Part shown: in pieces, positions 1-64,000 of the stretch
Position numbering within the stretch: position 1 is the stretch's first letter
Layout of the letters: every line of letters starts with the position of its first letter
Source: Streptomyces puniciscabiei
GTDB lineage: Bacteria; Actinomycetota; Actinomycetes; Streptomycetales; Streptomycetaceae
Assembly: GCF_006715785.1 (NCBI RefSeq)
Contig: NZ_VFNX01000001.1
Location: 5,684,001-5,748,000 of the forward strand
DNA: 64,000 bases
Reading direction: 5' to 3'
Position numbers and translations under genes: made by a program
The notes under the pieces: generated by a model
Databases searched by the model: none
Told to the model about the DNA's origin: nothing
What the model saw: only the letters and a program-made list of their open reading frames with translations

Positions 1-3000
1 AGCAGCCCGGCCAGCAGCGCGGCCAGCGGCGCGAGGCTCACCCGGTCCTTCTCGCGCTCCTTCGCCGTGACGCCGGTGCGCGGGAACAGGGCGAGCGCGC
101 CGAGCAGGGCCGCGCCCGGCACCGCGAACATGAAGACGCGCAGCGCCATCTCACCGCCGTACGACTGCATGCCGAAGCCGAGGAACGGCACGAAGGTGAG
201 CACCAGCAGGGAACGCTCGCGGTAGCGGTGGAAGCGCCGGCGCCACCAGCCCCAGCAGGCGAAGGCCATGACCGAGCCGGCCAGCAGCACCCGGGTGTAC
301 AGCACCAGCTTGTGGGTCGAGCTGCCGCCCTGGATCCGGCCGGAGACGGAGGTCGAGACGTTGCTGCCGACTCCGCCGACCCCGCCGAACAGGTCGTTGA
401 AGTGCCCGGACCAGTACGGCTCGGCCATGAAGCCGACCCAGACGGCGACGACCACCGCGAACAGCAGCGGCAGGCCGCGCAGTTCGGACCGGCCGAGCAG
501 GACGAGGGCGGCGAGCACGCCGAGCATGACGAACGGGGTGAGCTGGTGGGCGGGGACGCTCGCCGCGTACAGGCCGATCAGCACCAGGAGCAGGACGGCC
601 CGCTGGCGTCGGTCCGCCGGCTCCACCTCCGCCTCGCCCGGGCGGAACTTCGTCCAGATGACGCGCGGCGGGCGGAACCAGACCAGCAGGATCGCCACGA
701 ACATCAGGTACAGCAGGTAGGTGAAGCCCTGCGGGGAGAAGTAGTCCTGACCGACCCAGCCGCACAGCACGAACAGCCAGACGCCGGTCCACTTCGCCCG
801 CCAGCTCGCCCGCAGCGACCGTGTGATCAGGAACATCGGCGCCAGGTAGGCGAGTTGGACGGCGGTCGGCCACCAGCGGATGACCTCGGTGAAGTCGGTG
901 ACCCCGCAGGCCCGGCCGACGAACGCGGCCACCGCGAAGAAGCCGGGCCAGCTCCAGCGGGCGTCCAGGTCCGGTACGGCGGACCCGGTGCGGTCGATGT
1001 AGTCGATGAACCCGAGGTGCTGCCAGGCCGTCGGGAACCGCGGCTCGGTCTCGATCACCGCGGGCAGCGCGTGCAGCGAGACGACCGTCGCCACCAGCGT
1101 GAGCAGCAGCAGCGCCCGGTGCTCGCGGCGCAGCCACAGCAGCGCGGCGAAGACGGTGACCAGCAGGGCCGCTCCGACGAGGGTCGGCAGCGGCAGCACG
1201 GAGACCAGCCCGAGCCCGCCCATCCGGTCCAGATCGGCCTCGCCGAGCCGCAGCGCGGGCACCCAGTACAGCAGCAGCGCGGCGATCAGCAGACAGCCGA
1301 GGACGACACCGGTACGGGTGGGCAGCAGCCGCTGCCCAAGCGGCACGGGAGCCCGCGGCTCCTCGGGCGCGGGCCCCTCGGCCTCGGGTCCGTCCGGTAC
1401 GGGCTCCTGCGGAAGGGGCGCGTCGCTCTCCACCACGGAGTCCATTTTCCCGAGGGACACCGCCAACTCCTCCTCGGTGAACGGCGCGTCGACCTCCGCC
1501 GCCTCCGCCTCCCTCAGCAGTTCGGCCTCGGCCGGGCCCAGCGAGGCCTCGCTGCCGGGCTCTCGCTCTTCCACCGGAAGCCCCACCGGACGGCCCACCG
1601 GAAGCGCCCGTGGCGGCACCGGCGTGCCGGCGGGCGGGGTGCCGGGGCCCGGGCGGACGTCCGGGCGGCGCTCCACATGGTCGAAGTCGACATGGATGCC
1701 GAGGGCGAGGGTGTCGGAGTCCAGCGCCCAGGCCGGGCTGTGCCGGCGCGCCGGGGCGGAAGCCGGGACCTCTCGTGTGCCCAGGTCGGCGAGGTCCCCG
1801 TCGGGCGGAGCCGTGTCGGGCACGGCGTCGGTCGCCGTCCGGACCGTCCGCCACAGCCTCGGCGCGGCGATCGCGGCGATCACCGCGAGGCTGGCGGCCT
1901 CGGCGACACCCGCGCCGGTCAGCCCCATCCGGGGCAGGAGCAGCAGGGTCAGGCCCAGCACCAGCACGCACAGCAGGCCCTGGAGCCAGGCGAGTCCGGC
2001 GGTGCGGCTGCGCGCGCGCAGCACCGCGAAGTAGGTCTCGATCACGACCCGCAGCACCGAGCCGACCGCGAGCCAGCGCAGCAGCGGGGTCGCCGCGTGC
2101 GCGTAGCCCGAGCCGAACACGCCGAGGATCCAGGGCGCGCCGATGATCCACAGGGCCGCGATCGGCAGCATGATGCGGGCCATCCGCTTCAGTGCGGCGC
2201 GGGTGTAGCCGGCCAGCCGTCCCGGGTCGTGCGAGCCCTCGACCGTGAGGGACGCGCCCATGTTGATGGCGAGCAGGTCGGTGGTGCCGCCGATGGTGGT
2301 GGCGATGTAGAAGTAGGCGTTCTCGGCGGAGCTGACCTGGGAGGCGACGATCACCGGGACGAGGTAGATCACCGCGAGCGAGAACAGCGAACCGGTGTAG
2401 TCCCCGGCCAGGAACCTGCCGACCTGCTTCAGTGTCGGCGGTCCGGCGTGTCCCTCGGTCGCCTCGACGTGCCGGGGCACCAGGCGCCGGAACACCAGCC
2501 ACCCCAGCGGCACCGCCGAGGTGGCGATCGCGGCCACCCAGGAGACGAAGACTCCGGTGGTCGCGAGGGCGGTGGCGAACGCGACGAGCAGGGCCAGCTT
2601 CACGGCCGAGAACACCGTGTTGCCCACCGGCACCCAGGTCGCGCTGCGCAGTCCGGTCAGCACACCGTCCTGCAGGGTGAGCACGTTCCAGGCGATGACG
2701 GCCAGGATGAAGCCGAGCCCGTTGACCGTCCCGTGCAGGAACCGGTACGACGGCCCCCAGGTGTCCAGGGTCAGCAGGAACACCCCGGCGGCCACCGCCA
2801 CCAGCAGCGAACTGCCCGCGTACGTGCTGAAGATGAGCCGCCCGGTGCGTCTGCCGGCCACCGGGATGAAGCGGGCCAGGGCGCCGGTCAGGGTGACCGC
2901 GGTCAGGCCGGCGAGGAACTTCATCGCGGCGATGGCGGCCGACCCCTGCCCGACCGCGTCCTCGGAGTAGTAGCGTGCCGCGGCCAGCCAGAAGCCGAGC

Positions 3001-3170
3001 CCGAGGACGGCGGAGATGCCGGTGTTGAGCATCAGCGCGTAGGCGTTGCGGAACAGCGGGCTGCCGCCGGGGGACCGGCCCGTCCGGGGCAGCCGGAGAC
3101 GGCGCCCGGACCTCTCGGGCGCCTGTGCGTCGGTCGTCGTGGACTCGGTCGTGGTCGTCGTGTCAGACAC
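1..3170 (-). CDS. Polysaccharide flippase fused to a C-terminal polytopic membrane domain (3' end outside window)
   Basis: The gene starts at GTG 3170, overlaps the upstream deacetylase stop by 8 bases, and reads to the window edge (about 1056 codons seen, no stop). Residues about 30-445 are a run of hydrophobic helices with the look of a Wzx/MATE-type oligosaccharide flippase. Residues about 447-610 are a hydrophilic Pro/Glu/Asp-rich linker. From about 615 a second set of membrane helices begins, with loops rich in Trp, Phe and Tyr that resemble membrane glycosyltransferases or glycan polymerases. Inference: export, and possibly polymerisation or transfer, of a lipid-linked surface glycan made by the three upstream genes. 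The start is supported by the tight overlap. The second domain's family is uncertain. Confidence 0.75.
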   Translation of the reverse strand, partial: MSDTTTTTESTTTDAQAPERSGRRLRLPRTGRSPGGSPLFRNAYALMLNTGISAVLGLGFWLAAARYYSEDAVGQGSAAIAAMKFLAGLTAVTLTGALARFIPVAGRRTGRLIFSTYAGSSLLVAVAAGVFLLTLDTWGPSYRFLHGTVNGLGFILAVIAWNVLTLQDGVLTGLRSATWVPVGNTVFSAVKLALLVAFATALATTGVFVSWVAAIATSAVPLGWLVFRRLVPRHVEATEGHAGPPTLKQVGRFLAGDYTGSLFSLAVIYLVPVIVASQVSSAENAYFYIATTIGGTTDLLAINMGASLTVEGSHDPGRLAGYTRAALKRMARIMLPIAALWIIGAPWILGVFGSGYAHAATPLLRWLAVGSVLRVVIETYFAVLRARSRTAGLAWLQGLLCVLVLGLTLLLLPRMGLTGAGVAEAASLAVIAAIAAPRLWRTVRTATDAVPDTAPPDGDLADLGTREVPASAPARRHSPAWALDSDTLALGIHVDFDHVERRPDVRPGPGTPPAGTPVPPRALPVGRPVGLPVEEREPGSEASLGPAEAELLREAEAAEVDAPFTEEELAVSLGKMDSVVESDAPLPQEPVPDGPEAEGPAPEEPRAPVPLGQRLLPTRTGVVLGCLLIAALLLYWVPALRLGEADLDRMGGLGLVSVLPLPTLVGAALLVTVFAALLWLRREHRALLLLTLVATVVSLHALPAVIETEPRFPTAWQHLGFIDYIDRTGSAVPDLDARWSWPGFFAVAAFVGRACGVTDFTEVIRWWPTAVQLAYLAPMFLITRSLRASWRAKWTGVWLFVLCGWVGQDYFSPQGFTYLLYLMFVAILLVWFRPPRVIWTKFRPGEAEVEPADRRQRAVLLLVLIGLYAASVPAHQLTPFVMLGVLAALVLLGRSELRGLPLLFAVVVAVWVGFMAEPYWSGHFNDLFGGVGGVGSNVSTSVSGRIQGGSSTHKLVLYTRVLLAGSVMAFACWGWWRRRFHRYRERSLLVLTFVPFLGFGMQSYGGEMALRVFMFAVPGAALLGALALFPRTGVTAKEREKDRVSLAPLAALLAGL

Positions 3171-3963
3171 GGGAACGGATGGCCTTCCGGCGGACCTGAC
3201 GTGCTCTGCGGACGAGGGCGTAGCCCTTGGTGAGGGCGCGGTCCCTGGCGAAGGTGCGGGCGACGGCCCGGCCGTGCAGCAGCCGCTCGAACTCCTCCAC
3301 GCCGGTGGAGCGCCGGACCGTGACCCGTTGCAGCGCGTACGGCCCCTGGCGGCGGCGGGCGAGGGCGTTGCCGACGGCGAGGGCCTGGACGTAGCCGTCC
3401 TCGCGCACGGCCCGGCGGACCCTGCGGTCGGAGTAGCCGTAGGGGTAGGCGAACGACACCGGCCGGGCACCGAGTTCGTCGGTGAGGATCCGTGTGCAGC
3501 GGGCCAGATCCGTGCGCAGGGCTTCGTCGCCCAGCTGGTCGAGCTGCGGGTGGGTGTGGCTGTGCCCGCCGATCTCGACCCCGGCGGCGGTCAGTTCGCG
3601 CACCTGCCGCCAGTCGAGCATGGCGTCCAGGCCGCCCCCGGTGTCGTACGCGCCCCTGATCCAGCCGGTGGAGACGAACAGGGTGGCCGGGAAGCCGTGC
3701 TTGGCGAGGACGGGCAGGGCGTGCCGGTGCACGCCCTCGTAGCCGTCGTCGAAGGTGATCAGCACCGGCCGGGCGGGCAGCGGGCGGCCGGAGCGCCAGC
3801 GGTCCGCGAGCTCGGCGGTGGTGACCGGGGTCAGCCCCAGGTCGCCGATGAGCGCCATCTGCTCCGTGAACGCCTCCGGCGCGACCGACAGGGCACGGGT
3901 GGCGTCGTTGGGGGCGGTGGCCACGGAGTGGTACATCAGGATCGGTACGGGAGTGTCAGCCAT
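3163..3963 (-). CDS. Polysaccharide deacetylase (carbohydrate esterase 4 / NodB type)
   Basis: A 266-residue protein with the NodB homology signature: residues 70-75 TFDDGY supply the catalytic and metal-binding aspartates, and HSHTH at 134-138 supplies the two metal-binding histidines. There is no signal peptide, so it is either cytoplasmic or exported in an unrecognised way. Enzymes of this class remove N-acetyl groups from GlcNAc-containing glycans. It overlaps the glycosyltransferase before it (8 bp) and the flippase after it (8 bp), so the genes are translationally coupled. Inference: it modifies the glycan assembled by this operon, but the substrate cannot be read from sequence. Confidence 0.88.
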   Translation of the reverse strand: MADTPVPILMYHSVATAPNDATRALSVAPEAFTEQMALIGDLGLTPVTTAELADRWRSGRPLPARPVLITFDDGYEGVHRHALPVLAKHGFPATLFVSTGWIRGAYDTGGGLDAMLDWRQVRELTAAGVEIGGHSHTHPQLDQLGDEALRTDLARCTRILTDELGARPVSFAYPYGYSDRRVRRAVREDGYVQALAVGNALARRRQGPYALQRVTVRRSTGVEEFERLLHGRAVARTFARDRALTKGYALVRRARQVRRKAIRSRV

Positions 3964-5074
3964 CGGTGCCCCCTTGGTGCCGTTCGCCGCCGTGTCCGGC
4001 GCGCTCGATGGCGTCGGCGTCGGCCGCTACGTCCCGGTCGCCGGTCGGTCCACCGCCGACCGGGGCCGCCTCGGCGCTGCCCGTGGGCCGCCGGCCGACC
4101 TGCTGGACCGGCGCCGACGAGAAAGCCGTACCGTTCCGGCGTGCCTTCAGGGTCCCCACCGCATAGCCGCCGGCGGCGCTCAGCACCCCGGCGACGATCG
4201 CGCCAGCGCGTCCGGCGCCGCCCGGCCGGGCGAGCAGGGCGTCCCGCAGGCCACGAGCGACCCCGGCGGGCAGCACCCTGGTGGTGTACCGGCGTTCGGA
4301 CTCCAGGCCCTTGTCCGCGCCGACGCTCCTCGCGACCAGCGCCTTGGACAGGCCCTCGGCGTAGGTGCGGGTGCGGAAGTAGGCGAAGTGCTCACGGGGT
4401 TCGGGGACCCGGTGGTGGATCACCGCGCGGTCGTCGATGAGCAGCACGGCGTCGGGGCGGGCCCGGGTGAGGCGGATGCACAGCTCCGTCTCCTCGCAGC
4501 CGAGGGGGCGCCGGTCGCCGTCACGGCCGATGCCGGTCGCGAAGCCGCCCGCCGCCTCGAACGCCGTACGCCGGAAGGAGGCGTTTCCGCCCAGGACGTT
4601 GCGGACCCGGACCCGGCCCGGCGGCAGCCCCTTGTAGGTGCAGCCCACCACCCAGTCGAACTCCTCCGGGAACCAGGCCGGCCGCCGGCCCGAGGCCCAG
4701 ACGGGCACCGTGCGGCCGCCGACCGCCATGACCCGCGGATCGGCGTAGCCCTCGGCGAAGCGGCGCAGCCAGTCGCGTTCGGCCACGGCGTCGTCGTCCA
4801 GGAAGGCGATGACCTCGCCGTGGCAGGCGGCGATGCCGGTGTTGCGGCCGGCGGACAGGCCGCGCGGGCCCGCGTTGGCCAGCACCCGGACGTCCGCGCT
4901 CTGCTTGTACTCGCGCTCCAGCCGGTCCTTCAGGGCCGGGTTGTGGTCCACGACCAGGAGCGTCTCCAGCGCCGGATACGACTGCGCGCGCACCGAGGAG
5001 ACCGCCGCGAGGATGTCCTCCCAGCGGTCCTCGGTGTACACGCAGATCACGACGGAGATGCCGGGATCTCTCAA
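3956..5074 (-). CDS. Family 2 glycosyltransferase
   Basis: A 372-residue GT-A fold glycosyltransferase. It opens with the typical beta-strand ISVVICVYT, has a DDD metal/nucleotide-sugar motif at about residues 93-95, and a later GCEETELCIR segment of the ED-type catalytic region. I chose a TTG start at 5074: TTG overlaps the TGA of the upstream gene (TTGA), a GGAGAGG ribosome-binding site sits 5 bases upstream, and the family's first strand follows at once. The last 70 residues or so are low-complexity and Gly/Ala-rich. It is the second gene of the glycan operon. Donor and acceptor are unknown. Confidence 0.85.
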   Translation of the reverse strand: MRDPGISVVICVYTEDRWEDILAAVSSVRAQSYPALETLLVVDHNPALKDRLEREYKQSADVRVLANAGPRGLSAGRNTGIAACHGEVIAFLDDDAVAERDWLRRFAEGYADPRVMAVGGRTVPVWASGRRPAWFPEEFDWVVGCTYKGLPPGRVRVRNVLGGNASFRRTAFEAAGGFATGIGRDGDRRPLGCEETELCIRLTRARPDAVLLIDDRAVIHHRVPEPREHFAYFRTRTYAEGLSKALVARSVGADKGLESERRYTTRVLPAGVARGLRDALLARPGGAGRAGAIVAGVLSAAGGYAVGTLKARRNGTAFSSAPVQQVGRRPTGSAEAAPVGGGPTGDRDVAADADAIERAGHGGERHQGGTDG

Positions 5075-5892
5075 GACACCTCTCCCCGGACCGCGTCGAG
5101 CATCGGCGAGTGGTGTTCCTGGCGGCGCAGCTCGCGCCGGTTGGAGCGTTCCTTGAGGATGACCTTGAGCACCCGGAACCCGTCGCGCACGGCCCGCAGG
5201 TTGCTGGTGCCGTGGATGCGCAGGTACTCGTGGCTCGGGATCTCCTGGACCTTCAGACCGGCCTTGACCACTCTGATGTTCATCAGCGTCTCGACCTCGA
5301 AGCCGGTGCAGTCGAGGTCGATCTTGTCCAGGCAGTGCCGCCAGAACGCGTTGTAGCCGTAGCACAGATCGGTGTAGCGCGCGCCGAACTTGCGGTTGAC
5401 CACCGCGCACAGGGCCCGGTTGCCGAGCTTGCGGATGAAGGTCATGTCGTCGGTGCCGCCGCCGTTGGCGAAGCGCGAGCCCTTGGCGAAGTCGGCGCCG
5501 GAGACCAGCGCGGAGACGTAACTGACGATCTCGCCGCCGTCGGCCGAGCCGTCCGCGTCGACCATCACGATGATGTCGCCGCTGCACGCCTCGAACCCGG
5601 TGATCAGGGCATCGCCCTTGCCCCTGCCGTGCTGTTCGACGACCTTGACGTCCGGCCACAGGGAACGGGCCACCTCGACGGTGTCGTCCGTGGAATTGCC
5701 GTCCACCAGGACGACTTCGTGTATCCAGTCCGGGAGTGTCTTGAAGACGTAGGGCAGATTCTCCGCCTCATTCATGGCGGGAATCACCACGCTCACCGGC
5801 GGAGTGATCGCCAGGTGGGAGGAGATCGGCCGGTAGTGCGTGGCGATTAAAGGATCTTGCCCGGCACTGGGCGGGCGCAGGACGGAACTCAT
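5071..5892 (-). CDS. DPM1-like polyprenyl glycosyltransferase, family 2
   Basis: A 273-residue GT-2 enzyme. The N-terminal nucleotide-binding strand is PVSVVIPAMNE, followed by VDGNSTDDT and the metal-binding MVDADGS. The compact length and late conserved SHEYLRIHG region resemble dolichol/polyprenol-phosphate mannose or glucose synthases lacking a membrane domain. Start ATG 5892 is preceded by GAGAGGGAAAAGACTC, a usable ribosome-binding site. It is the first gene of the four-gene minus-strand operon. Inference: it loads a sugar on a lipid or protein carrier for the pathway ending in the flippase. Sugar specificity is not visible. Confidence 0.85.
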   Translation of the reverse strand: MSSVLRPPSAGQDPLIATHYRPISSHLAITPPVSVVIPAMNEAENLPYVFKTLPDWIHEVVLVDGNSTDDTVEVARSLWPDVKVVEQHGRGKGDALITGFEACSGDIIVMVDADGSADGGEIVSYVSALVSGADFAKGSRFANGGGTDDMTFIRKLGNRALCAVVNRKFGARYTDLCYGYNAFWRHCLDKIDLDCTGFEVETLMNIRVVKAGLKVQEIPSHEYLRIHGTSNLRAVRDGFRVLKVILKERSNRRELRRQEHHSPMLDAVRGEVS

Positions 5893-6271
5893 GAGTCTTT
5901 TCCCTCTCGTCCGGTGGACCGCCCACCCCCGGGCGGCCCGGCTCTTTGTCCGGTTCGAAAGGGGGGTTCTCATCTTCGGCACGGAACACCGATCTCCCAA
6001 TCGGTCTCTGTGCACGCCGATGAGCTGGCAAAGTGGCCGGTCCGCCGGAGAAGAACGGCAGCCGGTCGCGCGGCACGACTCGGTCACAGTTGCGGTCACC
6101 GAGCACGGCACCCCCCTACCGCGCCCCGCGCCGGTGGACGCCGCGGCCCTGAGCCCTCCCCTGGAGCCGTGTGCCGACGTGCCGGTGCGGGTGAGATGTA
6201 CGACGGTATTGACGATTGAACCCGAAAGGCAACCCCTGGGGGACTGCCTCACAGTTTTGTTGGTTTGGCCG
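5893..6271. other. 379-bp non-coding region upstream of the glycan operon
   Basis: No convincing gene is present. It holds one short inverted repeat, ACCGAT-N6-ATCGGT (5988-6005), about 100 bases upstream of the first glycosyltransferase, which could be an operator. No confident sigma-factor promoter is recognisable. The region must contain the operon promoter because the next gene upstream ends at 6272. Confidence 0.4.
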
Positions 6272-6670
6272 TTACACAACTTTGGCCGGTGTTGCTCGCT
6301 GTTGTGTGCGTTTTCCGGAAATCTGTTCCCGGATCACGACCAGGAGCAGAAGCAGCAGGCTCAGCACGGTCACCGCGATCACCCCGCCGCGGACCGACCA
6401 GCGGTGCACCGCGAGCATGCCTTGGGCGATCAGCATGTTGACGACGACCGAGCCCGCAAGGGCGCACAGCGCGCGGCCGAAGGGATCCAGCCCGCGCAAC
6501 GCCGCGGCGAGCGCCGTGGCCGGCGCCGCGAGCAGGAAGAGCAGGCTGCACGGGCCGCGCAGTGGAGAGTCGGAGTCGGCGAGAGCGAGCAGCGCGCCGG
6601 TCAGTGCCACGGCGGTCGCGGCCCCCGCGAGCAGCGGCAATGAAGATGTCTTGGTGTGGATGGTCTGCAT
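6272..6670 (-). CDS. Small four-helix integral membrane protein, unknown function
   Basis: A 132-residue protein with about four hydrophobic segments: LPLLAGAATAVALTGALL near the start, two consecutive segments around the middle, and a very hydrophobic AVTVLSLLLLLLVVI stretch near the end, followed by a short basic tail. I chose ATG 6670 because upstream in-frame sequence looks non-coding. It is not a family I recognise by name. It lies upstream of the glycan operon in the same direction but 379 bases away, so co-transcription is possible but not shown. Confidence 0.65.
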   Translation of the reverse strand: MQTIHTKTSSLPLLAGAATAVALTGALLALADSDSPLRGPCSLLFLLAAPATALAAALRGLDPFGRALCALAGSVVVNMLIAQGMLAVHRWSVRGGVIAVTVLSLLLLLLVVIREQISGKRTQQRATPAKVV

Positions 6671-6909
6671 GGCCGACTTTGCCCCCCGACGTGCCGGATG
6701 CCGGGCTTCAATGTGGCGCAGTCCATGGGGGGCCGTCAAGACGGCAATTGTCGAACCGTCAACAGGGCTCCATGTCCATGTAATAGGTGAGCGGTGAACG
6801 TTTCGCGTTGATCCTGTTGAGACCCCAAAAGTCTTGGCATGGACACTTCCCGTCAACACGCGTAGTTGCTACGACAGTTGTGGCAGAGATCCTGCTAAAG
6901 GGAGGTTCC

Positions 6910-7704
6910 ATGAGACGTTCCCGACTTACCGGATTCGTGACCTCGCTCCTCCTCGCCGCCGGCCTCGGTCTCACCGGCGCCGGCCATGCGGCCGCCGCCA
7001 CCGGAGGCTATGTGGCCCTCGGCGACTCCTACTCCTCCGGAGTCGGCGCGGGCAGCTACATCAGCTCCAGCGGCTCCTGCGATCGCAGCACCAAGGCGTA
7101 CCCGTACCTGTGGAACGCCGCCCACAGCCCGTCCTCGTTCGCCTTCAACGCCTGCTCGGGCGCCACGACGGACGACGTCATGGCGAACCAGCTCGGCTCG
7201 CTGAACTCCTCCACCTCACTGGTGTCCCTCACCATCGGCGGGAACGACGCCGGCTTCTCCGACGTCATGACGACCTGTGTGATCCAGTCCGACAGCGCCT
7301 GCATCGACCGGATCAACACGGCCAAGGCGTACGTCGACTCCACGCTCCCCGGCAAGCTGGACACCGTCTACAACGCGATCAGCGCCAAGGCCCCCGGCGC
7401 CCGGGTGGTCGTGCTCGGCTATCCCCGCTTCTACCTGCTCGGCCAGACCTGCCTCGGGCTCTCCGACACCAAGCGGTCCGCGATCAACGGCGCGGCCGAC
7501 TACATCGACGCCGCCATCCAGAAGCGCGCCCAGGCCCACGGCTTCGTCTTCGGCGACGTCCGCACCGCCTTCTCCACCCACGAGATCTGCTCCGGCGACT
7601 CGTGGCTGCACAGCGTCAACTGGCTCGACATCGGCGAGTCGTACCACCCCACCGCCGCCGGTCACTCGGGCGGCTATCTGCCGGTGTTCACGAACAACGC
7701 GTGA
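6910..7704 (+). CDS. Secreted SGNH-family lipase/esterase
   Basis: A 264-residue exported hydrolase. A signal peptide spans residues 1-30 (MRRSR, hydrophobic core, Ala-rich cleavage region). Block I is GDSYSSG with the nucleophile Ser at about 40, block III is GGND, and block V is SYHPT with the catalytic His. Six mature-region cysteines can form disulfides as in the Streptomyces SGNH lipases. A strong AAGGGAGG ribosome-binding site precedes ATG 6910. By length and motifs it matches the group containing the S. coelicolor SCO1725 and S. rimosus lipases (recollection, not searched). It is monocistronic and converges on the kinase gene 18 bases away. Confidence 0.93.
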   Translation: MRRSRLTGFVTSLLLAAGLGLTGAGHAAAATGGYVALGDSYSSGVGAGSYISSSGSCDRSTKAYPYLWNAAHSPSSFAFNACSGATTDDVMANQLGSLNSSTSLVSLTIGGNDAGFSDVMTTCVIQSDSACIDRINTAKAYVDSTLPGKLDTVYNAISAKAPGARVVVLGYPRFYLLGQTCLGLSDTKRSAINGAADYIDAAIQKRAQAHGFVFGDVRTAFSTHEICSGDSWLHSVNWLDIGESYHPTAAGHSGGYLPVFTNNA

Positions 7705-7711
7705 CCCGAAC

Positions 7712-7747
7712 GGGCTCGCCCCTCAGGGTGAACTCGACGGCGAGCCC
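7712..7747. terminator. Inverted repeat between convergent lipase and kinase genes
   Basis: Nine-base arms GGGCTCGCC and GGCGAGCCC are separated by 18 bases. They begin 7 bases after the lipase stop and run into the last codons of the kinase gene. There is no T-run, as is usual in Streptomyces. Likely transcription terminator, possibly acting both ways. Confidence 0.4.
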
Positions 7748-9339
7748 GATGCCGATGCGGAGGCCCCGCCCGACGGGGTCTCCGTCGCCGTGGCCGTCTT
7801 GCAGCTCACCGAGAACGGGACCGCGTCCGACGTGGTCTGCACCGGAGCACGCACCTTCACCTTGATCCGATCCTCGGTCGTCCCGCTGCCGCGGTACACC
7901 GTCAGGGTCACCCGCACCTGCCGGGTCTTCCCGCCTCCCTCCGGGAACGACAGCGTGTGCCACCCCGGGTCGGACACGGATCCGCGGGTCGTCACCCAGC
8001 GGTACTCCACCTGCGCGGGCAGCCGCCCCACCGTGAACGTCGCCGTGAACGAGGGCGTCTGCGCGGCGGGCGGCGGACAACTCCCCGAGTACGTCGTGTG
8101 CGCGCCGGCCACCGTGACATCCACGGACTGCGCCGGCTGTGTGTCCGACGACGTGCTGCCGCTCGACGGCGGCGGCGACGACGTGCCCGCGTCCGTGCTG
8201 CCGTGCGCGGTCGGCGTCCGCGCGCCGCCGGTCACCCGGGTGCCGCCGCCCGCGTTCTGCTGACCGCCGCCGTGGTGACGGTTCAGCAGCGCGTACGTCA
8301 GCCCCGCCAGCGCGAGCGCCAGCACGAGCAGGCCCGCCACCAGTACCGCGCCCGCCCGGCGGGTGCGCTGCGGCCCGTCGGGCGCCATGGACGTCGTGGG
8401 TGCCGGAGTGCCGGACACGGGCAGCGGCGGCGTGGGGGAGAGCTGTGGGTGCGGGGCCGCGACCGTCGGGGCGGTGTACGGCGGCACCGGCAGCGTGGCC
8501 GCCCGGGGCGTTCCCCCGGCCGCGACGATCCGCAGCTCGTGTTCCGCCCGTTCGGCGCCGAGCCGCTCGGCGGGGTCCTTGCGCAGCAGCCCCTCGATGA
8601 CCTCGGCCAGCGGACCGGCCCGGTGCGGCGGCGGCAACTCCTCGTCCACCACGGCCCGCAGGGTGCTGATCGGGGTGTCGTACCGGAACGGTGAGACGCC
8701 CTCCACCGCCGCGTACAGCAGCACCCCCAGCGACCACAGGTCCGACTCGGGCCCCGGGGTCCGCCCCAACGCCCGCTCCGGAGCGAGGAATTCGGGCGAG
8801 CCGATCACCTCGCCGGTCATGGTCAGCGCGGAGCTGCCCTCGACCGAGGCGATCCCGAAATCGGTCAGCACCACCCGCCCGTCGTTCGCGAGCAGCACAT
8901 TGGCCGGCTTCACGTCCCGGTGCAGCACCCCGGCGGCGTGCGCCGCGCGCAGCGCGGACAGCACCTCGGCGCCGATGTGCGCGGCCCGCTGCGGCGACAG
9001 CGGACCCTCCGCCTCCAGCTGGTCGGCCAGCGACAGCCCGCGCACCAGCTCCATCACGATCCACGGCCGGCCGCCCTCCAGAGCCACGTCGTACACCGTG
9101 ACCACATTGCGGTTCGCGACCCGCGCCGCCGCCCACGCCTCCCGCTCCAGGCGCGCGTACATCCGCTCCACGTCGGAGGCGGGCAGCCCGGCCGGGGCCC
9201 GTACCTCCTTGACGGCCACCTCGCGGTGCAGCACCTCGTCCCGGGCGCGCCACACGGTGCCCATGCCGCCCTCGCCCAGCGGGGACAGCAGACGGTAGCG
9301 GCCCGCGATCACACGTTCGCGGCCCGGCTCTTCGGACAC
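7723..9339 (-). CDS. Membrane-anchored serine/threonine protein kinase
   Basis: A Hanks-type kinase of about 538 residues. Visible motifs are the GEGGMGTVW glycine loop, VAVKEV lysine, HRDVKPANVLL catalytic loop, DFG and APE. A Pro/Thr-rich juxtamembrane stretch leads to one transmembrane helix (AGAVLVAGLLVLALALAGL) at about residue 330-350, then a roughly 170-residue Ser/Thr-rich extracellular domain without recognisable PASTA repeats. I prefer GTG 9339, which has a GGGGG site 6 bases upstream and begins just before the kinase domain; an in-frame GTG at 9390 would add 17 residues. It follows the NicO-type gene by 62 bases on the same strand, so it may respond to that system. Confidence 0.9.
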   Translation of the reverse strand: MSEEPGRERVIAGRYRLLSPLGEGGMGTVWRARDEVLHREVAVKEVRAPAGLPASDVERMYARLEREAWAAARVANRNVVTVYDVALEGGRPWIVMELVRGLSLADQLEAEGPLSPQRAAHIGAEVLSALRAAHAAGVLHRDVKPANVLLANDGRVVLTDFGIASVEGSSALTMTGEVIGSPEFLAPERALGRTPGPESDLWSLGVLLYAAVEGVSPFRYDTPISTLRAVVDEELPPPHRAGPLAEVIEGLLRKDPAERLGAERAEHELRIVAAGGTPRAATLPVPPYTAPTVAAPHPQLSPTPPLPVSGTPAPTTSMAPDGPQRTRRAGAVLVAGLLVLALALAGLTYALLNRHHGGGQQNAGGGTRVTGGARTPTAHGSTDAGTSSPPPSSGSTSSDTQPAQSVDVTVAGAHTTYSGSCPPPAAQTPSFTATFTVGRLPAQVEYRWVTTRGSVSDPGWHTLSFPEGGGKTRQVRVTLTVYRGSGTTEDRIKVKVRAPVQTTSDAVPFSVSCKTATATETPSGGASASASGSPSSSP

Positions 9340-9401
9340 GGGCGCCCCCAAGGCAAGTCGCGGTGATGTCTCTCCGTCGCGTGATGTCACCTCAAGTTAG
9401 C

Positions 9402-10970
9402 TCAGCCGAGCGCGGATGCGGCCCCTTTGACCACCAATCCGGCACCCAGCGCCATGACGATCAGCGCGGAGGCGAGCGGCACGCAACGGCGCACCAGCCC
9501 GGCCACCGGGTGGGCGGTCCAGCGCGGCCGCCGCTCCAGCACCCGGCTCACCCCCGAACCCAGCCGCACCACCGCGAACCCGGCCGCGGTGAGCGTCAGC
9601 GCGAGCCCGGCGCCGTAGGCCACGACGAGCAGCAGCCCGAACCAGGCCTTCCCGAGGGCGGCGGCACCGACGAGCACCACCACGGCGGAGGGACTGGGCA
9701 CCAGGCCCCCGGCGAACCCCAGCAGGATCGTGCCGCGGAGGGTGGGGGCGGTGGGGTGGGTATGGGTGTGGCCGCCATGGGTGTGCGTATGGCCGCCGTC
9801 GTCGTGGGTGTGGTTCCCGTGGCTGTGGGCGTGCCCTTCATGGGCGTGGGCATCACTGGAGTGGTCGTGACTGTGGGCGTGTCCTCCATGTGTGTGCTCA
9901 CCATGGCTGTGCTCCCCATGGAGCGCGGGCTGGTGATGGCGGGCCGACCACACCCTCCGTACGAGGCCCGCGCCCGCCAGCAGGACCAGCGCCCCGCCCG
10001 CGACTCCCAGCCAGGCGATCACCGAGGGCGTGGCCGCGGAACCGGCCGTGACGAGCAGGCCCAGGGCGACCACGCCGAGGGTGTGGGTCACGGTGACCGA
10101 GGCGGCCAGCGGCAGGACGTCCCGGAGCCTCGCCCGGCCCCCGCGGGCCGCCGCCGCCGCGGCCATCAGGGTCTTGCCGTGGCCCGGCGCGAGCGCGTGC
10201 AGCGCGCCCAGGACGACCGCGACGAGCAGCGCGAGGACGCCGAAGCCGACGGTGAGGTCGTGCCGGGCCACCAGGTCGTCCAGCGCCCGGGTCCAGCGGT
10301 CGGCGCCCCGCGGCAGGATCGCCGCCCCCGGCGCCGCCTGCCGCTCCTCCGCGAGGGCCGGCCCGCCGGGGCGCAGCCGCACGGAGGCGGCGGTGGTGTC
10401 GGCCGGGGAGGACAGCAAGTCCTTGGGGTACACGGTCAGTTCGTGCGACACCGACGTCTTCGGCACGTCCGTCGCGGTGAGTGTCATACGGTCGCCGCGC
10501 GCGGTGATCTCCCGCCAGCCGGGTCCGCCGCCGGTCCCCGCGCTGTGGAAGCCCAGGGTCACGGTGGCGCCCCGGGGGAGCGGGGCGGTCAGCCGGCACT
10601 CCACACGGAGGGTGTGCAGCCCGGCCTGGCCGGGACGCAGCCGCGCCGTGGCGCCGGCGGCGGTCAGGGGGGCCGTACGGCCGTCCACGGTGAGCCTGCT
10701 GTCCTCGGCGGCCCGCGCACACCGCTGCCGGGCCCACTCGCCCGTGCCCAGCCGCTCGAGGTCGGGCCCGGCCTGGGTGGCCGGGATCTCGGCGAGGTCC
10801 TCCACATGGTCGACGCGGAGCTGTCCGGGAGCGGCGACCAGGCCGTCGTAGCGGTTGACGGTGAAGTTCCCGAGCGGATGGGCGCTCGCCGTGCCGGCCG
10901 GCAGCAGCGCGAGCGCGCACCCGGCGAGGAACAGGAGGGGCAGGCGCAGGGACGAGGGACGCAGTTTCAC
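9402..10970 (-). CDS. NicO/RcnA-type nickel/cobalt transporter with secreted N-terminal domain and His-rich loop
   Basis: A 522-residue membrane protein. A signal peptide (first 31 residues) is followed by AHPLGNFTVNRY and an extracytoplasmic domain of about 200 residues, then about six membrane helices. The first helix pair carries HALAPGHGKT, the signature of the NicO/RcnA nickel-cobalt transport family. A central cytoplasmic loop contains about 25 histidines in HSH, HTH and HDH clusters, a metal-buffering feature. The GTG start at 10970 overlaps the TGA of the TPR gene (GTGA). Inference: metal export or import linked to the secreted DUF4331 protein. Direction and metal are not determined. 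Confidence 0.82.
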   Translation of the reverse strand: MKLRPSSLRLPLLFLAGCALALLPAGTASAHPLGNFTVNRYDGLVAAPGQLRVDHVEDLAEIPATQAGPDLERLGTGEWARQRCARAAEDSRLTVDGRTAPLTAAGATARLRPGQAGLHTLRVECRLTAPLPRGATVTLGFHSAGTGGGPGWREITARGDRMTLTATDVPKTSVSHELTVYPKDLLSSPADTTAASVRLRPGGPALAEERQAAPGAAILPRGADRWTRALDDLVARHDLTVGFGVLALLVAVVLGALHALAPGHGKTLMAAAAAARGGRARLRDVLPLAASVTVTHTLGVVALGLLVTAGSAATPSVIAWLGVAGGALVLLAGAGLVRRVWSARHHQPALHGEHSHGEHTHGGHAHSHDHSSDAHAHEGHAHSHGNHTHDDGGHTHTHGGHTHTHPTAPTLRGTILLGFAGGLVPSPSAVVVLVGAAALGKAWFGLLLVVAYGAGLALTLTAAGFAVVRLGSGVSRVLERRPRWTAHPVAGLVRRCVPLASALIVMALGAGLVVKGAASALG

Positions 10971-12667
10971 TTCGCCGCCCCCAGGGCCTTGCGGGCCTCG
11001 GCCGCGCCGAGCGGGGAGAAGCCGGGGTTCAGGCGCAGGGCCGAGGTGAGGGAGGCACGGCCGGCCGCGCGGTGGCCCGTGGCCAGCTCGATCATGCCGC
11101 GGTGGTAGAGGAAGGCGGCGTTGCGGTATCCGGTGGCGGTGGCCCGGCGGGCGTACGGCAGCGCCTCGGCGTCCCGGCCGTTCGCGTGCAGCGCCCAGGC
11201 CAGCGCGTCCGCGGTGTGCACGGTGTGCCGGCGGGCCCATTCGGCGCGCGCCGCGCGCAGGGCGGCCGCCTTGTCGCCGTGGTCGGCGGCGGCCAGCGCG
11301 GTGTCCAGGTCGGCGTTGACGCCGTTGGCCCGGGCCAGCGCGATCCACGCGTCCACGAGGGCGTACTGCCGTCGCGCCCTGGCCCGGTCGCCGGCCGCGC
11401 CCCGCGCCTCGTACAGCTCGCCCAGTTCGACGAGCGGGCCCGGCAGCGGATACCTGGACACCACCGTCTCCATCCCCTTGATCGCCGATGCGCGGTCGCC
11501 GCTCGCCGCCTGCGCCCTGGCCCGGCCCTCCAGCGCCGGCAGATAGGTGTCGTCGGCGGCGAGAGCACGGGCGTAGTAGGTGAGGGCTGTCCTGTAGTCG
11601 CCCTGGTTCCAGGCAAGTTGGCCGAGCTGGGCGGCCACGTACGCGGTGTCGCCGGGTGACGTGGCACCCGCCAGCGCCTGTTCGAGGACCCGGCGTGCGG
11701 TCGCCACGTCACCCCGTAGTTCGTGCACATACGCGTACCGTGTGAAGACCGGCACTCCCGGCTTGCGCGCGTCGGCGGTCCCGGCGGCCTTCGACGCCTG
11801 GGCGTACTGGCCGAGTTCGACCAGGGCGTCGACCCGTGAGGACAGCGCGCGCTCGCTGTACGGGTTCTGCCGCAGCGCCCGGTCCGCGTAGGTCAGGGCG
11901 TCCTTGAAGTCGTGCCGGGCGGCGGCGAGGGCGGCCTGGCCGGCCAGCGCCTGGTCGTTGCCCGGGGCCAGCGCGAGGGACCGCCGCAGCGCCTTGTCCG
12001 CCTGCGGGTACCGGGAGGGGTCGCCCTTGGTCCGCGCCTGCTCGACGTAGGCCAGGCCCAGCGTGGCCCAGCTCCCGGAGTCCTTCGGCTGGGTGCGCAG
12101 GTGCGCCTGGAGGGTGGCGATGCCCGCGTCCAGGTCACCGCCGCCGAGCGCGCCGGGGTCCACGGCGGTGGAGGCGGCCGGCACGGTGGCGGGCGCCGGG
12201 CCGGCCCCGAGGGCGATGGCCCCGCCGGTCAGCGCGACGGCCAGCAGAGCGGCGCAGCCGGCGAGTTGCGCGGTCCGCCAGCGCCGCCCCGCAGCAGCGA
12301 ACCGCCGAACGGCGGCCACCCGCTGGTCGGGGCCGACGTCCGAGGCCGATTCCGAGGGTTCTTCGGCCGCCACCGTCGGGCCGGCTGCCAGTACCGGCTC
12401 GGTTGCCACCGTCGGGCCGGTTGCCGGTGTCGGTTCGGTTGCCACCGTCGGCGCGGTGGCCGGTGTCGGTTCGGTTGCCACCGTGGGCCCGGCTGCCGGT
12501 GTCGGTTCGGTTGCCACCGTCGGCGCGGTGGCCAGTGTCGGCCCGCCGCCCGCCGCTGGCCCGCCGCCCGCCGCTGGCCCGCCGCCCGCCGCCGGCCCGC
12601 CGCCCGTCGTCGGCCCGCCGCTGTCCTTCTGCCCGTCCATGTCCTCGTCCTGTCCGCGCGGGCCCAT
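10967..12667 (-). CDS. Membrane-anchored TPR protein with N-terminal coding minisatellites
   Basis: A 566-residue protein. ATG 12667 has a GCAGGAGA site at good spacing. Residues about 20-45 are PAAGGG repeats, residues about 45-105 are 12-residue repeats of the form PTVATEPTPATG, then one transmembrane helix (LAGCAALLAVALTGGAIALG) near residue 155. The remaining about 390 residues are helical tetratricopeptide repeats (for example ALAGQAALAAARHDFKDAL) that lie outside the membrane if the N-terminus is inside. It sits between the DUF4331 gene (93-base gap) and the NicO-type gene (4-base overlap), so it probably acts as scaffold for the same system. Confidence 0.8.
   Translation of the reverse strand: MGPRGQDEDMDGQKDSGGPTTGGGPAAGGGPAAGGGPAAGGGPTLATAPTVATEPTPAAGPTVATEPTPATAPTVATEPTPATGPTVATEPVLAAGPTVAAEEPSESASDVGPDQRVAAVRRFAAAGRRWRTAQLAGCAALLAVALTGGAIALGAGPAPATVPAASTAVDPGALGGGDLDAGIATLQAHLRTQPKDSGSWATLGLAYVEQARTKGDPSRYPQADKALRRSLALAPGNDQALAGQAALAAARHDFKDALTYADRALRQNPYSERALSSRVDALVELGQYAQASKAAGTADARKPGVPVFTRYAYVHELRGDVATARRVLEQALAGATSPGDTAYVAAQLGQLAWNQGDYRTALTYYARALAADDTYLPALEGRARAQAASGDRASAIKGMETVVSRYPLPGPLVELGELYEARGAAGDRARARRQYALVDAWIALARANGVNADLDTALAAADHGDKAAALRAARAEWARRHTVHTADALAWALHANGRDAEALPYARRATATGYRNAAFLYHRGMIELATGHRAAGRASLTSALRLNPGFSPLGAAEARKALGAAK
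12374..12620. repeat. Coding minisatellites: 36-bp and 18-bp in-frame tandem repeats
   Basis: Inside the TPR gene, about four copies of a 36-base unit (12-residue PTVATEPTPATG-like) are followed by about four copies of an 18-base unit (PAAGGG). Both units are multiples of three, so copy-number change would alter only tail length. Such repeats are prone to strain variation. Confidence 0.8.
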
Positions 12668-12759
12668 GCCGTCTCCTGCGTCCGTCTGTCGTAAGGGAGG
12701 CGCGGCCCGCCGTGGGGGAGGGGAAGGTACGGGCCGCGCCGGTATGGGGTGGGTGGGGA

Positions 12760-14301
12760 TCAGTAGGGGCGCCGGATGCGCCGGCGCCACCAGCCGACGG
12801 CGGTGCCGAGGAGCAGGATCCCGGCAGCGCCCGACGCCGCCGACGCGGCGATCAGCACGGTGTTGTCCGAGCCGCCGGCGGAGGACCCGGCCGGTTGCAG
12901 GGCGTCACCCAGCTGGCTGCGCACGTCCGTGCCCGCGGTCGTGCCCTTGGCGAGCGGGCCGCGCGAGCCGGAGGTGGGCTCGGCGACGTACGGGAAGTAC
13001 TTCTCGAAGCCCTTGTCGTTCTTGTCCACCGCGTCGCCCAAGTCGTTCTTCGAGCCGACCAGTTCGCCCTCGACGACCTGCAACGCCTCGTCGATCACGT
13101 CATCGGTGAGCCGGCGCCCGTTCGGGAAGCCCGCGTTGTCGCCATCGAGCACGCCGAGACGCTTGGGGTGCATGGCCGGCTTGACGGAGGTGTTCAGGCG
13201 CAGTTCCTCCGAAGCGCGCACGTTCGGGGGCTGGTTGAGGCCCTTGACGCCCTTCAGGAAGACGTCGACCAGGTCGTTGCGGGGCTCGCTGGGGGCCTTG
13301 ATCTTGTAGATCGACTCGATGAGCTTCGGGAGCTCGGGGTTGGTGACGTTCTTCAGGAACTGGGCGTCGTACGCGGGCTGGGAGGCGTTGAACCTGTCCT
13401 TGTCCTTCTGCGGGTTGACGACCTCGTTGACCAGCGGGTTGCCCAGGCGCGAGACCTGGGTGTAGTACCCCTGCGCGTTGCGGCGCTGGGTGGTGGACCA
13501 GATGCCGACGATCGGCTGCCCGGCCGACTCGCGGATCAGGTCGTTGGGCACCTGCAGGGCGATGGTGTTGACGTTGTAGCCCTTGAGGGTGTCCCGGCCG
13601 ACCTCGCTGAGGTTGCCGCCGTAGAGCAGGTCGAAGACGCGCAGGTCCGCGAAGAACGGGTCGTCCGCCTGTCCGGCGAAGGTCGCGGCACCCCCCGGCG
13701 TCTTGTAGACGGCCTGCGCGCGCAGCTTGCCGTAGTCCGGCATGGACGCCTTGCCGACGTCCGAGGGCGCCACCGGCACGTTGTCCGCGAGCCGCGTCCT
13801 CGACATCACGTGGTCGTTCTTGAGCCGGAGCAGATCGATGTCGTACGTCTGCGTGATGTTGAGGTCGGGGTCGTCGAGGCTGGTGACCGGGCCGGTGTTG
13901 TAGAGGAACGTGTTCCCGTTCTTCGTATGCGTCTTGAAGGTGTAGCGGAAGACCATGTCGTCCCGCGCGTCACCGTTGCTGTCGATGTGCAGGTCGTACT
14001 GCGCGTCGTCGGCGAACGTGTAGAAGTTCGGCCCGCCCGCGGGCTCCTCGAACGGGATCCAGTTCGCCACGATCGTCGTGGTGTCGGGCTTGTCCGGGCT
14101 GACGAACGCGTACAGGTCGGTGTTGTCGTACTGCGGGGTCCCCGAGATCAGCGGGGCCTCCCGGTGGGAGGAGGCGGAGGCCGCCCCCGGTGCCAGCGCG
14201 GCGGCGCCGGCGGCGGTGAGCCCTCCGGCGGCCAGCGCGCCGCAGATGAGCGTGACCACACCGGTGCGTCCCGTCCCGCTCCTGGAGAAGAGAGGTGTCA
14301 T
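12760..14301 (-). CDS. DUF4331 secreted protein with C-terminal membrane anchor
   Basis: A 513-residue exported protein. The signal peptide is at 1-41, ending in the ASASSHREAPLIS segment. SSHREAPLI and DNTDLYAFVSP are hallmarks of DUF4331, and PFEEPAGGPNFYTF follows. The C-terminus has a single transmembrane helix (IAASAASGAAGILLLGTAVG) and a basic WWRRRIRRPY tail, so the mature domain should face outward on the membrane. Biochemical function of DUF4331 is not established to my knowledge. The gene heads the minus-strand TPR and NicO genes and is divergent from the SigK/RskA pair with a candidate ECF promoter 40 bases upstream. Confidence 0.88.
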   Translation of the reverse strand: MTPLFSRSGTGRTGVVTLICGALAAGGLTAAGAAALAPGAASASSHREAPLISGTPQYDNTDLYAFVSPDKPDTTTIVANWIPFEEPAGGPNFYTFADDAQYDLHIDSNGDARDDMVFRYTFKTHTKNGNTFLYNTGPVTSLDDPDLNITQTYDIDLLRLKNDHVMSRTRLADNVPVAPSDVGKASMPDYGKLRAQAVYKTPGGAATFAGQADDPFFADLRVFDLLYGGNLSEVGRDTLKGYNVNTIALQVPNDLIRESAGQPIVGIWSTTQRRNAQGYYTQVSRLGNPLVNEVVNPQKDKDRFNASQPAYDAQFLKNVTNPELPKLIESIYKIKAPSEPRNDLVDVFLKGVKGLNQPPNVRASEELRLNTSVKPAMHPKRLGVLDGDNAGFPNGRRLTDDVIDEALQVVEGELVGSKNDLGDAVDKNDKGFEKYFPYVAEPTSGSRGPLAKGTTAGTDVRSQLGDALQPAGSSAGGSDNTVLIAASAASGAAGILLLGTAVGWWRRRIRRPY

Positions 14302-14340
14302 GCCGTCCGTCCTCAGTGCCGACTTGCCTTTGACGGACGG

Positions 14341-14371
14341 GTATACGGAGCGGAAGCACCGATCGGATTGG
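14341..14371 (-). promoter_or_regulatory. Candidate SigK-type ECF promoter for the DUF4331 gene
   Basis: On the minus strand CCAATCC (14371-14365), a 16-base spacer, then CCGTATAC (14348-14341) resembles the mycobacterial SigK promoter (CCATCC and CCGAATC, from memory). It would start transcription about 30 bases upstream of ATG 14301. Inference from one site only. Confidence 0.4.
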
Positions 14372-14453
14372 TCGGCGGAGAAAAAGTTTTGGGCACCTCG
14401 TGACCCGCGTTTTCGGCCCGCTGATCCGTATCTCCCGCGGGAGGTGTGCGTTC

Positions 14454-15053
14454 GTGCGGATGCGTGGAGTGCACGGCAGGGCCGGCTGCGGCCACAGAGA
14501 GGGGGCCCGGGCGCGGGCGGACGAGCTGCTGGTGCTCGTCGCGGACGGCGACCAGCGGGCGTTCGAGGAGCTGTACGCACTGGTGTCCGGGCCGGTGTAC
14601 GGGCTCGTACGGCGGGTGGTGCGCGACCTCGCCCAGTCCGAGGAGGTGGCCCAGGAGGTGCTGCTGGAGACCTGGCGCTCGGCCGCCCGGTACGACCCGG
14701 GCCGGGGCAGCGCCCTGTCCTGGATCCTCACCCTCGCCCACCGCCGCGCCGTGGACCGGGTGCGCAGCGCCCGCGCGGCCGGCGAACGCGAGCAGCGCGA
14801 GGCCCTACGGGCCGGGGAGCCCGCGTTCGACCAGGTCGCCGAGGAGGTCGAGGCCGGCATGGAGCGCGAGTGGGTACGCCGCTGTCTGCGCCGGCTCACC
14901 GATCTGCAACGCCAGTCCGTGACCCTCGCCTACTACGACGGCTACACCTACCGTGAGGTGGCCGAGCGGCTGTCGCTGCCGCTCGGTACGGTCAAGACGC
15001 GGATGCGCGACGGGCTCACCCGGCTCCGCCAGTGCCTGGGAGGCGCCGCATGA
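14454..15053 (+). CDS. sigK: ECF RNA polymerase sigma factor, SigK type
   Basis: A 199-residue sigma factor. Region 2 reads FEELYALVSGPVYGLVRRVV then AQSEEVAQEVLLETWR and WILTLAHRRAVDRVRS; region 4 reads LTDLQRQSVTLAYYDGYTY and LSLPLGTVKTRMRDGL, the helix-turn-helix that reads the -35 element. I chose GTG 14454, which has GGGAGG 9 bases upstream; ATG 14460 would remove two residues. The following gene overlaps by 4 bases and encodes an RskA-like zinc anti-sigma factor, the usual partner of the SigK (ECF19) group. Expected to direct the divergent DUF4331 operon and itself. Confidence 0.88.
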   Translation: MRMRGVHGRAGCGHREGARARADELLVLVADGDQRAFEELYALVSGPVYGLVRRVVRDLAQSEEVAQEVLLETWRSAARYDPGRGSALSWILTLAHRRAVDRVRSARAAGEREQREALRAGEPAFDQVAEEVEAGMEREWVRRCLRRLTDLQRQSVTLAYYDGYTYREVAERLSLPLGTVKTRMRDGLTRLRQCLGGAA

Positions 15054-15868
15054 GCATCCTCGGCAAGCTGCTGCGCCGCGAGGACCTGCACTCCCTCGCC
15101 GCGCCCTACGCGCTCGACGCCCTCGAACCGGGCGAGCGGCGCCGGTTCGAGAAACACCTGCAAGGGTGCGACCGCTGCGCCGGCGAGGTACGGGAGCTGG
15201 CCGAGGACGCGGTCCGCCTCGCCTGGTCCACGGCGGCCCACGCGCCCCCCGCGCTGCGCGAGCGGGTGCTGACCGCCGTACGCACCATCCCGCAGGAGCA
15301 GGTCCGGACGCCGGCCCAGGAGCGCACGCCGCAACTGCCGCCGCACGTCTGGGGCACCCAGCCCCCGCCGGGACGCACCCGTACGCCCCGCCCGCGCCCC
15401 CTGTTCGTGCCGCTCGCCACGGCCACCGCGGCGGCGGCCCTCGTCGTCGCCTCGCTCTTCGCCGTGCAGGCCCAGCGCACCCAGGACCGGCTCACCGCCG
15501 AGCAGGCCCGGGGACGTGAGATCGCCCACGTTCTGGCCGCACCCGACGCCCGCGCCACCACCGGCAAGGACGCACGGGGCCGCGCCATCGGAGTGATCGC
15601 TTCCGCCTCGCAGGGAGAAGCCGTCGTCACCCTCAGCGGATACGGCAGCCCGCCCGCCGGCCGCGTCCGTCAGCTCTGGCTCATGCGCCCCCGTGCGCAA
15701 CCGCGCTCCCTCGGGCTCTTCGCGGGCGACACGCCCTTGGTCGCGAAAGGTCTCGACACCTCCTCGACGTCACTCGCCGTAACCGTCGAGCCTGACGGCG
15801 GGTCAGCGCAGCCGACCGGCCAGCCCATTGTCCAACTCACCCTGAAATCGGTCGGATTCGGAGAGTAG
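15050..15868 (+). CDS. rskA: RskA-type transmembrane zinc anti-sigma factor
   Basis: A 272-residue membrane protein coupled to sigK through an ATGA overlap. The cytoplasmic N-terminal domain has the zinc anti-sigma signature H36-x3-C40-x2-C43. One transmembrane helix follows at about residues 118-140 (LFVPLATATAAAALVVAS). The extracytoplasmic domain of about 125 residues contains VTLSGYGSPPAGRVRQLWL, typical of the RskA C-terminal domain. Known members hold the sigma factor inactive until proteolysis. Here it would release SigK in response to an envelope or metal cue that remains unknown. Confidence 0.9.
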   Translation: MSILGKLLRREDLHSLAAPYALDALEPGERRRFEKHLQGCDRCAGEVRELAEDAVRLAWSTAAHAPPALRERVLTAVRTIPQEQVRTPAQERTPQLPPHVWGTQPPPGRTRTPRPRPLFVPLATATAAAALVVASLFAVQAQRTQDRLTAEQARGREIAHVLAAPDARATTGKDARGRAIGVIASASQGEAVVTLSGYGSPPAGRVRQLWLMRPRAQPRSLGLFAGDTPLVAKGLDTSSTSLAVTVEPDGGSAQPTGQPIVQLTLKSVGFGE

Positions 15869-15994
15869 TCAACGAAGGATGGTCAACCGCCTTGCGGGGA
15901 AGGTGAATCCTGTGGACGCGATACACGCGTGCCCCCCTGGGGCGATAGGGTTACTCTGCCCGGGCCGGGTGGACTCGTACGGGTGGGGAGTGAC

Positions 15995-16264
15995 ATGGAG
16001 CAGATAACAGTGCGCAGCAGGGCCAGGGTCCCTGCGATCACCTGTGGCAGCAGCGCGACCAGTTCGCGCCTCGACCGCCATCTGTCGGTGCTGGCGGGTC
16101 CCGCCGTTCCGCAGCGGGAGACGGCCGAGGCGACCTCGCTGATGCGTGAGCTGACGGCGCGTGACACCGCACAGCAGCGCAGCGACCGGGGCAGGCGGGT
16201 CAGCCGCGTCTCCCTCTTCGCGCCGCTGCGCCGACTGCGTCGTTCGCTGTTCGGCGGTCACTGA
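15995..16264 (+). CDS. Small basic conserved hypothetical protein (89 aa)
   Basis: An 89-residue protein starting at ATG 15995 with a GGGGAG site 4 bases upstream. It is polar and Arg-rich, with no membrane helix or signal peptide, and ends in the strongly basic LRRLRRSLFGGH. I recognise the style of a Streptomyces-conserved small protein but no family. It lies 126 bases after rskA in the same direction and converges on the CoA-transferase. Nucleic-acid or protein binding is possible from the charge but unproven. Confidence 0.6.
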   Translation: MEQITVRSRARVPAITCGSSATSSRLDRHLSVLAGPAVPQRETAEATSLMRELTARDTAQQRSDRGRRVSRVSLFAPLRRLRRSLFGGH

Positions 16265-16350
16265 ACAGCCGCTGAGCGGCCATGGAGAGCCGCTGAGCAG
16301 CCGCTGAGCGACCGTCGAGCCACCACCGAGCCGCCGCCGACCCGGCCGGG

Positions 16351-16375
16351 CGGCCCCCGGAACCGCTCCGGGCCG
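16351..16375. terminator. GC-rich hairpin between convergent genes
   Basis: CGGCCC-C-CGGA with loop ACCGC pairs with TCCG-GGCCG, giving a strong stem with one bulge. It sits in the 118-base gap between the small basic protein and the CoA-transferase, both of which end here, so it likely terminates both. The rest of the gap holds degenerate GAGC/CGCTGAGC repeats. Confidence 0.5.
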
Positions 16376-16382
16376 TCGGCGC

Positions 16383-17591
16383 TCAGGCCACCACACCGTC
16401 CCGGCGCATCGCTGCGATCTCGTCGTCCGTCATCCCCACGGCATGCAGCAGCGCCCCGGTGTGCTGCCCGAGCGCGGGCACATCACCCATCCGAGCCTCG
16501 TCCCCGCCCGGCAGCGTGATGGGAGGCAGCAGCGCCTTCAACGGCCCCACCGGCGACCCCACCTCACGCCACCGCTCGCGGGCCGCCAGCTGTGGATGCC
16601 CGGCCAGTTCGTGCAGGTCACGCAGCCGGGCACAGGCGATCTGGGCCTTCTCCAGCCGGGCCAGCGCCTCCTCGGCGTCCAGCGCGCCGAGCGCCTCCGC
16701 CACCAACGCGTCCGTCTTCTCGCGGTTCGCGACCCGTGACGCGTTCGTGGCATACACCGGGTCCGTCCCCAGTTCCGGGCGACCTATGACCTGTTCGGCC
16801 AGCCGCCGCCACTCCCGGTCGTTCTGCACGGACAGCAGCACCCGCCCGCCGTCCGCCGTCGGATAGGCGTCGTAGGGCGCGATGACGGCGTGCGCGAGGC
16901 CGGTGCGCGCCGGGGGCTCACCTCCGTGCATCGCATGGTGCAGAGGATGCCCCAGCCACTCGGCGAGCGCCTCCAGCATCGACACCTCCACCGGCCCGCC
17001 CCGGCCGGTCGTCCCGCGCCGGACGAGCGCCGCCAGGACCCCCGAGAACGCGTACATGGCCGCCGCGATGTCCGCCGCCGGCACGCCCGCCTTCACCGGC
17101 TGATCCGGCGTCCCGGTGACCGACACCAGCCCCGCCTCGCACTGCACGAGCATGTCGTACGCCCGCTTGTCCGCGTACGGGCCGAAGGAGCCGTACCCGG
17201 AGATGTCCACGGCGATCAGCCGCGGATGCGCCGCGCACAGCGTGGGCGCGTCGAGGCCGAGCCGGGCCGCCGCCCCGTGGGCGAGGTTCTGCACGAACAC
17301 GTCCGCGTCCGCGATCAGCCGCCGTACGACGTCCAGGCCCCGCGGATCCTTCAGATCCACGGCGATGGACTCCTTTCCGCGGTTGCACCACACGAAGTGC
17401 GAGGCGAGACCGCGGGCCGCCGTGTCGTACCCGCGCGCGAAGTCGCCGCCGTCGACCCGTTCCACCTTGATGACCCTGGCCCCCAGATCGGCGAGCTGCC
17501 GGGTCGCGAAGGGCGCGGACACCGCCTGTTCGACGGCGACGACGGTGATGCCCTCCAGGGGCAGGGGCTGGGTGTCCGTGGGCTGTTCCAT
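16383..17591 (-). CDS. CaiB/BaiF family (class III) CoA-transferase
   Basis: A 402-residue enzyme. The start LEGITVVAVEQAVSAPFATR with ADLGARVIKVE is the family's CoA-binding fold, and RAYDMLVQ carries the catalytic aspartate that forms the acyl-Asp anhydride. NRGKESIAVDLKDP is also typical. It would move CoA between a donor acyl-CoA and a carboxylate in the cytoplasm, but the substrate is not readable. Full length. No pathway gene is adjacent: the neighbours are an ABC exporter upstream and the sigK region downstream. Confidence 0.88.
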   Translation of the reverse strand: MEQPTDTQPLPLEGITVVAVEQAVSAPFATRQLADLGARVIKVERVDGGDFARGYDTAARGLASHFVWCNRGKESIAVDLKDPRGLDVVRRLIADADVFVQNLAHGAAARLGLDAPTLCAAHPRLIAVDISGYGSFGPYADKRAYDMLVQCEAGLVSVTGTPDQPVKAGVPAADIAAAMYAFSGVLAALVRRGTTGRGGPVEVSMLEALAEWLGHPLHHAMHGGEPPARTGLAHAVIAPYDAYPTADGGRVLLSVQNDREWRRLAEQVIGRPELGTDPVYATNASRVANREKTDALVAEALGALDAEEALARLEKAQIACARLRDLHELAGHPQLAARERWREVGSPVGPLKALLPPITLPGGDEARMGDVPALGQHTGALLHAVGMTDDEIAAMRRDGVVA

Positions 17592-17645
17592 GCCCGGATC
17601 ATGGCTCGTGACCGACGGGTTTGTCAGTAGTGCGGCGCCGGCCCG

Positions 17646-18428
17646 TCACCGTTGCCCGTGCGCGTACCGGCGCACGGCGAGCGGCAGGAACAGCGCGGTC
17701 AGGGCCAGGCTCCAGGCGAGCGCCCCGGCGACCGGGTGGGCCACCGGCCAGGCGGAGTCCGGCGGGACGGCGGCGTTGCCGAACAGGTCCCGCAGGGCGG
17801 CCGTCACCGCGCTGATCGGGTTCCACTCGGCGAGGGTGCGCAGCCGGCCCGGCAGGTGGTCCGTGGGGATGTAGGCGTTGGACAGCAGCGGCAGCACGAA
17901 GGAGGAGGCGCCGAGCTGCCCGGCCGCGTCCTCGCTGCGGGTGAGCAGCCCCAGGAAGATCCCGGCGCAGGTGCAGGCGAACCGGAAGAGCAGCAGCAGC
18001 CCCACCGCACCGGCCGCGTCGAGCACGGACCCCTCGATCCGCCAGCCCACCGCGAGCCCCACCAGCAGCAGGGGCACGGTCCCGACGCTCGTCACGACGA
18101 GGTCCGCGGCCGCCTGTCCCAGCGGGACGGCGGCCCGGCTCACCGGCATCGCGCGGAACCGGTCCGTCACGCCCCGGTGGGTGTCCGCGGCGGCCTGGAA
18201 CATGCCGGTCATCAACCCGCCCGCCGCGGTCGCGACGAGCAGCCCCGGCACCAGGAAGGACCGGTACTCGCGGCCGGGCATGGCCAGCGCGCTGCCGAAC
18301 ACATAGCCGAAGAAGAGCAGCATGTTGACCGGCATCATCTGGGTGAGGATCGCCAGCCCCGGACTGTTGCGGACCCGGCGCAGCTGCCGGCCGGTCATCG
18401 CCAGTCCGTCGTACGCCAACGCGCTCAT
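17646..18428 (-). CDS. ABC-2 type exporter permease (DrrB-like)
   Basis: A 260-residue permease with about six membrane helices and the ABC-2 loop signature (PGLLVATAAGGLMTGM and GVTDRFRAMPVSR). Its ATG at 18428 overlaps the TGA of the ATPase gene (ATGA), so the two are coupled as in daunorubicin-type DrrAB exporters. Probably forms a homodimer with two ATPase subunits to expel a lipophilic drug or metabolite. The operon is likely controlled by the divergent TetR gene and the palindromes at 19369-19428. Confidence 0.87.
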   Translation of the reverse strand: MSALAYDGLAMTGRQLRRVRNSPGLAILTQMMPVNMLLFFGYVFGSALAMPGREYRSFLVPGLLVATAAGGLMTGMFQAAADTHRGVTDRFRAMPVSRAAVPLGQAAADLVVTSVGTVPLLLVGLAVGWRIEGSVLDAAGAVGLLLLFRFACTCAGIFLGLLTRSEDAAGQLGASSFVLPLLSNAYIPTDHLPGRLRTLAEWNPISAVTAALRDLFGNAAVPPDSAWPVAHPVAGALAWSLALTALFLPLAVRRYAHGQR

Positions 18429-19393
18429 GCGACAAGCTCCTTGCTGTCGGGGGATCCCTGGCCGGACTCACCGGTGAGCCGCAGGAAGACCTCGTCGAGG
18501 GTGGGCGGGCGCAGGCTCGCGTCCAGCAGCGGCACGCCCGCCGCGTCGAGGGCGCGCACCAGGCGCGGCAGGGTGAGGGTCGGGTCGGTGCTGACGGCGC
18601 CGACGGCGTTGCGTTCGCGGTCGAACACGGGCTCGCTGCCGGTGAGTTGATCGAGCACGCCCGCCGCCCGCGCCAGTGCCTCCGGGTTCGCGACCACGGC
18701 CTCCGCGCGGGACCCGATGAGCGCCTTGAGCTCGGCGGGCGAGCCGGTGTGCGCGACCCGGCCCCGGTCCACCAGGGCGATGTCGTCCGCGAGGTGGTCC
18801 GCCTCCTCCAGGTACTGGGTGGTCAGCAGCACGGTCGTACCGTCCGCCCGCAGGTCGCGCACCGCCTGCCAGATGCGGGCGCGGCTGGCCGGGTCGAGTC
18901 CGGTGGTCGGCTCGTCGAGGAACAGCACGTCGGGGCGGCGGACGAGACTCGCCGCGAGGTCCAGCCGGCGCCGCATGCCGCCGGAGTAGGTCGAGGCCCT
19001 GCGGCCGGCGGCCTCGGTCAGCCCGAAGCGCTCCAGCAGCTCGTCCGCCCGCCCGGCCGGCCCGCGCACCCGGTGCAGCCGGGCGAACAGGCGCAGGTTC
19101 TCCCGGCCGGTGAGGTCGCCGTCGACCGAGGCGTACTGCCCGGTCACGGCGATGTGGCGGCGCACCGCGTCCGCGTCCCGGACGAGATCGTGTCCGGCGA
19201 CCCGCGCCGAGCCGGCGTCCGGCCGCAGCAGCGTGGTCAGCAGCCGTACGGCCGTCGTCTTGCCCGCGCCGTTCGGCCCGAGCAGCCCGCAGACCGACCC
19301 CTCGGCCACGGCCAGATCCAACCCGCGCAGGGCGTGCACAGCGCCGAAGCGCTTCTCCAGACCTTCACTAAGTACAGCGTACGTAGTAGCCAT
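18425..19393 (-). CDS. ABC transporter ATP-binding protein, DrrA family
   Basis: A 322-residue ATPase with Walker A GPNGAGKTT, signature STYSGGMRRRLDLA, Walker B VLFLDEPTTGLDP and switch His in LLTTQYLEEADHLADD. The C-terminal about 90 residues (from AELKALIGS) are the regulatory extension of the DrrA group. I chose ATG 19393; a second ATG at 19411 lies inside the operator region. The left operator overlaps codons 3-8, so repressor binding would block transcription near the start site. Substrate unknown; drug or secondary-metabolite efflux is the family norm. Confidence 0.9.
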   Translation of the reverse strand: MATTYAVLSEGLEKRFGAVHALRGLDLAVAEGSVCGLLGPNGAGKTTAVRLLTTLLRPDAGSARVAGHDLVRDADAVRRHIAVTGQYASVDGDLTGRENLRLFARLHRVRGPAGRADELLERFGLTEAAGRRASTYSGGMRRRLDLAASLVRRPDVLFLDEPTTGLDPASRARIWQAVRDLRADGTTVLLTTQYLEEADHLADDIALVDRGRVAHTGSPAELKALIGSRAEAVVANPEALARAAGVLDQLTGSEPVFDRERNAVGAVSTDPTLTLPRLVRALDAAGVPLLDASLRPPTLDEVFLRLTGESGQGSPDSKELVA

Positions 19394-19428
19394 GCGGCGA
19401 CCATACCGCACTACGTACGCTGTACGTA
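19369..19428. promoter_or_regulatory. Paired TetR-type operators in the ABC/TetR divergent promoter
   Basis: The right site is a 17-base palindrome TACGTAC-GCT-GTACGTA (19412-19428). The left site TAAGTAC-AGC-GTACGTA (19369-19385) is the same with one mismatch. They also form perfect 16-base inverted arms (19372-19387 and 19410-19425) spaced 22 bases apart. Position between the divergent genes fits autorepression by the TetR gene at 19457. Confidence 0.8.
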
Positions 19429-19456
19429 ACTAGGATGGTGGCCGAGGTGATGATCC

Positions 19457-20179
19457 ATGGCAGTCCGAGGGGCCGTCCCCGAGGTGATCTGGGCGCGCCC
19501 CGAGCGCACCGGCCGGGGGCCCAAGCCGGCGTACACCCGCGACGACATCGCGGCGGCCGCCGTCCGGATCGCCGACGCACGGGGGCTCGACGCGGTGTCC
19601 ATGCGGCACGTCGCGGCCGAGCTGGGCTGCGGCACGATGTCGCTGTACAACTACGTCCCCCGCAAGGAGGACCTGTACGAGCTCATGGTGGACGCGGTCA
19701 GCGCGGAGCAGGTCCCGTGGGAGCCGAGCGGGGACTGGCGGGCCGACATGCTCCGGGTGGCCCGGGAGACGCGGTCGCTGATGCACCGGCATCCCTGGGT
19801 GCCGCGGCTGATGTCCCCGGTGTACGGCGTGAGCCCGCATGCTCTGCGGTATCTGGAGCACTGCCTGGCCTGCCTGGACCCGCTGGAGGAGTCGTACGGC
19901 ACCAAGCTGGAGCTCGTCGCGATGCTGAACGGCGTGGTGACGACGTACGTCCGCAATGAGCTCGACACGGCGGAGCGGGTGCGGGCGCTGCCGTGGTCGG
20001 AGGACGAGGAGAACGCGGTCCGGGTCGCGTATCTCGGGCGGCAGGTCGCCTCCGGCGCGTATCCGAGGATGGCGGCGGCGTTCGCGGAGGACGCGGGGCC
20101 GATCGATCTGGAGGCGGTGTTCGAGCGGGCGTTGGGGCGGGTGCTCGACGGCTTCGACCCGCACCGCGGCGACCGGTGA
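19457..20179 (+). CDS. TetR/AcrR family repressor (TetR_C-type) of the ABC exporter
   Basis: A 240-residue regulator. The N-terminal helix-turn-helix runs from YTRDDIAAAAVRIADARG through AELGCGTMSLYNYVPRKEDL, then a ligand-binding domain of about 170 residues with an aromatic DRxxPW-like pattern seen in drug-sensing TetR-class repressors. The first residues are Pro/Arg-rich. It is divergent from the DrrAB-like genes with palindromes between, the classic layout for a ligand-released efflux repressor. It is coupled to the nucleotidyltransferase gene by a 4-base overlap, suggesting a shared resistance-type response. Confidence 0.88.
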   Translation: MAVRGAVPEVIWARPERTGRGPKPAYTRDDIAAAAVRIADARGLDAVSMRHVAAELGCGTMSLYNYVPRKEDLYELMVDAVSAEQVPWEPSGDWRADMLRVARETRSLMHRHPWVPRLMSPVYGVSPHALRYLEHCLACLDPLEESYGTKLELVAMLNGVVTTYVRNELDTAERVRALPWSEDEENAVRVAYLGRQVASGAYPRMAAAFAEDAGPIDLEAVFERALGRVLDGFDPHRGDR

Positions 20180-20703
20180 ACCGGGAGCGCGTGGGGCGTC
20201 AGCTCATGCTCGTCGAACAGACGCTGACGGCCGCTCGCCGCCACGGCGTCCCGCTGTGGCTGCGAGGCGGCTGGGCCATGGACTTCTTTCTGGGGGAAGT
20301 CACCCGGGACCACGGCGACATCGACTGGTTCGCCCGGGCCGAGGACGCGGCGTCGCTCGCCGGGCTGCTGGCGGGGCTCGGCCACACACCGGTCCCCGGA
20401 CCCCCGCCCGACCTCCAGCTCGACCTCGTCAAGGACGGGCTGGACAGCAGCTTCACCCTGGTGGACCGGGACGCGGCGGGACGCGTGGTCGTCGCGGGCG
20501 GGCCCTGGGCCGGAACCCCGTGGCCGGACGGGCTGTTGGATGCGGAGCCGGGCCGGATCGGAGACGTCGAGGCGCCGATCGTCAGCCCTCCGGCCCAGAT
20601 CGAGATCAAGCGCATGATGCCCGTCTGGGATCCCTCACGGCCTCGTCGTGCCAAGGACGCCGAGGACGTCGCACGGCTGGAGGCCGCCCTGAAGCTCCGC
20701 TAG
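20176..20703 (+). CDS. Aminoglycoside-2''-adenylyltransferase-like nucleotidyltransferase
   Basis: A 175-residue protein started by GTG 20176, which overlaps the TetR stop (GTGA). LRGGWAMDFFLGE then TRDHGDIDWFA gives the GGW, D and DxD pattern of the nucleotidyltransferase fold in the ANT(2'')/LinB-like group. Members transfer AMP to small molecules or proteins. Chromosomal Streptomyces homologues need not confer resistance. The coupling to a TetR and efflux pump makes a drug-modification role a reasonable guess but not shown. It converges on the next gene with a 4-base overlap of the ends. Confidence 0.7.
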   Translation: MNRERVGRQLMLVEQTLTAARRHGVPLWLRGGWAMDFFLGEVTRDHGDIDWFARAEDAASLAGLLAGLGHTPVPGPPPDLQLDLVKDGLDSSFTLVDRDAAGRVVVAGGPWAGTPWPDGLLDAEPGRIGDVEAPIVSPPAQIEIKRMMPVWDPSRPRRAKDAEDVARLEAALKLR

Positions 20704-21854
20704 ACCAGGGTGAACTGGCCTTCCGGGCCCTCCTCGTGATGGTCCAGGACGGAGGCGGGGCGGCGGGAGGCGTCGGGTACCGGCAGGACGCCCGCCTCCC
20801 GGAGGTCGGTCGCCGTGATCGGGGCTGCCACCTTCAACTCGGCGCGCCGGGGCCGCAGTTCGGCCAGCAGGGCCAGGACCGTGATCAGTTCCAGGAGTTC
20901 CGACGTCCAGGTCTGCGGCCAGGTGGCCGGGCGGATCGCGGCCAGGGTGCCTGGTTCGGCGGGGGTCGTGCGGGTGGTGAACCAGGACTCCAGGACCCGG
21001 ACTCCGGCCACCTCGTGGTCCCAGGCCTCCGGCGGGACGGGGGAGATGCGGCCCTCGTCGAGGTGGAGGGTCTCGTCGTCCGCGTCGTAGAGCAGAGTGC
21101 CGGGCCGGGGCGGCAGGGGCGCGCGGACGTAGGGGCGGCGGCCGCCCGGCAGCTTGGGGCGTTCACCGTCGCGGCGCATCAGCCACAGCATGCGGCGGCC
21201 CACTTCGACTCCGGCCGACCAGAGCTCGGGGTCGTCGGTGAGCGGGACGGTCAGGTCGGGGCCGGTGGCGGTCAGGATCCAGGCGAGGACGTCGACCGGA
21301 GCGGGCATCCCGCCCAGGCGGTCGCCGAGGTGGGCCGTCAGGCCCGGAGCGAGATTCGGTTCACTGCCGCCGGGGCGGCGGTACAGCGGGCGGACGCGGC
21401 CGGTGCGCAGAGTGGGCAGCAGCGAGGTCGCCAGGAGCGGGTCGGCCCCGTCCCCCGTCTCCACCGTGAAGACCTGGTGCGCGTCCGCCACCCGCCACAA
21501 CTCCGGGCGCGCGGTGTCGATCAGCCGGTGGTCCGGGATCAGCCACTGCTCGTCGAAGGGCGCCGCCAGGACGCGGACCGGCTCGGCGCAGGGTCCCTCG
21601 GCGCGGGCCAGCCGCTCGGTTCCGGTGGAATGGCCGGGGAGTTGGCCCACCGCCGAGCCGAGGGTGCGGGCCCGGGTCGGCTCGAAGAGGGCCTCGCGGT
21701 CCGGGCCCTCGGCCTTGAGCAGCGCCTCCCAGCGGGCCTTCAGCGAGCCCGGATCAGGAGCCGTCGGCCAGGCACGGCCCGGTCGCAGCGGTGCGACGGA
21801 CCACGGCATGAGGTCCGCCAGCAGCGGAGCGTCGTCGTGCGTCACGCAGGGCAT
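20700..21854 (-). CDS. Orphan protein resembling the C-terminal specificity domain of type ISP restriction-modification enzymes
   Basis: A 384-residue protein. Segments such as AAPFDEQWLIPDHRLIDTARPELW, and late GTLLYDADDETLHLDEG and EAWDHEVAGVRVLESWF, resemble the type ISP C-terminal (target-recognition) domain. There is no methyltransferase motif (NPPY or similar), no nuclease and no helicase in this gene or its neighbours, so it stands alone. Such standalone copies occur in Streptomyces, often labelled DNA methyltransferase without evidence. Function is uncertain; DNA recognition is possible. Confidence 0.6.
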   Translation of the reverse strand: MPCVTHDDAPLLADLMPWSVAPLRPGRAWPTAPDPGSLKARWEALLKAEGPDREALFEPTRARTLGSAVGQLPGHSTGTERLARAEGPCAEPVRVLAAPFDEQWLIPDHRLIDTARPELWRVADAHQVFTVETGDGADPLLATSLLPTLRTGRVRPLYRRPGGSEPNLAPGLTAHLGDRLGGMPAPVDVLAWILTATGPDLTVPLTDDPELWSAGVEVGRRMLWLMRRDGERPKLPGGRRPYVRAPLPPRPGTLLYDADDETLHLDEGRISPVPPEAWDHEVAGVRVLESWFTTRTTPAEPGTLAAIRPATWPQTWTSELLELITVLALLAELRPRRAELKVAAPITATDLREAGVLPVPDASRRPASVLDHHEEGPEGQFTLV

Positions 21855-21879
21855 GGTACGGCCTGGACCGGACCCGGTA

Positions 21880-22629
21880 TCAGGTCGCGTCCAGGGTCAC
21901 CGTGAACGAGAAACGGTCCCCCCGGTACTGGATCACCGCCACGTCCAGCACCCGTCCGTCACTGTCGTACGTCACCCCCGTGTAGTGCAGGATCGGACTC
22001 AGCAACGGAACCTGGAGCAGCCGGGCGGTCTCCGGATCGGCCAGCCTCGCCTCCACCGTGTCCGTGATGCGGCTGATGTCCGCCCCGACCACGTCCCGCA
22101 GCACCTTCGTCATCGGCCAGCGGACCAGGTCCTCCAGGTCGATGCGCGCGCCGAGTTCGGGGCGCACGTGGTTCACCGCGTGGTTGGTCGGCTCGCCGGT
22201 CTTCTCGTCGCTGCGGAGGCGGTGGTACGTCATCACCTCCGCGAGGCCGGGGAAGTACTCGGTGACACCGGCGGGCACCGGTGTCATGCCGTGGTCCAGC
22301 AGTTCCGTCGTCATCCCGGACTGCTGGGCCACGATCGCGTCGACCGAGCCCAGCAGCCGGACGGGCGCGCCCCGCCGGACGCCGGGCTCGATGAACGTGC
22401 CGCGCCGCCGGTGGCGGCTGATCAGTCCCTCGTCCTCCAGCTCCTTCAGCGCCTGCCGCATGGTGAGCACGCTCACGCCGTAGTGCTCCGCCAGCTGCTC
22501 CTCCGTGGGCAGCCGCAGCGGGTCCTCGGGGGAGCGGCCGAGTATCGAGGCGCGCAGCGACTGCGACACCTGGTACCACAGCGGCAGCTTGCGGTTCAGG
22601 ACGATCGAATCCGGAGCGAAGGAGGTCAC
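21880..22629 (-). CDS. GntR family regulator with UTRA ligand domain (HutC subfamily)
   Basis: A 249-residue regulator. The winged helix at about residues 10-85 includes LPLWYQVSQSLRASIL, LPTEEQLAEHYGVSVLTMRQAL and ISRHRRRGTFI. A UTRA domain of about 150 residues follows, ending in the beta-strand YDSDGRVLDVAVIQYRGDRF typical of HutC-like sensors. It lies 55 bases downstream of hmgA on the same strand. Inference: it controls homogentisate or tyrosine catabolism, perhaps through the palindrome upstream of hmgA. An intermediate of the pathway would be the expected ligand. Confidence 0.88.
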   Translation of the reverse strand: MTSFAPDSIVLNRKLPLWYQVSQSLRASILGRSPEDPLRLPTEEQLAEHYGVSVLTMRQALKELEDEGLISRHRRRGTFIEPGVRRGAPVRLLGSVDAIVAQQSGMTTELLDHGMTPVPAGVTEYFPGLAEVMTYHRLRSDEKTGEPTNHAVNHVRPELGARIDLEDLVRWPMTKVLRDVVGADISRITDTVEARLADPETARLLQVPLLSPILHYTGVTYDSDGRVLDVAVIQYRGDRFSFTVTLDAT

Positions 22630-22684
22630 TTGGCTATCCGTACCCGTCGATGAACGTCAGGCGCAACACAGGCGTCATGGGGGC

Positions 22685-23995
22685 TCAGCCGCGGAAATGG
22701 CGCTCGAGGCCCCGCCACACGTCGTCGTAGCGCTGCTGGAGGTGGTCCGCGCCGGCCGCGTGCGGGGTGAGGGTCACCGGCCAGCGGGTCTCGAACATGA
22801 ACGCCAGCCCGTCGTCGATCTTCTGCGGCTTCAGCTCGGCCGCGCTCGCCCTGTCGAAGGTCTCCCGGTCCGGGCCGTGTGCCGACATCATGTTGTGCAG
22901 CGAGCCGCCGCCGGGCACGAAGCCCTCCGCCTTGGCGTCGTACGCGCCCTCGACCAGGCCCATGTACTCGCTCATCACGTTCCGGTGGAAGTACGGCGGC
23001 CGGAAGGTGTCCTCGCCCACCAGCCAGCGTGGGGCGAAGACGACGAAGTCGACACCCGCCAGGCCAGGGGTGTCCGAGGGGGAGGTCAGGACCGTGAAGA
23101 TGGACGGGTCCGGGTGGTCGTAGGAGATGGTGCCGATCACATTGAAACGGCGCAGGTCATAGATGTACGGCACATGGTTGCCGTGCCAGGCGACCACATC
23201 GAGGGGGGAGTGGTCGTAGGTGGCCGTCCAGAGGTTGCCGCAGAACTTGTTCACCACCTCCACCGGGCCGGTCACGTCCTCGTACGCGGCGACCGGCGCC
23301 TGGAAGTCCCGGGCGTTGGCGAGACCGTTGGCGCCGATCGGGCCGAGGTCGGGGAGCTGGAAGGGCGCGCCGTAGTTCTCGCACACATAACCCCGGGCGG
23401 AATCGTCCATCAGCTCCACACGGAAGCGCACCCCACGGGGAATCAGCGCCACATGGGCCGGCTCCACGGCGAGCCGGCCGAACTCGGTGTGCAGCAGCAG
23501 ACCGCCGCGCTCCGGCACGATCAGCAGTTCGCCGTCGGCGTCGGAGAAGACGCGCTCCATCGAGGCGTTGGCGTGGTAGAGGTGCACGGCCATGCCGGTG
23601 CGCTGGGTGGCATCGCCGTTGCCGCCGAGCGTCCACAGGCCGGCCAGGAAGTCGGTGCCGGCCGACGGCTCGGGCAGCGGGTTCCAGCGCAGCCGGTTGG
23701 GGTCGGGCACGGTCTCGGTGAAGGGGGCCGTGCGGATCGCGCCGTTGTCGGTGCGGGTGAACACCGGGTGCGCGGCCGAGGGGCGGATGCGGTAGAGCCA
23801 GGAGCGGCGGTTGTGCGCCCGCGGCTCGGTGAACGCCGTGCCGCTCAGCTGCTCCGCGTACAGCCCGAGCGGTGCCCGCTGGGGCGAGTTGCGGCCCTCG
23901 GGCAGCGCGCCCGGCACCGCTTCCGACGAGTGTTCGTTGCCGAAACCGGTCAGGTACGACAGTCCCGCGGCGGTCTTCCGCGCGTCCCCGCTCAT
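22685..23995 (-). CDS. hmgA: Homogentisate 1,2-dioxygenase
   Basis: A 436-residue enzyme opening homogentisate to maleylacetoacetate in tyrosine and phenylalanine breakdown. [13 protein letters not shown] at the start, [18 protein letters not shown]-like [16 protein letters not shown] (His and Glu iron ligands) and [12 protein letters not shown] are diagnostic. Start ATG 23995 has AAGGGAGCGATC upstream. Full length for the family. The GntR regulator follows; the maleylacetoacetate isomerase and fumarylacetoacetase genes are not in this window. From memory the S. coelicolor equivalent is SCO1715. Confidence 0.95.
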
Positions 23996-24016
23996 GATCG
24001 CTCCCTTGCGCTCCTG

Positions 24017-24040
24017 ATTCCTATGCAACACCGTAGGAAT
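24017..24040. promoter_or_regulatory. Candidate operator upstream of hmgA
   Basis: Perfect 7-base arms ATTCCTA and TAGGAAT flank a 10-base spacer, starting 22 bases upstream of the hmgA start codon and 118 bases from the divergent lipoprotein gene. Position suits repression of hmgA, possibly by the GntR protein encoded downstream. Confidence 0.5.
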
Positions 24041-24157
24041 AGGTGGACGCGGACGCAAGAGGGCCGCGCGTACTCCGCCGGAGGGACGCCGAGGGGTGGA
24101 CGGAACCAGACTTCAGGCGGATCCGGGAGGCCGGAGCGTTGTCCTAATCTCCGGAAC

Positions 24158-24832
24158 ATGCCGAGGACGCCGTGGACCCGCAGGACCCTCGCCGCGCTCG
24201 CGGCGGGCGTCCTGCTGCCGCTCGGCGTGGCGGCCTGCTCGAGCGGGCACGCCCACGGCGGCACGGTCGCGTCCTCGCCGGTCGGCAAGGTCCTGGACGA
24301 CACCGACGGGACCGGCCGGCATCTGCGGGAGGTCGGCAGGAAGGACGCGCCGCAGGTCGCGGTCGAGGTGACCCCGGACTCCGGCGGCGGCTGGGACGTC
24401 CGGCTGACGTTCCACCGCTTCCGCTGCTCCGTGCCCGGTGCGCGGCCCACGGCGGTCGGCGGGCGCGGGCTCGTGTACCTCTTCGTCGACGGCCGCCGGA
24501 TCACCCCGCTGCGTTCCCGCGAGTACCACCTGCCCGACGGTCTCGTCCGGCACGGCACCCACCACGTCACCGCCCGCCTGTACGCCGACGACGGCACCGT
24601 GTGGGCCGTGCACGGCAAGCCCGTGCAGAGCACCGCCGACATCACGGTGTCCGGCGTGGACACGGCGTCGGCGAAGCCCTCGGCCCACGCGGGCGCGGCG
24701 TCGGTGCAGCCCTCGGCGTCGGTGCAGCCCTCGGCCCACGCGGGTACGGCGTCGGCGAAGCCTCCCACCGGCGCGGGCACGGCGTCGGTGAAGCCTCCCA
24801 CCGGCGCGGCGACCCCGACCGCCGGGGAATGA
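24158..24832 (+). CDS. Lipoprotein with Ala/Ser/Pro repeat tail
   Basis: A 224-residue exported protein. Twin-arginine-like MPRTPWTRR, a hydrophobic segment and lipobox GVAAC put the lipidated Cys near residue 27. The folded part (about 35-165) ends with beta-rich VYLFVDGRRITPL and HHVTARLYADDGTVWAV, resembling small immunoglobulin-like or copper-resistance-type secreted domains, but I cannot name the family. The last 55 residues are imperfect repeats around KPSAHAG and KPPTGAGTAS. It is divergent from hmgA and followed by a TetR gene 64 bases away. Confidence 0.75.
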   Translation: MPRTPWTRRTLAALAAGVLLPLGVAACSSGHAHGGTVASSPVGKVLDDTDGTGRHLREVGRKDAPQVAVEVTPDSGGGWDVRLTFHRFRCSVPGARPTAVGGRGLVYLFVDGRRITPLRSREYHLPDGLVRHGTHHVTARLYADDGTVWAVHGKPVQSTADITVSGVDTASAKPSAHAGAASVQPSASVQPSAHAGTASAKPPTGAGTASVKPPTGAATPTAGE

Positions 24833-24896
24833 GTGCATCAGCCACTCTTCTTCGTACAGGAGGGCGAGGTTCACCCCGCCCCGGCGGAGAGGCATC

Positions 24897-25514
24897 ATGA
24901 AGCCCGTGCCCCACGCGACATCGCTCCGCCGCGCGCCCGTCCAGCGGCGCAGCGCCGAACGCCTGACCAGGATCCTCGACGCCTGCGCCGAACTCCTCGA
25001 CGAGGTCGGCTACGACGACCTGAGCACCCGCGCCGTCGCCCTGCGCGCCGGCGTGCCCATCGGCTCCGTCTACCGGTTCTTCGGCAACAAGCGGCAGATG
25101 GCCGACGCCCTCGCCCAGCGCAATCTGGAGCGGTACACCGAGCGCGTCACCGAGCGGCTGAGGAAGGCGGACAAGGGCGACTGGCGGGCCGCGATGGACG
25201 CGGTCCTGGACGAGTACCTGGCCATGAAGCGCACCGCACCCGGCTTCTCCCTGGTCGACTTCGGCAACCAGATACCCGTCGGCGCCCGGCACGCCGAGCC
25301 CAACACGCGCGTCGCCGACCGCCTCACCGACCTGCTCTCCGGCTACCTCGGCCGGACCCCCGACGAGGACCTGCGCCGGGTCTTCCTGGTCGCCGTGGAG
25401 AGCGCGGACACCCTCGTCCAGCTGGCCTTCCGGACGGACCCGCACGGCGACGAGGCGATCATCACCGAGACCCGGGAGCTGCTGCGCGCGTATCTGGGGC
25501 GCGTGCTCGACTGA
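24897..25514 (+). CDS. TetR family transcriptional regulator
   Basis: A 205-residue regulator. The N-terminal HTH is RLTRILDACAELLDEVGYDDLSTR with VPIGSVYRFFGNKRQMADAL as recognition region. The C-terminal domain resembles TetR_C_17-like families, with DEYLAMKRTAPGF and GNQIP. GGAGAGG precedes ATG 24897. The only palindrome nearby (25542-25559) lies between this gene and the molybdopterin oxidoreductase, so that enzyme gene is the most likely target. Ligand not predictable. Confidence 0.87.
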   Translation: MKPVPHATSLRRAPVQRRSAERLTRILDACAELLDEVGYDDLSTRAVALRAGVPIGSVYRFFGNKRQMADALAQRNLERYTERVTERLRKADKGDWRAAMDAVLDEYLAMKRTAPGFSLVDFGNQIPVGARHAEPNTRVADRLTDLLSGYLGRTPDEDLRRVFLVAVESADTLVQLAFRTDPHGDEAIITETRELLRAYLGRVLD

Positions 25515-25541
25515 CGATCACCGGAGACACCTCCCCTCCGT

Positions 25542-25559
25542 GCATACCGGTCGGTATGC
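25542..25559. promoter_or_regulatory. Perfect 18-bp TetR-type palindrome
   Basis: GCATACCG-GT-CGGTATGC, perfect 8-base arms around two bases, lies 28 bases after the TetR stop and 57 bases before the oxidoreductase start. Its half-site TACCG/CGGTA equals that of the 57.3-kb operator but with the arms 4 bases closer. Confidence 0.7.
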
Positions 25560-25615
25560 TCACCTCGAGCCGCCACGCGCTCACCCGGCACCGCCGCCGA
25601 CCCCCGGGAGGACCC

Positions 25616-27847
25616 GTGTCCCGCACCGCCCTGCGAATCTGCCCCCTGTGCGAGGCCACCTGCGGGCTGACCCTCACCATCGAGGGCACCCGAGTCACCG
25701 GCGCCCGCGGTGACCGCGAGGACGTCTTCAGCAAGGGCTTCATCTGCCCCAAGGGCGCGTCCTTCGGGGCCGTCGACTCCGACCCCGACCGGCTGCGCAC
25801 CCCGCTCGTGCGCCGGGACGGCGAACTGCGCGAGGCCACCTGGGAGGAGGCCTTCGACGCGGTCGCCGCCGGTCTGCGCCCGGTCCTGGAGGGGCACGGC
25901 CCGAACGCCGTGGGCGTGGTCCTCGGCAACCCCAACGTGCACACCGTGGCCGGCGCCCTCTACCCGCCGGTCCTGCTCGCCGGCCTCGGCACCCGCAGCG
26001 TGTTCACCGCCTCCACGGTCGACCAGATGCCCAAGCACGTCTCCAGCGGGCTGCTCTTCGGCGACGCCAACGCCATCCCCGTACCGGACCTGGACCACAC
26101 CGACCACCTGCTGCTCATCGGCGCCAACCCGCTGGAGTCCAACGGCAGTCTGTGCACCGCCCCCGACTTCCCCGGCAGGCTCAAGGCGCTCAAGGCGCGC
26201 GGCGGCCGGCTGACCGTGGTGGACCCGCGCCGCACCCGCACCGCGAAGCTCGCCGACCGGCACCTGGCCATCCGCCCCGGCGCCGACGCCCTGCTGCTCG
26301 CGGCGATGGCGCACACCCTCTTCGCGGAGGACCTGGCCGACCTCGCCGACCTCGCCCCGCACGTCCAGGGTCTCGCCGAACTCCGGGAGGCGATGAGCGA
26401 CTTCACTCCCGAAGCCGTGGCCGAGGCCTGCGACATCGACGCGGAGACCATCCGTACCCTTGCCCGTGAACTCGCCGCCGCCCCCACCGCCGCCGTCTAC
26501 GCCCGCATCGGCAGCTGCACCGTCCCGCACGGCACCCTGGCCAGCTGGCTGGTGGACGTCCTCAACATCCTCACCGGCAACCTGGACCGCCCCGGCGGCG
26601 CCCTCTTCCCGCAGGCCGCCACCGACAGGACGCCCCGCCCGGCCGGACCCGGGCGCGGCTTCGCCCTCGGCCGCTGGCGCTCGCGGGTGCGCCGACTCCC
26701 CGAGGCCAAGGGGGAACTGCCGCTCTCCGCGCTCGCCGAGGAGATCGACACCCCCACCGGCGAGGGCGAGCCGGTCCGCGCACTGATCGTGGTGGCCGCC
26801 AACCCCGTGCTGTCCGCGCCCGACGGCGACCGCCTCGACAAGGCCCTGGACTCGCTGGACTTCATGGTCAGCGTCGACCCGTACCTGAACGAGACCTCCC
26901 GGCACGCCCACGTCGTCCTGCCCCCGCCCCCGCCCTCGCAGAGCCCGCACCACGACTTCGCCTTCAACACCCTCGCCGTGCGCAACCAGGTCCGCTACAC
27001 CCGCCCCGCGGTCCCGCTGGAGCCAGGCCGCATGGCGGAGAGCGAGATCCTCGCCCGGCTGATCCTGGCGGCCACCGGCATGCACGGCGCCGACCCGGGC
27101 GCCGTCGATGCGATGGTCATCGACCAGACCCTCGGCAAGGCCGTGACGGAGGCGCATTCGCCGGTGTACGGCCGCGACCCGAAGGAGCTCACCGGGCAGC
27201 TCACCGGCGACACCGGCCCCGAGCGGCGGCTGGACATGATGCTGCGCCTCGGCCCGTACGGCGACGGCTTCGGCGTACGGCCCGACGGGCTGAGCCTGGC
27301 CAGGCTGCTCGCCCACCCGCACGGCATCGACCTCGGCCCGCTGCGCCCCCGCCTGCCCCAGCCGCTGAAGACCCGCAGCGGCAAGGTCGAGCTGCTGCCC
27401 GAGCCGATCGCCGCCGACCTGCCCCGCTTGCGTGAGGCCCTGCGGGAGCGGCCGGAAGGGCTCGTCCTCGTCGGCCGCCGCCACCTTCGCTCCAACAACA
27501 GCTGGATGCACAACGTGCCCGCTCTGACCGGCGGTTCCAACCGCTGCACCCTGCACATCCACCCCGAGGACGCGGCCCGGCTCGGCGTCCGGGACGGTGC
27601 GGACGTACGGGTGAAGGGCGCCGGGGGAGAGGTGGTGGCGCCGGCCGAGGTCACCGACGCCGTACGGCCTGGGGTGGTGAGCCTGCCGCACGGCTGGGGC
27701 CACGACCGTCCCGGCACCCGCCTCGGCCACGCCGCGACCGCGCCCGGAGTCAACGTCAACCAGCTCCTCGACGGCAGCCTGCTGGACCCGCTCTCGGGCA
27801 ACGCTGTCTTGAACGGGATCCCCGTCCACCTCACCGCAAGCCTGTGA
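25616..27847 (+). CDS. Molybdopterin-dependent oxidoreductase with N-terminal [4Fe-4S] site
   Basis: A 743-residue member of the DMSO reductase/formate dehydrogenase superfamily. C9-x2-C12-x3-C16-x27-C44 binds the iron-sulfur cluster. The bis-MGD folds include LLIGANPLESNGS and VVAANPVLSAPDGD, and the C-terminal dinucleotide-binding barrel contains RRHLRSNNSWMHNVP and VSLPHGWGHD. GTG 25616 has GGGAGGA upstream. No partner electron-transfer subunit, membrane anchor or Tat signal is visible, so it is probably a soluble cytoplasmic enzyme. Substrate unknown. It is likely controlled by the TetR gene before it. Confidence 0.88.
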   Translation: MSRTALRICPLCEATCGLTLTIEGTRVTGARGDREDVFSKGFICPKGASFGAVDSDPDRLRTPLVRRDGELREATWEEAFDAVAAGLRPVLEGHGPNAVGVVLGNPNVHTVAGALYPPVLLAGLGTRSVFTASTVDQMPKHVSSGLLFGDANAIPVPDLDHTDHLLLIGANPLESNGSLCTAPDFPGRLKALKARGGRLTVVDPRRTRTAKLADRHLAIRPGADALLLAAMAHTLFAEDLADLADLAPHVQGLAELREAMSDFTPEAVAEACDIDAETIRTLARELAAAPTAAVYARIGSCTVPHGTLASWLVDVLNILTGNLDRPGGALFPQAATDRTPRPAGPGRGFALGRWRSRVRRLPEAKGELPLSALAEEIDTPTGEGEPVRALIVVAANPVLSAPDGDRLDKALDSLDFMVSVDPYLNETSRHAHVVLPPPPPSQSPHHDFAFNTLAVRNQVRYTRPAVPLEPGRMAESEILARLILAATGMHGADPGAVDAMVIDQTLGKAVTEAHSPVYGRDPKELTGQLTGDTGPERRLDMMLRLGPYGDGFGVRPDGLSLARLLAHPHGIDLGPLRPRLPQPLKTRSGKVELLPEPIAADLPRLREALRERPEGLVLVGRRHLRSNNSWMHNVPALTGGSNRCTLHIHPEDAARLGVRDGADVRVKGAGGEVVAPAEVTDAVRPGVVSLPHGWGHDRPGTRLGHAATAPGVNVNQLLDGSLLDPLSGNAVLNGIPVHLTASL

Positions 27848-27905
27848 CCTGGACTTTCGCGCTTATTGCTCACACGTCAACGTCTTGTTAACGCCAGTCG
27901 ACGGG

Positions 27906-27963
27906 ACCTAACGTCATCGCACCGCCGACCCCCAGGTGGGATGTTCAAGGGCGAACGTTAGGT
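27906..27963. promoter_or_regulatory. Widely spaced perfect inverted repeat upstream of citrate transporter
   Basis: ACCTAACGT (27906-27914) and ACGTTAGGT (27955-27963) are exact inverted copies 40 bases apart, ending 8 bases before the CitMHS start. Looks like two half-sites or dimer sites for a regulator, with the promoter between. Confidence 0.45.
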
Positions 27964-27971
27964 ATCCATTC

Positions 27972-29360
27972 ATGCTGACCATCCTCGGCTTCGCCATGAT
28001 CGCGACCTTCCTGGTCCTGATCATGCTGAAGAAGATGTCGCCGATCGCGGCGCTCGTGCTCATACCCGCGCTGTTCTGCGTGTTCGTGGGCAAGGGCGCC
28101 GAGCTCGGCGACTACGTCATCGACGGCGTCACCGGCCTCGCCCCCACCGCGGCGATGCTCATGTTCGCGATCGTCTACTTCGGTGTGATGATCGACGTCG
28201 GCCTCTTCGACCCGATCGTGCGGGGCATCCTCAGGTTCTGCAGGGCCGACCCGCTGCGCGTCGTCGTCGGTACGGCGGTCCTCGCCGCGATCGTCTCCCT
28301 GGACGGCGACGGCTCCACCACCTTCATGATCACCGTCTCGGCGATGTACCCGCTGTACAAGCGCCTGAAGATGTCCCTGGTCGTGATGACCGGTGTGGCC
28401 GCCATGGCCAACGGCGTGATGAACACGCTGCCATGGGGCGGCCCGACCGCCCGTGCCGCGACCGCGCTGAAGGTCGACGCGAGCGACATCTTCGTGCCGA
28501 TGATCCCGGCCCTCGCCATGGGCCTGCTGTTCGTCCTCGTCCTCGCCTACGTCCTCGGCCGCCGCGAGCGCCGGCGGCTCGGCGTGCTCACGCTGGACGA
28601 GGTGCTGGTGGAGGAGCCCGCCGAGACCGTTCTCGTGGGCGCCGGCTCCGGCAAGTCACCGGCGCGGACGGGCGGTTCGGGTCACGGCAGCGGCGCCGGC
28701 CTGCCCGAGGACGAGGGCTTCCAGGGCCTCGACCCGCACCGCCCCACCCTGCGTCCCGGGCTGTACTGGTTCAACGGGCTGCTCACGGTCGCCCTGCTCA
28801 CCGCCATGATCATGGAATGGCTGCCGATCCCGGTGCTGTTCCTGCTCGGCGCGGCACTCGCGCTGACCGTCAACTTCCCGCACATGCCCGACCAGAAGGC
28901 CCGGATCGCCGCGCACGCCGAGAACGTCCTGAACGTCTCCGGCATGGTCTTCGCCGCCGCCGTCTTCACCGGCGTCCTCCAGGGCACCGGGATGGTCGAC
29001 CACATGGCCAAGTGGCTGGTCGGCAACATCCCGGCCGGCATGGGCCCGCACATGGCCCTCGTCACCGGCGTGCTGAGCATCCCGCTGACGTACTTCATGT
29101 CCAACGACGGCTTCTACTTCGGCATCCTGCCGGTGCTCGCCGAGGCCGGACACGCGCACGGGGTGTCCTCGCTGGAGATCGCCCGAGCCTCGATCATCGG
29201 CCAGCCGCTGCACATGTCCAGCCCGCTCGTGCCCGCCGTCCACGTCCTGGTCGGCATGGCCAGGGTGGAGTTCGGCGACCACACCCGGTTCGTGGTCAAG
29301 TGGGCCGCCCTGACATCCCTGGTGGTGCTCGGGGCAGCGATCCTCTTCGGCCTCGTCTGA
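27972..29360 (+). CDS. CitMHS family metal-citrate/proton symporter
   Basis: A 462-residue transporter with about 12 membrane helices. The start MLTILGFAMIATFLVLIM, the SLDGDGSTTFMIT segment, the MANGVMNTLPWGGPTARA loop and SNDGFYFGILPVLAEA near the end are signatures of the CitM/CitH citrate:H+ family that takes up citrate complexed with Mg or other divalent metals. A hydrophilic central loop of about 60 residues (Gly/Ser-rich) separates the halves. ATG 27972 begins at the first helix. An MFS gene follows after 20 bases, presumably in one operon. Confidence 0.93.
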   Translation: MLTILGFAMIATFLVLIMLKKMSPIAALVLIPALFCVFVGKGAELGDYVIDGVTGLAPTAAMLMFAIVYFGVMIDVGLFDPIVRGILRFCRADPLRVVVGTAVLAAIVSLDGDGSTTFMITVSAMYPLYKRLKMSLVVMTGVAAMANGVMNTLPWGGPTARAATALKVDASDIFVPMIPALAMGLLFVLVLAYVLGRRERRRLGVLTLDEVLVEEPAETVLVGAGSGKSPARTGGSGHGSGAGLPEDEGFQGLDPHRPTLRPGLYWFNGLLTVALLTAMIMEWLPIPVLFLLGAALALTVNFPHMPDQKARIAAHAENVLNVSGMVFAAAVFTGVLQGTGMVDHMAKWLVGNIPAGMGPHMALVTGVLSIPLTYFMSNDGFYFGILPVLAEAGHAHGVSSLEIARASIIGQPLHMSSPLVPAVHVLVGMARVEFGDHTRFVVKWAALTSLVVLGAAILFGLV

Positions 29361-29380
29361 CACCTCAAGGAGGAAGATCC

Positions 29381-30616
29381 ATGGCGCCCGGTGGGAACCG
29401 CGGCTGGCTGCTCCGCCTCGTCCTCGCCTTCGGCTTCGCACAGGGGGCGGTGTCGATGGCCAGGCCCGCGGTCTCCTACCGGGCGCTCGCGCTGGGCGCC
29501 GACGAGCGGGCGGTCGGCGTCATCGCGGGTGTGTACGCGCTGCTCCCGCTGTTCGCCGCCGTACCGCTCGGCCGGCGCACCGACCACGGCCGCTGCGCAC
29601 CCCTGCTCCCGGCGGGCGTGGTCCTGATCTCCGGCGGCTGCGCGCTCAGCGGGCTGGTGAACTCCCTCTGGGCGATGGCCCTGTGGAGCGGGGTGATGGG
29701 CCTCGGCCACCTCTGCTTCGTCATCGGCGCCCAGTCGCTGGTCGCCCGGCAGTCCACGCCGCACGAACAGGACCGCAACTACGGCCACTTCACCATCGGC
29801 GCCTCCCTCGGCCAGCTCATCGGCCCCATCGCCGCCGGCGCCCTGATCGGCGGCCCCGACATGGCCCGCAGCAGCGCGCTCGCCCTCGTGGCGGCGGGCG
29901 CGGTCGCGGTGGTCGCGTTCGCCTCGCTGTGGCGCATCGAGGACCGTACGGCCCTCACGTCCTCCGTGCCGCAGGGCGACCGTGTGCCGGTGGGCCGCAT
30001 CCTGCGCGCCCGTGGCGTGCCCGCGGGCATGCTGATCAGCCTCTCCGTCCTGTCCGCGACGGACATCCTCACCGCGTATCTCCCGGTGGTCGGCGAGCAC
30101 CGGGCCATCGCCCCCTCGGTGGTCGGCGTCCTGCTCAGCCTCCGCGCCGGCGCCACGATCGCCTGCCGTCTGGTCCTCACCCCACTGCTCCGGCTGCTCG
30201 GCCGCCCCGCGCTGCTCACGCTGACCTGCCTCCTGGCGGCGGTCCTGTGCGCGTCGGTCGCGTTGCCGGTGCCGGTCTGGGCGCTCGGGCCGATGCTCAC
30301 GGCGCTGGGTTTCTGCCTGGGCGTGGGCCAGCCGCTGTCGATGACGACCGTGGTGCAGGCGGCGCCCGAGGCGGCCCGCTCCACGGCGCTCGCGCTGCGG
30401 CTGACCGGCAACCGGCTCGGGCAGGTCGCCGCGCCCGCCGCCGTCGGCCTGGGCGCGGGCGTGGCCGGGGTGGCGGCGCCGTTCGTGATGCTGGGGGCGC
30501 TGCTGCTGCTGTCGTCGGCGGTGGCGCTGCGGTCGCCGGAGCGGCCCGAGGGGCGGAGGGACCTCCCGAGGCGGGGGCGGGCGCGCTCCGGATTGCGCCG
30601 GACGAGCGGTCTCTGA
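29381..30616 (+). CDS. Major facilitator superfamily transporter
   Basis: A 411-residue protein with about 12 helices. The loop PLGRRTDHGR between helices 2 and 3 is the MFS motif A. A basic tail (RRDLPRRGRARSGLRR) ends the protein. An AAGGAGGAAG ribosome-binding site precedes ATG 29381. Twenty bases after the citrate transporter, so likely co-transcribed; it may handle a related organic acid or an end product. Substrate not predictable from sequence. Confidence 0.87.
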   Translation: MAPGGNRGWLLRLVLAFGFAQGAVSMARPAVSYRALALGADERAVGVIAGVYALLPLFAAVPLGRRTDHGRCAPLLPAGVVLISGGCALSGLVNSLWAMALWSGVMGLGHLCFVIGAQSLVARQSTPHEQDRNYGHFTIGASLGQLIGPIAAGALIGGPDMARSSALALVAAGAVAVVAFASLWRIEDRTALTSSVPQGDRVPVGRILRARGVPAGMLISLSVLSATDILTAYLPVVGEHRAIAPSVVGVLLSLRAGATIACRLVLTPLLRLLGRPALLTLTCLLAAVLCASVALPVPVWALGPMLTALGFCLGVGQPLSMTTVVQAAPEAARSTALALRLTGNRLGQVAAPAAVGLGAGVAGVAAPFVMLGALLLLSSAVALRSPERPEGRRDLPRRGRARSGLRRTSGL

Positions 30617-30716
30617 CGGCCCGCCGGGTGTCGGTTCGTCAGGAAGGGTGTGCATCAAGCACAGTCCAGTCGAAAGAACGATTTGTATGAAAATCGTCTG
30701 ACTCGGAGGAATGTGC

Positions 30717-31400
30717 ATGTCCACCCAGACCTCTCCACGTGCCTTTCGCTCCCGTGCGGGCGCCACTGTCGTTCTCACCGCCCTCGCCGCGGCGGGTGCG
30801 TCGTGGGTGGTGGCACCGACCGCGGCGGCCCAAGGGGCGAACGGCGACATCAGAGTGCACAGCGTGGGCGGGCGGCCCGGAACGGGGCAGGACGATCCGG
30901 TGGTCTGCAAGTTCTACCTCGACGCCGTCAACTTCGACATCCTGCCCAACATCCCCTACATCATCCAGGCGCAGCCCCCGCTGCCCAGCGCCGCCACCGT
31001 CACCGGTGTCATCCAGCTCGCCGAGGGCGCCGGACACACCGACGTGATCGGCCTGGCCGACGGGAACTACAAGCTCACCTGGGTCGCGGCGGGTGCCGTC
31101 AAGGAGAAGCTCTTCCGCGTCAACTGCCACGACCGCCACGACGAGCACGGTCCGAACGGGCAGATCGAGGACCACGACCACGACCACGACCGCCACGACC
31201 ACCGGCAGGACGGACCGGGCTGGGGCGACAGGGACGACAACGATCCGCCGCGGGGCGGTGTGCACGCGGGCGGCGGCGGGCTCATCGACAAGGCCGCCGC
31301 GTACTCGCCCGTGGCCGCCGCGGGTGCCGTGGGCCTGATCGCGGTCGGCGGTGGCGTGTACGCCCGGCGGAACCGCCGGCGGCCTCATGGCGCCGCGTAG
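30717..31400 (+). CDS. Exported cell-surface protein with acidic His-rich stalk and C-terminal anchor
   Basis: A 227-residue protein. ATG 30717 has CGGAGG 8 bases upstream. It has a signal peptide (to about 40, ending TAAAQG), a mature domain with two cysteines (VVCKFYLDAVN and FRVNCHDR), then a strongly polar Asp/His stretch (EDHDHDHDRHDH) and a C-terminal hydrophobic helix (AAAGAVGLIAVGGGVYA) with basic tail RRNRRR. This is the layout of a sortase substrate but no LPXTG-like motif precedes the helix. It overlaps the sortase gene by 14 bases, so the two are expressed together. Confidence 0.75.
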   Translation: MSTQTSPRAFRSRAGATVVLTALAAAGASWVVAPTAAAQGANGDIRVHSVGGRPGTGQDDPVVCKFYLDAVNFDILPNIPYIIQAQPPLPSAATVTGVIQLAEGAGHTDVIGLADGNYKLTWVAAGAVKEKLFRVNCHDRHDEHGPNGQIEDHDHDHDRHDHRQDGPGWGDRDDNDPPRGGVHAGGGGLIDKAAAYSPVAAAGAVGLIAVGGGVYARRNRRRPHGAA

Positions 31401-32076
31401 CCGCCGCAGACGCAGGCCCTGGTACCGGACCCGCGCCTACCGCCTCACCAGGACGGCACTGCTGGTGACCGTCCTGGTGGCGGTGGGGAGCCGGTGCGGC
31501 GGCGGACACCCCGGGCCCGGCCGGGCGGGCGACCCGGACGCGGTGGCGGCCGCCGGCGGACCCGGCGCGGACGGGGAGGCGTCCTGCGAGCCCCCGCCCG
31601 GACCGCCGCCGCACCCGTTGCCCCGGTCCCGGCCGACGTCCTTCCGCATCCCCTTCCTGGGCGTCGACGCACCGGTCACGGCCCTCCGGCTCGACAAGGA
31701 CCGGCAGCTTCAGACCCCGCCCGTGGACAAGCCCAGGCTGGTCGGCTGGTACGAGGGCGGCCCGACCCCGGGCGAGCCCGGCACCGCGATCGCCGTCGGC
31801 CACCGGGACACCACCACCGGCCCGGCCGTCTTCACCGCGCTCGCCCAGGTCAAGCCCTGCAAACTCATCGAGGTGGGGCGCGCCGACGGCCGTACCGCCG
31901 TCTACACCGTGGACCGGATGAAGGTCTTCGACAAGGCGGGCTTCCCGGACAAGGAGGTCTATGCCCCGGCCGGACGGCCGGAACTGCGCGTGCTGACCTG
32001 CGGCGGCTTCTACAACCGACGGACGGGCTACACGAGCAACGTCGTGGTCTTCGCGCACCTGACCGCGACCAAGTGA
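31387..32076 (+). CDS. Class F-type sortase
   Basis: A 229-residue cysteine transpeptidase. A basic N-terminus and one membrane helix (LTRTALLVTVLVAVGS) anchor it. The catalytic His is in VGHRDT, the Cys in LTCGG, and the Arg in YNRRTGY, in the usual order, with the conserved VVVFAH end. Sortases join surface proteins to cell wall or pilin. Class F is common and poorly studied in actinobacteria. The overlapping upstream gene encodes its probable partner. Confidence 0.85.
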   Translation: MAPRSRRRRRPWYRTRAYRLTRTALLVTVLVAVGSRCGGGHPGPGRAGDPDAVAAAGGPGADGEASCEPPPGPPPHPLPRSRPTSFRIPFLGVDAPVTALRLDKDRQLQTPPVDKPRLVGWYEGGPTPGEPGTAIAVGHRDTTTGPAVFTALAQVKPCKLIEVGRADGRTAVYTVDRMKVFDKAGFPDKEVYAPAGRPELRVLTCGGFYNRRTGYTSNVVVFAHLTATK

Positions 32077-32212
32077 GGGGACGGGCCGTGCGATGTCTTC
32101 CCCCGGCCCACGACAGTCCGTTAACTTCCGTGACTCACAGGCCCCGTTCGACCCGCGGGGTCTTCGGACCACGGAGCAGCGGCGCTCCGGACAGCCCCCG
32201 GGGGCGGCAGGC

Positions 32213-33553
32213 ATGACACGCGCCATCGAACTGCACGACGTGAGCAAGTCCTACACACGCGGCACGCGCGTGGTCGACGGGCTCTCGCTGGACATCGCGC
32301 CCGGCGAGTTCCTGGTCCTGCTGGGCCCGTCCGGCTGCGGCAAGTCCACCGTGCTGCGGATGATCGCCGGCCTGGAGGACATCGACGAGGGCGAGCTGCT
32401 GCTCGACGGCGAGTACGCCAACCACTGGCAGCCCTCCGAGCGGGGCATGGCCATGGTCTTCCAGAACTTCGCCCTTTATCCGAACATGACCGGCCGCGAC
32501 AACATCGGCTTCCCGCTGCGGATCGAGGACCCCGGCACCGACCCCGCCCCGCGCGTCTCGGCCACCGCCCGCATGCTGGGCATCGAGGACCTGCTCGACC
32601 GTTTCCCCAGCCAGCTCTCCGGCGGCGAGCGCCAGCGCGTCGCCATGGGCCGGGCGATCGCCCGCCACCCCTCCGCCTTCCTGATGGACGAGCCGCTGTC
32701 CAACCTCGACGCCAAGCTGCGGGGCCATCTGCGCGCCGAAATATCCCAGCTGACCCGCGAGTTGGGCGTCACCACGGTGTACGTCACCCATGACCAGGCC
32801 GAGGCGATGTCCCTCGGCGACCGGGTCGCCGTGCTGCGCGGGGGCGTGCTCCAGCAGGTCGGCGCCCCGCGCCAGGTCTACGCACTGCCCCGCAACGTCT
32901 TCACCGCCGCCTTCATCGGCACCCCGCGCATCAACCTGCTGCGCGGCCTGGTCCGCGCCCCGCTGGACGGCGCCATGACCATCAGCCTGGGCAAGCAGGC
33001 CCTGCGGCTGCCCGAACCGCTCTGCCTGGACCACCAGTTGCTGCGGGTGCAGCAGGGCCGCGAGGTGATCGTGGGGGTGCGCTCGGAGGCCGTGCGCATC
33101 GCCAGGCACAGCTCCGCCCGGGCGGGCGAGGTGGCGATCACCGGGCTGGTGGAGCACGTGGAGTTCCAGGGGCACGAGATCCTCGTCCACTTCGACACCG
33201 GCTCGCGCCCCGCCGTCGTACCCGAACTGGAGGCCCCGCGGCCCGCCGCCCGTCCGGCGCGCCGGCGGCGCGGGGAGGGCCCGACCGTGCTGGACCGGCT
33301 GCGGGAACGGGCCGGTTCGCGGCGCGCCGGGCCGGTGGTGGTGCTCGAACACCCCGGCGACACCGGGCCCGAGCCCGCGCCCCCGGAGGGCCGGCTCCCC
33401 GGCGACCTGGTGGTGCGCACCACCCCGGACCTCCGGCTGCACCACGGCATGCAGGTCCCGCTCCTCGTCGACCTCGCCCATCTCTTCGTCTTCGACCACC
33501 AGGGCGACCGCATCTGCCCGTCCCCCGACCGGCTGCCCGACCTGGACGAGTGA
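32213..33553 (+). CDS. ABC transporter ATP-binding protein of the MalK/UgpC/MsiK type, orphan
   Basis: A 446-residue ATPase with Walker A GPSGCGKST, Q-loop MVFQNFALYPNM, signature QLSGGERQRVA, Walker B FLMDEPLSNLD and H-loop VTHDQAEAM. The C-terminal TOBE/MOP-like regulatory domain is present (VIVGVRSEAVRIAR). Residues about 345-400 are an extra Pro/Arg-rich insertion (RPARRRRGEGP) not usual in MsiK. No permease or binding protein is adjacent, so it may serve several sugar transporters located elsewhere, as MsiK does. It is not clearly MsiK itself. Confidence 0.85.
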   Translation: MTRAIELHDVSKSYTRGTRVVDGLSLDIAPGEFLVLLGPSGCGKSTVLRMIAGLEDIDEGELLLDGEYANHWQPSERGMAMVFQNFALYPNMTGRDNIGFPLRIEDPGTDPAPRVSATARMLGIEDLLDRFPSQLSGGERQRVAMGRAIARHPSAFLMDEPLSNLDAKLRGHLRAEISQLTRELGVTTVYVTHDQAEAMSLGDRVAVLRGGVLQQVGAPRQVYALPRNVFTAAFIGTPRINLLRGLVRAPLDGAMTISLGKQALRLPEPLCLDHQLLRVQQGREVIVGVRSEAVRIARHSSARAGEVAITGLVEHVEFQGHEILVHFDTGSRPAVVPELEAPRPAARPARRRRGEGPTVLDRLRERAGSRRAGPVVVLEHPGDTGPEPAPPEGRLPGDLVVRTTPDLRLHHGMQVPLLVDLAHLFVFDHQGDRICPSPDRLPDLDE

Positions 33554-33656
33554 GGTACGGCACCTGCGCGAATGAGCAGTCACCTCCCCGGCGATGATGT
33601 CCTGGTACGTCCGGCGCCGAACCGCGCCCGGCGCCGGGGGTGCGTCTGGCGCAGAA

Positions 33657-33675
33657 AAACTAACGCCGCTAGTTT
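33657..33675. promoter_or_regulatory. TetR-type operator upstream of aldehyde dehydrogenase
   Basis: AAACTAACG-C-CGCTAGTTT, a 19-base palindrome with one mismatched pair, lies 38 bases upstream of the start codon. It is nearly identical to the site at 38901-38919 beside the TetR gene at 38215. Confidence 0.7.
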
Positions 33676-33713
33676 GTGTGCCGGACCACGCAGACCCGCC
33701 GGGAGGAAGCAGC

Positions 33714-35102
33714 ATGAAGGCACACGACGGCCTCTACATCGACGGCGCCTGGCGCCCCGCCGAGAGCACGGATGTCATCGAGGTCGTGAACCCGGCCGAC
33801 GAGCAGGTCATCGCCCGGGTCCCGGCGGGCGGCGCCCTGGACGTCGACACCGCCGTACGCGCGGCCCGCGCCGCCCTGCCCGCCTGGGCCGCCACGCCCC
33901 CGGCCGAGCGCGCCGCACGACTCACCGCCCTCCGGGACGTCCTCGTGGCCCGCAAGGACGAGATCGCCGAGACCGTCACCGCCGAGCTGGGCGCCCCGCT
34001 GCAGTTCTCCCAGGCCGTGCACGCGGCGGTGCCGATCGCCGTCGCCGGCTCCTACGCCGAGCTGGCCGCGACCCACTCCTTCGAGGAGAAGGTCGGCAAC
34101 TCCACCGTCCTGCACGAGCCCGTGGGCGTGGTCGGCGCGATCACCCCCTGGAACTACCCGCTGCACCAGATCGTCGCCAAGGTCGCCCCGGCGCTCGCCG
34201 CCGGCTGCACGATCGTCCTCAAGCCAGCCGAGGACACCCCGCTCACCGCCCAGCTCTTCGCCGAGGCCGTGCACGAGGCGGGCGTACCGGCCGGTGTGTT
34301 CAACCTGGTCACCGGCCTCGGCCCGGTCGCCGGGCAGGCCCTCGCCGAGCACCCCGGCGTGGACCTGGTCTCCTTCACCGGCTCCACGGCCGTCGGCCGG
34401 CAGATCGGCGCGGTGGCGGGCGCGGCCGTCAAGCGGGTCGCCCTCGAACTCGGCGGCAAGTCCGCCAACGTCATCCTGCCGAGCGCCGACCTCGCCAAGG
34501 CGGTGAACGTCGGCGTGGCCAACGTGATGTCCAACTCCGGGCAGACCTGCAGTGCCTGGACCCGCATGCTGGTCCACCGCGACCGGTACGAGGAAGCGGT
34601 CGAGCTGGCCGCCGCGGCCGCCGCCAAGTACGGCGACCGCATCGGCCCGGTCGTCAACGCCAAGCAGCAGGCGCGGGTGCGCGGTTACATCGAGAAGGGC
34701 ATCGCCGAGGGCGCCCGCGTGGTCGCCGGAGGTCCCGAATCCTCGCGCGAGAAGGGCTACTTCGTCAGCCCCACGGTCTTCGCGGACGTCACCCCGGAGA
34801 TGACCATCGCCCAGGAGGAGATCTTCGGCCCGGTCCTGTCGATCCTGAGGTACGACGACGAGGAGGACGCCCTGCGTATCGCCAACGGCACGGTGTACGG
34901 CCTCGCGGGCGCCGTCTGGGCCGGCGACGAGGCCGAGGCCGTGGCCTTCGCCCGCCGCATGGACACCGGCCAGGTCGACATCAACGGCGGCCGCTTCAAC
35001 CCCCTCGCCCCGTTCGGGGGATACAAGCAGTCCGGGGTCGGCCGGGAACTCGGCGCGCACGGACTCACCGAGTACCTCCAGACCAAGTCCCTCCAGTTCT
35101 AA
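33714..35102 (+). CDS. NAD(P)-dependent aldehyde dehydrogenase
   Basis: A 462-residue ALDH-superfamily enzyme. [26 protein letters not shown] (general-base Glu) and [11 protein letters not shown] (nucleophile Cys) are all present, as is EEIFGPV. GGGAGGA precedes ATG 33714. It oxidises an aldehyde to the acid in the cytoplasm. The zinc alcohol dehydrogenase gene follows after 15 bases, so an alcohol may be taken to the acid in two steps. The operator upstream suggests control by the TetR at 38215 rather than by a neighbour. Confidence 0.93.
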
Positions 35103-35117
35103 GGAAGTACCCGACCC

Positions 35118-36200
35118 ATGGCCGTACGAGCCGCCGTCCTGCCCGCCATCGGCGCAGCCCTGGAGATCACCGGCATCGAGCTGCCCGACCCGGGCCCCGG
35201 ACAGGTCCGGGTGCGCCTCGCCGCCGCCGGTGTCTGCCACTCCGACCTGTCCCTGTCCAACGGCACCATGCGTGTCCCCGTCCCGGCCGTCCTCGGCCAC
35301 GAGGGCGCCGGCACGGTGGTGGCCGTCGGCGAGGGCGTCAGCCATGTCGCCGAGGGCGACGCCGTCGTCCTCAACTGGGCGCCGTCCTGCGGCAGTTGCC
35401 ACGCCTGCGCGCTCGGCGAGGTCTGGCTGTGCGCCAACGCCCTGAACGGCGCCGCCGACGTCTACGCCCGCACCACCGAGGGCACCGACCTCCACCCGGG
35501 CCTGAACGTGGCCGCGTTCGCCGAGGAGACGGTGGTGTCGGCGTCCTGCGTACTGCCCCTCCCGCAGGGGGTGCCGCTGGTGGACGCCGCCCTCCTCGGC
35601 TGCGCCGTCCTCACCGGCTACGGCGCCGTCCACCACTCGGCGAAGGTCCGCGAGGGCGAGACGGTCGCCGTCTTCGGTGCGGGCGGCGTCGGTCTCGCCA
35701 CGCTCCAGTCGGCCCGCATCGCGGGCGCGTCCCGGATCATCGCCGTGGACGTCTCCGAGTCGAAGGAGGAGCTGGCCCGCGCGGCCGGCGCCACGGACTA
35801 CGTCCTCGCCTCCGAGAACACACCCCGCGAGATCCGCGCCCTCACCGGCAGGCAGGGCGTGGACGTCTCGGTGGAGTGCGTGGGCCGCGCGATGTCGATC
35901 CGCGCCGCCTGGGACTCCACCCGCCGGGGCGGCCGTACGACGGTCGTCGGCATCGGCGGCAAGGACCAGGAGGTCACGTTCAACGCGCTGGAGATCTTCC
36001 ACTGGGGCCGCACCCTGTCCGGCTGCGTCTACGGCAACACGGACCCGGCCCGCGACATCCCGGTGCTCGCCGAGCACGTGCGGGAAGGCCGCCTGGACCT
36101 CTCCGCGCTGGTCACCGAACGGATCGCCCTGGAGGGCATCCCGGCGGCCTTCGAGAACATGCTCGCGGGCAAGGGCGGCCGGGCGCTGGTGGTCTTCTGA
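35118..36200 (+). CDS. Zinc-containing alcohol dehydrogenase (class III-like MDR)
   Basis: A 360-residue medium-chain dehydrogenase. GVCHSDL and GHEGAGTV supply catalytic-zinc ligands, and CGSCHACALGEVWLC supplies the four structural-zinc cysteines. The Rossmann motif is GAGGVGLA. The loop and length are those of the NDMA-dependent/class III-like alcohol dehydrogenases found in actinobacteria. It is second gene of the ALDH operon. Probable role: oxidation of a primary alcohol to the aldehyde used by the first enzyme. The electron acceptor (NAD or bound NADH with another acceptor) cannot be told. Confidence 0.92.
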   Translation: MAVRAAVLPAIGAALEITGIELPDPGPGQVRVRLAAAGVCHSDLSLSNGTMRVPVPAVLGHEGAGTVVAVGEGVSHVAEGDAVVLNWAPSCGSCHACALGEVWLCANALNGAADVYARTTEGTDLHPGLNVAAFAEETVVSASCVLPLPQGVPLVDAALLGCAVLTGYGAVHHSAKVREGETVAVFGAGGVGLATLQSARIAGASRIIAVDVSESKEELARAAGATDYVLASENTPREIRALTGRQGVDVSVECVGRAMSIRAAWDSTRRGGRTTVVGIGGKDQEVTFNALEIFHWGRTLSGCVYGNTDPARDIPVLAEHVREGRLDLSALVTERIALEGIPAAFENMLAGKGGRALVVF

Positions 36201-36215
36201 CACCAGGCGCAAGGC

Positions 36216-37154
36216 TCAGCCGACCTTCTCGGGCCGCGGCTTCCCACCGGCCGCGACCCGGGAAGCGCGGCCGCCGCGGGCCCGGGACCGCGACACCGCC
36301 ACACCCGCGAGACACAGCACCCCGCCGCCCAGCATGAGCACGCCCGGCACCTCGCCGAGCACCAGCCACGACATCAGCACCACCAGCGCGGGCACGGCGT
36401 ACGTCGTCGCGCCCATGCGGCTGGCGGTGGTGCGGGCGAGGGCGTAGGCCCAGGTGGTGAAGGCGAGCGCGGTCGGGAACACGCCCAGGTAGACCATGCC
36501 CAGGGTGGCCGACAGGGGCGCGTGCCCGGCCTGGTGCACCAGTTGCCCGGCGAACGGCAGACACGCCACCGCCCCGACCAGACACCCGAAGGTCGTCACC
36601 TGCAGGGCGCTCGCCCGTCCCAGGGCCGGCTTCTGCGCGACGACGCCGGCGGCGTACGCCACGGCGGCGAGCAGGCACAGCACCACGCCGAGTACGGAGT
36701 TGCGGCCGCCGCCCGACATGGACAGCCCCACGGTCACCGCGCCCGCGAACGACACGGCCATCCCGGCCAGCAGTCGCGGCGGCATCGGGTCACCGAGGAG
36801 CCGGGCGCCGAGCAGGGCGATCAGCAGCGGGCCGACGTTCACCACGAGGGCGGCGGTGCCGGCGTCCACCTGCTGCTCGCCCCAGTTCAGGACGACCATG
36901 TAGAAGCCGAACCACAGCACACCGGAGAGCAGGATCCCGCGCCAGGCGGCCCTCGGGGGCAGTCCCTCCCGGCGTACGGCCCAGATGACCCCCAGCGCGA
37001 GCGCACCCGACGCCAGCCGCCCCAGGGCCAGCGCGCCGGGGGAGTACTCCCGCCCGGCACTCCGGATCGCCACGAAGGCCGACGCCCAGAGGACGACGGT
37101 GACGATTGCTGCGCAAGCCGGCAGCAGGTGTTGGCGTGGGGCGGTGTTCATCAT
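36216..37154 (-). CDS. EamA/DMT superfamily exporter
   Basis: A 312-residue protein with about ten membrane helices in two repeats of the EamA fold. The first helix reads VLWASAFVAIRSAG, and the second repeat begins LGVVLCLLAAVAYAAGVV. A basic tail ends the protein. GGGAGC lies directly before ATG 37154, so the second ATG (37151) is equally possible. Likely exports an amino acid or metabolite. The ArsR-like gene upstream on the same strand, 305 bases away, is a possible regulator. Confidence 0.87.
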   Translation of the reverse strand: MMNTAPRQHLLPACAAIVTVVLWASAFVAIRSAGREYSPGALALGRLASGALALGVIWAVRREGLPPRAAWRGILLSGVLWFGFYMVVLNWGEQQVDAGTAALVVNVGPLLIALLGARLLGDPMPPRLLAGMAVSFAGAVTVGLSMSGGGRNSVLGVVLCLLAAVAYAAGVVAQKPALGRASALQVTTFGCLVGAVACLPFAGQLVHQAGHAPLSATLGMVYLGVFPTALAFTTWAYALARTTASRMGATTYAVPALVVLMSWLVLGEVPGVLMLGGGVLCLAGVAVSRSRARGGRASRVAAGGKPRPEKVG

Positions 37155-37459
37155 GCTCCCGAGGTTAGGTATGGGTGTGTGTCCTGGCTGGCGGATATCG
37201 GACAGGACGCCCGGGGTGGGGCTGGGCGGGGGTTGGGTCGCTTACTGGCGCTGGCGAGGTGCCGCTGCGCCCACCCGTGCCGCCTGGGGGTCACCCCAGG
37301 CCCTTAAGGCACTGGGGGAGGCACGACTGCCCGCAGCGGCGGCGGTGCTTCGAAGGCGCAGGGCACTGCAGTTCCCTGAGGGGCGCGGGGAACTGCGTGA
37401 CCAGCCACCGACGACCCGCACCCGGCAGACAACGCAACCCACCGCCCCAGTAGCCGAAC
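37155..37459. repeat. 305-bp intergenic region with Streptomyces GC-rich interspersed repeat
   Basis: No gene is seen. Two strong hairpins are present: CCTGGGG-GTCA-CCCCAGG (37283-37300) and CAGTTCCC-N11-GGGAACTG (37369-37395). The second belongs to the CCCCTGAGGGGCGCGGGGAA-type element scattered through Streptomyces intergenic DNA, and is related to the copies at 42276 and 44331. It likely terminates the ArsR-like gene and holds the EamA promoter. Confidence 0.6.
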
Positions 37460-38173
37460 TCAGCGCAGGCCGCCAGAAGGAATACCGAGCAACTCCGACA
37501 ACTCCCGCTCCCCCGACGGAGTCACCTTCACGGCCCGCGCGGAGCCGATCCGCACACACCACCCGACCTCCAGCGCGTGCCGGCACAACGCGGCCCCCGC
37601 CGCCCCCGCGAGATGGGGCCGCCGCTCGGTCCAGTCCAGGCACGCACGGGCCAGCGGCCGCCGACTCGGCACGTCCAGGGCAATCCCCGCCGAGGCGAAC
37701 CACTCCAGCCCCGCGTCCGTGAGCGCGAACCCGGTGTCCTGCCGCAGCAGCCCCCGCAGAGTCAGCGCATCGGTGACCGCGATACCGAGCCGCCCCGCGA
37801 GATGGTCGTAACAGGTACGGCCCCGGGCCATGGCCGACCCGGCACTCGACTCACGCAGGGTACGAGGAGCCCGCCGTACGGCCGCCGGAGGCACCTGCGC
37901 CGCCAGGTCCTCGACAAGCTGTGCCACATGCGCGTCGGCCAGCCTTACATACCGGTGCCGCCCCTGCCGTTCCTCCGTGAGCAGGCCCCCGGCCACCAGC
38001 TTGCCCAGGTGCTCGCTGAGCGTCGACGCGGCGACCCCCGCGTGCCGGGCCAGCTCACCGGCCGTCCAGGCCCGCCCGTCGAGCAGCGCCAGCAGACACG
38101 CGGCACGGGTCTCGTCGGCGATCAGGGAGGCGAGCGCAGCCAGTCCGGCGGCCTGCGGATCCTTGGCGGTCAT
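37460..38173 (-). CDS. ArsR-type winged-helix regulator with C-terminal extension
   Basis: A 237-residue regulator. The winged helix (about 10-95) includes DETRAACLLALLDGRAWTAG, HAGVAASTLSEHLGKLVAGG and ERQGRHRYVRL. There is no cysteine metal-binding box. An additional domain of about 130 residues with ARGRTCYDHLAGRLG follows, a pattern I know from Streptomyces ArsR-like proteins near DMT exporters. I chose ATG 38173; ATG 38185 would add four residues. It probably regulates the EamA gene downstream. Confidence 0.85.
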   Translation of the reverse strand: MTAKDPQAAGLAALASLIADETRAACLLALLDGRAWTAGELARHAGVAASTLSEHLGKLVAGGLLTEERQGRHRYVRLADAHVAQLVEDLAAQVPPAAVRRAPRTLRESSAGSAMARGRTCYDHLAGRLGIAVTDALTLRGLLRQDTGFALTDAGLEWFASAGIALDVPSRRPLARACLDWTERRPHLAGAAGAALCRHALEVGWCVRIGSARAVKVTPSGERELSELLGIPSGGLR

Positions 38174-38214
38174 AGCGCCCAGCATGCGGCACGGACACTT
38201 CGGCGCCCACCGAA

Positions 38215-38874
38215 CTATCGCTGCACGCCCTGCTGCACCTGCTGCCGTACCTGCTCGTACTGCTGCGCCAGCCCGTCCAGCAGCGCGGTGAGCCCCGTCT
38301 CGAAGGCCCGCTCGTCGATCTTCTCCTGCTGCTCGGCGAGCAGATGGGCCTGGCCGAGGTGGGGATAGTCGGCGGGGTCGTACGCGCTCGCGTCGTCCAC
38401 GAAGCCCCCGGCGAACGAACCGAGTGCGGAGCCCATGATGAAGTACCGCATCAGCGCGCCGATGGAGGTCGCCTGGGCGGGCGGCCAGCCGGCGTCGACC
38501 ATGGCGCCGTACACGGCGTCGGCCAGTCGCAGGGCGGCCGGCCGCCGCCCCGGACCCCGGGCCAGCACCGGGACGATGTTCGGGTGGTCGCGCAGGGCGG
38601 CCCGGTAGGAGACGGCCCAGTCGTGCAGCGCGGTGCGCCAGTCCCGGCCGTCCTCGAACATCGACAGGTCCACCAGAGCGCTCACCGAGTCGGCGACCGC
38701 CTCCAGGATCTCGTCCTTGGTGCGGAAGTGGTTGTAGAGCGACGGCCCGCTCACCCCCAGCTCGGCGGCGAGCCGGCGGGTGGAGACGGCCGCCAGGCCC
38801 TCCCGGTCCACGAGTTCCCGGGCCGTCTCGACGATCCGGTCGGTGCTGAGGAGGGGCTTGCGCGGTCGGGCCAT
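38215..38874 (-). CDS. TetR family repressor of the acyl-CoA dehydrogenase divergon
   Basis: A 219-residue regulator. The HTH spans DRIVETARELVDREGLAAVSTR and ELGVSGPSLYNHFRTKDEIL. A ligand domain of about 150 residues ends in an unusual Gln-rich tail (EQVRQQVQQGVQR). Divergent from an acyl-CoA dehydrogenase with a palindrome between (38901-38919). The same palindrome occurs upstream of the aldehyde dehydrogenase operon 5 kb away. Ligand is likely an acyl-CoA or related compound. Start ATG 38874 is used; ATG 38883 is in frame and neither has a clear ribosome-binding site. Confidence 0.87.
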   Translation of the reverse strand: MARPRKPLLSTDRIVETARELVDREGLAAVSTRRLAAELGVSGPSLYNHFRTKDEILEAVADSVSALVDLSMFEDGRDWRTALHDWAVSYRAALRDHPNIVPVLARGPGRRPAALRLADAVYGAMVDAGWPPAQATSIGALMRYFIMGSALGSFAGGFVDDASAYDPADYPHLGQAHLLAEQQEKIDERAFETGLTALLDGLAQQYEQVRQQVQQGVQR

Positions 38875-38900
38875 GGCGCACATAGTAGGGCTGCAGCTGT

Positions 38901-38919
38901 AAACTAGCAGTGCTAATTT
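38901..38919. promoter_or_regulatory. TetR-type operator between TetR and acyl-CoA dehydrogenase genes
   Basis: AAACTAGCA-G-TGCTAATTT, a 19-base palindrome with one mismatched pair, 27 bases upstream of the TetR start and 55 upstream of the dehydrogenase start. Matches the 33657-33675 site in layout and sequence. Confidence 0.75.
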
Positions 38920-38973
38920 AAATGTACGGTTTTCAAGATTCGTCATCGGTGTCGTCTTCTGTGGGGTGATCGC

Positions 38974-40128
38974 ATGGTGAACCTGGGGCTCAGCGAGGAA
39001 CAGGCCGCCGTACGGCAGCTGGCGCGGGACTTCGTGGAACGCGAGATCGCCCCGCACGTCGTCGCCTGGGACCGCGCCGAGGAGGTCGACCGGGGCATCG
39101 TGAAGAAGCTCGGCGCGGTCGGCTTCCTCGGGCTGACCATCGACGAGGAGTACGGCGGCTGTGGCGGCGACCATCTCGCGTACTGCCTGGTCACCGAGGA
39201 GCTGGGGCGCGGCGACTCCTCCGTGCGCGGGATCGTGTCCGTGTCCCTCGGGCTCGTCGCCAAGACGATCGCCGCCTGGGGCGACGAGGAGCAGAAACGG
39301 CGCTGGCTGCCGGGACTGACGGCCGGCGAGCACGTCGGCTGCTTCGGCCTCACCGAACCCGGCACCGGCTCCGACGCGGGCAACCTCAGCACCCGCGCCG
39401 TACGCGACGGCGACGACTACGTCATCAACGGCACCAAGATGTTCATCACGAACGGGACGTGGGCGGACGTCGTGCTGCTCTTCGCCCGCTCCACCGACGC
39501 CCCCGGCCACAAGGGCGTCTCCGCCTTCCTCGTGCCGGCCGACACGCCCGGCCTGACCCGCCGCACCATCCACGGCAAGCTGGGCCTGCGCGGCCAGGCC
39601 ACCGCCGAACTCGTCCTCGAGGACGTGCGGGTGCCCGCGTCCGCGATGCTCGGCGAGGAGGGCAGGGGCTTCTCCGTGGCCATGTCCGCGCTGGCCAAGG
39701 GGCGGATGTCCGTGGCGGCGGGCTGCGTCGGCATCGCGCAGGCCGCGCTGGACGCGGCCGTGCGGTACGCCGGTGAGCGCGAGCAGTTCGGCAAGCCCAT
39801 CGCACGGCACCAGCTCGTGCAGGAGCTGATCAGCGACATCGCCGTCGACGTGGACGCCGCCCGGCTGCTCACCTGGCGCGTCGCCGATCTGATCGACCGC
39901 GGTCAGCCGTTCGCCGTCGAGTCCTCCAAGGCCAAGCTGTTCGCCTCCGAGGCCGCCGTCCGCGCCGCCAACAACGCCCTCCAGGTCTTCGGCGGTTACG
40001 GCTACATCGACGAGTACCCGGCCGGCAAACTCCTGCGCGACGCCCGCGTGATGACCCTCTACGAGGGCACCAGCCAGATCCAGAAGCTGCTCATCGGGCG
40101 TTCCCTGACCGGGGTTTCGGCGTTCTGA
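38974..40128 (+). CDS. Acyl-CoA dehydrogenase
   Basis: A 384-residue flavoenzyme. GCFGLTEPGTGSDAG and NGTKMFITNG are the FAD/substrate-loop signatures, REQFGKPIARHQ is the FAD-binding ADP region, and LYEGTSQIQ carries the catalytic Glu. Introduces the alpha-beta double bond into an acyl-CoA and passes electrons to ETF. The active-site pattern is the short/branched-chain type but chain-length preference cannot be told. Control by the divergent TetR is likely. Confidence 0.94.
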   Translation: MVNLGLSEEQAAVRQLARDFVEREIAPHVVAWDRAEEVDRGIVKKLGAVGFLGLTIDEEYGGCGGDHLAYCLVTEELGRGDSSVRGIVSVSLGLVAKTIAAWGDEEQKRRWLPGLTAGEHVGCFGLTEPGTGSDAGNLSTRAVRDGDDYVINGTKMFITNGTWADVVLLFARSTDAPGHKGVSAFLVPADTPGLTRRTIHGKLGLRGQATAELVLEDVRVPASAMLGEEGRGFSVAMSALAKGRMSVAAGCVGIAQAALDAAVRYAGEREQFGKPIARHQLVQELISDIAVDVDAARLLTWRVADLIDRGQPFAVESSKAKLFASEAAVRAANNALQVFGGYGYIDEYPAGKLLRDARVMTLYEGTSQIQKLLIGRSLTGVSAF

Positions 40129-40150
40129 GTACCGATCTGAGTACGCGAGC

Positions 40151-40172
40151 GGATGTGGCGCAGGCCACATCC
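40151..40172. terminator. Perfect 9-bp hairpin after acyl-CoA dehydrogenase
   Basis: GGATGTGGC-GCAG-GCCACATCC begins 23 bases after the dehydrogenase stop and ends 16 bases before the next start codon. The likely role is termination. Its closeness to the following start also allows a regulatory role for the small membrane protein gene. Confidence 0.55.
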
Positions 40173-40187
40173 GCCGATGCTCTTCCC

Positions 40188-40475
40188 ATGAGTGACACAC
40201 CGGTCAAACAGCAGAGCACGGCCGCCTTCTACGGTCAGGCCGTCGCGTCCTTCGCAGTCGCCATGGTGGCCACCGCCGTCGGCATCTACCAGCTCGGCGC
40301 CGACGCATGGGTGCGCGCCTTCCTGGCCATCGCCGTCCTCTATCTCGTCACCTCCGCCTTCACCCTCGCCAAGGTGATCCGGGACCGGCAGGAGGCCGGG
40401 CAGATCGTGAGCCGGGTCGACCAGGCGCGGCTGGAGAAGCTCCTCGCCGAGCACGACCCCTTCGAGAAGATCTGA
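40188..40475 (+). CDS. YiaA/YiaB family small inner-membrane protein
   Basis: A 95-residue protein with two membrane helices (AVASFAVAMVATAVGIYQLG and AFLAIAVLYLVTSAFTLAKV) and a charged C-terminal region of about 35 residues. The helix pair with FTLAKVIRDRQE between membrane and tail is the YiaAB-domain pattern. Function of the family is unknown. ATG 40188 follows a hairpin, so it probably has its own transcript. A TetR gene follows after 73 bases. Confidence 0.8.
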   Translation: MSDTPVKQQSTAAFYGQAVASFAVAMVATAVGIYQLGADAWVRAFLAIAVLYLVTSAFTLAKVIRDRQEAGQIVSRVDQARLEKLLAEHDPFEKI

Positions 40476-40484
40476 GCAGGCACG

Positions 40485-40500
40485 CTAAGCGCTCGCTCAC
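40485..40500. promoter_or_regulatory. TetR-type operator upstream of TetR gene
   Basis: CTAAGCG-CT-CGCTCAC lies 48 bases upstream of the TetR start. It is an imperfect copy of the perfect palindrome at 41680-41695. Together they suggest autoregulation plus control of the MaoC gene. Confidence 0.65.
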
Positions 40501-40548
40501 CGTCGGCGGTATGGTGGTGCTCCTGTCATCGAGAGGGGCGAGCGAGCG

Positions 40549-41172
40549 ATGAGTACGGCGGAGGAGACGACCGGCGGCGAAGTGGAGCCGTGGGAAGAGG
40601 TCACCCCGGACGCGGCCCGGCGGCTGCTCGTCGCCGCCGTGGAGGCCTTCGCCGAGCGCGGCTACCACGCGACGACCACCCGAGACATCGCGGGCCGCGC
40701 CGGCATGAGCCCGGCCGCGCTCTACATCCACTACAAGACCAAGGAAGAGCTGCTCCACCGGATCAGCCGGATCGGCCACGACAAGGCCCTGGACATCCTG
40801 CGTACGGCCGCGCAGCGCAAGGGCACCGCGACCGAGCGGCTGGCCGACGCGGTCAGCTCCTTCGTCCGCTGGCACGCGGGACGGCGCACCACCGCCCGGG
40901 TCGTGCAGTACGAACTCGACGCCCTCGGCCCCGAGGCCCGCGCCGAGATCGTCGCGCTGCGCCGCCAGGTCGACGCCGAGGTGCGCCGGATCATCGAGGA
41001 CGGCGTGGCCTCGGGCGAGTTCGACGTCCTGGACGTCAAGGGCACCACGCTCGCCGTGCTGTCGCTGTGCATCGACGTGGCCCGCTGGTTCACCGTGGAC
41101 GGTCCGTTCACCCCCGAGGAGGTCGGCGCGCTCTACGCCGACCTCGTGCTCCGGATGGTCGGGGCGAAGTAG
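40549..41172 (+). CDS. TetR family repressor, KstR2/FadR-like
   Basis: A 207-residue regulator. HTH: RRLLVAAVEAFAERGYHATTTR with GRAGMSPAALYIHYKTKEELLHRI. The C-terminal domain, VVQYELDALGPEARAEIVALRR through CIDVARWFTVDGPFTPEEVG, is of the KstR/TetR_C_33-like kind that binds acyl-CoA thioesters. It converges on the MaoC gene, and CTAAGC palindromes flank both genes. Likely controls a fatty or steroid-type acyl-CoA function. Confidence 0.87.
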   Translation: MSTAEETTGGEVEPWEEVTPDAARRLLVAAVEAFAERGYHATTTRDIAGRAGMSPAALYIHYKTKEELLHRISRIGHDKALDILRTAAQRKGTATERLADAVSSFVRWHAGRRTTARVVQYELDALGPEARAEIVALRRQVDAEVRRIIEDGVASGEFDVLDVKGTTLAVLSLCIDVARWFTVDGPFTPEEVGALYADLVLRMVGAK

Positions 41173-41182
41173 CCGCCCGCGC

Positions 41183-41644
41183 TCAGAGGTAGTACCGGGC
41201 CACCGACTCCGCGACGCACACCGGCTTGTCGCCGCCCTCGCGCTCCACGGTGAAGGCGACGGTCACCTGGAGGCCGCCGGTGACGTCCTCGACGCCGGTG
41301 ATCTTCGCGGTGGCGCGCAGCCGGGAGCCGACGGGGACGGGAGAGGGGAAGCGGACCTTGTTGGTGCCGTAGTTCACGCCCATCTTCACGCCCTCGACGC
41401 GCATCAGCTGCGGCCCGAAGAGCGGGAGCAGGGAGAGCGTGAGATAGCCGTGGGCGATGGTCGTCCCGAAGGGGCCCGCGGCGGCCTTCTCCGGGTCCAC
41501 GTGGATCCACTGGTGGTCCCCGGTGGCCTCGGCGAACAGGTCGACGCGCTTCTGGTCGACCTCCAGCCAGTCGGTGTACCCCAGCTGCTCGCCGACGGCC
41601 GCCTTCAGCTCGTCGGGGGAGGTGAAGGTCCTCGGTTCTGCCAT
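41183..41644 (-). CDS. MaoC-like enoyl-CoA hydratase (R-specific type)
   Basis: A 153-residue single hot-dog domain. FAEATGDHQWIHVDPEKAA with PFGTTIAHGYLTLSLLP is the hydratase-2 motif with the catalytic Asp and His. Members hydrate trans-2-enoyl-CoA to 3-hydroxyacyl-CoA. ATG 41644 is chosen because the upstream in-frame sequence runs through the operator. It is convergent with the TetR gene and divergent from soxR. Confidence 0.92.
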   Translation of the reverse strand: MAEPRTFTSPDELKAAVGEQLGYTDWLEVDQKRVDLFAEATGDHQWIHVDPEKAAAGPFGTTIAHGYLTLSLLPLFGPQLMRVEGVKMGVNYGTNKVRFPSPVPVGSRLRATAKITGVEDVTGGLQVTVAFTVEREGGDKPVCVAESVARYYL

Positions 41645-41679
41645 GTTCCCGGCCTCTCGCTCGCATCTCACTCGCGTGT

Positions 41680-41695
41680 CTAAGCAACTGCTTAG
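41680..41695. promoter_or_regulatory. Perfect TetR-type palindrome upstream of MaoC gene
   Basis: CTAAGCA-AC-TGCTTAG, 7-base perfect arms, 36 bases upstream of the MaoC start and 66 bases from soxR. It matches the site at 40485-40500, so the TetR at 40549 is the likely binder. Confidence 0.78.
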
Positions 41696-41760
41696 CATGG
41701 TCGGGTGAGGGGCGCCTGTCAACGGATCGCGGCCGGCACCGGGCGACTAGGCTCTGAGGA

Positions 41761-42243
41761 GTGCCCCAGATCCCCGAGAAGATCCACGAGCTGACCGTCG
41801 GCCAGTTGTCCGCGCGCAGCGGCGCCGCCGTCTCCGCCCTGCACTTCTACGAGTCCAAGGGCCTGATCAGCAGCCGCCGCACGTCCGGCAACCAGCGCCG
41901 GTACAGCCGCGACACCCTGCGCCGGGTCGCCTTCGTGCGGGCCGCGCAGCGCGTCGGCATTCCGCTGGCCACGATCCGGGACGCCCTGGCCGAACTGCCG
42001 GAGGAACGGACGCCGACCCGGGAGGACTGGGCGCGGCTGTCGGAGAAGTGGCGCTCGGAGCTCGACGAACGCATCAAGCAGCTGAACCGGTTGCGCGATC
42101 ACCTGACCGACTGCATCGGGTGCGGGTGTCTTTCCCTGGAGAACTGTGTGCTGTCGAACCCGGATGATGTGTTCGGGGAGCGGTTGACCGGGTCGCGGTT
42201 GTTGGCGGAGGGGCGGTCCGGTCCGGCCACCGGGGTGGGGTGA
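41761..42243 (+). CDS. soxR: Redox-sensing transcriptional activator SoxR
   Basis: A 160-residue MerR-family regulator. The HTH is [26 protein letters not shown] with [19 protein letters not shown] dimerisation helix follows, then the [2Fe-2S] ligands C118-x2-C121-x-C123-x5-C129. GTG start at 41761. In Streptomyces SoxR answers redox-active secondary metabolites such as pigments rather than superoxide. No convincing SoxR box lies beside the gene, so its targets appear to be elsewhere. From memory the S. coelicolor equivalent is SCO1697. Confidence 0.95.
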
Positions 42244-42275
42244 ACTGCCGTCCGCCGGGTGCGGGCCGAGTGCGG

Positions 42276-42336
42276 CTGGTCGCGCCCACGCGGCGGAGCC
42301 GCATGTCAGCACAGCCCCGCGCCCCTTACGGGGCGC
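42276..42336 (+). repeat. Streptomyces interspersed element, copy A, ending in a hairpin
   Basis: The element starts CTGGTCGCGCCCACGCGG, continues CGGAGCCGCAT and ends in hairpin GCGCCCC-TTAC-GGGGCGC (42319-42336). It is almost identical to copy B at 44331-44390. It sits between the convergent soxR and RNA ligase genes, where the hairpin can terminate both. Confidence 0.75.
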
Positions 42337-42380
42337 CGGGTGAGCGACCCCACCCTGGCCCCGCCCCGGCGGACGGCACC

Positions 42381-43448
42381 TCACTCGTACTCGGTGCCCC
42401 CCTTGCGCGTCAGGTACGCCGGGCTCACCGCCTTGGCGATGGCCCTGCCCCCGGTCACCGGGCTGTACCGCTCCACCGCGGGCCGTATCACCACCCCCTC
42501 CCGCAGATGCAGCCCCCGCCCGGACACCGTCTCCCGCCCGCTCGCGAACTCCAGCACCCGCTCGATGTCGTACGGCCCCGCGTACAGCCGGGGCACCACC
42601 GGCAGCTCCCCCTCCAGCAGCTCCGCCGCGTCCAGCCAGCGCACGCTGCCGTCCACGTCCGCCGAGACGTCGAACGCCGCGTACCCCAGCGTGTCCCGCC
42701 GCCCGTCGGCGCCGTACGACAGGTCCTGCACCCCCGCGCCGTACACCTCCCCGAAGACGCCGACCCGGCGTGCCCCGAGCCGCTCGGCCAGCCTCGCCGC
42801 CGCCTCGGCGACCCCGTGCCCGCGCACCGCCCGCCAGTACAGGTTCCGTGGATCCTCCTTCAGCGCCAGGGACTTGGCGCCGAACCCCTTGGAGGACACA
42901 TACACCCGGCCCTCGTCCGCGACGTACGTCAGCAGGCAGGCCGAGCCGTGCAGCTTCTCCGTCAGGACGACCGGCTCGCCCGGGGTGAAGATGTCCGGGT
43001 ACCGCTGGACGTTCTCGATGTCGACCCACGGCAGCAGGTCGGGAGCCGACTCCACCTCGCCGTTCATGGTCGGCGGGATCGGCGGCACCCACTTGGTGAT
43101 GCCCAGCCGCTCCGCGAAGTCCGTGCCCTCGGCCGCCGCCCGCGCCAGGTCGACGTCCGCCAGCGCCTTCGGCCGGCACACGATGCCCTGCGACAGCTCG
43201 CCGCGCAGCCGCACCGCCTTGACCCGGTTGGCCTCGCCGCCCGCCAGCCGCCCGGTCAGCCCCAGCTCCTCGACCAGCCCGGCCGGGAGCACGGACTGCT
43301 CCGCGATGTAGACGGCGGCCTCGCCCGTGCGGTACGCGCCCTTGGCGACGACGGCCCGGTACAGACCCACCTGGGCCAGTTCGAGCGCGTCGGCGTTCGG
43401 ATGCTCGTGGACGGTCAGCACTTCCGCGGTGACCCGCAGCGTGGACAT
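42381..43448 (-). CDS. Rnl5/DraRnl-like ATP-dependent RNA ligase
   Basis: A 355-residue nucleotidyltransferase. An N-terminal OB-fold-like domain (about 1-150, VTAEVLTVHEHPNADALELAQVG) precedes the adenylyltransferase domain. Motif I is TEKLHGSACLL with the nucleophile Lys, motif IIIa-like is GVFGEVYG, motif IV is EGVVIRP and motif V AKAVSPAYL. The OB-first order is that of the Deinococcus RNA ligase (Rnl5) rather than T4 Rnl1/2. Such enzymes seal nicked RNA, preferring 3'-OH/5'-PO4 in duplexes. GGGGAG precedes ATG 43448. Its biological RNA target is unknown; no RtcA, Pnkp or Hen1 gene is adjacent. Confidence 0.82.
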   Translation of the reverse strand: MSTLRVTAEVLTVHEHPNADALELAQVGLYRAVVAKGAYRTGEAAVYIAEQSVLPAGLVEELGLTGRLAGGEANRVKAVRLRGELSQGIVCRPKALADVDLARAAAEGTDFAERLGITKWVPPIPPTMNGEVESAPDLLPWVDIENVQRYPDIFTPGEPVVLTEKLHGSACLLTYVADEGRVYVSSKGFGAKSLALKEDPRNLYWRAVRGHGVAEAAARLAERLGARRVGVFGEVYGAGVQDLSYGADGRRDTLGYAAFDVSADVDGSVRWLDAAELLEGELPVVPRLYAGPYDIERVLEFASGRETVSGRGLHLREGVVIRPAVERYSPVTGGRAIAKAVSPAYLTRKGGTEYE

Positions 43449-43522
43449 GGGACTCCCCGTGTTCATCGGTTCGGTTTCATCGACTCCACTGTCCGCACGG
43501 GAATCGGGTGGAGCCAGCCGAT

Positions 43523-44257
43523 TTACGGCTGGTAGCGTCGCTCGGGGAACGAGCCGTACTGGACCAGCCCCTCCGCGACCAACTGGGCGTTGCCGGACGC
43601 CCGTTGACCGTCGGGGAGGAACAGCGTGTCCTCCAGGCCGATGCGGGTGGCGAGGCCCAGCCTTCCGGCCAGCCGCAGCACCGGCCAGGTGCCGCCCTCC
43701 TCGCCGTGCAGAAGCACCGGCCGGTCGTGGGCGCTGCCCAGCTCGGTCAGCAGGGTCCGCGCCGAGGCCTCGGCGGACGCCGGGTCCGGGTCGGTCACCT
43801 CCGCCAGCACGCGCAGCACCCTGGGCCCGAGGGGTGAGACCGCGAACCGGGCCGCGCCGTCGGTGCCGGACCGGATGCCCGCCTCGACGCCCACGCCCAT
43901 GGCGATGAGCTGTTCGGCGACCGCTTCGGCCCCCGGCTCATGCCAGTTGACCGAGGCGAAGTCGGGCAGCACGGGCCAGGCGCGCACCCGGGCGAGCCGC
44001 GCCGCCGGGTCGGGCTCGGCCCAGGCACCGGTCGTCACCCCGACCGGCACCGGCACCCGCGCCCGGATCGCCTCCAGCGCGGGGGCGAGGACGCGCGGGG
44101 AGAGACTGTCGTGTCCGCACGGCGTCTTCGGGTGCACGTGGACTTCCGTGGCACCGGCGGTCACGGCCTGCGCTGCGGAACGGGCGAGGTCGTCGGGGAC
44201 CATCGGCACGTTTGAGCTGTCCGCTGGGGAACGACGGCCGTTCAGGCATACCTGCAT
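43523..44257 (-). CDS. BKACE family beta-keto acid cleavage enzyme (DUF849)
   Basis: A 244-residue (beta/alpha)8 enzyme. MQVCLNGRRSP, HVHPKTPCGHDSL (metal-binding His pair), ASVNWHEPG and GLATRIGLEDTLFLPDG are typical of the 3-keto-5-aminohexanoate cleavage (Kce) group, which condenses a beta-keto acid with acetyl-CoA. It is shorter than the usual 270-310 residues, lacking part of the N-terminal barrel region. No lysine fermentation genes lie nearby, so the substrate is probably another beta-keto acid. Confidence 0.85.
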   Translation of the reverse strand: MQVCLNGRRSPADSSNVPMVPDDLARSAAQAVTAGATEVHVHPKTPCGHDSLSPRVLAPALEAIRARVPVPVGVTTGAWAEPDPAARLARVRAWPVLPDFASVNWHEPGAEAVAEQLIAMGVGVEAGIRSGTDGAARFAVSPLGPRVLRVLAEVTDPDPASAEASARTLLTELGSAHDRPVLLHGEEGGTWPVLRLAGRLGLATRIGLEDTLFLPDGQRASGNAQLVAEGLVQYGSFPERRYQP

Positions 44258-44330
44258 GGTGCTCCGGGTGAGGTGGCCGTGATTCCGGGGTGCCACGACA
44301 GGTCGTGGGTCGTGTGCGGCGCGGTCGTGA

Positions 44331-44390
44331 CTGGTCGCGCCCACGCGGCGGAGCCGCATATCAACACAGCCCCGCGCCCCTTTGGGGCGC
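44331..44390 (+). repeat. Streptomyces interspersed element, copy B, ending in a hairpin
   Basis: Shares the CTGGTCGCGCCCACGCGG start and CGGAGCCGCAT with copy A and ends in hairpin GCGCCCC-TTT-GGGGCGC (44374-44390). Lies downstream of the zinc-ribbon gene (which ends at 44490) and upstream of the BKACE gene on the minus strand. Same orientation as copy A. Confidence 0.75.
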
Positions 44391-44489
44391 TGCAGTGCCG
44401 TCGGCCTTCAGCGCCGGCAAGCGGCCTCCCCCGGGCCGAGCCCCCGCAGGGGTGCGGCATCCCCCTACGCACCCCCCAACCCCCTGTCC

Positions 44490-45092
44490 TCAGGCCGACA
44501 TCAGCAGTCGCCCCCGCCTGGCGTACTCCAGTGCCTGCGGAGTGAGCACGGGGCGCGGGACGAGGATGCCGCAGTCCGTGCAGACCGGGCCGGACGACGG
44601 CTCGTGGTCCAGGCCGTACCGCCAGACCAGGCGGTCGCCGCCGCACACCGGGCAGGTTGAGCCCGGCTCCCGGTTCAGCGCGGCGATCAGCCGGCGCAGC
44701 ACCTCTGCCAGTGGCGCGTCCGGGTGCAGCCGCGGGTCGTCGCACCAGGCGACCCCGAAGCCTCCCCAGGTCAGCCGGTGCCAGTCGTCCACGCTGCCCG
44801 GCCGGCGCAGCCCGTCGTGCTTCTCCTTTCTGCGCCGCTCGGTGAAGTCGGTCTCATAGGCGAGCCAGACGGACCGGGCTTCCTCCAGCTCCTCCAGTGC
44901 GGCCACGAGCCGCGCCGGGTCGGGGGAGCGGTCCTCGGGGCCGAAGCCCGCCCGGGAGCACAGATGGTCCCAGGTCGCCCGATGCCCGTAAGGGGCGAAC
45001 TTCTCAAGGCACTTGCGCAGTGAGTAGCGCCGTAGTGCCAGATCGCAGCCCGGATCGCGTACCTGTCTCGCCAGACTCCGGAAACCGGCCAT
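44490..45092 (-). CDS. Hypothetical protein with C-terminal zinc ribbon
   Basis: A 200-residue cytoplasmic protein. Residues 1-140 are helical and polar with no recognised motif. Near the C-terminus, TCPVCGGDRLVWRYGLDHE and GPVCTDCGILVP give a CPxC...CxxC zinc ribbon. I know similar proteins only as conserved Streptomyces hypotheticals. No signal or membrane helix. The gene is divergent from a secreted acylase gene but is otherwise alone. Confidence 0.7.
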   Translation of the reverse strand: MAGFRSLARQVRDPGCDLALRRYSLRKCLEKFAPYGHRATWDHLCSRAGFGPEDRSPDPARLVAALEELEEARSVWLAYETDFTERRRKEKHDGLRRPGSVDDWHRLTWGGFGVAWCDDPRLHPDAPLAEVLRRLIAALNREPGSTCPVCGGDRLVWRYGLDHEPSSGPVCTDCGILVPRPVLTPQALEYARRGRLLMSA

Positions 45093-45311
45093 CGCCCTGC
45101 ACCTCCGTCACACCTGCACCTGTACTTCGGTCACTTCGGCGTCGTCGCACGGACGTCGCCGAATAGACGTATCGACAGGCGATTCGGCTCCATCTCTTCG
45201 CGTGCTGTCTTCTGCTTTCTGCTTGCGGACTCCGGAAAGTGACGCATGTTCATCTTTAAAGCTGGGGATACCGGCGGTAACCTTCGGCCACCCCTGTCGC
45301 TAGGAGCTGCC

Positions 45312-48092
45312 ATGCCACGGCGAACCCCACGTACCACGCTTGACAGACTGAGAACGTCCCGCCGCTTCGCCGGGTTCCTGAAGACGGCGTCCATATGCGT
45401 CCTCGTCGCCGGACTTCTCTCCCCCCTCTCCCAGACCGCGGCCGCCGCCACCGCCTCGAACGACTACTGCGGCGGCCAGTGCTCGGACATCCTGCCGCCC
45501 GGTGAGAACGGCAACGCCACGCTCGCCCAGATCCTGCTCAACCAGGCCTTCGGCACCCAGCCCTCGCACGCCGAGGACCAGCTCGGCCCGTACGCCGGCC
45601 TGGCCACCGGCTACAAGGGCCTCACGGACGCCACCATCGACAACTTCTTCAACGACGCCTCCTTCGGCGTCCCGTCCGACCAGGTCGCCTCCACCGAGAA
45701 GCCGGGCGGCCGCGGTGACGTGACGATCGTCCGGGACAAGAAGACGGGTGTGCCGCACATCACGGGCACGACCCGGTACGGCACCGAGTACGGCGCCGGT
45801 TACGCGGCGGCCGAGGACCGGCTGTGGCTGATGGACGTCTTCCGGCACGTGGGCCGCGGCCGGCTGACCTCCTTCGCGGGCGGCGCCGCCGCCAACCAGG
45901 GCCTGGAGCAGCAGTTCTACCGCAACGCGCCCTACACCGAGGCCGATCTGCAGGCGCAGATCGACAACGCGGTGGCCAGGAACGGAGCCCGCGGGCAGCA
46001 GGCCCTCGCCGACGTCAAGGCCTACCTGGACGGCGTCAACGCCTACATCGACGCCTCCGACAGCGGCCGTTACTTCCCCGGCGAGTACGACCTGACCGGC
46101 CACAAGGACCCGATCACCAACTCCGGCACCATCGACCACTTCAAGGTCACCGACCTCGTGGCGCTGGCCTCCGTCATCGGCTCCCTGTTCGGCTCCGGCG
46201 GCGGTGGCGAGGTCAACAACGCCGTCTCCCTGCTCGCCGCGCAGGCCAAGTACGGCGTCGAGGAGGGCACCAAGGTCTGGGAGTCCTTCCGCGAGCGCAA
46301 CGACCCCGAGGCCGTCCTGACCGTGCACGACGGCCAGAGCTTCCCCTACGGCGGCAAGCCCGCCGACGCCAAGGGCGAGGCCCTGCCCGACGCCGGCTCG
46401 GTCACCCAGGAACCGCTGGTCTACGACCGTACGGGCAGCGCGACCAGCGCGGCCGCCAAGGCCACCTCCGCCACCGCCGCGAGGACCACGCTCAGCTCGG
46501 CCAGGCGTGGCATGTCCAACGCCCTTGTCGTGAGCGGCAAGTACACCGCCGGCGGCCACCCCATCGCCGTCTTCGGACCGCAGACCGGCTACTTCGCCCC
46601 GCAGCTGCTCATGCTCCAGGAGATCCAGGGCCCGGGCATCAGCGCGCGCGGCGCCTCCTTCGCGGGCCTGAGCATGTATGTCGAACTCGGCCGCGGCCAG
46701 GACTACTCCTGGAGCGCGACCACCTCGGGCCAGGACATCATCGACACCTACGCCGTCGAGCTGTGCCAGGACGACCACCACTACCTCTACCACGGCACCT
46801 GTACGGCCATGGACGAGGTCGAGCAGAAGAACTCCTGGTCACCGACCACGGCCGACAGCACGCCGGCGGGGTCGTACACCATGCGGGTGTGGCGGACGAA
46901 GTACGGGCCGGTGGAGTACCGGGCGACCGTCGGCGGCAAGAAGGTCGCCTACACCACGCTGCGGTCCTCGTACCTGCACGAGGCCGACTCGATCATCGGC
47001 TTCCAGATGCTGAACGACCCCGGCTTCGTCAAGGGCCCGAAGGACTTCCAGGCCGCGGCCCAGCACATCAACTACACCTTCAACTGGTTCTACGCCGACT
47101 CCCAGCACACCGCGTACTACAACAGCGGCGACAACCCGGTCCGGGCGGCCGGCGTCGACGCCGAGTTCCCGGCCTGGGCGCAGCCGGCGTACGAGTGGCG
47201 GAACTGGGACCCGGCCACCAACACCGCCGACTACACCCCGGCCTCGGCCCACCCCAACTCCATCGACCAGGACTACTACGTCTCCTGGAACAACAAGCAG
47301 GCCCGGGACTACTCGGCCGCAGGCTGGGGCGACGGCTCCGTGCACCGCGGCAACCTGCTCGAGGACCGGGTGAAGAAGCTGGTCGCGGCCGGCGGGGTGA
47401 CCCGGACCAAGCTGGTGCAGGCCATGGCGGACGCGGCCCTCGCCGACCTGCGGGCCGAGGACGTGCTGCCGAAGCTGCTCAAGGTGATCAACTCGTCGAC
47501 GGTGACCGACTCCACGGCCGCCGCGGCGGTGAGCAAGCTGCAGGCGTGGGTGGACGCGGGCGCGGGGCGCACGGAGACGTCGGCCGGCTCGCACACCTAC
47601 GCCAACGCCGACGCGATCCGCATCCTGGACGCCTGGTGGCCGCTGCTGGTCAAGGCCGAGTTCGAACCGGGCCTCGGCAGCGACCTGTACGCGGCCTTCA
47701 CCGGCAACCTGCCGGTGGACGAGGCCCCGTCGGCCGGCCACGGCCCGACCGGCTCGCACGCCGGAAGCTCCTTCCAGTTCGGCTGGTGGAGCTATGTCGA
47801 CAAGGACATCCGGGCGGTGCTCGGGGAGAACGTGCAGGGCGGGCTCGCCCAGAAGTACTGCGGCGGGGGCAGCCTCAGCGCCTGCCGGGACGTGCTGATC
47901 AGCACCCTCGACCAGGCGGCCGGGACGACCGCCGCGCAGGTCTACCCGGGTGACGACCAGTGCTCGGCCGGCGATCAGTGGTGCGCCGACTCGATCGTCC
48001 AGCGCACCCTGGGCGGCATCAAGCACGGCAGGATCAGCTGGCAGAACCGGCCGACGTTCCAGCAGGTGGTGGAGTACACGTCGCACCGGTGA
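45312..48092 (+). CDS. Secreted penicillin acylase family (Ntn) hydrolase
   Basis: A 926-residue exported enzyme. TAGGAG precedes ATG 45312. A long signal peptide (to about 48) ends QTAAAATA. The small-subunit part contains RDKKTGVPHITGTTRYG and AAEDRLWLMDVFRH. After a spacer, RRGMSNALVVSG contains the Ser that becomes the N-terminal nucleophile following autoproteolysis, with PQTGYFAPQLL after it. The beta-chain carries VELGRGQDYSWSATTSG. Natural substrates of Streptomyces homologues are often acyl-homoserine lactones, cyclic lipopeptides (echinocandin-type) or penicillins. Which applies here is not readable. Monocistronic. Confidence 0.93.
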   Translation: MPRRTPRTTLDRLRTSRRFAGFLKTASICVLVAGLLSPLSQTAAAATASNDYCGGQCSDILPPGENGNATLAQILLNQAFGTQPSHAEDQLGPYAGLATGYKGLTDATIDNFFNDASFGVPSDQVASTEKPGGRGDVTIVRDKKTGVPHITGTTRYGTEYGAGYAAAEDRLWLMDVFRHVGRGRLTSFAGGAAANQGLEQQFYRNAPYTEADLQAQIDNAVARNGARGQQALADVKAYLDGVNAYIDASDSGRYFPGEYDLTGHKDPITNSGTIDHFKVTDLVALASVIGSLFGSGGGGEVNNAVSLLAAQAKYGVEEGTKVWESFRERNDPEAVLTVHDGQSFPYGGKPADAKGEALPDAGSVTQEPLVYDRTGSATSAAAKATSATAARTTLSSARRGMSNALVVSGKYTAGGHPIAVFGPQTGYFAPQLLMLQEIQGPGISARGASFAGLSMYVELGRGQDYSWSATTSGQDIIDTYAVELCQDDHHYLYHGTCTAMDEVEQKNSWSPTTADSTPAGSYTMRVWRTKYGPVEYRATVGGKKVAYTTLRSSYLHEADSIIGFQMLNDPGFVKGPKDFQAAAQHINYTFNWFYADSQHTAYYNSGDNPVRAAGVDAEFPAWAQPAYEWRNWDPATNTADYTPASAHPNSIDQDYYVSWNNKQARDYSAAGWGDGSVHRGNLLEDRVKKLVAAGGVTRTKLVQAMADAALADLRAEDVLPKLLKVINSSTVTDSTAAAAVSKLQAWVDAGAGRTETSAGSHTYANADAIRILDAWWPLLVKAEFEPGLGSDLYAAFTGNLPVDEAPSAGHGPTGSHAGSSFQFGWWSYVDKDIRAVLGENVQGGLAQKYCGGGSLSACRDVLISTLDQAAGTTAAQVYPGDDQCSAGDQWCADSIVQRTLGGIKHGRISWQNRPTFQQVVEYTSHR

Positions 48093-48110
48093 CCAAGGGG
48101 TGGCGAACCG

Positions 48111-48194
48111 GCGTCGGCCAACGGCTGTTGGCCAACGCCGGTGGGCCGCTGCCAACGGCCGTTGGCCACCACCGGCGGGCCAACGGCCGTCGGC
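48111..48194. repeat. Cluster of related palindromes between convergent genes
   Basis: Three related units occur in 84 bases: GGCCAACGGCTGTTGGCC (48116-48133), GCCAACGGCCGTTGGC (48151-48166, a perfect 16-base palindrome) and GGCCAACGGCCGTCGGC (48178-48194). The unit is CAACGGCCGTTG-like. It separates the acylase stop from the hydrolase stop, so it likely terminates both, but the tandem palindromes are more elaborate than a normal terminator. Confidence 0.7.
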
Positions 48195-48200
48195 GGCGGG

Positions 48201-49502
48201 TCACGTGACGCGGCCCGCCGCCAGCACCAGCCGCGCCAGTTCGGGGTGCACGATGTCGCTGTGCGCCCCGGCCGGCGGGCCGCCGTGGCAGACGACCGAG
48301 GCCGCGTCCACGTTCACGCACCCCGCCGCGGGCAACGGTCCGCCCAGGGCCGCCGCGAGGTCCAGCCGGGTGGTGCCCGGCACGGCCTGCACCCCGTCGT
48401 GCCCCATCGCGCCCCACTCCGGCCCCAGCACGGCCGCGATCTCGCTGCCCGCGCACGAGCGGTCGTCCCCGGACAGCCGGGACGCCAGCGGATAGAACGT
48501 GCCGAGCGCCGCGTCGAAGTGCGAGTAGCAGCACACCAGCGGGCCGTCGATCCGCCCCTGCCGGCCCTTGAGCGCCCCTGCCTTGTCCGGGGCCTGCGGC
48601 AGCCGGTCCGCGAAGGCGTAGTGGGAGAAGGCACCCTGGAGGAGCGTCACGGACTTCACCGTGCCCACCCCGTCCGGCAGCCCGCGCAGCGCGAAGGAGA
48701 CCAGCCGCCCGCCGAAGCTGTGCCCGACCAGATGCACCCGCACCCCGGCCGCCGCACGCGCCAGCTGCCCGATCACCGGCCCGAGCCCGTGCTCGCCGAC
48801 CGTTCCGGCCCGCCGCTTCATCGTGTAGTACGTCGCCTGCCGCAGCAGTTCCTTGGCGCCCTCCCAGGGGTTCGGGATGCTGAACCCGGCCGGTGCGCCG
48901 GGCGACCGGACGGCCGCCAGCGCCTCGGCGAACTCGTCGCAGGCGGTCGCCGGGTCCTCGGTGAACACCAGCGGCTCGCCCTCCTCGTCGGTGTCGGCCG
49001 CGCCGCGTCGCCGCCCCTCGTCCACCAGCAGCCGTACCAGCCGCCCGAAGTCGGCCAACCCGTCGGCGCCGCCCGGCCGTTCGTCCAGCATGCGGGCCAG
49101 CTGGTCGATGACCGGGGCCCGCCCCGGGAAGGTGTCCAGCAGGGCACGCCGGGTGTCCTTGTCCAGCGCCGGGCCCGGTGCCGTCTGAGCCGCAACTGCC
49201 GCCACCGACTTCGGGAAGTCGGGGATCGGCTCGTCGCTGAACCGCATCGACGGCCAGATCACACCGACGTACCCGAGCCGGGCCCGGGGCGCGAGTCCCG
49301 GGACCGGCGCGAAGAACTGCCGGTACAGCGCGGTCGCGCCCGAGCGGTCGTTGTTCCAGCCGTGCGCGAAGACGATCAGGTCACGGACGCCGTGCTCCGT
49401 GACCTGCGCCATCAGATGGTCGCGTTCGGGGCCGTCCACGTCCCCGTCCGCGTCGAAGGTCAGCTCCCAGTAGGGAGTCACGCTCATCCCGGGATCCGCC
49501 AT
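48201..49502 (-). CDS. Alpha/beta hydrolase, serine esterase/lipase-like
   Basis: A 433-residue protein. DLIVFAHGWNND is the oxyanion-hole strand and VHLVGHSFGGRLVSFAL carries the nucleophile Ser. DAASVVCHGGPPAGAHSDIVHPELA near the end provides a likely catalytic His. No signal peptide. Members of this group are cytoplasmic esterase-like proteins with large, poorly conserved caps (about 110-250 here). GGGAG precedes ATG 49502. The substrate is unknown. Gene stands alone between palindromes and the NamZ-like gene. Confidence 0.8.
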   Translation of the reverse strand: MADPGMSVTPYWELTFDADGDVDGPERDHLMAQVTEHGVRDLIVFAHGWNNDRSGATALYRQFFAPVPGLAPRARLGYVGVIWPSMRFSDEPIPDFPKSVAAVAAQTAPGPALDKDTRRALLDTFPGRAPVIDQLARMLDERPGGADGLADFGRLVRLLVDEGRRRGAADTDEEGEPLVFTEDPATACDEFAEALAAVRSPGAPAGFSIPNPWEGAKELLRQATYYTMKRRAGTVGEHGLGPVIGQLARAAAGVRVHLVGHSFGGRLVSFALRGLPDGVGTVKSVTLLQGAFSHYAFADRLPQAPDKAGALKGRQGRIDGPLVCCYSHFDAALGTFYPLASRLSGDDRSCAGSEIAAVLGPEWGAMGHDGVQAVPGTTRLDLAAALGGPLPAAGCVNVDAASVVCHGGPPAGAHSDIVHPELARLVLAAGRVT

Positions 49503-49595
49503 GCCAGGCTCCCTCGTCCCGCCGGAAACGATGCGTCACACTGTGTCGCGGACGCATCGTCCTGCTCCGGGGCAAGGTTGGCCATACACCGCGCC

Positions 49596-50816
49596 TCAGC
49601 TGTACAGCAGATATTCCTTGCGAAGCCGCCGGAACGCGGCCAGCTCCTCCTGCCAGGCGCCGGTCACCTCGTCGGTGGTCGCCCCGGCGTCGATCATCGT
49701 GCGCACCCGGGTGGAGCCGGTGAGCTTGTCGATCCAGTTGTCCGGCCGCCAGGCGAAGCCGGACCAGGCCTTCCGGACGGTCACCAGCAGCGCGATCCCG
49801 GTGCGGACCGGGTCGTAGGCGGCCCGGTCGTGCACGTGGATCTGCACCCCGCCGACCGTCCTGCCCTGGAACTTGGAGAACGTGGGCGCGAAGTACGCCT
49901 CCCTGAACCGCACGCCGGGCAGCGCGAGTTCGTTCATCGCGGCGGCCCAGCGGCCGTCGACGCCCTCGGCGCCGAGCAGTTCGAACGGCCTGGTCGTGCC
50001 CCGGCCCTCCGAGACGTTGGTGCCCTCGAACATGCAGGTGCCGGAGTAGACGAGCGCGGTGTCGGGGGTCGGCATGTTCGGGCTCGGCGGCACCCAGGGC
50101 AGCCCCGAGGCGTCGTGGAACCGGGTCCGCCGCCAGCCCGTCATCAGGACGGTGTCCAGCGCGACCGGCCTGCTCAGGAACTCCCCGTTGAACAGCCGGG
50201 CGAGCTCGGCGACGGTCATGCCGTGCGCCTGCGCGATCGGCTGCCGGCCGACGAACGTGGCGAACTCCTTGTGCAGGACCGGCCCCAGGGCCTCGCGGCC
50301 GGTGACCGGATTGGGCCGGTCGAGGACGACGAACCGCTTGCCCGCGAGCTGCGCGGCCTCCATGCAGTCGTACAGCGTCCAGATGTAGGTGTAGAAGCGG
50401 GCGCCGACGTCCTGGATGTCGAACACGACCGTGTCGACGCCGGCGGCGGTGAAGACGTCGGCGAGCTGCTGTCCGCTCTTCAGGTAGGTGTCGTAGACGG
50501 GCAGCCCCGTCGCCGGGTCGTCGTAGCGGCCCTCGGAGCCGCCGGCCTGCGCGGTGCCCCGGAAGCCGTGCTCGGGGCCGAAGACCGCGGTCAGCCGGAC
50601 GCGCGGATCCCGGTGCATGACGTCGACGATGTGGGTGGTGTCCTGGGTGATGCCGGTGGGGTTGGTGACGATGCCGACGCGCCGGCCCTTGAGCAGGGAG
50701 TAACCGTCGGCTGCGAGTCTTTCGAAGCCGGTGTGCAGTTCCGCACGGTGGGCGGGCGTGGGCGTGAGGGCCGCCATGGTTGCCGATGCGAGCAGGTTCC
50801 GTCGGGACAGATGCAT
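49596..50816 (-). CDS. DUF1343/NamZ-like exported exo-beta-N-acetylmuramidase
   Basis: A 406-residue protein. A twin-arginine-like start MHLSRRNLLASATMAAL suggests export. RVGIVTNPTGIT, AVFGPEHGFRG, FDIQDVGARFYTY and LDRPNPV are DUF1343 signatures. The family founder NamZ removes N-acetylmuramic acid from the non-reducing end of peptidoglycan fragments in cell-wall recycling. Inference: the same here, outside the membrane. It is divergent from the SDR/acyl-CoA synthetase operon, with a TetR-like site between. Confidence 0.9.
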   Translation of the reverse strand: MHLSRRNLLASATMAALTPTPAHRAELHTGFERLAADGYSLLKGRRVGIVTNPTGITQDTTHIVDVMHRDPRVRLTAVFGPEHGFRGTAQAGGSEGRYDDPATGLPVYDTYLKSGQQLADVFTAAGVDTVVFDIQDVGARFYTYIWTLYDCMEAAQLAGKRFVVLDRPNPVTGREALGPVLHKEFATFVGRQPIAQAHGMTVAELARLFNGEFLSRPVALDTVLMTGWRRTRFHDASGLPWVPPSPNMPTPDTALVYSGTCMFEGTNVSEGRGTTRPFELLGAEGVDGRWAAAMNELALPGVRFREAYFAPTFSKFQGRTVGGVQIHVHDRAAYDPVRTGIALLVTVRKAWSGFAWRPDNWIDKLTGSTRVRTMIDAGATTDEVTGAWQEELAAFRRLRKEYLLYS

Positions 50817-50850
50817 GACCAGAGGTTGGTGCGGTGGCCCTTCCTTCACA

Positions 50851-50870
50851 CATACCGACCGGTTAGTCTG
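50851..50870. promoter_or_regulatory. Imperfect TetR-type operator upstream of SDR/acyl-CoA synthetase operon
   Basis: CATACCGACCGGTTAGTCTG lies 50 bases upstream of the SDR start and 35 from the NamZ-like start. The left half CATACCGACCGGT corresponds to the operator at 57294-57311, and five of seven core pairs are palindromic. Confidence 0.6.
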
Positions 50871-50919
50871 AGGCGTCAGAGCCGACGCGCGCCGCGCGAA
50901 GTCGTGTCGAGGGAGACCG

Positions 50920-51693
50920 ATGGTGGAAGCCGTGCAGGATGCGGGAGTGGTCGTCACCGGGGCCGGCGGAGGGATCGGGGCCGCGCTGGCCCGGCGGTTC
51001 GCCGCCGAGGGAGCCCGGGTCGTCGTCAACGACCTGGACGGCGACAAGGCCAAGGCGGTGGCCGAGGAGATCGGCGGGATCGCCGTGCCGGGTGACGCCT
51101 CCGCCGTCGTCGCCGACGCCCGTGACGCGCTCGGCGGCACCGTCGACGTCTACTGCGCGAACGCCGGTGTCGCCTTCGAGGACGGCGGCGCGGGCGGGCC
51201 GCTCGACGAGAGGTCCTGGGCCCTCGCCTGGGACGTCAATGTGATGGCGCACGTCCGCGCCGCCCACGCGCTCCTGCCGGACTGGCTGGAGCGGGGCGCC
51301 GGGCGGTTCGTCTCCACCGTGTCGGCCGCCGGGCTGCTCACCATGATCGGCGCGCCCTCCTACAGCGTCACCAAGCACGGCGCCTACGCCTTCGCCGAGT
51401 GGCTGTCGCTGACCTACCGCCACCGGGGCCTGAAGGTGCACGCGATCTGTCCGCAGGGCGTGCGCACCGACATGCTGGCCGCGACCGGCAGCGCCGGGGA
51501 CCTGGTGCTGCAGCCGACCGCGATCGAACCGGAGGCCGTTGCCGACGCCCTGTTCCGGGGTATCGCGGAGGACCGTTTCCTGGTCCTGCCGCACCCCGAG
51601 GTGGCCGAGTACTACCAGGCGCGGGCCACCGACCCGGATCGCTGGCTGAGCGGCATGAACCACATCCAGCGCAAGTGGGAGGGGGCCCGGTGA
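50920..51693 (+). CDS. Short-chain dehydrogenase/reductase
   Basis: A 257-residue SDR. TGAGGGIG is the dinucleotide-binding loop, NDLDGDK the cofactor selectivity region (Asp, NAD-preferring), CANAG the stabilising turn, and YSVTK the catalytic Tyr and Lys. STVSAAG provides the Ser. It would interconvert a keto and hydroxy group. It heads an operon with an acyl-CoA synthetase (GTGA overlap) and a TetR. Context suggests a substrate in hydroxy- or keto-acyl degradation. Confidence 0.92.
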   Translation: MVEAVQDAGVVVTGAGGGIGAALARRFAAEGARVVVNDLDGDKAKAVAEEIGGIAVPGDASAVVADARDALGGTVDVYCANAGVAFEDGGAGGPLDERSWALAWDVNVMAHVRAAHALLPDWLERGAGRFVSTVSAAGLLTMIGAPSYSVTKHGAYAFAEWLSLTYRHRGLKVHAICPQGVRTDMLAATGSAGDLVLQPTAIEPEAVADALFRGIAEDRFLVLPHPEVAEYYQARATDPDRWLSGMNHIQRKWEGAR

Positions 51694-53357
51694 GCGCCTC
51701 CCCGTACGCGGCGCGCCCCTGGCTGGCCCTGCTCGACGACGCCCAGCGCGGCCCGATCGACCCCGCCGACTCGCTGGTGCACGCCCTGCGGGCGGCTGTG
51801 GCCGAGGCGCCCGAGCGCACCTTCCTCGCCTACTTCGACGCGCGGCTGAGCTACCGCGAGGTCGACGAGCTGAGCGACTCCGTCGCCGCCCACCTCGCCG
51901 CGCGCGGCCTGGAACGCGGTGACCGGCTTGCGGTGCTGCTGCAGAACTCCCCGCACTTCGTGCTCGCCGTCCTCGGCGCCTGGAAGGCCGGCGCGACCGT
52001 CGTCCCGGTCAACCCGATGTACAAGTCCGCCGAGATGGAGCACATCCTGCGGGACGCCGAGGTGGCCGCACTGGTCTGTTCCGAGCGGGCCTGGGAGTCG
52101 TACCTGCGGCAGACGGCGGCCGGCTCGCCGGTGCGGATCGTGCTCACCGCATCCGAGTTGGACTTCCAGACCCGCGACGACGCGCGCGTGCTCGGGTTCG
52201 AGCGGCTGCCCCAGGCGCCGGACACCGACGACCTCGTGGCCGTCGCCCGGCAGAGCGGCAGGGCGCCCGAGGGCCGCGACCCGCGCCCGGACGACATCGC
52301 GCTGATCAGCTACACCTCCGGCACCAGCGGCACCCCCAAGGGCGCCACCAACACGCACGGCAACATCATGCACAACGCCGAGCGGCAGCGGACCGGGCTC
52401 GCACTGCCGCAGGCGCCGGTCTACTACGCGCTCGCGCCGCTGTTCCACATCACCGGCATGGTCTGCCAGTTCGGGGCCTGCCTGAACAGCGCCGGCACGC
52501 TGGTGCTCGCCTACCGCTTCGAGCCCGGACTGGTCCTGGAAGCCTTCGCCGAGCACCAACCGCACTACACGGTCGGCCCGTCCACCGCCTACATGGCGCT
52601 GGCCGCCCACCCGGACGCCACCCGCGAGCACTTCGCCTCCTTCGTGAACCTCTCCTCCGGCGGCGCGCCCGTGCCCCCCGCGCTGGTGGAGAGGTTCCGC
52701 GAGCGCTTCGGGCCGTACATCCGCGTCGGCTACGGCCTCACCGAGTGCTCCGGCCCGTGCGCCGCCGTCCCGCCCGGCCTGGAGGCGCCCGTGGACCCCG
52801 TCTCCGGCACGCTGTCGGTGGGCGTGCCCGGGGCCGACACGCTCGTGCGGATCGTGGACGAGCAGGGCGAGGAGGTGCCCTTCGGGGAGCAGGGCGAGAT
52901 CGTCGTCCGCGGGCCCCAGGTGATCCCCGGCTACTGGCGGCGCCCGGACGCCACCGCCGAGGCCTTCCCGGACGGCGAGCTGCGCACCGGCGACATCGGC
53001 TTCATGGACCCGCAGGGCTGGCTCTACGTCGTCGACCGCAAGAAGGACATGATCAACGCGTCCGGCTTCAAGGTGTGGCCGCGCGAGGTCGAGGACGTGC
53101 TGTACACCCACCCGGCGGTGCGCGAGGCGGCCGTCGTCGGCGTCCCCGACGGCTACCGTGGCGAGACCGTCAAGGCGTACATCAGCCTGCGTCCGGGCGC
53201 CGGGACGGACCCGGATGAACTCGCGGTGTACTGCAAGGAGAGACTGGCCGCCTACAAATACCCGCGGCAGGTGGAGATCCTGCCCGACCTGCCCAAGACG
53301 GCAAGTGGGAAGATCCTCCGGCGGGAACTGCGTTCCCGAGCGCAGGACATTCGGTAA
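51690..53357 (+). CDS. Acyl-CoA synthetase (AMP-forming)
   Basis: A 555-residue ANL-superfamily ligase. YTSGTSGTPKGA is the P-loop, GYGLTECSG the A5 motif, GELRTGDIGFMD the A7 motif, VDRKKDMINASGFKVWPRE the hinge/A8 motif and PKTASGKILRREL the A10 catalytic Lys. GTG 51690 overlaps the SDR stop. It activates a carboxylic acid to its CoA thioester through an acyl-adenylate. A medium- or long-chain acid, or a hydroxy- or keto-acid, is possible; the substrate cannot be fixed. Confidence 0.94.
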   Translation: MSASPYAARPWLALLDDAQRGPIDPADSLVHALRAAVAEAPERTFLAYFDARLSYREVDELSDSVAAHLAARGLERGDRLAVLLQNSPHFVLAVLGAWKAGATVVPVNPMYKSAEMEHILRDAEVAALVCSERAWESYLRQTAAGSPVRIVLTASELDFQTRDDARVLGFERLPQAPDTDDLVAVARQSGRAPEGRDPRPDDIALISYTSGTSGTPKGATNTHGNIMHNAERQRTGLALPQAPVYYALAPLFHITGMVCQFGACLNSAGTLVLAYRFEPGLVLEAFAEHQPHYTVGPSTAYMALAAHPDATREHFASFVNLSSGGAPVPPALVERFRERFGPYIRVGYGLTECSGPCAAVPPGLEAPVDPVSGTLSVGVPGADTLVRIVDEQGEEVPFGEQGEIVVRGPQVIPGYWRRPDATAEAFPDGELRTGDIGFMDPQGWLYVVDRKKDMINASGFKVWPREVEDVLYTHPAVREAAVVGVPDGYRGETVKAYISLRPGAGTDPDELAVYCKERLAAYKYPRQVEILPDLPKTASGKILRRELRSRAQDIR

Positions 53358-53374
53358 GCATCACGGAAAGGCAG

Positions 53375-53977
53375 GTGGCGGCAGTGCCCAGGACGACGGA
53401 CGGAGACGGGACGCCCGTTCCGCAGCGGCTGCTGGCCGCCGCCACCCGGCTCTTCGCCGAGCAGGGATACGACCGCACCTCCGTGCAGGAGATCGTGGAG
53501 GCGGCCGGGGTCACCAAGGGAGCGCTGTACCACTACTTCGGCTCCAAGGACGACCTCCTGCACGAGGTGTACGCGCGCGTGCTGCGCATCCAGCAGGAAC
53601 GGCTCGACCACTTCGCCCGCATGGACGCGCCGGTGGAGGAACGGCTCAGAGCCGCCGCGGCGGACGTGGTCGTCACCACGATCGACAACCTCGACGACGC
53701 GATGATCTTCTTCCGGTCCATGCACCACCTCAGCCCGGAGAAGAACAAGCAGGTCCGCGCCGAGCGCCGGCGCTACCACGAACAGTTCCGCGCGCTGATC
53801 GAGGAGGGCCAGCAGGCCGGCGTCTTCTCCACGGCGACCCCGGCCGACCTGGTCGTGGACTACCACTTCGGCTCCGTCCACCACCTGTCCACCTGGTACC
53901 GCCCCGACGGGCCCCTCACCCCGCAGCAGGTCGCCGACCACCTCGCCGACCTGCTGCTGCGGGCGCTGCGTCCGTGA
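53375..53977 (+). CDS. TetR family regulator of the acyl-CoA operons
   Basis: A 200-residue regulator. HTH: QRLLAAATRLFAEQGYDRTSVQE with EAAGVTKGALYHYFGSKDDLLHEV. The C-terminal part, FFRSMHHLSPEKNKQVRAERRRYHEQFRAL, resembles the FadR/PsrA-like TetR_C_17/KstR2 group that senses acyl-CoA. GTG 53375 is 17 bases after the synthetase. Candidate binder of the CATACCGACCGGT sites upstream of this operon and of the kinase/ACAD operon. Its last 62 bases overlap the 3' end of the opposing LysR gene. Confidence 0.86.
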   Translation: MAAVPRTTDGDGTPVPQRLLAAATRLFAEQGYDRTSVQEIVEAAGVTKGALYHYFGSKDDLLHEVYARVLRIQQERLDHFARMDAPVEERLRAAAADVVVTTIDNLDDAMIFFRSMHHLSPEKNKQVRAERRRYHEQFRALIEEGQQAGVFSTATPADLVVDYHFGSVHHLSTWYRPDGPLTPQQVADHLADLLLRALRP

Positions 53978-54836
53978 GGTGACGGACGAGGGCCGCGGCA
54001 GCCGGGTTCCGGGGCTGCGGGCCGCGACCCGCGAGAACGACCGTACGGCCGGGCTCCGGCTGCCGTATGCGCACGCACGGCAGCCCGGCCCGCTCGCCGA
54101 TGGCCCGGGGCACGAACGCCACCCCGATCCCGGCCCGGACGAGGTCCACCAGCAGCCCGATCTGGGTGACGTCACAGGTGATACGGCGGTCCAGGCCGCA
54201 GTGGGCCGCGAGGCGCCGTACGGCCGTCTCCAGGCCGGTTCCCGCACGGAAGTCGACGAAGGGCTCGTCGGCGAGGTCCCTGATGAGCGTGCGGCCCGCC
54301 TCGGCCAGCGGATGTCCCGGCGCGGTGATCAGCACCAGCTCCTCGTGCCAGGTGGCGTGCGCGTGCAGACCCTCGGGCAGGTCGCGCGCCTCCGGGGCGA
54401 CGAACGCCAGGTCCAGCTCGCCGGCTCTCAGCGCCTCGGTCAGCTCGGCGACGGTCGCGTCCCGCACGGAGACCTGGATGCCGGGGAAATCCCGGTGGAA
54501 GCCGGCGAGTTCGGCGGGCAGGTCCACGCAGGTCAGGGTCTGGATCGTACCGATGGACACGCGGCCGACGGCCAGTCCCGCCACGGCCGCGACCGCCTCC
54601 CGGGCCGCTTCGGCGCCCGCGAGCAGCGCGCGGGCCTGGGGCAGCAGGGCCCGGCCGGCCTCGGTGAGCACCACCCGGCGGCCCGCACGGTCGAACAGGT
54701 CGGCGCCCAGCTCCCGTTCCAGGTTCCGGACGGACGTGCTGAGTGCGGACTGCACGATGAGCTCGGCGCGTGCGGCGGCGGTGAAGCTGCCCTCGTTCAC
54801 CACCGCCATGAAGTGGCGCAGCTGACGCATCTCCAT
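53916..54836 (-). CDS. LysR family transcriptional regulator
   Basis: A 306-residue regulator. The N-terminal winged helix is MRQLRHFMAVVNEGSFTAAA with QSALSTSVRNLERELGADLF. The type-2 periplasmic-binding-like effector domain begins near residue 90 (VGRVSIGTIQTL) and includes DLAFVAPE and GLLVDLVRAGIGVAFVP. Low-complexity Ala/Gly/Arg tail. It overlaps the TetR gene tail-to-tail by 62 bases. A T-N11-A dyad (54838-54854) lies 2 bases upstream of its start, so it is probably autoregulated and may act on the divergent side. No conventional divergent gene exists, only a tiny ORF. Confidence 0.87.
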   Translation of the reverse strand: MEMRQLRHFMAVVNEGSFTAAARAELIVQSALSTSVRNLERELGADLFDRAGRRVVLTEAGRALLPQARALLAGAEAAREAVAAVAGLAVGRVSIGTIQTLTCVDLPAELAGFHRDFPGIQVSVRDATVAELTEALRAGELDLAFVAPEARDLPEGLHAHATWHEELVLITAPGHPLAEAGRTLIRDLADEPFVDFRAGTGLETAVRRLAAHCGLDRRITCDVTQIGLLVDLVRAGIGVAFVPRAIGERAGLPCVRIRQPEPGRTVVLAGRGPQPRNPAAAALVRHLTDAAPAAAGRRGGRRPAAG

Positions 54837-54837
54837 C

Positions 54838-54854
54838 CATCTATTCTAGAGATG
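54838..54854. promoter_or_regulatory. LysR-type T-N11-A dyad
   Basis: CATCT-ATTCTAG-AGATG, with T54840 and A54852 eleven bases apart, right before the LysR start codon. Dyad, spacing and position are those of a LysR autoregulatory box. Confidence 0.6.
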
Positions 54855-54911
54855 CGGACCAGCGAAACCATCTGTTGGACCGGTGGGCGGCCTGCGGGCC
54901 ACGCTGGACGC

Positions 54912-55001
54912 ATGACTCGCAGACCGTATCTCCTGCACCGGTTCCTGGCGTTCCTCCGCACCCTCGCCCGCGAGGACCACCATTACTCAGGCGGCTACTA
55001 G
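54912..55001 (+). CDS. Possible 29-residue peptide divergent from LysR
   Basis: ATG 54912 opens a 29-codon frame, stopping at TAG 54999-55001, beginning MTRRPYLLHRFLAFLRTL and ending HHYSGGY. It has an amphipathic hydrophobic/basic helix and an aromatic tail. It lies where a LysR-regulated gene normally starts, 8 bases before the end of the opposing ACAD gene. I see no clear ribosome-binding site. It may be a real short peptide, a leader remnant or chance. Confidence 0.3.
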   Translation: MTRRPYLLHRFLAFLRTLAREDHHYSGGY

Positions 55002-55008
55002 AGGTAGC

Positions 55009-56223
55009 TCACAGGTACTTCTTCAGCTCCCGCCGCGCCAGCGACCGCTGGTGCACCTCGTCCGGGCCGTCGGCCAGCATCAGGGTGCGGGCGCTCGCGT
55101 ACAGCTCGGCCAGCGGGAAGTCCTGGCTCACCCCGCCCGCGCCGTGCAGCTGGATCGCGCGGTCCAGGATGCCGGCCACCGCGCGCGGCGTGGCAATCTT
55201 GATGGCCTGGATCTCGGTGTGGGCGCCCTTGTTGCCGACGGTGTCCATCAGCCAGGCCGTCTTCAGCACCAGCAGCCGCAGCTGCTCCACCGTCACCCGC
55301 GCGTCGGCGATCCAGTTCTGGACCACTCCCTGCTGGGCCAGCGCCTTGCCGAACGCCGAACGGGAGACGGCCCGCCGGCACATCAGCTCGATCGCCCGCT
55401 CGGCCATGCCGATCAGCCGCATGCAGTGGTGGATCCGGCCGGGGCCGAGCCGGGCCTGGGCGATGGCGAAGCCGCCGCCCTCCTCGCCGATGAGGTTGGT
55501 GACCGGCACGCGCGCGTGGTCGAAGACGACCTCCGCATGGCCGCCGTGCGAGTGGTCCTCGTAACCGAAGACCTGCATGGCGCGCTTGACGGTCACGCCG
55601 GGGGTGTCGCGCGGCACCAGGACCATGGACTGCTGGCGCCGGATGTCGGGGCCGTCCGGGTCCGTCTTGCCCATCACGATGAAGATCTTGCAGTCCGGGT
55701 TCATCGCGCCGGAGATGTACCACTTGCGGCCGGTGATGACGTACTCGTCGCCGTCGCGCTCGATGTGCGTGGTGATGTTGGTGGCGTCGGAGGAGGCCAC
55801 CTCCGGCTCGGTCATCGCGAAGGCCGAGCGGATCTCACCGGCCAGCAGCGGCTCCAGCCACTGCTTCTTCTGCCGCTCGTCGCCGAACTGCGCCAGCACC
55901 TCCATGTTCCCGGTGTCGGGCGCGGCGCAGTTGGTCGCGGTGGGCGCCAGATGCGGGGAGCGGCCGGTGATCTCGGCGAGCGGCGCGTACTGGAGGTTGG
56001 TGAGTCCCGCGCCGTACTCGCCGTCGGGCAGGAACAGGTTCCACAGACCCTGCCTGCGGGCCTCGGCCTTCAGTTCCCCGACCACGGCCGGGGTGTCCCA
56101 CGGGGAGGCGAGCGCGGCCCGCTGCTCCTCGGCGACCGCCTCGGCCGGGTAGACGTACTCCTCCATGAAGGCGAGCAGCTTGGCGCGCAGTTCCTCGGTG
56201 CGCGCGTCGAACGCGAAGTCCAT
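55009..56223 (-). CDS. ACAD10/11-like acyl-CoA dehydrogenase
   Basis: A 404-residue flavoenzyme. AFAMTEPEVASSDATNI and ITGRKWYISGAM are the acyl-CoA dehydrogenase loops, and RSAFGKALAQQGVVQ the FAD segment. The C-terminal active-site motif is ADGPDEVHQRS instead of the usual YEGTSQ, with Asp near the catalytic Glu position, the pattern of the ACAD10/ACAD11 group. Those animal enzymes, fused to a kinase domain, process 4-hydroxyacyl-CoAs after phosphorylation. Here the kinase is the adjacent upstream gene, 6 bases away. Confidence 0.9.
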   Translation of the reverse strand: MDFAFDARTEELRAKLLAFMEEYVYPAEAVAEEQRAALASPWDTPAVVGELKAEARRQGLWNLFLPDGEYGAGLTNLQYAPLAEITGRSPHLAPTATNCAAPDTGNMEVLAQFGDERQKKQWLEPLLAGEIRSAFAMTEPEVASSDATNITTHIERDGDEYVITGRKWYISGAMNPDCKIFIVMGKTDPDGPDIRRQQSMVLVPRDTPGVTVKRAMQVFGYEDHSHGGHAEVVFDHARVPVTNLIGEEGGGFAIAQARLGPGRIHHCMRLIGMAERAIELMCRRAVSRSAFGKALAQQGVVQNWIADARVTVEQLRLLVLKTAWLMDTVGNKGAHTEIQAIKIATPRAVAGILDRAIQLHGAGGVSQDFPLAELYASARTLMLADGPDEVHQRSLARRELKKYL

Positions 56224-56229
56224 GTCCGG

Positions 56230-57252
56230 TCAGCCTTCCTGAAGGGTCGTCAGTCCGTGGTCGATGAAGACGGGCACGAGGTCGCCGATCCGGTCGAAGC
56301 CGCGCCCGACCGTCTGGCCCAGCGTGTACCGGTAGTGGATGCCCTCCAGGATCACGGCCAGCTTGAACCAGGCGAACGCCGTGTACCAGGAGACGCCGGA
56401 GACGTCGCGCCCCGAGCGCTCGGCGTACCGCTCGATCAGCTCCCGCGGGGAAGGGTGCCCCGGGGCCTCGGCGGTGGTGGAGACGGGCGAGTCGGCCATC
56501 CCCAGCGGCCGGCTGTACATCACCAGCAGGCCCAGGTCGGTGAGCGGGTCGCCGAGCGTGGACATCTCCCAGTCGAGGATCGCCTTGATCTGGTCGTCGT
56601 CCCCGATGAGGACGTTGTCGAGCCGGTAGTCGCCGTGCACGACGGCCGGGGCGGGGGAGGCGGGCAGCTCTCTTCCCAGGGCCGCGTGCAGTTCGTCGAT
56701 GCCGGCCAGTTCGCGGTTGCGGGAGGCGTCCAGCTGCTTGCCCCAGCGGCGCAGCTGCCGGTCCAGGAAGCCCTCGGGGCGGCCGAAGTCCTCGAGGCCC
56801 ACCGCGGCCGGGTCCACCGCGTGCAGGTCGACCAGCGTGTCCACCAGGGACAGCACCGCGTTCCGGGTGCGCTCGGGGCCGAGCGGGGCGAGCTGCTGGG
56901 CGGTGCGGTAGGGGGTGCCCTCGACGAACTCCATGACGTAGAACGGCGCCCCGAGAACCTTCTCGTCCTCGCACAGCAGCACCGGGCGCGGGACCGGCAC
57001 CCGGGTCGGGTGCAGGGCGCTGATCACGCGGTGCTCGCGCTTCATGTCGTGCGCGGTGGCCAGGACGTGGCCGAGCGGGGGCCGGCGTACGACCCACCGG
57101 GAGGTGCCGTCGGAGAGCGCGTAGGTGAGGTTCGACCGGCCGCCCTCGATCAGCCGGCCGGTGAGGGGGCCGGTCACCAGACCGGGGCGCTCGCGGTCGA
57201 GGTGGGCGCGCAGCCGGTCCAGGTCGAGTCCGGGCGGGTGGTCGGCGCTCAT
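56230..57252 (-). CDS. APH-family phosphotransferase (ACAD10/11 N-domain or LvaA-like)
   Basis: A 340-residue kinase. VHGDYRLDNVLI is the catalytic loop with the base Asp, and ILDWEMSTLGDPLTDL the metal-binding loop. GGRSNLTYALSDG is the nucleotide-binding hairpin. It is not an antibiotic kinase by pairing: the partner gene 6 bases downstream encodes an ACAD10/11-like dehydrogenase, and this domain order is fused in animals. Expected reaction: phosphorylation of the 4-hydroxyl of a hydroxyacyl-CoA. ATG 57252 is 41 bases downstream of a TetR-type operator. Confidence 0.9.
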   Translation of the reverse strand: MSADHPPGLDLDRLRAHLDRERPGLVTGPLTGRLIEGGRSNLTYALSDGTSRWVVRRPPLGHVLATAHDMKREHRVISALHPTRVPVPRPVLLCEDEKVLGAPFYVMEFVEGTPYRTAQQLAPLGPERTRNAVLSLVDTLVDLHAVDPAAVGLEDFGRPEGFLDRQLRRWGKQLDASRNRELAGIDELHAALGRELPASPAPAVVHGDYRLDNVLIGDDDQIKAILDWEMSTLGDPLTDLGLLVMYSRPLGMADSPVSTTAEAPGHPSPRELIERYAERSGRDVSGVSWYTAFAWFKLAVILEGIHYRYTLGQTVGRGFDRIGDLVPVFIDHGLTTLQEG

Positions 57253-57293
57253 GCATCACTCCTACGAACGGATGAACAGGACCCGACCCATGA

Positions 57294-57311
57294 TGCCGAC
57301 CGGTCGGTATG
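57294..57311. promoter_or_regulatory. TetR-type operator upstream of kinase/ACAD operon
   Basis: TGCCGACCGGTCGGTATG with a 12-base perfect palindrome CCGACCGGTCGG at its centre, 41 bases upstream of the kinase start codon. Outer arms ATGCCG/CGGTAT carry one mismatch. Resembles the site at 50851. Confidence 0.75.
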
Positions 57312-57363
57312 CCGTCCAGTATGCGGAGCGATCAGGCGGCCGAACGTGACGGGAGCCACGATA

Positions 57364-57405
57364 GGCCGACGGCCCCCCGGCGCGCTGCCCGGAGAGCCGT
57401 CGGCC
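57364..57405. terminator. Terminator-like hairpin downstream of His-rich gene
   Basis: Ten-base perfect arms GGCCGACGGC and GCCGTCGGCC enclose 22 bases. It begins 16 bases past the stop of the minus-strand His-rich gene and upstream of the kinase promoter, so it insulates the two. Confidence 0.6.
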
Positions 57406-57420
57406 CCGGTTGCGGTGTCG

Positions 57421-57720
57421 TCAGTGGTCGTCCCAGTGGCCCTCGTGCTCGGCGTGCCGGTGGCCGCCGTGCAGATAGTCCACGTGATCGCCGTGCGGCA
57501 CCTGCGCGTGCCCGCACTCGTCGTAGTGCACGTGCTCGTGGCCCTCGTGGACGGTGTGCCCGGCCGGCTCGCACTCGTCCCAGTGGCCCTCGTGCTCGCG
57601 GTGCAGATGCCCGTCGTGCGCGTAGTCCAGGTGGTCGCCGTGCGGCACGGCGCAGTGCCCGCAGCCCGGACCGTGGCTGTGCGTGCGGTGTTCGGTGTGT
57701 TCCTGGTGAACGGTGGTCAT
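57421..57720 (-). CDS. Small His-rich duplicated metal-binding protein
   Basis: A 99-residue protein with about 32 histidines. Two copies of a unit of about 30 residues are visible: GCGHCAVPHGDHLDYAHDGH and ECGHAQVPHGDHVDYLHGGH, each followed by HxEHEGHWD. Four Cys lie in GPGCGHCAVP and DEC contexts. The pattern is that of zinc- or nickel-binding storage or buffering proteins; no signal peptide or membrane helix, so it is cytoplasmic. A promoter lies in the 60-base gap to the plus-strand oxidoreductase. No Zur or Nur box was recognised there. Confidence 0.8.
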   Translation of the reverse strand: MTTVHQEHTEHRTHSHGPGCGHCAVPHGDHLDYAHDGHLHREHEGHWDECEPAGHTVHEGHEHVHYDECGHAQVPHGDHVDYLHGGHRHAEHEGHWDDH

Positions 57721-57780
57721 GGTGCTCACCTTCGGGGGTACCACTTGCGTGGCCGACGAGTACCCCGGAGGGTCGAGTGC

Positions 57781-58785
57781 ATGAAGGGCATCAGCTACCG
57801 CCGCTACGGCGGACCGGAGGTGCTGGAGTACGGCGAGGTGCGCGACCCGAAGGTCGGCCCCGACCAGGTGCTGGTCAAGGTCCGTGCCGCGGCCGTCAAC
57901 CCGGTCGACTGGAAGTGCCGCGAGGGGTATCTCGACGCGCTGCTGGACGCCGTCTTCCCGGTGGTCCCCGGCTGGGACGTCAGCGGGGTGGTCGTCCGGC
58001 CCGGCGCCGCGGTCACGGAGTTCGCCGTCGGCGACGAGGTCATCGGCTACTGCCGCGAGGACTTCCTCTCCCGCGGCACCTTCGCCGAGTACGTCGCGGC
58101 GCCCGTGCGCACCCTGGCCCGCAAGCCGCGCAACCTGTCCTTCGAGGAGGCCGCCGGCCTGCCGCTCGCCGGGCTGACCGCCTACCAGGTGCTGGTGAAG
58201 GCGCTGGAGGTGGGGCGCGGCGAGAGCGTGCTGGTGCACGCGGCGGCCGGCGGCGTCGGCTCCCTCGCCGTCCAGATCGCCGCCCACCTCGGCGCCCGGG
58301 TCATCGGCACGGCGAGCGAGCGCAACCACGACTATGTGCGCGGCCTCGGCGGCGAACCGGTGACCTACGGCGAAGGCCTGGCCGGACGGGTGCGCGCGCT
58401 CGCCCCCGAGGGCGTGGACGCGGTCTTCGACACCGTCGGCGGTGACACCCTGAAGACCTCGGCCGACCTGCTCGCCCCGGAGGGCCGGCTGGCGTCGATC
58501 GCCGACCCGGAGGTGGTGCGCTACGGCGGCCGCTACTGCTTCGTCCGCCCGGACGCCGAGGACCTGGGCACGCTCGCCCGGCTGGCCGAGCGGGGCGTCG
58601 TCTCGGTGCACGTCCAGGAGACGTTCCCGCTGGAGCGGGCCGCGGACGCGCACCGGCTGAACCAGGAGGGCCGCACCCGCGGGAAGATCGTGGTCACCGT
58701 GGACGGGCAGGAAGCGGAAGGCAGCGTCTGGACCAGGGGTGAGGAGCGCACCCTGTACCGCACCAGCCAGGAGGGCACGCTCTAG
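57781..58785 (+). CDS. NADP-dependent MDR oxidoreductase (quinone oxidoreductase-like)
   Basis: A 334-residue zinc-free medium-chain dehydrogenase. MKGISYRRYGGPEVLEYGEV, NPVDWKCREG, VPGWDVSGVVV and the Rossmann segment HAAAGGVGSLAVQIA are those of the QOR group. The C-terminal 20 residues (EEGSVWTRG to STL-like) are polar. Probably reduces quinones or enones with NADPH in the cytoplasm. It is divergent from the His-rich protein gene. ATG at 57781. Confidence 0.9.
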   Translation: MKGISYRRYGGPEVLEYGEVRDPKVGPDQVLVKVRAAAVNPVDWKCREGYLDALLDAVFPVVPGWDVSGVVVRPGAAVTEFAVGDEVIGYCREDFLSRGTFAEYVAAPVRTLARKPRNLSFEEAAGLPLAGLTAYQVLVKALEVGRGESVLVHAAAGGVGSLAVQIAAHLGARVIGTASERNHDYVRGLGGEPVTYGEGLAGRVRALAPEGVDAVFDTVGGDTLKTSADLLAPEGRLASIADPEVVRYGGRYCFVRPDAEDLGTLARLAERGVVSVHVQETFPLERAADAHRLNQEGRTRGKIVVTVDGQEAEGSVWTRGEERTLYRTSQEGTL

Positions 58786-58793
58786 GACAGGAC

Positions 58794-59108
58794 CTAGACG
58801 ACCAGCGCGGCCGCGCACACCGCCAGTGCCACCGCGCACAGCGCCGCCGCCGTCGCGTGCCGGGGGGCGAGCACCGGCGGACGGGGACCGGTCGCCAGGG
58901 TCCGGATCCGGCGGTGGGCCACCCACAGAAAGCCCAGGAAGAGCACGCAGCACGCGGCGCAGACCGTCGCCCCGGTGACCGAGGCGCCGCCGTGCAGGGC
59001 GGCCCTGAGGGCGAGCACGGCGGCCACGGCGGCCGAGAGGGTCGTACGGCGCCAGGCCAGCCGGGTCCGCTCCGGCTGCAGCCCCGGATCGCGTCCGGCC
59101 GCGCTCAC
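58794..59108 (-). CDS. DUF202 membrane protein (short)
   Basis: A 104-residue protein with three hydrophobic helices (AVAAVLALRAAL, TGATVCAACCVLFLGFLWVA, AAALCAVALAVCAAALVV). RTRLAWRRTTL near the start is the DUF202 signature. GTG 59108 overlaps the TGA of the gene upstream (GTGA), so the pair is coupled; an ATG at 59117 is in frame. Function unknown. Six Cys or more in helices are unusual but have no known role. Confidence 0.82.
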   Translation of the reverse strand: MSAAGRDPGLQPERTRLAWRRTTLSAAVAAVLALRAALHGGASVTGATVCAACCVLFLGFLWVAHRRIRTLATGPRPPVLAPRHATAAALCAVALAVCAAALVV

Positions 59109-59497
59109 CCCGCCCATCCGGCCAGCACCACCACGACCATCGCCACGGCCACCACCGCGACGACCAGGCTCAGCAGCGCCGGGAACCGGGACGCGGGCAG
59201 GTCCTCACCGCGCCGGATCGCCCGCTCGCAGCGCACCCAGTGGTTCACCGCGCGCAGCGAGCAGAGCACCCCGGCGCCGAGCAGGGCGAGCGCGAGACCG
59301 ACCCGCCACGCCCAGCGCAGGTCCGGCAGGAACTGGTCCACCGCGAATCCGCCGCCGATCAGCGCGAGCGCCGTGCGCAGCCAGGCGAGAAAGGTGCGCT
59401 CATTGGCCAGCGAGAACCGGTAGTCGGGCGTGCCGCCCTCGTCCCGCACCTGTTCCGGCGCGAACCACAGCCGGATGTTCGTCACGAAATCGCTCAC
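59105..59497 (-). CDS. DUF202 (YidH-like) membrane protein
   Basis: A 130-residue protein. The N-terminal segment DYRFSLANERTFLAWLRTALALIGGG is the YidH/DUF202 motif, followed by two further helices (WRVGLALALLGAGVLCSL and LVVAVVAVAMVVVVLAG). Function unknown. It is first gene of a coupled pair with another DUF202 protein, the usual arrangement for this family. Members occur across bacteria and yeast vacuoles, where the domain accompanies transport subunits. Confidence 0.88.
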   Translation of the reverse strand: MSDFVTNIRLWFAPEQVRDEGGTPDYRFSLANERTFLAWLRTALALIGGGFAVDQFLPDLRWAWRVGLALALLGAGVLCSLRAVNHWVRCERAIRRGEDLPASRFPALLSLVVAVVAVAMVVVVLAGWAG

Positions 59498-59518
59498 GCG
59501 GCCGACCCTACCGGGCGG

Positions 59519-60034
59519 TCACCGGCTCGCCCGGAACGCCTTCAGCCGCTCGTACGCCGCCAGCCCGTCCGGCACCCACTCCCAGTCGCCGAGCCGCCGC
59601 TCGACCTCCTCCTCGGGCAGGAAGTCGTGCCACTGGACCTCCTCCGCCTGGGGGTGCACGGGCAGCTCGCAGCGCACCTCGTACACCGCCGACCACCAGC
59701 TGTTCCCGGCCCCGTCGTGGTACAGGAACTTGAAGAGATACGTCGGCCGGGGCAGCCCCGTCACGCCCAGCTCCTCCTCGGCCTCCCGCAGCGCGGCCTC
59801 GTCGTAGGACTCGCCCGCTCCGACGACACCGCCGACGAACATGTCGTACAGCGCGGGGAAGACCAGCTTGGTGGCGGTGCGCCGGTGGACGAAGAGCCGG
59901 CCGGCCGCGTCCCGGGCCTGGACGAACACGCACCGGTGACGCAGTCCACGGGCGTACGCCTCGCCGCGCGGGCACTGGGCGATCACCTGGTCGTGCTCGT
60001 CGACGATGTCGAGGATCTCGTCAGCAGGATTCAT
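59519..60034 (-). CDS. Nudix hydrolase (isopentenyl-diphosphate isomerase-like)
   Basis: A 171-residue protein. The Nudix box reads GVVGAGESYDEAALREAEEELG (G-x5-E-x7-REAxEELG). The beta-strand LFVHRRTATKLVFPALYDMFVGG before it resembles the IDI-like YfcD branch of the family. ATG 60034 is chosen; ATG 60043 would add three residues. It hydrolyses a nucleoside diphosphate linked to another moiety, but the substrate is not determined. Adjacent genes do not narrow it. Confidence 0.88.
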   Translation of the reverse strand: MNPADEILDIVDEHDQVIAQCPRGEAYARGLRHRCVFVQARDAAGRLFVHRRTATKLVFPALYDMFVGGVVGAGESYDEAALREAEEELGVTGLPRPTYLFKFLYHDGAGNSWWSAVYEVRCELPVHPQAEEVQWHDFLPEEEVERRLGDWEWVPDGLAAYERLKAFRASR

Positions 60035-60059
60035 GCCCCACATCCAAGCAGGCGCCCGC

Positions 60060-60974
60060 TCAGCGTCGCTGCAGGTCCCGGGCCGGCGGCTCCGCCTCCG
60101 TCGCGCCGCACGGCATCGCCGGGTGCAGGCCGAGCAGCACGATGCCCGCGACCACCGCCGCGAGCCCGGCGGCCTCCCAGGCCAGCGCCGCGGTGTCGGT
60201 GCGCAGCCGGTCGCCGAGGAAGCCGACGCCGCACAGGATCCCGGCGAGCGGCTCGGCGGCGGTGAGCGCGGGCAGCGACATGCGCAGCGGGGCGGTCTCG
60301 AACGCGCTCTGCACCAGGACCAGACCGGTCACCCCGCAGGCCAGCACGCCGTACGGCTGCCAGCCGGTGAACAGCTCGGTGAAGCCGCCCTCGGAGAAGC
60401 GGATGCCGCTCACCCGGGTCAGCGCGTCCTGCACGCCGTACAGCAGCCCGGCGGCGGTGGCCAGCAGCACCGGGCCCCAGCTCAGCCGGGACCGCTTGCC
60501 GTACGTGGTGAGCACCAGGGCGGCGCCGACCATCGCGCCGATGATCAGCCAGTGCCGCAGTGGATCGGAGATGGCGCTGCCCGCCCGCGGCTCGCCCGCC
60601 ATGATGAACGCGCTCACCCCGCCCGCGAGCAGCAGCAGCCCGGCCCAGCCCTGACGGCCCAGGGGCTGCCCGGTCTGGTACCGGGAGAGGGCCAGGGCGA
60701 ACAGCAGATTGGTCGCGAGCAGCGGCTCGACCAGGGAGATCTCGCCCTTGCCGAGCGCCATCGCGCCGAGCACCATGCCGGCGATCATCAACCCGAGCCC
60801 GCCCAGCCAGCGCGGCACCCGCATCAGGTCGAGCAGCAGCCGGAAGGACAGGAAGTCGCTCATCGGTGCCTTCTGCGCCGCGTTCTGCTGGAGCACGAAC
60901 CCGAAGCCCAGACAGCAGGCAGCACTCACGGCGAGAAGGAGAACCAGAACGGACACGCTGCGTACCTCGATCAT
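60060..60974 (-). CDS. EamA/DMT superfamily membrane protein
   Basis: A 304-residue protein with about ten helices. MIEVRSVSVLVLLLAVSAAC is the first helix; GKGEISLVEPLLATNLLFAL and ALTAAEPLAGILCGVGFLGD are the DMT-repeat features with conserved Glu. Such proteins export or import small metabolites. ATG 60974 begins at the first helix. It is divergent from the 61242 gene with 267 bases between, where no convincing operator was found. Confidence 0.85.
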   Translation of the reverse strand: MIEVRSVSVLVLLLAVSAACCLGFGFVLQQNAAQKAPMSDFLSFRLLLDLMRVPRWLGGLGLMIAGMVLGAMALGKGEISLVEPLLATNLLFALALSRYQTGQPLGRQGWAGLLLLAGGVSAFIMAGEPRAGSAISDPLRHWLIIGAMVGAALVLTTYGKRSRLSWGPVLLATAAGLLYGVQDALTRVSGIRFSEGGFTELFTGWQPYGVLACGVTGLVLVQSAFETAPLRMSLPALTAAEPLAGILCGVGFLGDRLRTDTAALAWEAAGLAAVVAGIVLLGLHPAMPCGATEAEPPARDLQRR

Positions 60975-61241
60975 CCGGCCGGACCACGGGTGCGTAGTGG
61001 CCGACTGTAGCGTTCCCGGGACGGCAGTGACCCGGAAGTGCGCGGAACAGGGCAGTGGACTCGCCATGCTCCGGGGCCGGCCGGCCCGGCGCCATGGCGT
61101 ACGCCACAGCGGGCCGTCGGGTACCGCCGCCCGGGCCCGGGGCCACCTGCGCGGAGTTCCCCAAGTTCCCTGTGAGTCGCGGTAGTTGAAGCCAGTAACA
61201 GCCCTGTTCTGCTTGACGCAAACCTTGGCTGGGGGTTTGCT

Positions 61242-62324
61242 GTGCGTGATCGGTCGATGGCAGCCCGAGAAACAGGAAGTCCCGCGGTGCCCCCTCTCCC
61301 ACCCCTGCTCGGCGCGCGCCGGGCCCCCACGGACCAGTCCGGCGACACCGCCCCGGACGACTCCGGCCCCTTCGACGGCGGCTTCGACGACACGTTCGAC
61401 GACACGTTCGGCGACGCCCGCGCCGACGGCTTCGACGACGCCCTCGACGACGCCGAACTGCGCACCGCGCGCGCCGCGTTCACCCAGGGCCGGCGGCAGG
61501 CCGCCCGCTCCCTGCTCCGGCACACCGGCGACGACTGGGACCGCCGCGGCCACCGCCTCACCGTGCTCGCCCGGGACCCGTACGCCGTGGCCTGGGCCCG
61601 CGACTGGCTGCACGCCGAGCCCGGCTCGGCCGACGCCGCCGCGCTGTACGCCCTCGCCCTGGTCCAGCGCGCCCTGCGCGGCAAGGAGGACCCCGACCGG
61701 GCCCGGGAGGCCTGCGCCACCGCCGCCGCGCTCGCCCCGGCCGACCCCACCCCCTGGCTCGGCCGGCTCCAGCTCGCCCACGGCCTCGGCCCGGAGTGCG
61801 AGGTGCTCGCCGTCTTCGCCGAGCTGTGCCGCCGCCACCCCGAGCACCACCACGCCCACCATCTGCTCCTCGCCCGCCTGGCCGAACGGCCCGCCGGCGG
61901 CCGGGCGGCCGAGGATCACGAGGTGTACGACCTCGCCGAGCTGTCCGCCGCCGAGGCCCCGGCCGATTCCCCGCTCGCCGTCCTGCCGGTCGTCGCCCAC
62001 GCCGAGCGCTACCGGGTCCTCGCCGCCACCGGCCTCGCCCCGGCCGACCCCGCCGCCTCCGGACACTGGGCAGGGCCCCGGGCCCGCCGCATCCTGCGCG
62101 CCTGCTTCGACTGGTGGCTGGAGTGGGAGCACGACGAACACCCCCGCCGCCACATCGACCTCAACCACCTCGCCTTCGCCCTGTCCTGTGCCGGCCGCCC
62201 GGCCGAGGCGGCGGTGCTGTTCCAGCGCATCGGCCGGCATGCCACCCGGGCGCCCTGGTCCTATGCCCACCGCGACGCCCGCGCGGCCTTCCGGGCGGCC
62301 CGCGCCCGGGCCCTCGGGCACTGA
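61242..62324 (+). CDS. Hypothetical helical-repeat (TPR-like) protein with acidic N-terminus
   Basis: A 360-residue cytoplasmic protein. Residues about 30-70 are an acidic Phe/Asp/Gly low-complexity segment (DGGFDDTFDDTFGD). The rest is alpha-helical with Ala-rich units (SADAAALYALALVQRALRG, DPTPWLGRLQLAHGLG) that look like degenerate tetratricopeptide repeats. A conserved WWLEWEHDEHPRRHIDLNHL segment ends with RARALGH. I chose GTG 61242 with GGGGG 6 bases upstream; ATG 61257 is in frame. I cannot name a family; likely a protein-binding scaffold. Confidence 0.7.
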   Translation: MRDRSMAARETGSPAVPPLPPLLGARRAPTDQSGDTAPDDSGPFDGGFDDTFDDTFGDARADGFDDALDDAELRTARAAFTQGRRQAARSLLRHTGDDWDRRGHRLTVLARDPYAVAWARDWLHAEPGSADAAALYALALVQRALRGKEDPDRAREACATAAALAPADPTPWLGRLQLAHGLGPECEVLAVFAELCRRHPEHHHAHHLLLARLAERPAGGRAAEDHEVYDLAELSAAEAPADSPLAVLPVVAHAERYRVLAATGLAPADPAASGHWAGPRARRILRACFDWWLEWEHDEHPRRHIDLNHLAFALSCAGRPAEAAVLFQRIGRHATRAPWSYAHRDARAAFRAARARALGH

Positions 62325-62425
62325 ACGGCACGCCTCTGCGGGACGTACGTAAGAAGTGATTACAGAACTCTGACCAGTGACCCGATTCCCTGGCCCCGCG
62401 GGGCCCCGAGTGCTCGAATGAATGA

Positions 62426-63154
62426 GTGAACTCTGAACAATCCGAGGAGCAGGGCGGCAAACCCGTCGGCCGCCGCGTCTTCCTCGGCACCCTCGGCCTG
62501 GGCGCGCTCGGCGTGGTCGCCGCGCCCACGCTGCAACGCGGCCTGGAGGGCTTCCTCGGCTCGGTCGCCGGCAAGGACCCCACGGGCCTGACCGGCCTGC
62601 TGCCCAACGGCGGCGGCTTCCGCTACTACTCCGTCGCCGCCTCGGTGCCGCACCTGAACGCCACCGACTACCACCTGAAGATCGGCGGCCTGGTCGACCG
62701 CCCGCGCACCTACAGCCTGGCCGACCTGCGCGCCCTGCCGCAGACGCGGCTGGTCAAGGACGTCCAGTGCGTCACCGGCTGGCGGGTCCCCGGCACCCCC
62801 TTCGAGGGCGTCCGCCTCTCCGACCTGCTGGACGCGGCCGGCGTCCGCCCCACCGCCAGGGCGATCCACTTCACCTGCTTCGACGGCACCTACACCGAGA
62901 GCCTCACCCTCGCCCAGGCCCGCCGTCCGGACGTCCTGGTGGCCCTGCGCATGCAGGACAAGGACATCTCCCACGACCACGGCGGCCCGGTCCGCCTCTA
63001 CGTCGCCCCCATGTACTTCTACAAGTCGGCCAAGTGGCTGTCCGGGATCACGGTCACCGACCGGGTCGAGCCCGGCTACTGGGAGAAGCTCGGGTACGAC
63101 GTCGACGCCTGGGTCGGCCGCTCGAACGGACGCACCGATGAGCCTACGAGCTGA
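62426..63154 (+). CDS. Exported sulfite oxidase-fold molybdopterin oxidoreductase (MsrP/YedY-like)
   Basis: A 242-residue protein. A Tat signal GRRVFLGTLGLGALGVV begins near residue 15. YHLKIGGLVDRPRTYSLADL and VQCVTGWRVPGTPFEG, with the molybdenum-ligand Cys, define the sulfite oxidase/YedY domain; YTESLTLAQA follows. The next gene (17-base overlap) encodes a b-type cytochrome, the usual membrane electron donor. Role by family: reduction of methionine sulfoxide or related oxides outside the membrane. GTG start at 62426. Shorter than E. coli MsrP (334 aa) and closer to minimal actinobacterial forms. Confidence 0.88.
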   Translation: MNSEQSEEQGGKPVGRRVFLGTLGLGALGVVAAPTLQRGLEGFLGSVAGKDPTGLTGLLPNGGGFRYYSVAASVPHLNATDYHLKIGGLVDRPRTYSLADLRALPQTRLVKDVQCVTGWRVPGTPFEGVRLSDLLDAAGVRPTARAIHFTCFDGTYTESLTLAQARRPDVLVALRMQDKDISHDHGGPVRLYVAPMYFYKSAKWLSGITVTDRVEPGYWEKLGYDVDAWVGRSNGRTDEPTS

Positions 63155-63764
63155 CACCCCGGCCCCGCCCGGCACCCGTGTCCGCCGCTTCGGCCCGGCC
63201 CAACGCTGGGTGCACCGCACCACGGCCGCACTGATGGGGATCTGTGTGGCCACGGCGGCCGTCCTCTACATCCCGCAGCTGGCGGTCATGGTCGGCCGCC
63301 GGGAACTGGTCGTCCGGATCCACGAGTGCGCCGGCGTGGCCCTCCCCGTCCCGGTCCTGCTGGGCCTCGCCTCCCGCGCCTTCCGGGCCGACCTGCGCTT
63401 CCTCAACCGCTTCGGCCCGCACGACCGGCTCTGGCTGCGCGCGGCGCTCGTCCGCGACAAACGCCGTTCCTCCCGTCCGGCCGGCAAGTTCAACGCCGGC
63501 CAGAAGATCTACGCCGCCTGGATCGCCGGCGCCACCCTGGTCATGCTCGGCACCGGTCTGCTGATGTGGTTCACCCACCTCGCCCCGCTGATGTGGCGCA
63601 CCTCGGCGACCTTCGTCCACGACTGGCTCGCCCTGACCATCGGCGTGGTCCTGGCCGGCCACATCGGCATGGCCCTGGGCGACCCGGAGGCGAGACGGGG
63701 CCTGCGCACGGGGACGGTGAGCGCGGAGTGGGCGAAACGGGAACACCCCCTGTGGCGTGGTTAG
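63138..63764 (+). CDS. Membrane-bound cytochrome b561-type subunit
   Basis: A 208-residue protein with four membrane helices. Histidines suited to heme ligation lie at QRWVHRTTA, RIHECAG, WFTHLAPL, FVHDWLAL and LAGHIGMALG. RFGPAQRWVHRTTAALMG is the DUF4405/cytochrome b561 start. Overlaps the sulfite oxidase-fold gene by 17 bases, so it is the quinone-linked electron donor of that enzyme. Its stop overlaps the stop of the opposing dehydrogenase. Confidence 0.88.
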   Translation: MSLRADTPAPPGTRVRRFGPAQRWVHRTTAALMGICVATAAVLYIPQLAVMVGRRELVVRIHECAGVALPVPVLLGLASRAFRADLRFLNRFGPHDRLWLRAALVRDKRRSSRPAGKFNAGQKIYAAWIAGATLVMLGTGLLMWFTHLAPLMWRTSATFVHDWLALTIGVVLAGHIGMALGDPEARRGLRTGTVSAEWAKREHPLWRG

Positions 63765-64000
63765 TGCGCGAAGTCCAGCAACACCTTGCAGGACCGGCTT
63801 CGGTCGGCGGCCAGCGCAAACCCCGCCTCGGCGTCCCGCAGCGGAACCACCGCACTGACCAGCCCGTCGAACTCCCCCCGCCCGGCCAGCAGTTCCAGCG
63901 CGTGGCCGAACTCGGCGCCGAACCGGAACGCCCCCCGCAGCTCGATCTCCCGGCTCACCAGCAGATTCCCGGCGAACGGCGACTGCCCGGGCGGCAGCAT
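63761..64000 (-). CDS. Zinc-type dehydrogenase, C-terminal end (5' outside window)
   Basis: Only the last about 79 codons are present; the gene continues beyond base 64000. Segments VSREIELRGAFRFGAEFGHAL and AAGFALAADRSRSCKVLLDF match the C-terminal region of polyol/L-idonate-type dehydrogenases. The stop TAA at 63763-63761 overlaps the stop of the cytochrome gene by 3 bases. Substrate unknown without the rest. Confidence 0.7.
   Translation of the reverse strand: MLPPGQSPFAGNLLVSREIELRGAFRFGAEFGHALELLAGRGEFDGLVSAVVPLRDAEAGFALAADRSRSCKVLLDFAH

Follow-up and report, generated by a model that had tools for sequence, protein, structure and literature searches.

Within the window, the 64,000-nucleotide stretch of Streptomyces puniciscabiei DNA that was analysed, lie two operons on opposite strands (Table 1). 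The plus strand encodes an SDR reductase, an acyl-CoA ligase and a TetR repressor, and the minus strand encodes an APH-type kinase and an ACAD10/11-type dehydrogenase (ACAD) as two separate genes, as is the case for LvaA and LvaC, here spaced by 6 bp. Every gene of the enzyme set described in an earlier note on this DNA is present. A gene for a LysR-type regulator, absent from that description, was found in only one of 33 same-genus loci (L068) and is probably a later insertion lying outside the unit. Database records for gene pairs such as the kinase and ACAD carry only the names 'phosphotransferase family protein' and 'acyl-CoA dehydrogenase family protein'.

Table 1. Genes and candidate operator sites of the two operons (positions within the window)
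Feature	Position	Strand	Characteristics
Operator 1, 20-bp palindrome CATACCGACCGGTTAGTCTG	50851-50870	+	49 bp upstream of the SDR start codon
SDR reductase, 257 aa	50920-51693	+	Pfam adh_short; TGxxxGxG and YxxxK motifs
Acyl-CoA ligase, 555 aa	51690-53357	+	AMP-binding domains; 4-bp overlap with the SDR stop codon
TetR repressor, 200 aa, PfmR-like	53375-53977	+	TetR_N and TetR_C_24
LysR-type regulator	53916-54836	-	Domain search
ACAD10/11-type dehydrogenase, 404 aa	55009-56223	-	Phosphate-pocket R258; HCMR motif H266-C-M-R269; Asp base D385
APH-type kinase, 340 aa	56230-57252	-	Pfam APH; R165, D208 and N213 conserved
Operator 2, GATGCCGACCGGTCGGTATG on the plus strand	57292-57311	-	39 bp upstream of the kinase start codon

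A shared palindrome and its conservation

The 13-mer CATACCGACCGGT occurs exactly at positions 50851-50863 on the plus strand and 57299-57311 on the minus strand, in each case within one of two matching 20-bp palindromes, which bears out the earlier claim of like sites near the starts of both operons. Exact copies of this 13-mer number just three in the 9.15 Mb genome, all of them inside the window. The third (25546-25558) falls within a different palindrome, in which CATACCG half-sites are 2 bp rather than 6 bp apart, and is flanked by two genes that, judged by eye, resemble those for a further TetR protein and a molybdopterin oxidoreductase; given this difference, it was dropped as an unproven third regulon site. 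When up to three mismatches are allowed, the 13-mer is found 32 times within the window against a shuffle mean of 23, and 3 of 100 shuffles reach 32. As the 13-mer is barely above chance in the window, the case rests on the palindrome and its conservation. At the same tolerance, the 18-bp core of the palindrome is found at seven places in the genome, compared with one for a reversed control. Five further operator-like sites with no more than three mismatches (C1:24665, C1:3657130, C1:3862590, C5:26699 and C5:26855) were rejected as regulon members because no clearly belonging genes adjoin any of them. On contig C5, a DUF485-like and symporter-like gene pair, named by eye, adjoins operator-like sites.

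The best PDB match of the TetR protein is chain 3vpr, the product of the pTT27 PfmR gene of Thermus thermophilus (TTHB023), with which it shares about 33% identity and a similar DNA-binding region. Both operators fit 15 of 16 positions of the quoted PfmR consensus, a TACCGACCGNTNGGTN-type palindrome, and 14 of 16 bases equal those of the Thermus TTHA0750 site. The two palindromes are presented here as conserved candidate PfmR-like sites to which the TetR protein is predicted to bind.

Across Streptomyces, an operator with four or fewer mismatches was found in all 39 SDR promoters examined, and the kinase promoters likewise carried the operator (40/40), while the chance rate of such a site was 97 in 4000 random 350-bp windows from named loci. 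Information content inside the SDR and kinase operators is 1.92 and 1.77 bits per base, respectively, compared with 0.23-0.78 in the flanks. In 37 same-genus genomes, 64 of 68 exact operator matches lie at the two operons, according to a hand tally made with a pattern derived from these very sites. Moreover, the operator is retained in a genome in which the SDR-ligase operon lies 1.78 Mb from the kinase operon (G012), as well as at a locus in which the kinase operon is inverted (L205). Taken together, these data support the view that the two operons are linked and share an operator for TetR.

Conservation of the genes themselves is similarly broad. Apart from the source genome, 35 of 36 genomes of the genus contain the kinase (36 of 37 in total); the exception, G035, retains TetR, matches the remaining genes by blastn over short partial stretches only, and has neither a kinase match nor an operator match. 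The ligase was not found between the SDR and TetR genes in 5 of 33 same-genus loci and is therefore not obligatory, and at one locus (L081) the kinase and ACAD are kept while the SDR and ligase are lost.

Could a single repressor then serve two substrates, with the SDR and ligase acting upon one acid and the kinase and ACAD upon another? The operons of Streptomyces are separate transcription units, and both their distance in G012 and the L081 arrangement are consistent with such a division. In several other actinobacteria, however, SDR, kinase and ACAD orthologues lie in a single run (L169, L172, L181, L182, L193-L195, L225, L228, L231 and L277), and at L182 a thiolase, SDR2, SDR, kinase, ACAD and ligase follow one another on the same strand, with an operator ahead of them and an orthologous TetR gene alongside. 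SDR orthologues adjoining kinase and ACAD in other actinobacteria show 56-62% identity. In light of these runs, which join SDR, kinase and ACAD orthologues, a division between two substrates appears quite unlikely. Beyond the family Streptomycetaceae, the same TetR was found at 11 of 41 kinase loci and a kinase-side operator at 9. Among 33 TetR loci fetched from outside the genus, both kinase and ACAD are present in 11, one of them in 12, and neither in 10. The occurrence of TetR without these enzymes and the frequent absence of the ligase are points against the explanation developed below.

Active sites of the kinase and dehydrogenase

The closest PDB match to the ACAD is ACAD11 (chain 8v3u), with 56% identity (220/395). 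Six ACAD11 residues were checked (H597, R626, R631, H634, R637 and D753), the roles used for mapping being those given in PMC12440821, and all six are identical in the ACAD, whose HCMR motif and Asp base are those of ACAD10/11 and LvaC. The kinase is 36% identical to the kinase domain of ACAD11 (87 of 241 aligned residues counted), and ACAD11 residues R176, D220 and N225 correspond to the identical kinase residues R165, D208 and N213; in the numbering used here, no Arg was found at the kinase position mapped to mouse R86. The best PDB chain for the kinase is 9o56 (241 bits), followed by 3dxp, deposited as a 'putative acyl-CoA dehydrogenase', and ACAD11, the chains of which score 172-176 bits. 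Aminoglycoside resistance is an unlikely function for this protein, as its score with the APH(3') model, 38.5 bits, falls well short of the cut-off of 205.

These matches also bear upon the reading that the locus is an island for ordinary beta-oxidation of fatty acids, with a normal dehydrogenase as its ACAD and a kinase whose target is unrelated. SDR, ligase, ACAD and TetR genes are indeed common fatty-acid genes, both the name and the published interpretation of PfmR refer to phenylacetic and fatty acid metabolism (PMC7022988), and 9o56 is named only 'Aminoglycoside phosphotransferase'. Nevertheless, such a reading is very improbable in view of the HCMR motif and Asp base of an ACAD best matched by ACAD11, the 6-bp gap between kinase and ACAD genes, and the rank of 3dxp and ACAD11 after 9o56 among the kinase matches.

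A predicted route for 4-hydroxy acids

The two operons probably constitute a unit, repressed by TetR, for the catabolism of 4-hydroxy, and likely also 4-keto, carboxylic acids. It would resemble the Lva system of Pseudomonas and the ACAD10/11 system of mammals, through which 4-hydroxy fatty acids reach beta-oxidation, and would be controlled by a PfmR-like repressor. Gene content, active-site residues, operator conservation and co-location, as read from the DNA, point to this function, and work by others on homologues provides precedents for the kinase and ACAD reactions and for binding of PfmR to near-identical sites; from these, we infer the reactions in the source organism, the SDR role, the inducer and the natural substrate. 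Specifically, the ligase would convert the acid to its CoA ester, and the SDR, as a proposed 4-keto/4-hydroxyacyl-CoA oxidoreductase, would interconvert the 4-keto- and 4-hydroxyacyl-CoA forms. The APH-type kinase, proposed to be a 4-hydroxyacyl-CoA kinase, would phosphorylate the 4-hydroxyl, and the ACAD10/11-type dehydrogenase would remove the phosphate via transient FAD reduction, yielding a 2-enoyl-CoA destined for beta-oxidation. The PfmR-like TetR would occupy the 20-bp palindrome upstream of both operons, including that containing its own gene, until an inducer displaces it; the substrate itself, or the CoA ester formed from it, is the most likely candidate for this inducer.

A narrower case of this explanation is a pathway dedicated strictly to levulinate (4-oxopentanoate), like that of Pseudomonas putida. 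The enzyme types are the same as those of LvaA, C, D and E (PMC6692424), and in other genomes an SDR gene adjoins that of the kinase, which suits a 4-keto substrate. Conversely, neither an LvaR-like regulator nor a transporter was found among the scanned locus genes, DUF6285, a candidate LvaB family, is missing from all 37 genomes of the genus, a kinase present in 36 of these 37 points to a more common class of substrate, and a lactonase-like gene lies near 5 of 41 kinase loci outside Streptomycetaceae. A strict levulinate pathway is accordingly unlikely. Of the earlier proposal of an lva-like two-operon system, the enzyme types, ACAD10/11-type active sites, common operator and operon link stand, while levulinate as the specific substrate is unsupported, 4-hydroxy acids or γ-lactones fitting at least as well.

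A broader and more tentative possibility is that control of 4-hydroxyacyl-CoA catabolism is the dedicated function of PfmR-like TetR proteins in both Actinomycetota and Thermus, with γ-lactones as natural substrates. A lactone might be opened by a phosphotriesterase-like lactonase or other hydrolase and acquire CoA from the ligase, after which the kinase and dehydrogenase would lead to beta-oxidation. In Rhodococcus erythropolis, the TetR-repressed qsd operon, encoding a lactonase and an acyl-CoA ligase, is described as needed for gamma-caprolactone assimilation, and the word 'phosphotransferase' is absent from the main text of that paper (PMC6476934). A group likened to qsd by gene types (ligase, lactonase-like gene and TetR) occurs in Amycolatopsis (L237); the Streptomyces locus in the window, unlike qsd, has no lactonase. 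Were the γ-lactone reading true, it could supply the later steps of rhodococcal gamma-caprolactone assimilation, and the Thermus 'phenylacetic acid/fatty acid' regulon would be re-read as a 4-hydroxy-acid regulon.

Comparison with known systems

No publication on the Streptomyces version of the locus was found in a literature search that missed most subscription journals; this version and its control seem undescribed, the underlying chemistry being already known. The Streptomyces unit and the lva systems of P. putida and P. citronellolis LA18T have in common the enzyme types CoA ligase, SDR, APH kinase and HCMR-type ACAD. An APH kinase in the role of LvaA, judged by type and catalytic residues rather than by identity to LvaA, and an LvaC-type ACAD are present, and the SDR and ligase are, by domain, of the LvaD and LvaE enzyme types. 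Differences include the Actinomycetota host and a PfmR-like TetR in place of LvaR. Among the locus proteins scanned, no LvaR-like regulator, DUF485 protein or symporter was found, the only regulators being TetR and LysR, and the locus is not classed as an lva operon because such a regulator and an LvaF/LvaG transporter were not found there. LvaB is a 12-kDa partner of the kinase. The earlier note remarked that no lvaB is visible, and DUF6285, a putative LvaB family whose gene follows that of the kinase in Thermus, is not present in the same-genus genomes. The lack of a visible lvaB is less telling than it seems, as no lvaB was found in the lva-type region of LA18T either (PMC6692424). In LA18T the lva-type genes are divided between two clusters of opposite orientation (PMC6692424), and splitting of the set is therefore no novelty in itself.

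Like the Streptomyces unit, the Thermus PfmR operon contains an HCMR-type ACAD, SDRs, a ligase and a phosphotransferase; the Thermus kinase is 26% identical, and its gene is followed by DUF6285 and a histidine phosphatase gene. In a Thermus pfmR mutant, expression of the phosphotransferase and ACAD genes is reported to be raised, and of the operon's enzyme genes only TTHB014 and TTHB015 pass an adjusted p of 0.05 (PMC7022988), a result that counts against the proposed explanation. The proposed function would tie this biochemically characterised regulon to a specific chemistry, and would make available a native repressor, together with its operator, suited to 4-hydroxy acids or lactones.

Mammalian ACAD10 and ACAD11 possess the same kinase and ACAD domain types, which are joined there in one polypeptide and divided in Streptomyces between two proteins. 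In vitro, a Burkholderia kinase and a Burkholderia ACAD are each reported to stand in for the corresponding domain of ACAD10, in a study that does not mention LvaB in its main text (PMC11342911). The present analysis provides a predicted function for gene pairs annotated only generically, the kinase of which is carried by nearly every same-genus genome, and suggests a bacterial model, amenable to genetics, in which the human ACAD10/11 route could be studied, perhaps with no requirement for LvaB. In contrast to their mammalian counterparts, the Streptomyces enzymes are encoded in regulated bacterial operons and are accompanied by an SDR and a ligase.

Gene layout and the candidate shared operator

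The window corresponds to C1:5684001-5748000 of the 9.15 Mb genome (C1 and C5 being contigs of this assembly), and the gene content reported in the earlier note is confirmed at the locus: SDR, acyl-CoA ligase and TetR genes on the plus strand, and an APH-type kinase with an acyl-CoA dehydrogenase (ACAD) on the minus strand. Adjoining the kinase promoter, at 57421-57720, is a gene for a very histidine-rich protein of 99 residues, which is without a Pfam or NCBIfam match and is also found at similar positions in many same-genus loci.

Features of the locus (window coordinates)
Feature	Position	Strand	Remark
Candidate operator	50851-50870		before SDR
SDR	50920-51693	+	first in plus-strand row
Acyl-CoA ligase	51690-53357	+	overlaps SDR stop
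TetR	53375-53977	+	third in row, after SDR and ligase
LysR	53916-54836	-	between the two gene sets
ACAD	55009-56223	-	starts 6 bp after kinase gene
APH-type kinase	56230-57252	-	upstream of ACAD
Candidate operator	57292-57311		before kinase

The 13-mer originally noticed near both operon starts is part of a 20-bp palindrome. Its 18-bp core occurs, with at most three mismatches, at seven places in this genome as compared with one for the reversed control, and two of the seven are the SDR-side and kinase-side promoters. Allowing four mismatches within 300 bp upstream, the palindrome is present in 39/39 SDR and 40/40 kinase promoters of Streptomyces (one per genome, window included), against a background of 97 in 4000 random 350-bp windows of named loci, true sites included. 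Information content is concentrated inside the palindrome, at 1.92 bits per base versus 0.54 and 0.23 in the flanks of SDR promoters, and 1.77 versus 0.78 and 0.38 for kinase promoters. A degenerate pattern derived from the two window sites has 68 exact matches in the 37 same-genus genomes, 64 at these operons and four elsewhere, as tallied by hand with the SDR-side matches of G008, G017 and G028 assigned from their sequence; as the pattern was built from the very sites it finds, what is informative in this count is its low background.

Several further sites were observed. A 16-bp palindrome, CATACCGGTCGGTATG, lies at window positions 25543-25558, flanked by a TetR-like gene (24897-25514) and, from ~25617, a molybdopterin oxidoreductase-like gene; a relative occurs between the same kind of genes in G033 (locus L124), and similar sites lie 18-25 kb from the locus in G020, G006 and G025. 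Elsewhere in the genome, two operator-like sites 156 bp apart (C5:26699-26716 and 26855-26872; L114) are found near DUF485-like and symporter-like genes (minus strand, both named by eye) and a zinc-ADH and SDR pair (plus strand), with comparable site pairs in L125 and L118. Three other Streptomyces genomes (G013, G011 and G009; L115, L116 and L117) have an operator, at 2-3 mismatches, ~10-35 bp upstream of where an LLM-type oxidoreductase gene, so named by eye, is called to start; this gene is possibly an extra regulon member there.

Conservation and rearrangement of the two operons

Of 61 genomes searched, 58 have the kinase, as do 36 of the 37 from the same genus, own genome included in both. 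Among the 35 other carriers in the genus, wide flanks were fetched for 33 (all but G017 and G028); the kinase-side operator, with at most five mismatches, is present in all 33 and the SDR-side operator in 30. Two of the remaining three loci lie at a contig edge, in genomes having the SDR-side site elsewhere (G024, at L128, and G008), and the third is that of G012. Here SDR and ligase are found at 8.887 Mb, with the operator kept 42 bp before the SDR match, and the other three genes (kinase, ACAD, TetR) at 7.10 Mb. L205 has the kinase operon in inverted orientation, still with its own operator. In G018, where SDR and ligase are absent from the locus and the blastn matches listed for the genome include just short partial ones to either gene, the operator is directly before TetR. 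These natural REARRANGEMENTS cases favour a functional site acted on in trans over proximity retained by descent.

Five of the 33 loci (L057, L062, L066, L075, L077) showed no ligase between SDR and TetR; the gene is therefore not obligatory, and its absence fits the reported growth of an lvaE mutant on levulinate (PMC6692424). One case is not predicted by the favoured reading of a 4-hydroxyacyl-CoA catabolic unit repressed by a PfmR-like TetR: in G035 TetR is present (80% at the DNA level), a genome search gave no kinase or operator match, and blastn gave at most short partial matches to SDR, ligase and ACAD. The TetR kept in that genome, at L167, is an 82% orthologue.

Across the class, 66 of 296 genomes have TetR orthologues (E <=1e-45). 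From the 70 listed places besides our own, 40 were fetched (33/44 outside the genus and 7/26 within), plus the G035 locus. Among the 33 outside the genus, kinase and ACAD accompany TetR in 11, seven of which also have an SDR orthologue (58-63%); five have the kinase without ACAD, seven ACAD without the kinase (ACAD ~9 kb away in L186 and L190), and ten neither within the fetched stretch. At L182, TetR and an operator are followed in one same-strand run by thiolase, SDR2, the SDR orthologue (61%), kinase, ACAD and ligase; L169, L172, L193, L194 and L195 carry SDR orthologue, kinase and ACAD in one run, with operators at TetR and upstream of SDR genes.

A scan of contigs from named genomes kept the best 80 of 578 relatives, several loci ending at contig ends. 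Among these best 80, the 39 Streptomycetaceae loci have ACAD in 38, the kinase-side operator in 36, TetR in 30, SDR in 29 and a ligase orthologue in 23; the 41 from other families have ACAD in 29, SDR in 19, this TetR in 11 and the kinase-side operator in nine. Operator and TetR go together in these 41 loci, the operator occurring in 8/11 with TetR versus 1/30 without. SDR, kinase and ACAD share a locus in, among other genera, Micromonospora, Nocardioides, Cryobacterium, Gordonia, Tsukamurella, Actinophytocola, Nocardiopsis, Pseudonocardia and Amycolatopsis. In several of these the stretch has no TetR, or only one of more distant kinship (27-34%); the enzyme set is therefore wider than this regulator. 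Annotation of the Tsukamurella plasmid operon shows thiolase, MaoC, FabG and ligase genes in addition, sufficient for one complete round of β-oxidation. On a plasmid of Streptomyces sp. NBC_00388 (L209), kinase and ACAD lie beside ketosynthase, AfsA-related, HAD and CoA-transferase genes, which suggests that the same chemistry is employed in a biosynthetic cluster.

Enzyme identity and substrate

The best PDB matches of the window ACAD are the ACAD11 chains 8v3u, 8v3v and 2wbi, followed by 4hr3 ('putative acyl-CoA dehydrogenase'), with 56% identity (220/395 aligned) to the ACAD domain of 8v3u. Chains 8v3u and 8v3v are taken as mouse ACAD11, as their single differences fit the two mutants in PMC12440821. 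According to that study, R626, H634 and R637 bind the 4-phosphate, D753 is the catalytic base and H597 has a supporting role. With the 8v3u chain numbered one lower than PMC12440821, ACAD11 H597, R626, R631, H634, R637 and D753 correspond to identical residues H229, R258, R263, H266, R269 and D385. Of 241 residues counted against the ACAD11 kinase domain, 87 (36%) are identical in the window kinase; catalytic D220 and N225 and CoA-side R176 map to D208, N213 and R165, and R86, which does not align with an Arg in the numbering used, is not counted among the shared residues. In the PDB the kinase matches 9o56 best, a chain with no name beyond 'Aminoglycoside phosphotransferase', and then 3dxp and ACAD11. 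Both activities are predicted for this organism.

Levulinate, proposed in the earlier note as a possible growth substrate, is unsupported as the specific one, nothing pointing to it in particular. Among the same best 80 of 578 relatives, 5/41 loci outside Streptomycetaceae, and 0/39 within, have a phosphotriesterase-family gene close to the kinase: it follows ACAD in Tsukamurella and 1/3 Nocardioides loci, and in 3/8 Amycolatopsis loci it has ligase and TetR on either side. Its best PDB matches are 4if2, then 2vc5, both of which we take to be lactonases. Assimilation of γ-caprolactone by Rhodococcus erythropolis depends on a TetR-repressed lactonase and ligase (PMC6476934), and opened γ-caprolactone is 4-hydroxyhexanoate, the acid tested with ACAD10 in PMC11342911. 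A γ-lactone substrate stays a lead rather than a result, since the window locus has no lactonase and the genome's one phosphotriesterase-family match is elsewhere and weaker (116.9 bits).

Relation to Thermus PfmR and the Lva pathway

Against the PDB, the window TetR scores best with 3vpr (E 2.5e-25), and 3dcf comes close after it (1.9e-23). The former is encoded by the TetR gene at 13171-13746 on T. thermophilus HB8 pTT27, where the order TetR, ACAD, hydrolase, SDR, MaoC, PaaI, ligase, SDR, ACAD, phosphotransferase agrees with that given for PfmR (TTHB023-TTHB014) in PMC7022988. Both window operators fit 15/16 positions of the earlier PfmR consensus, TACCGACCGNTNGGTN, as quoted there; PfmR sites including CTTACCGACCGGTTGG have KD values of 0.3-7.4 nM, and in a pfmR mutant TTHB015 (ACAD) and TTHB014 (phosphotransferase) are up with adjusted p near 0.02, the remaining operon enzyme genes less so (0.07-0.17) (PMC7022988). 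The last ACAD of this operon is 41% identical to the window ACAD, and HCMR is present in it, whereas the kinases share only 26% identity and the Thermus kinase gene is followed by DUF6285 and histidine phosphatase genes. Fatty acid or phenylacetic acid metabolism is the interpretation in PMC7022988; 4-hydroxy-acid metabolism is our own reading.

DUF6285 is missing from 37/37 same-genus genomes and present in 1/61 of all searched. P. putida LvaA needs the 12-kDa LvaB, and the region analysed in P. citronellolis LA18T showed no lvaB (PMC6692424). In PMC11342911, the main text of which leaves LvaB unmentioned, a kinase and an ACAD from Burkholderia that are closer to ACAD10 could each stand in for the matching ACAD10 domain in vitro. 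Our suggestion is that kinases of the ACAD10/11-like type may need no partner, and that a small partner protein may go with the more divergent LvaA/Thermus type.

Taken together, the interpretation of the enzyme set and its shared operator is well supported by sequence, and the unit would work like the Lva and ACAD10/11 route; as it differs from the lva operon in regulator and transporter, it is not classed as one.
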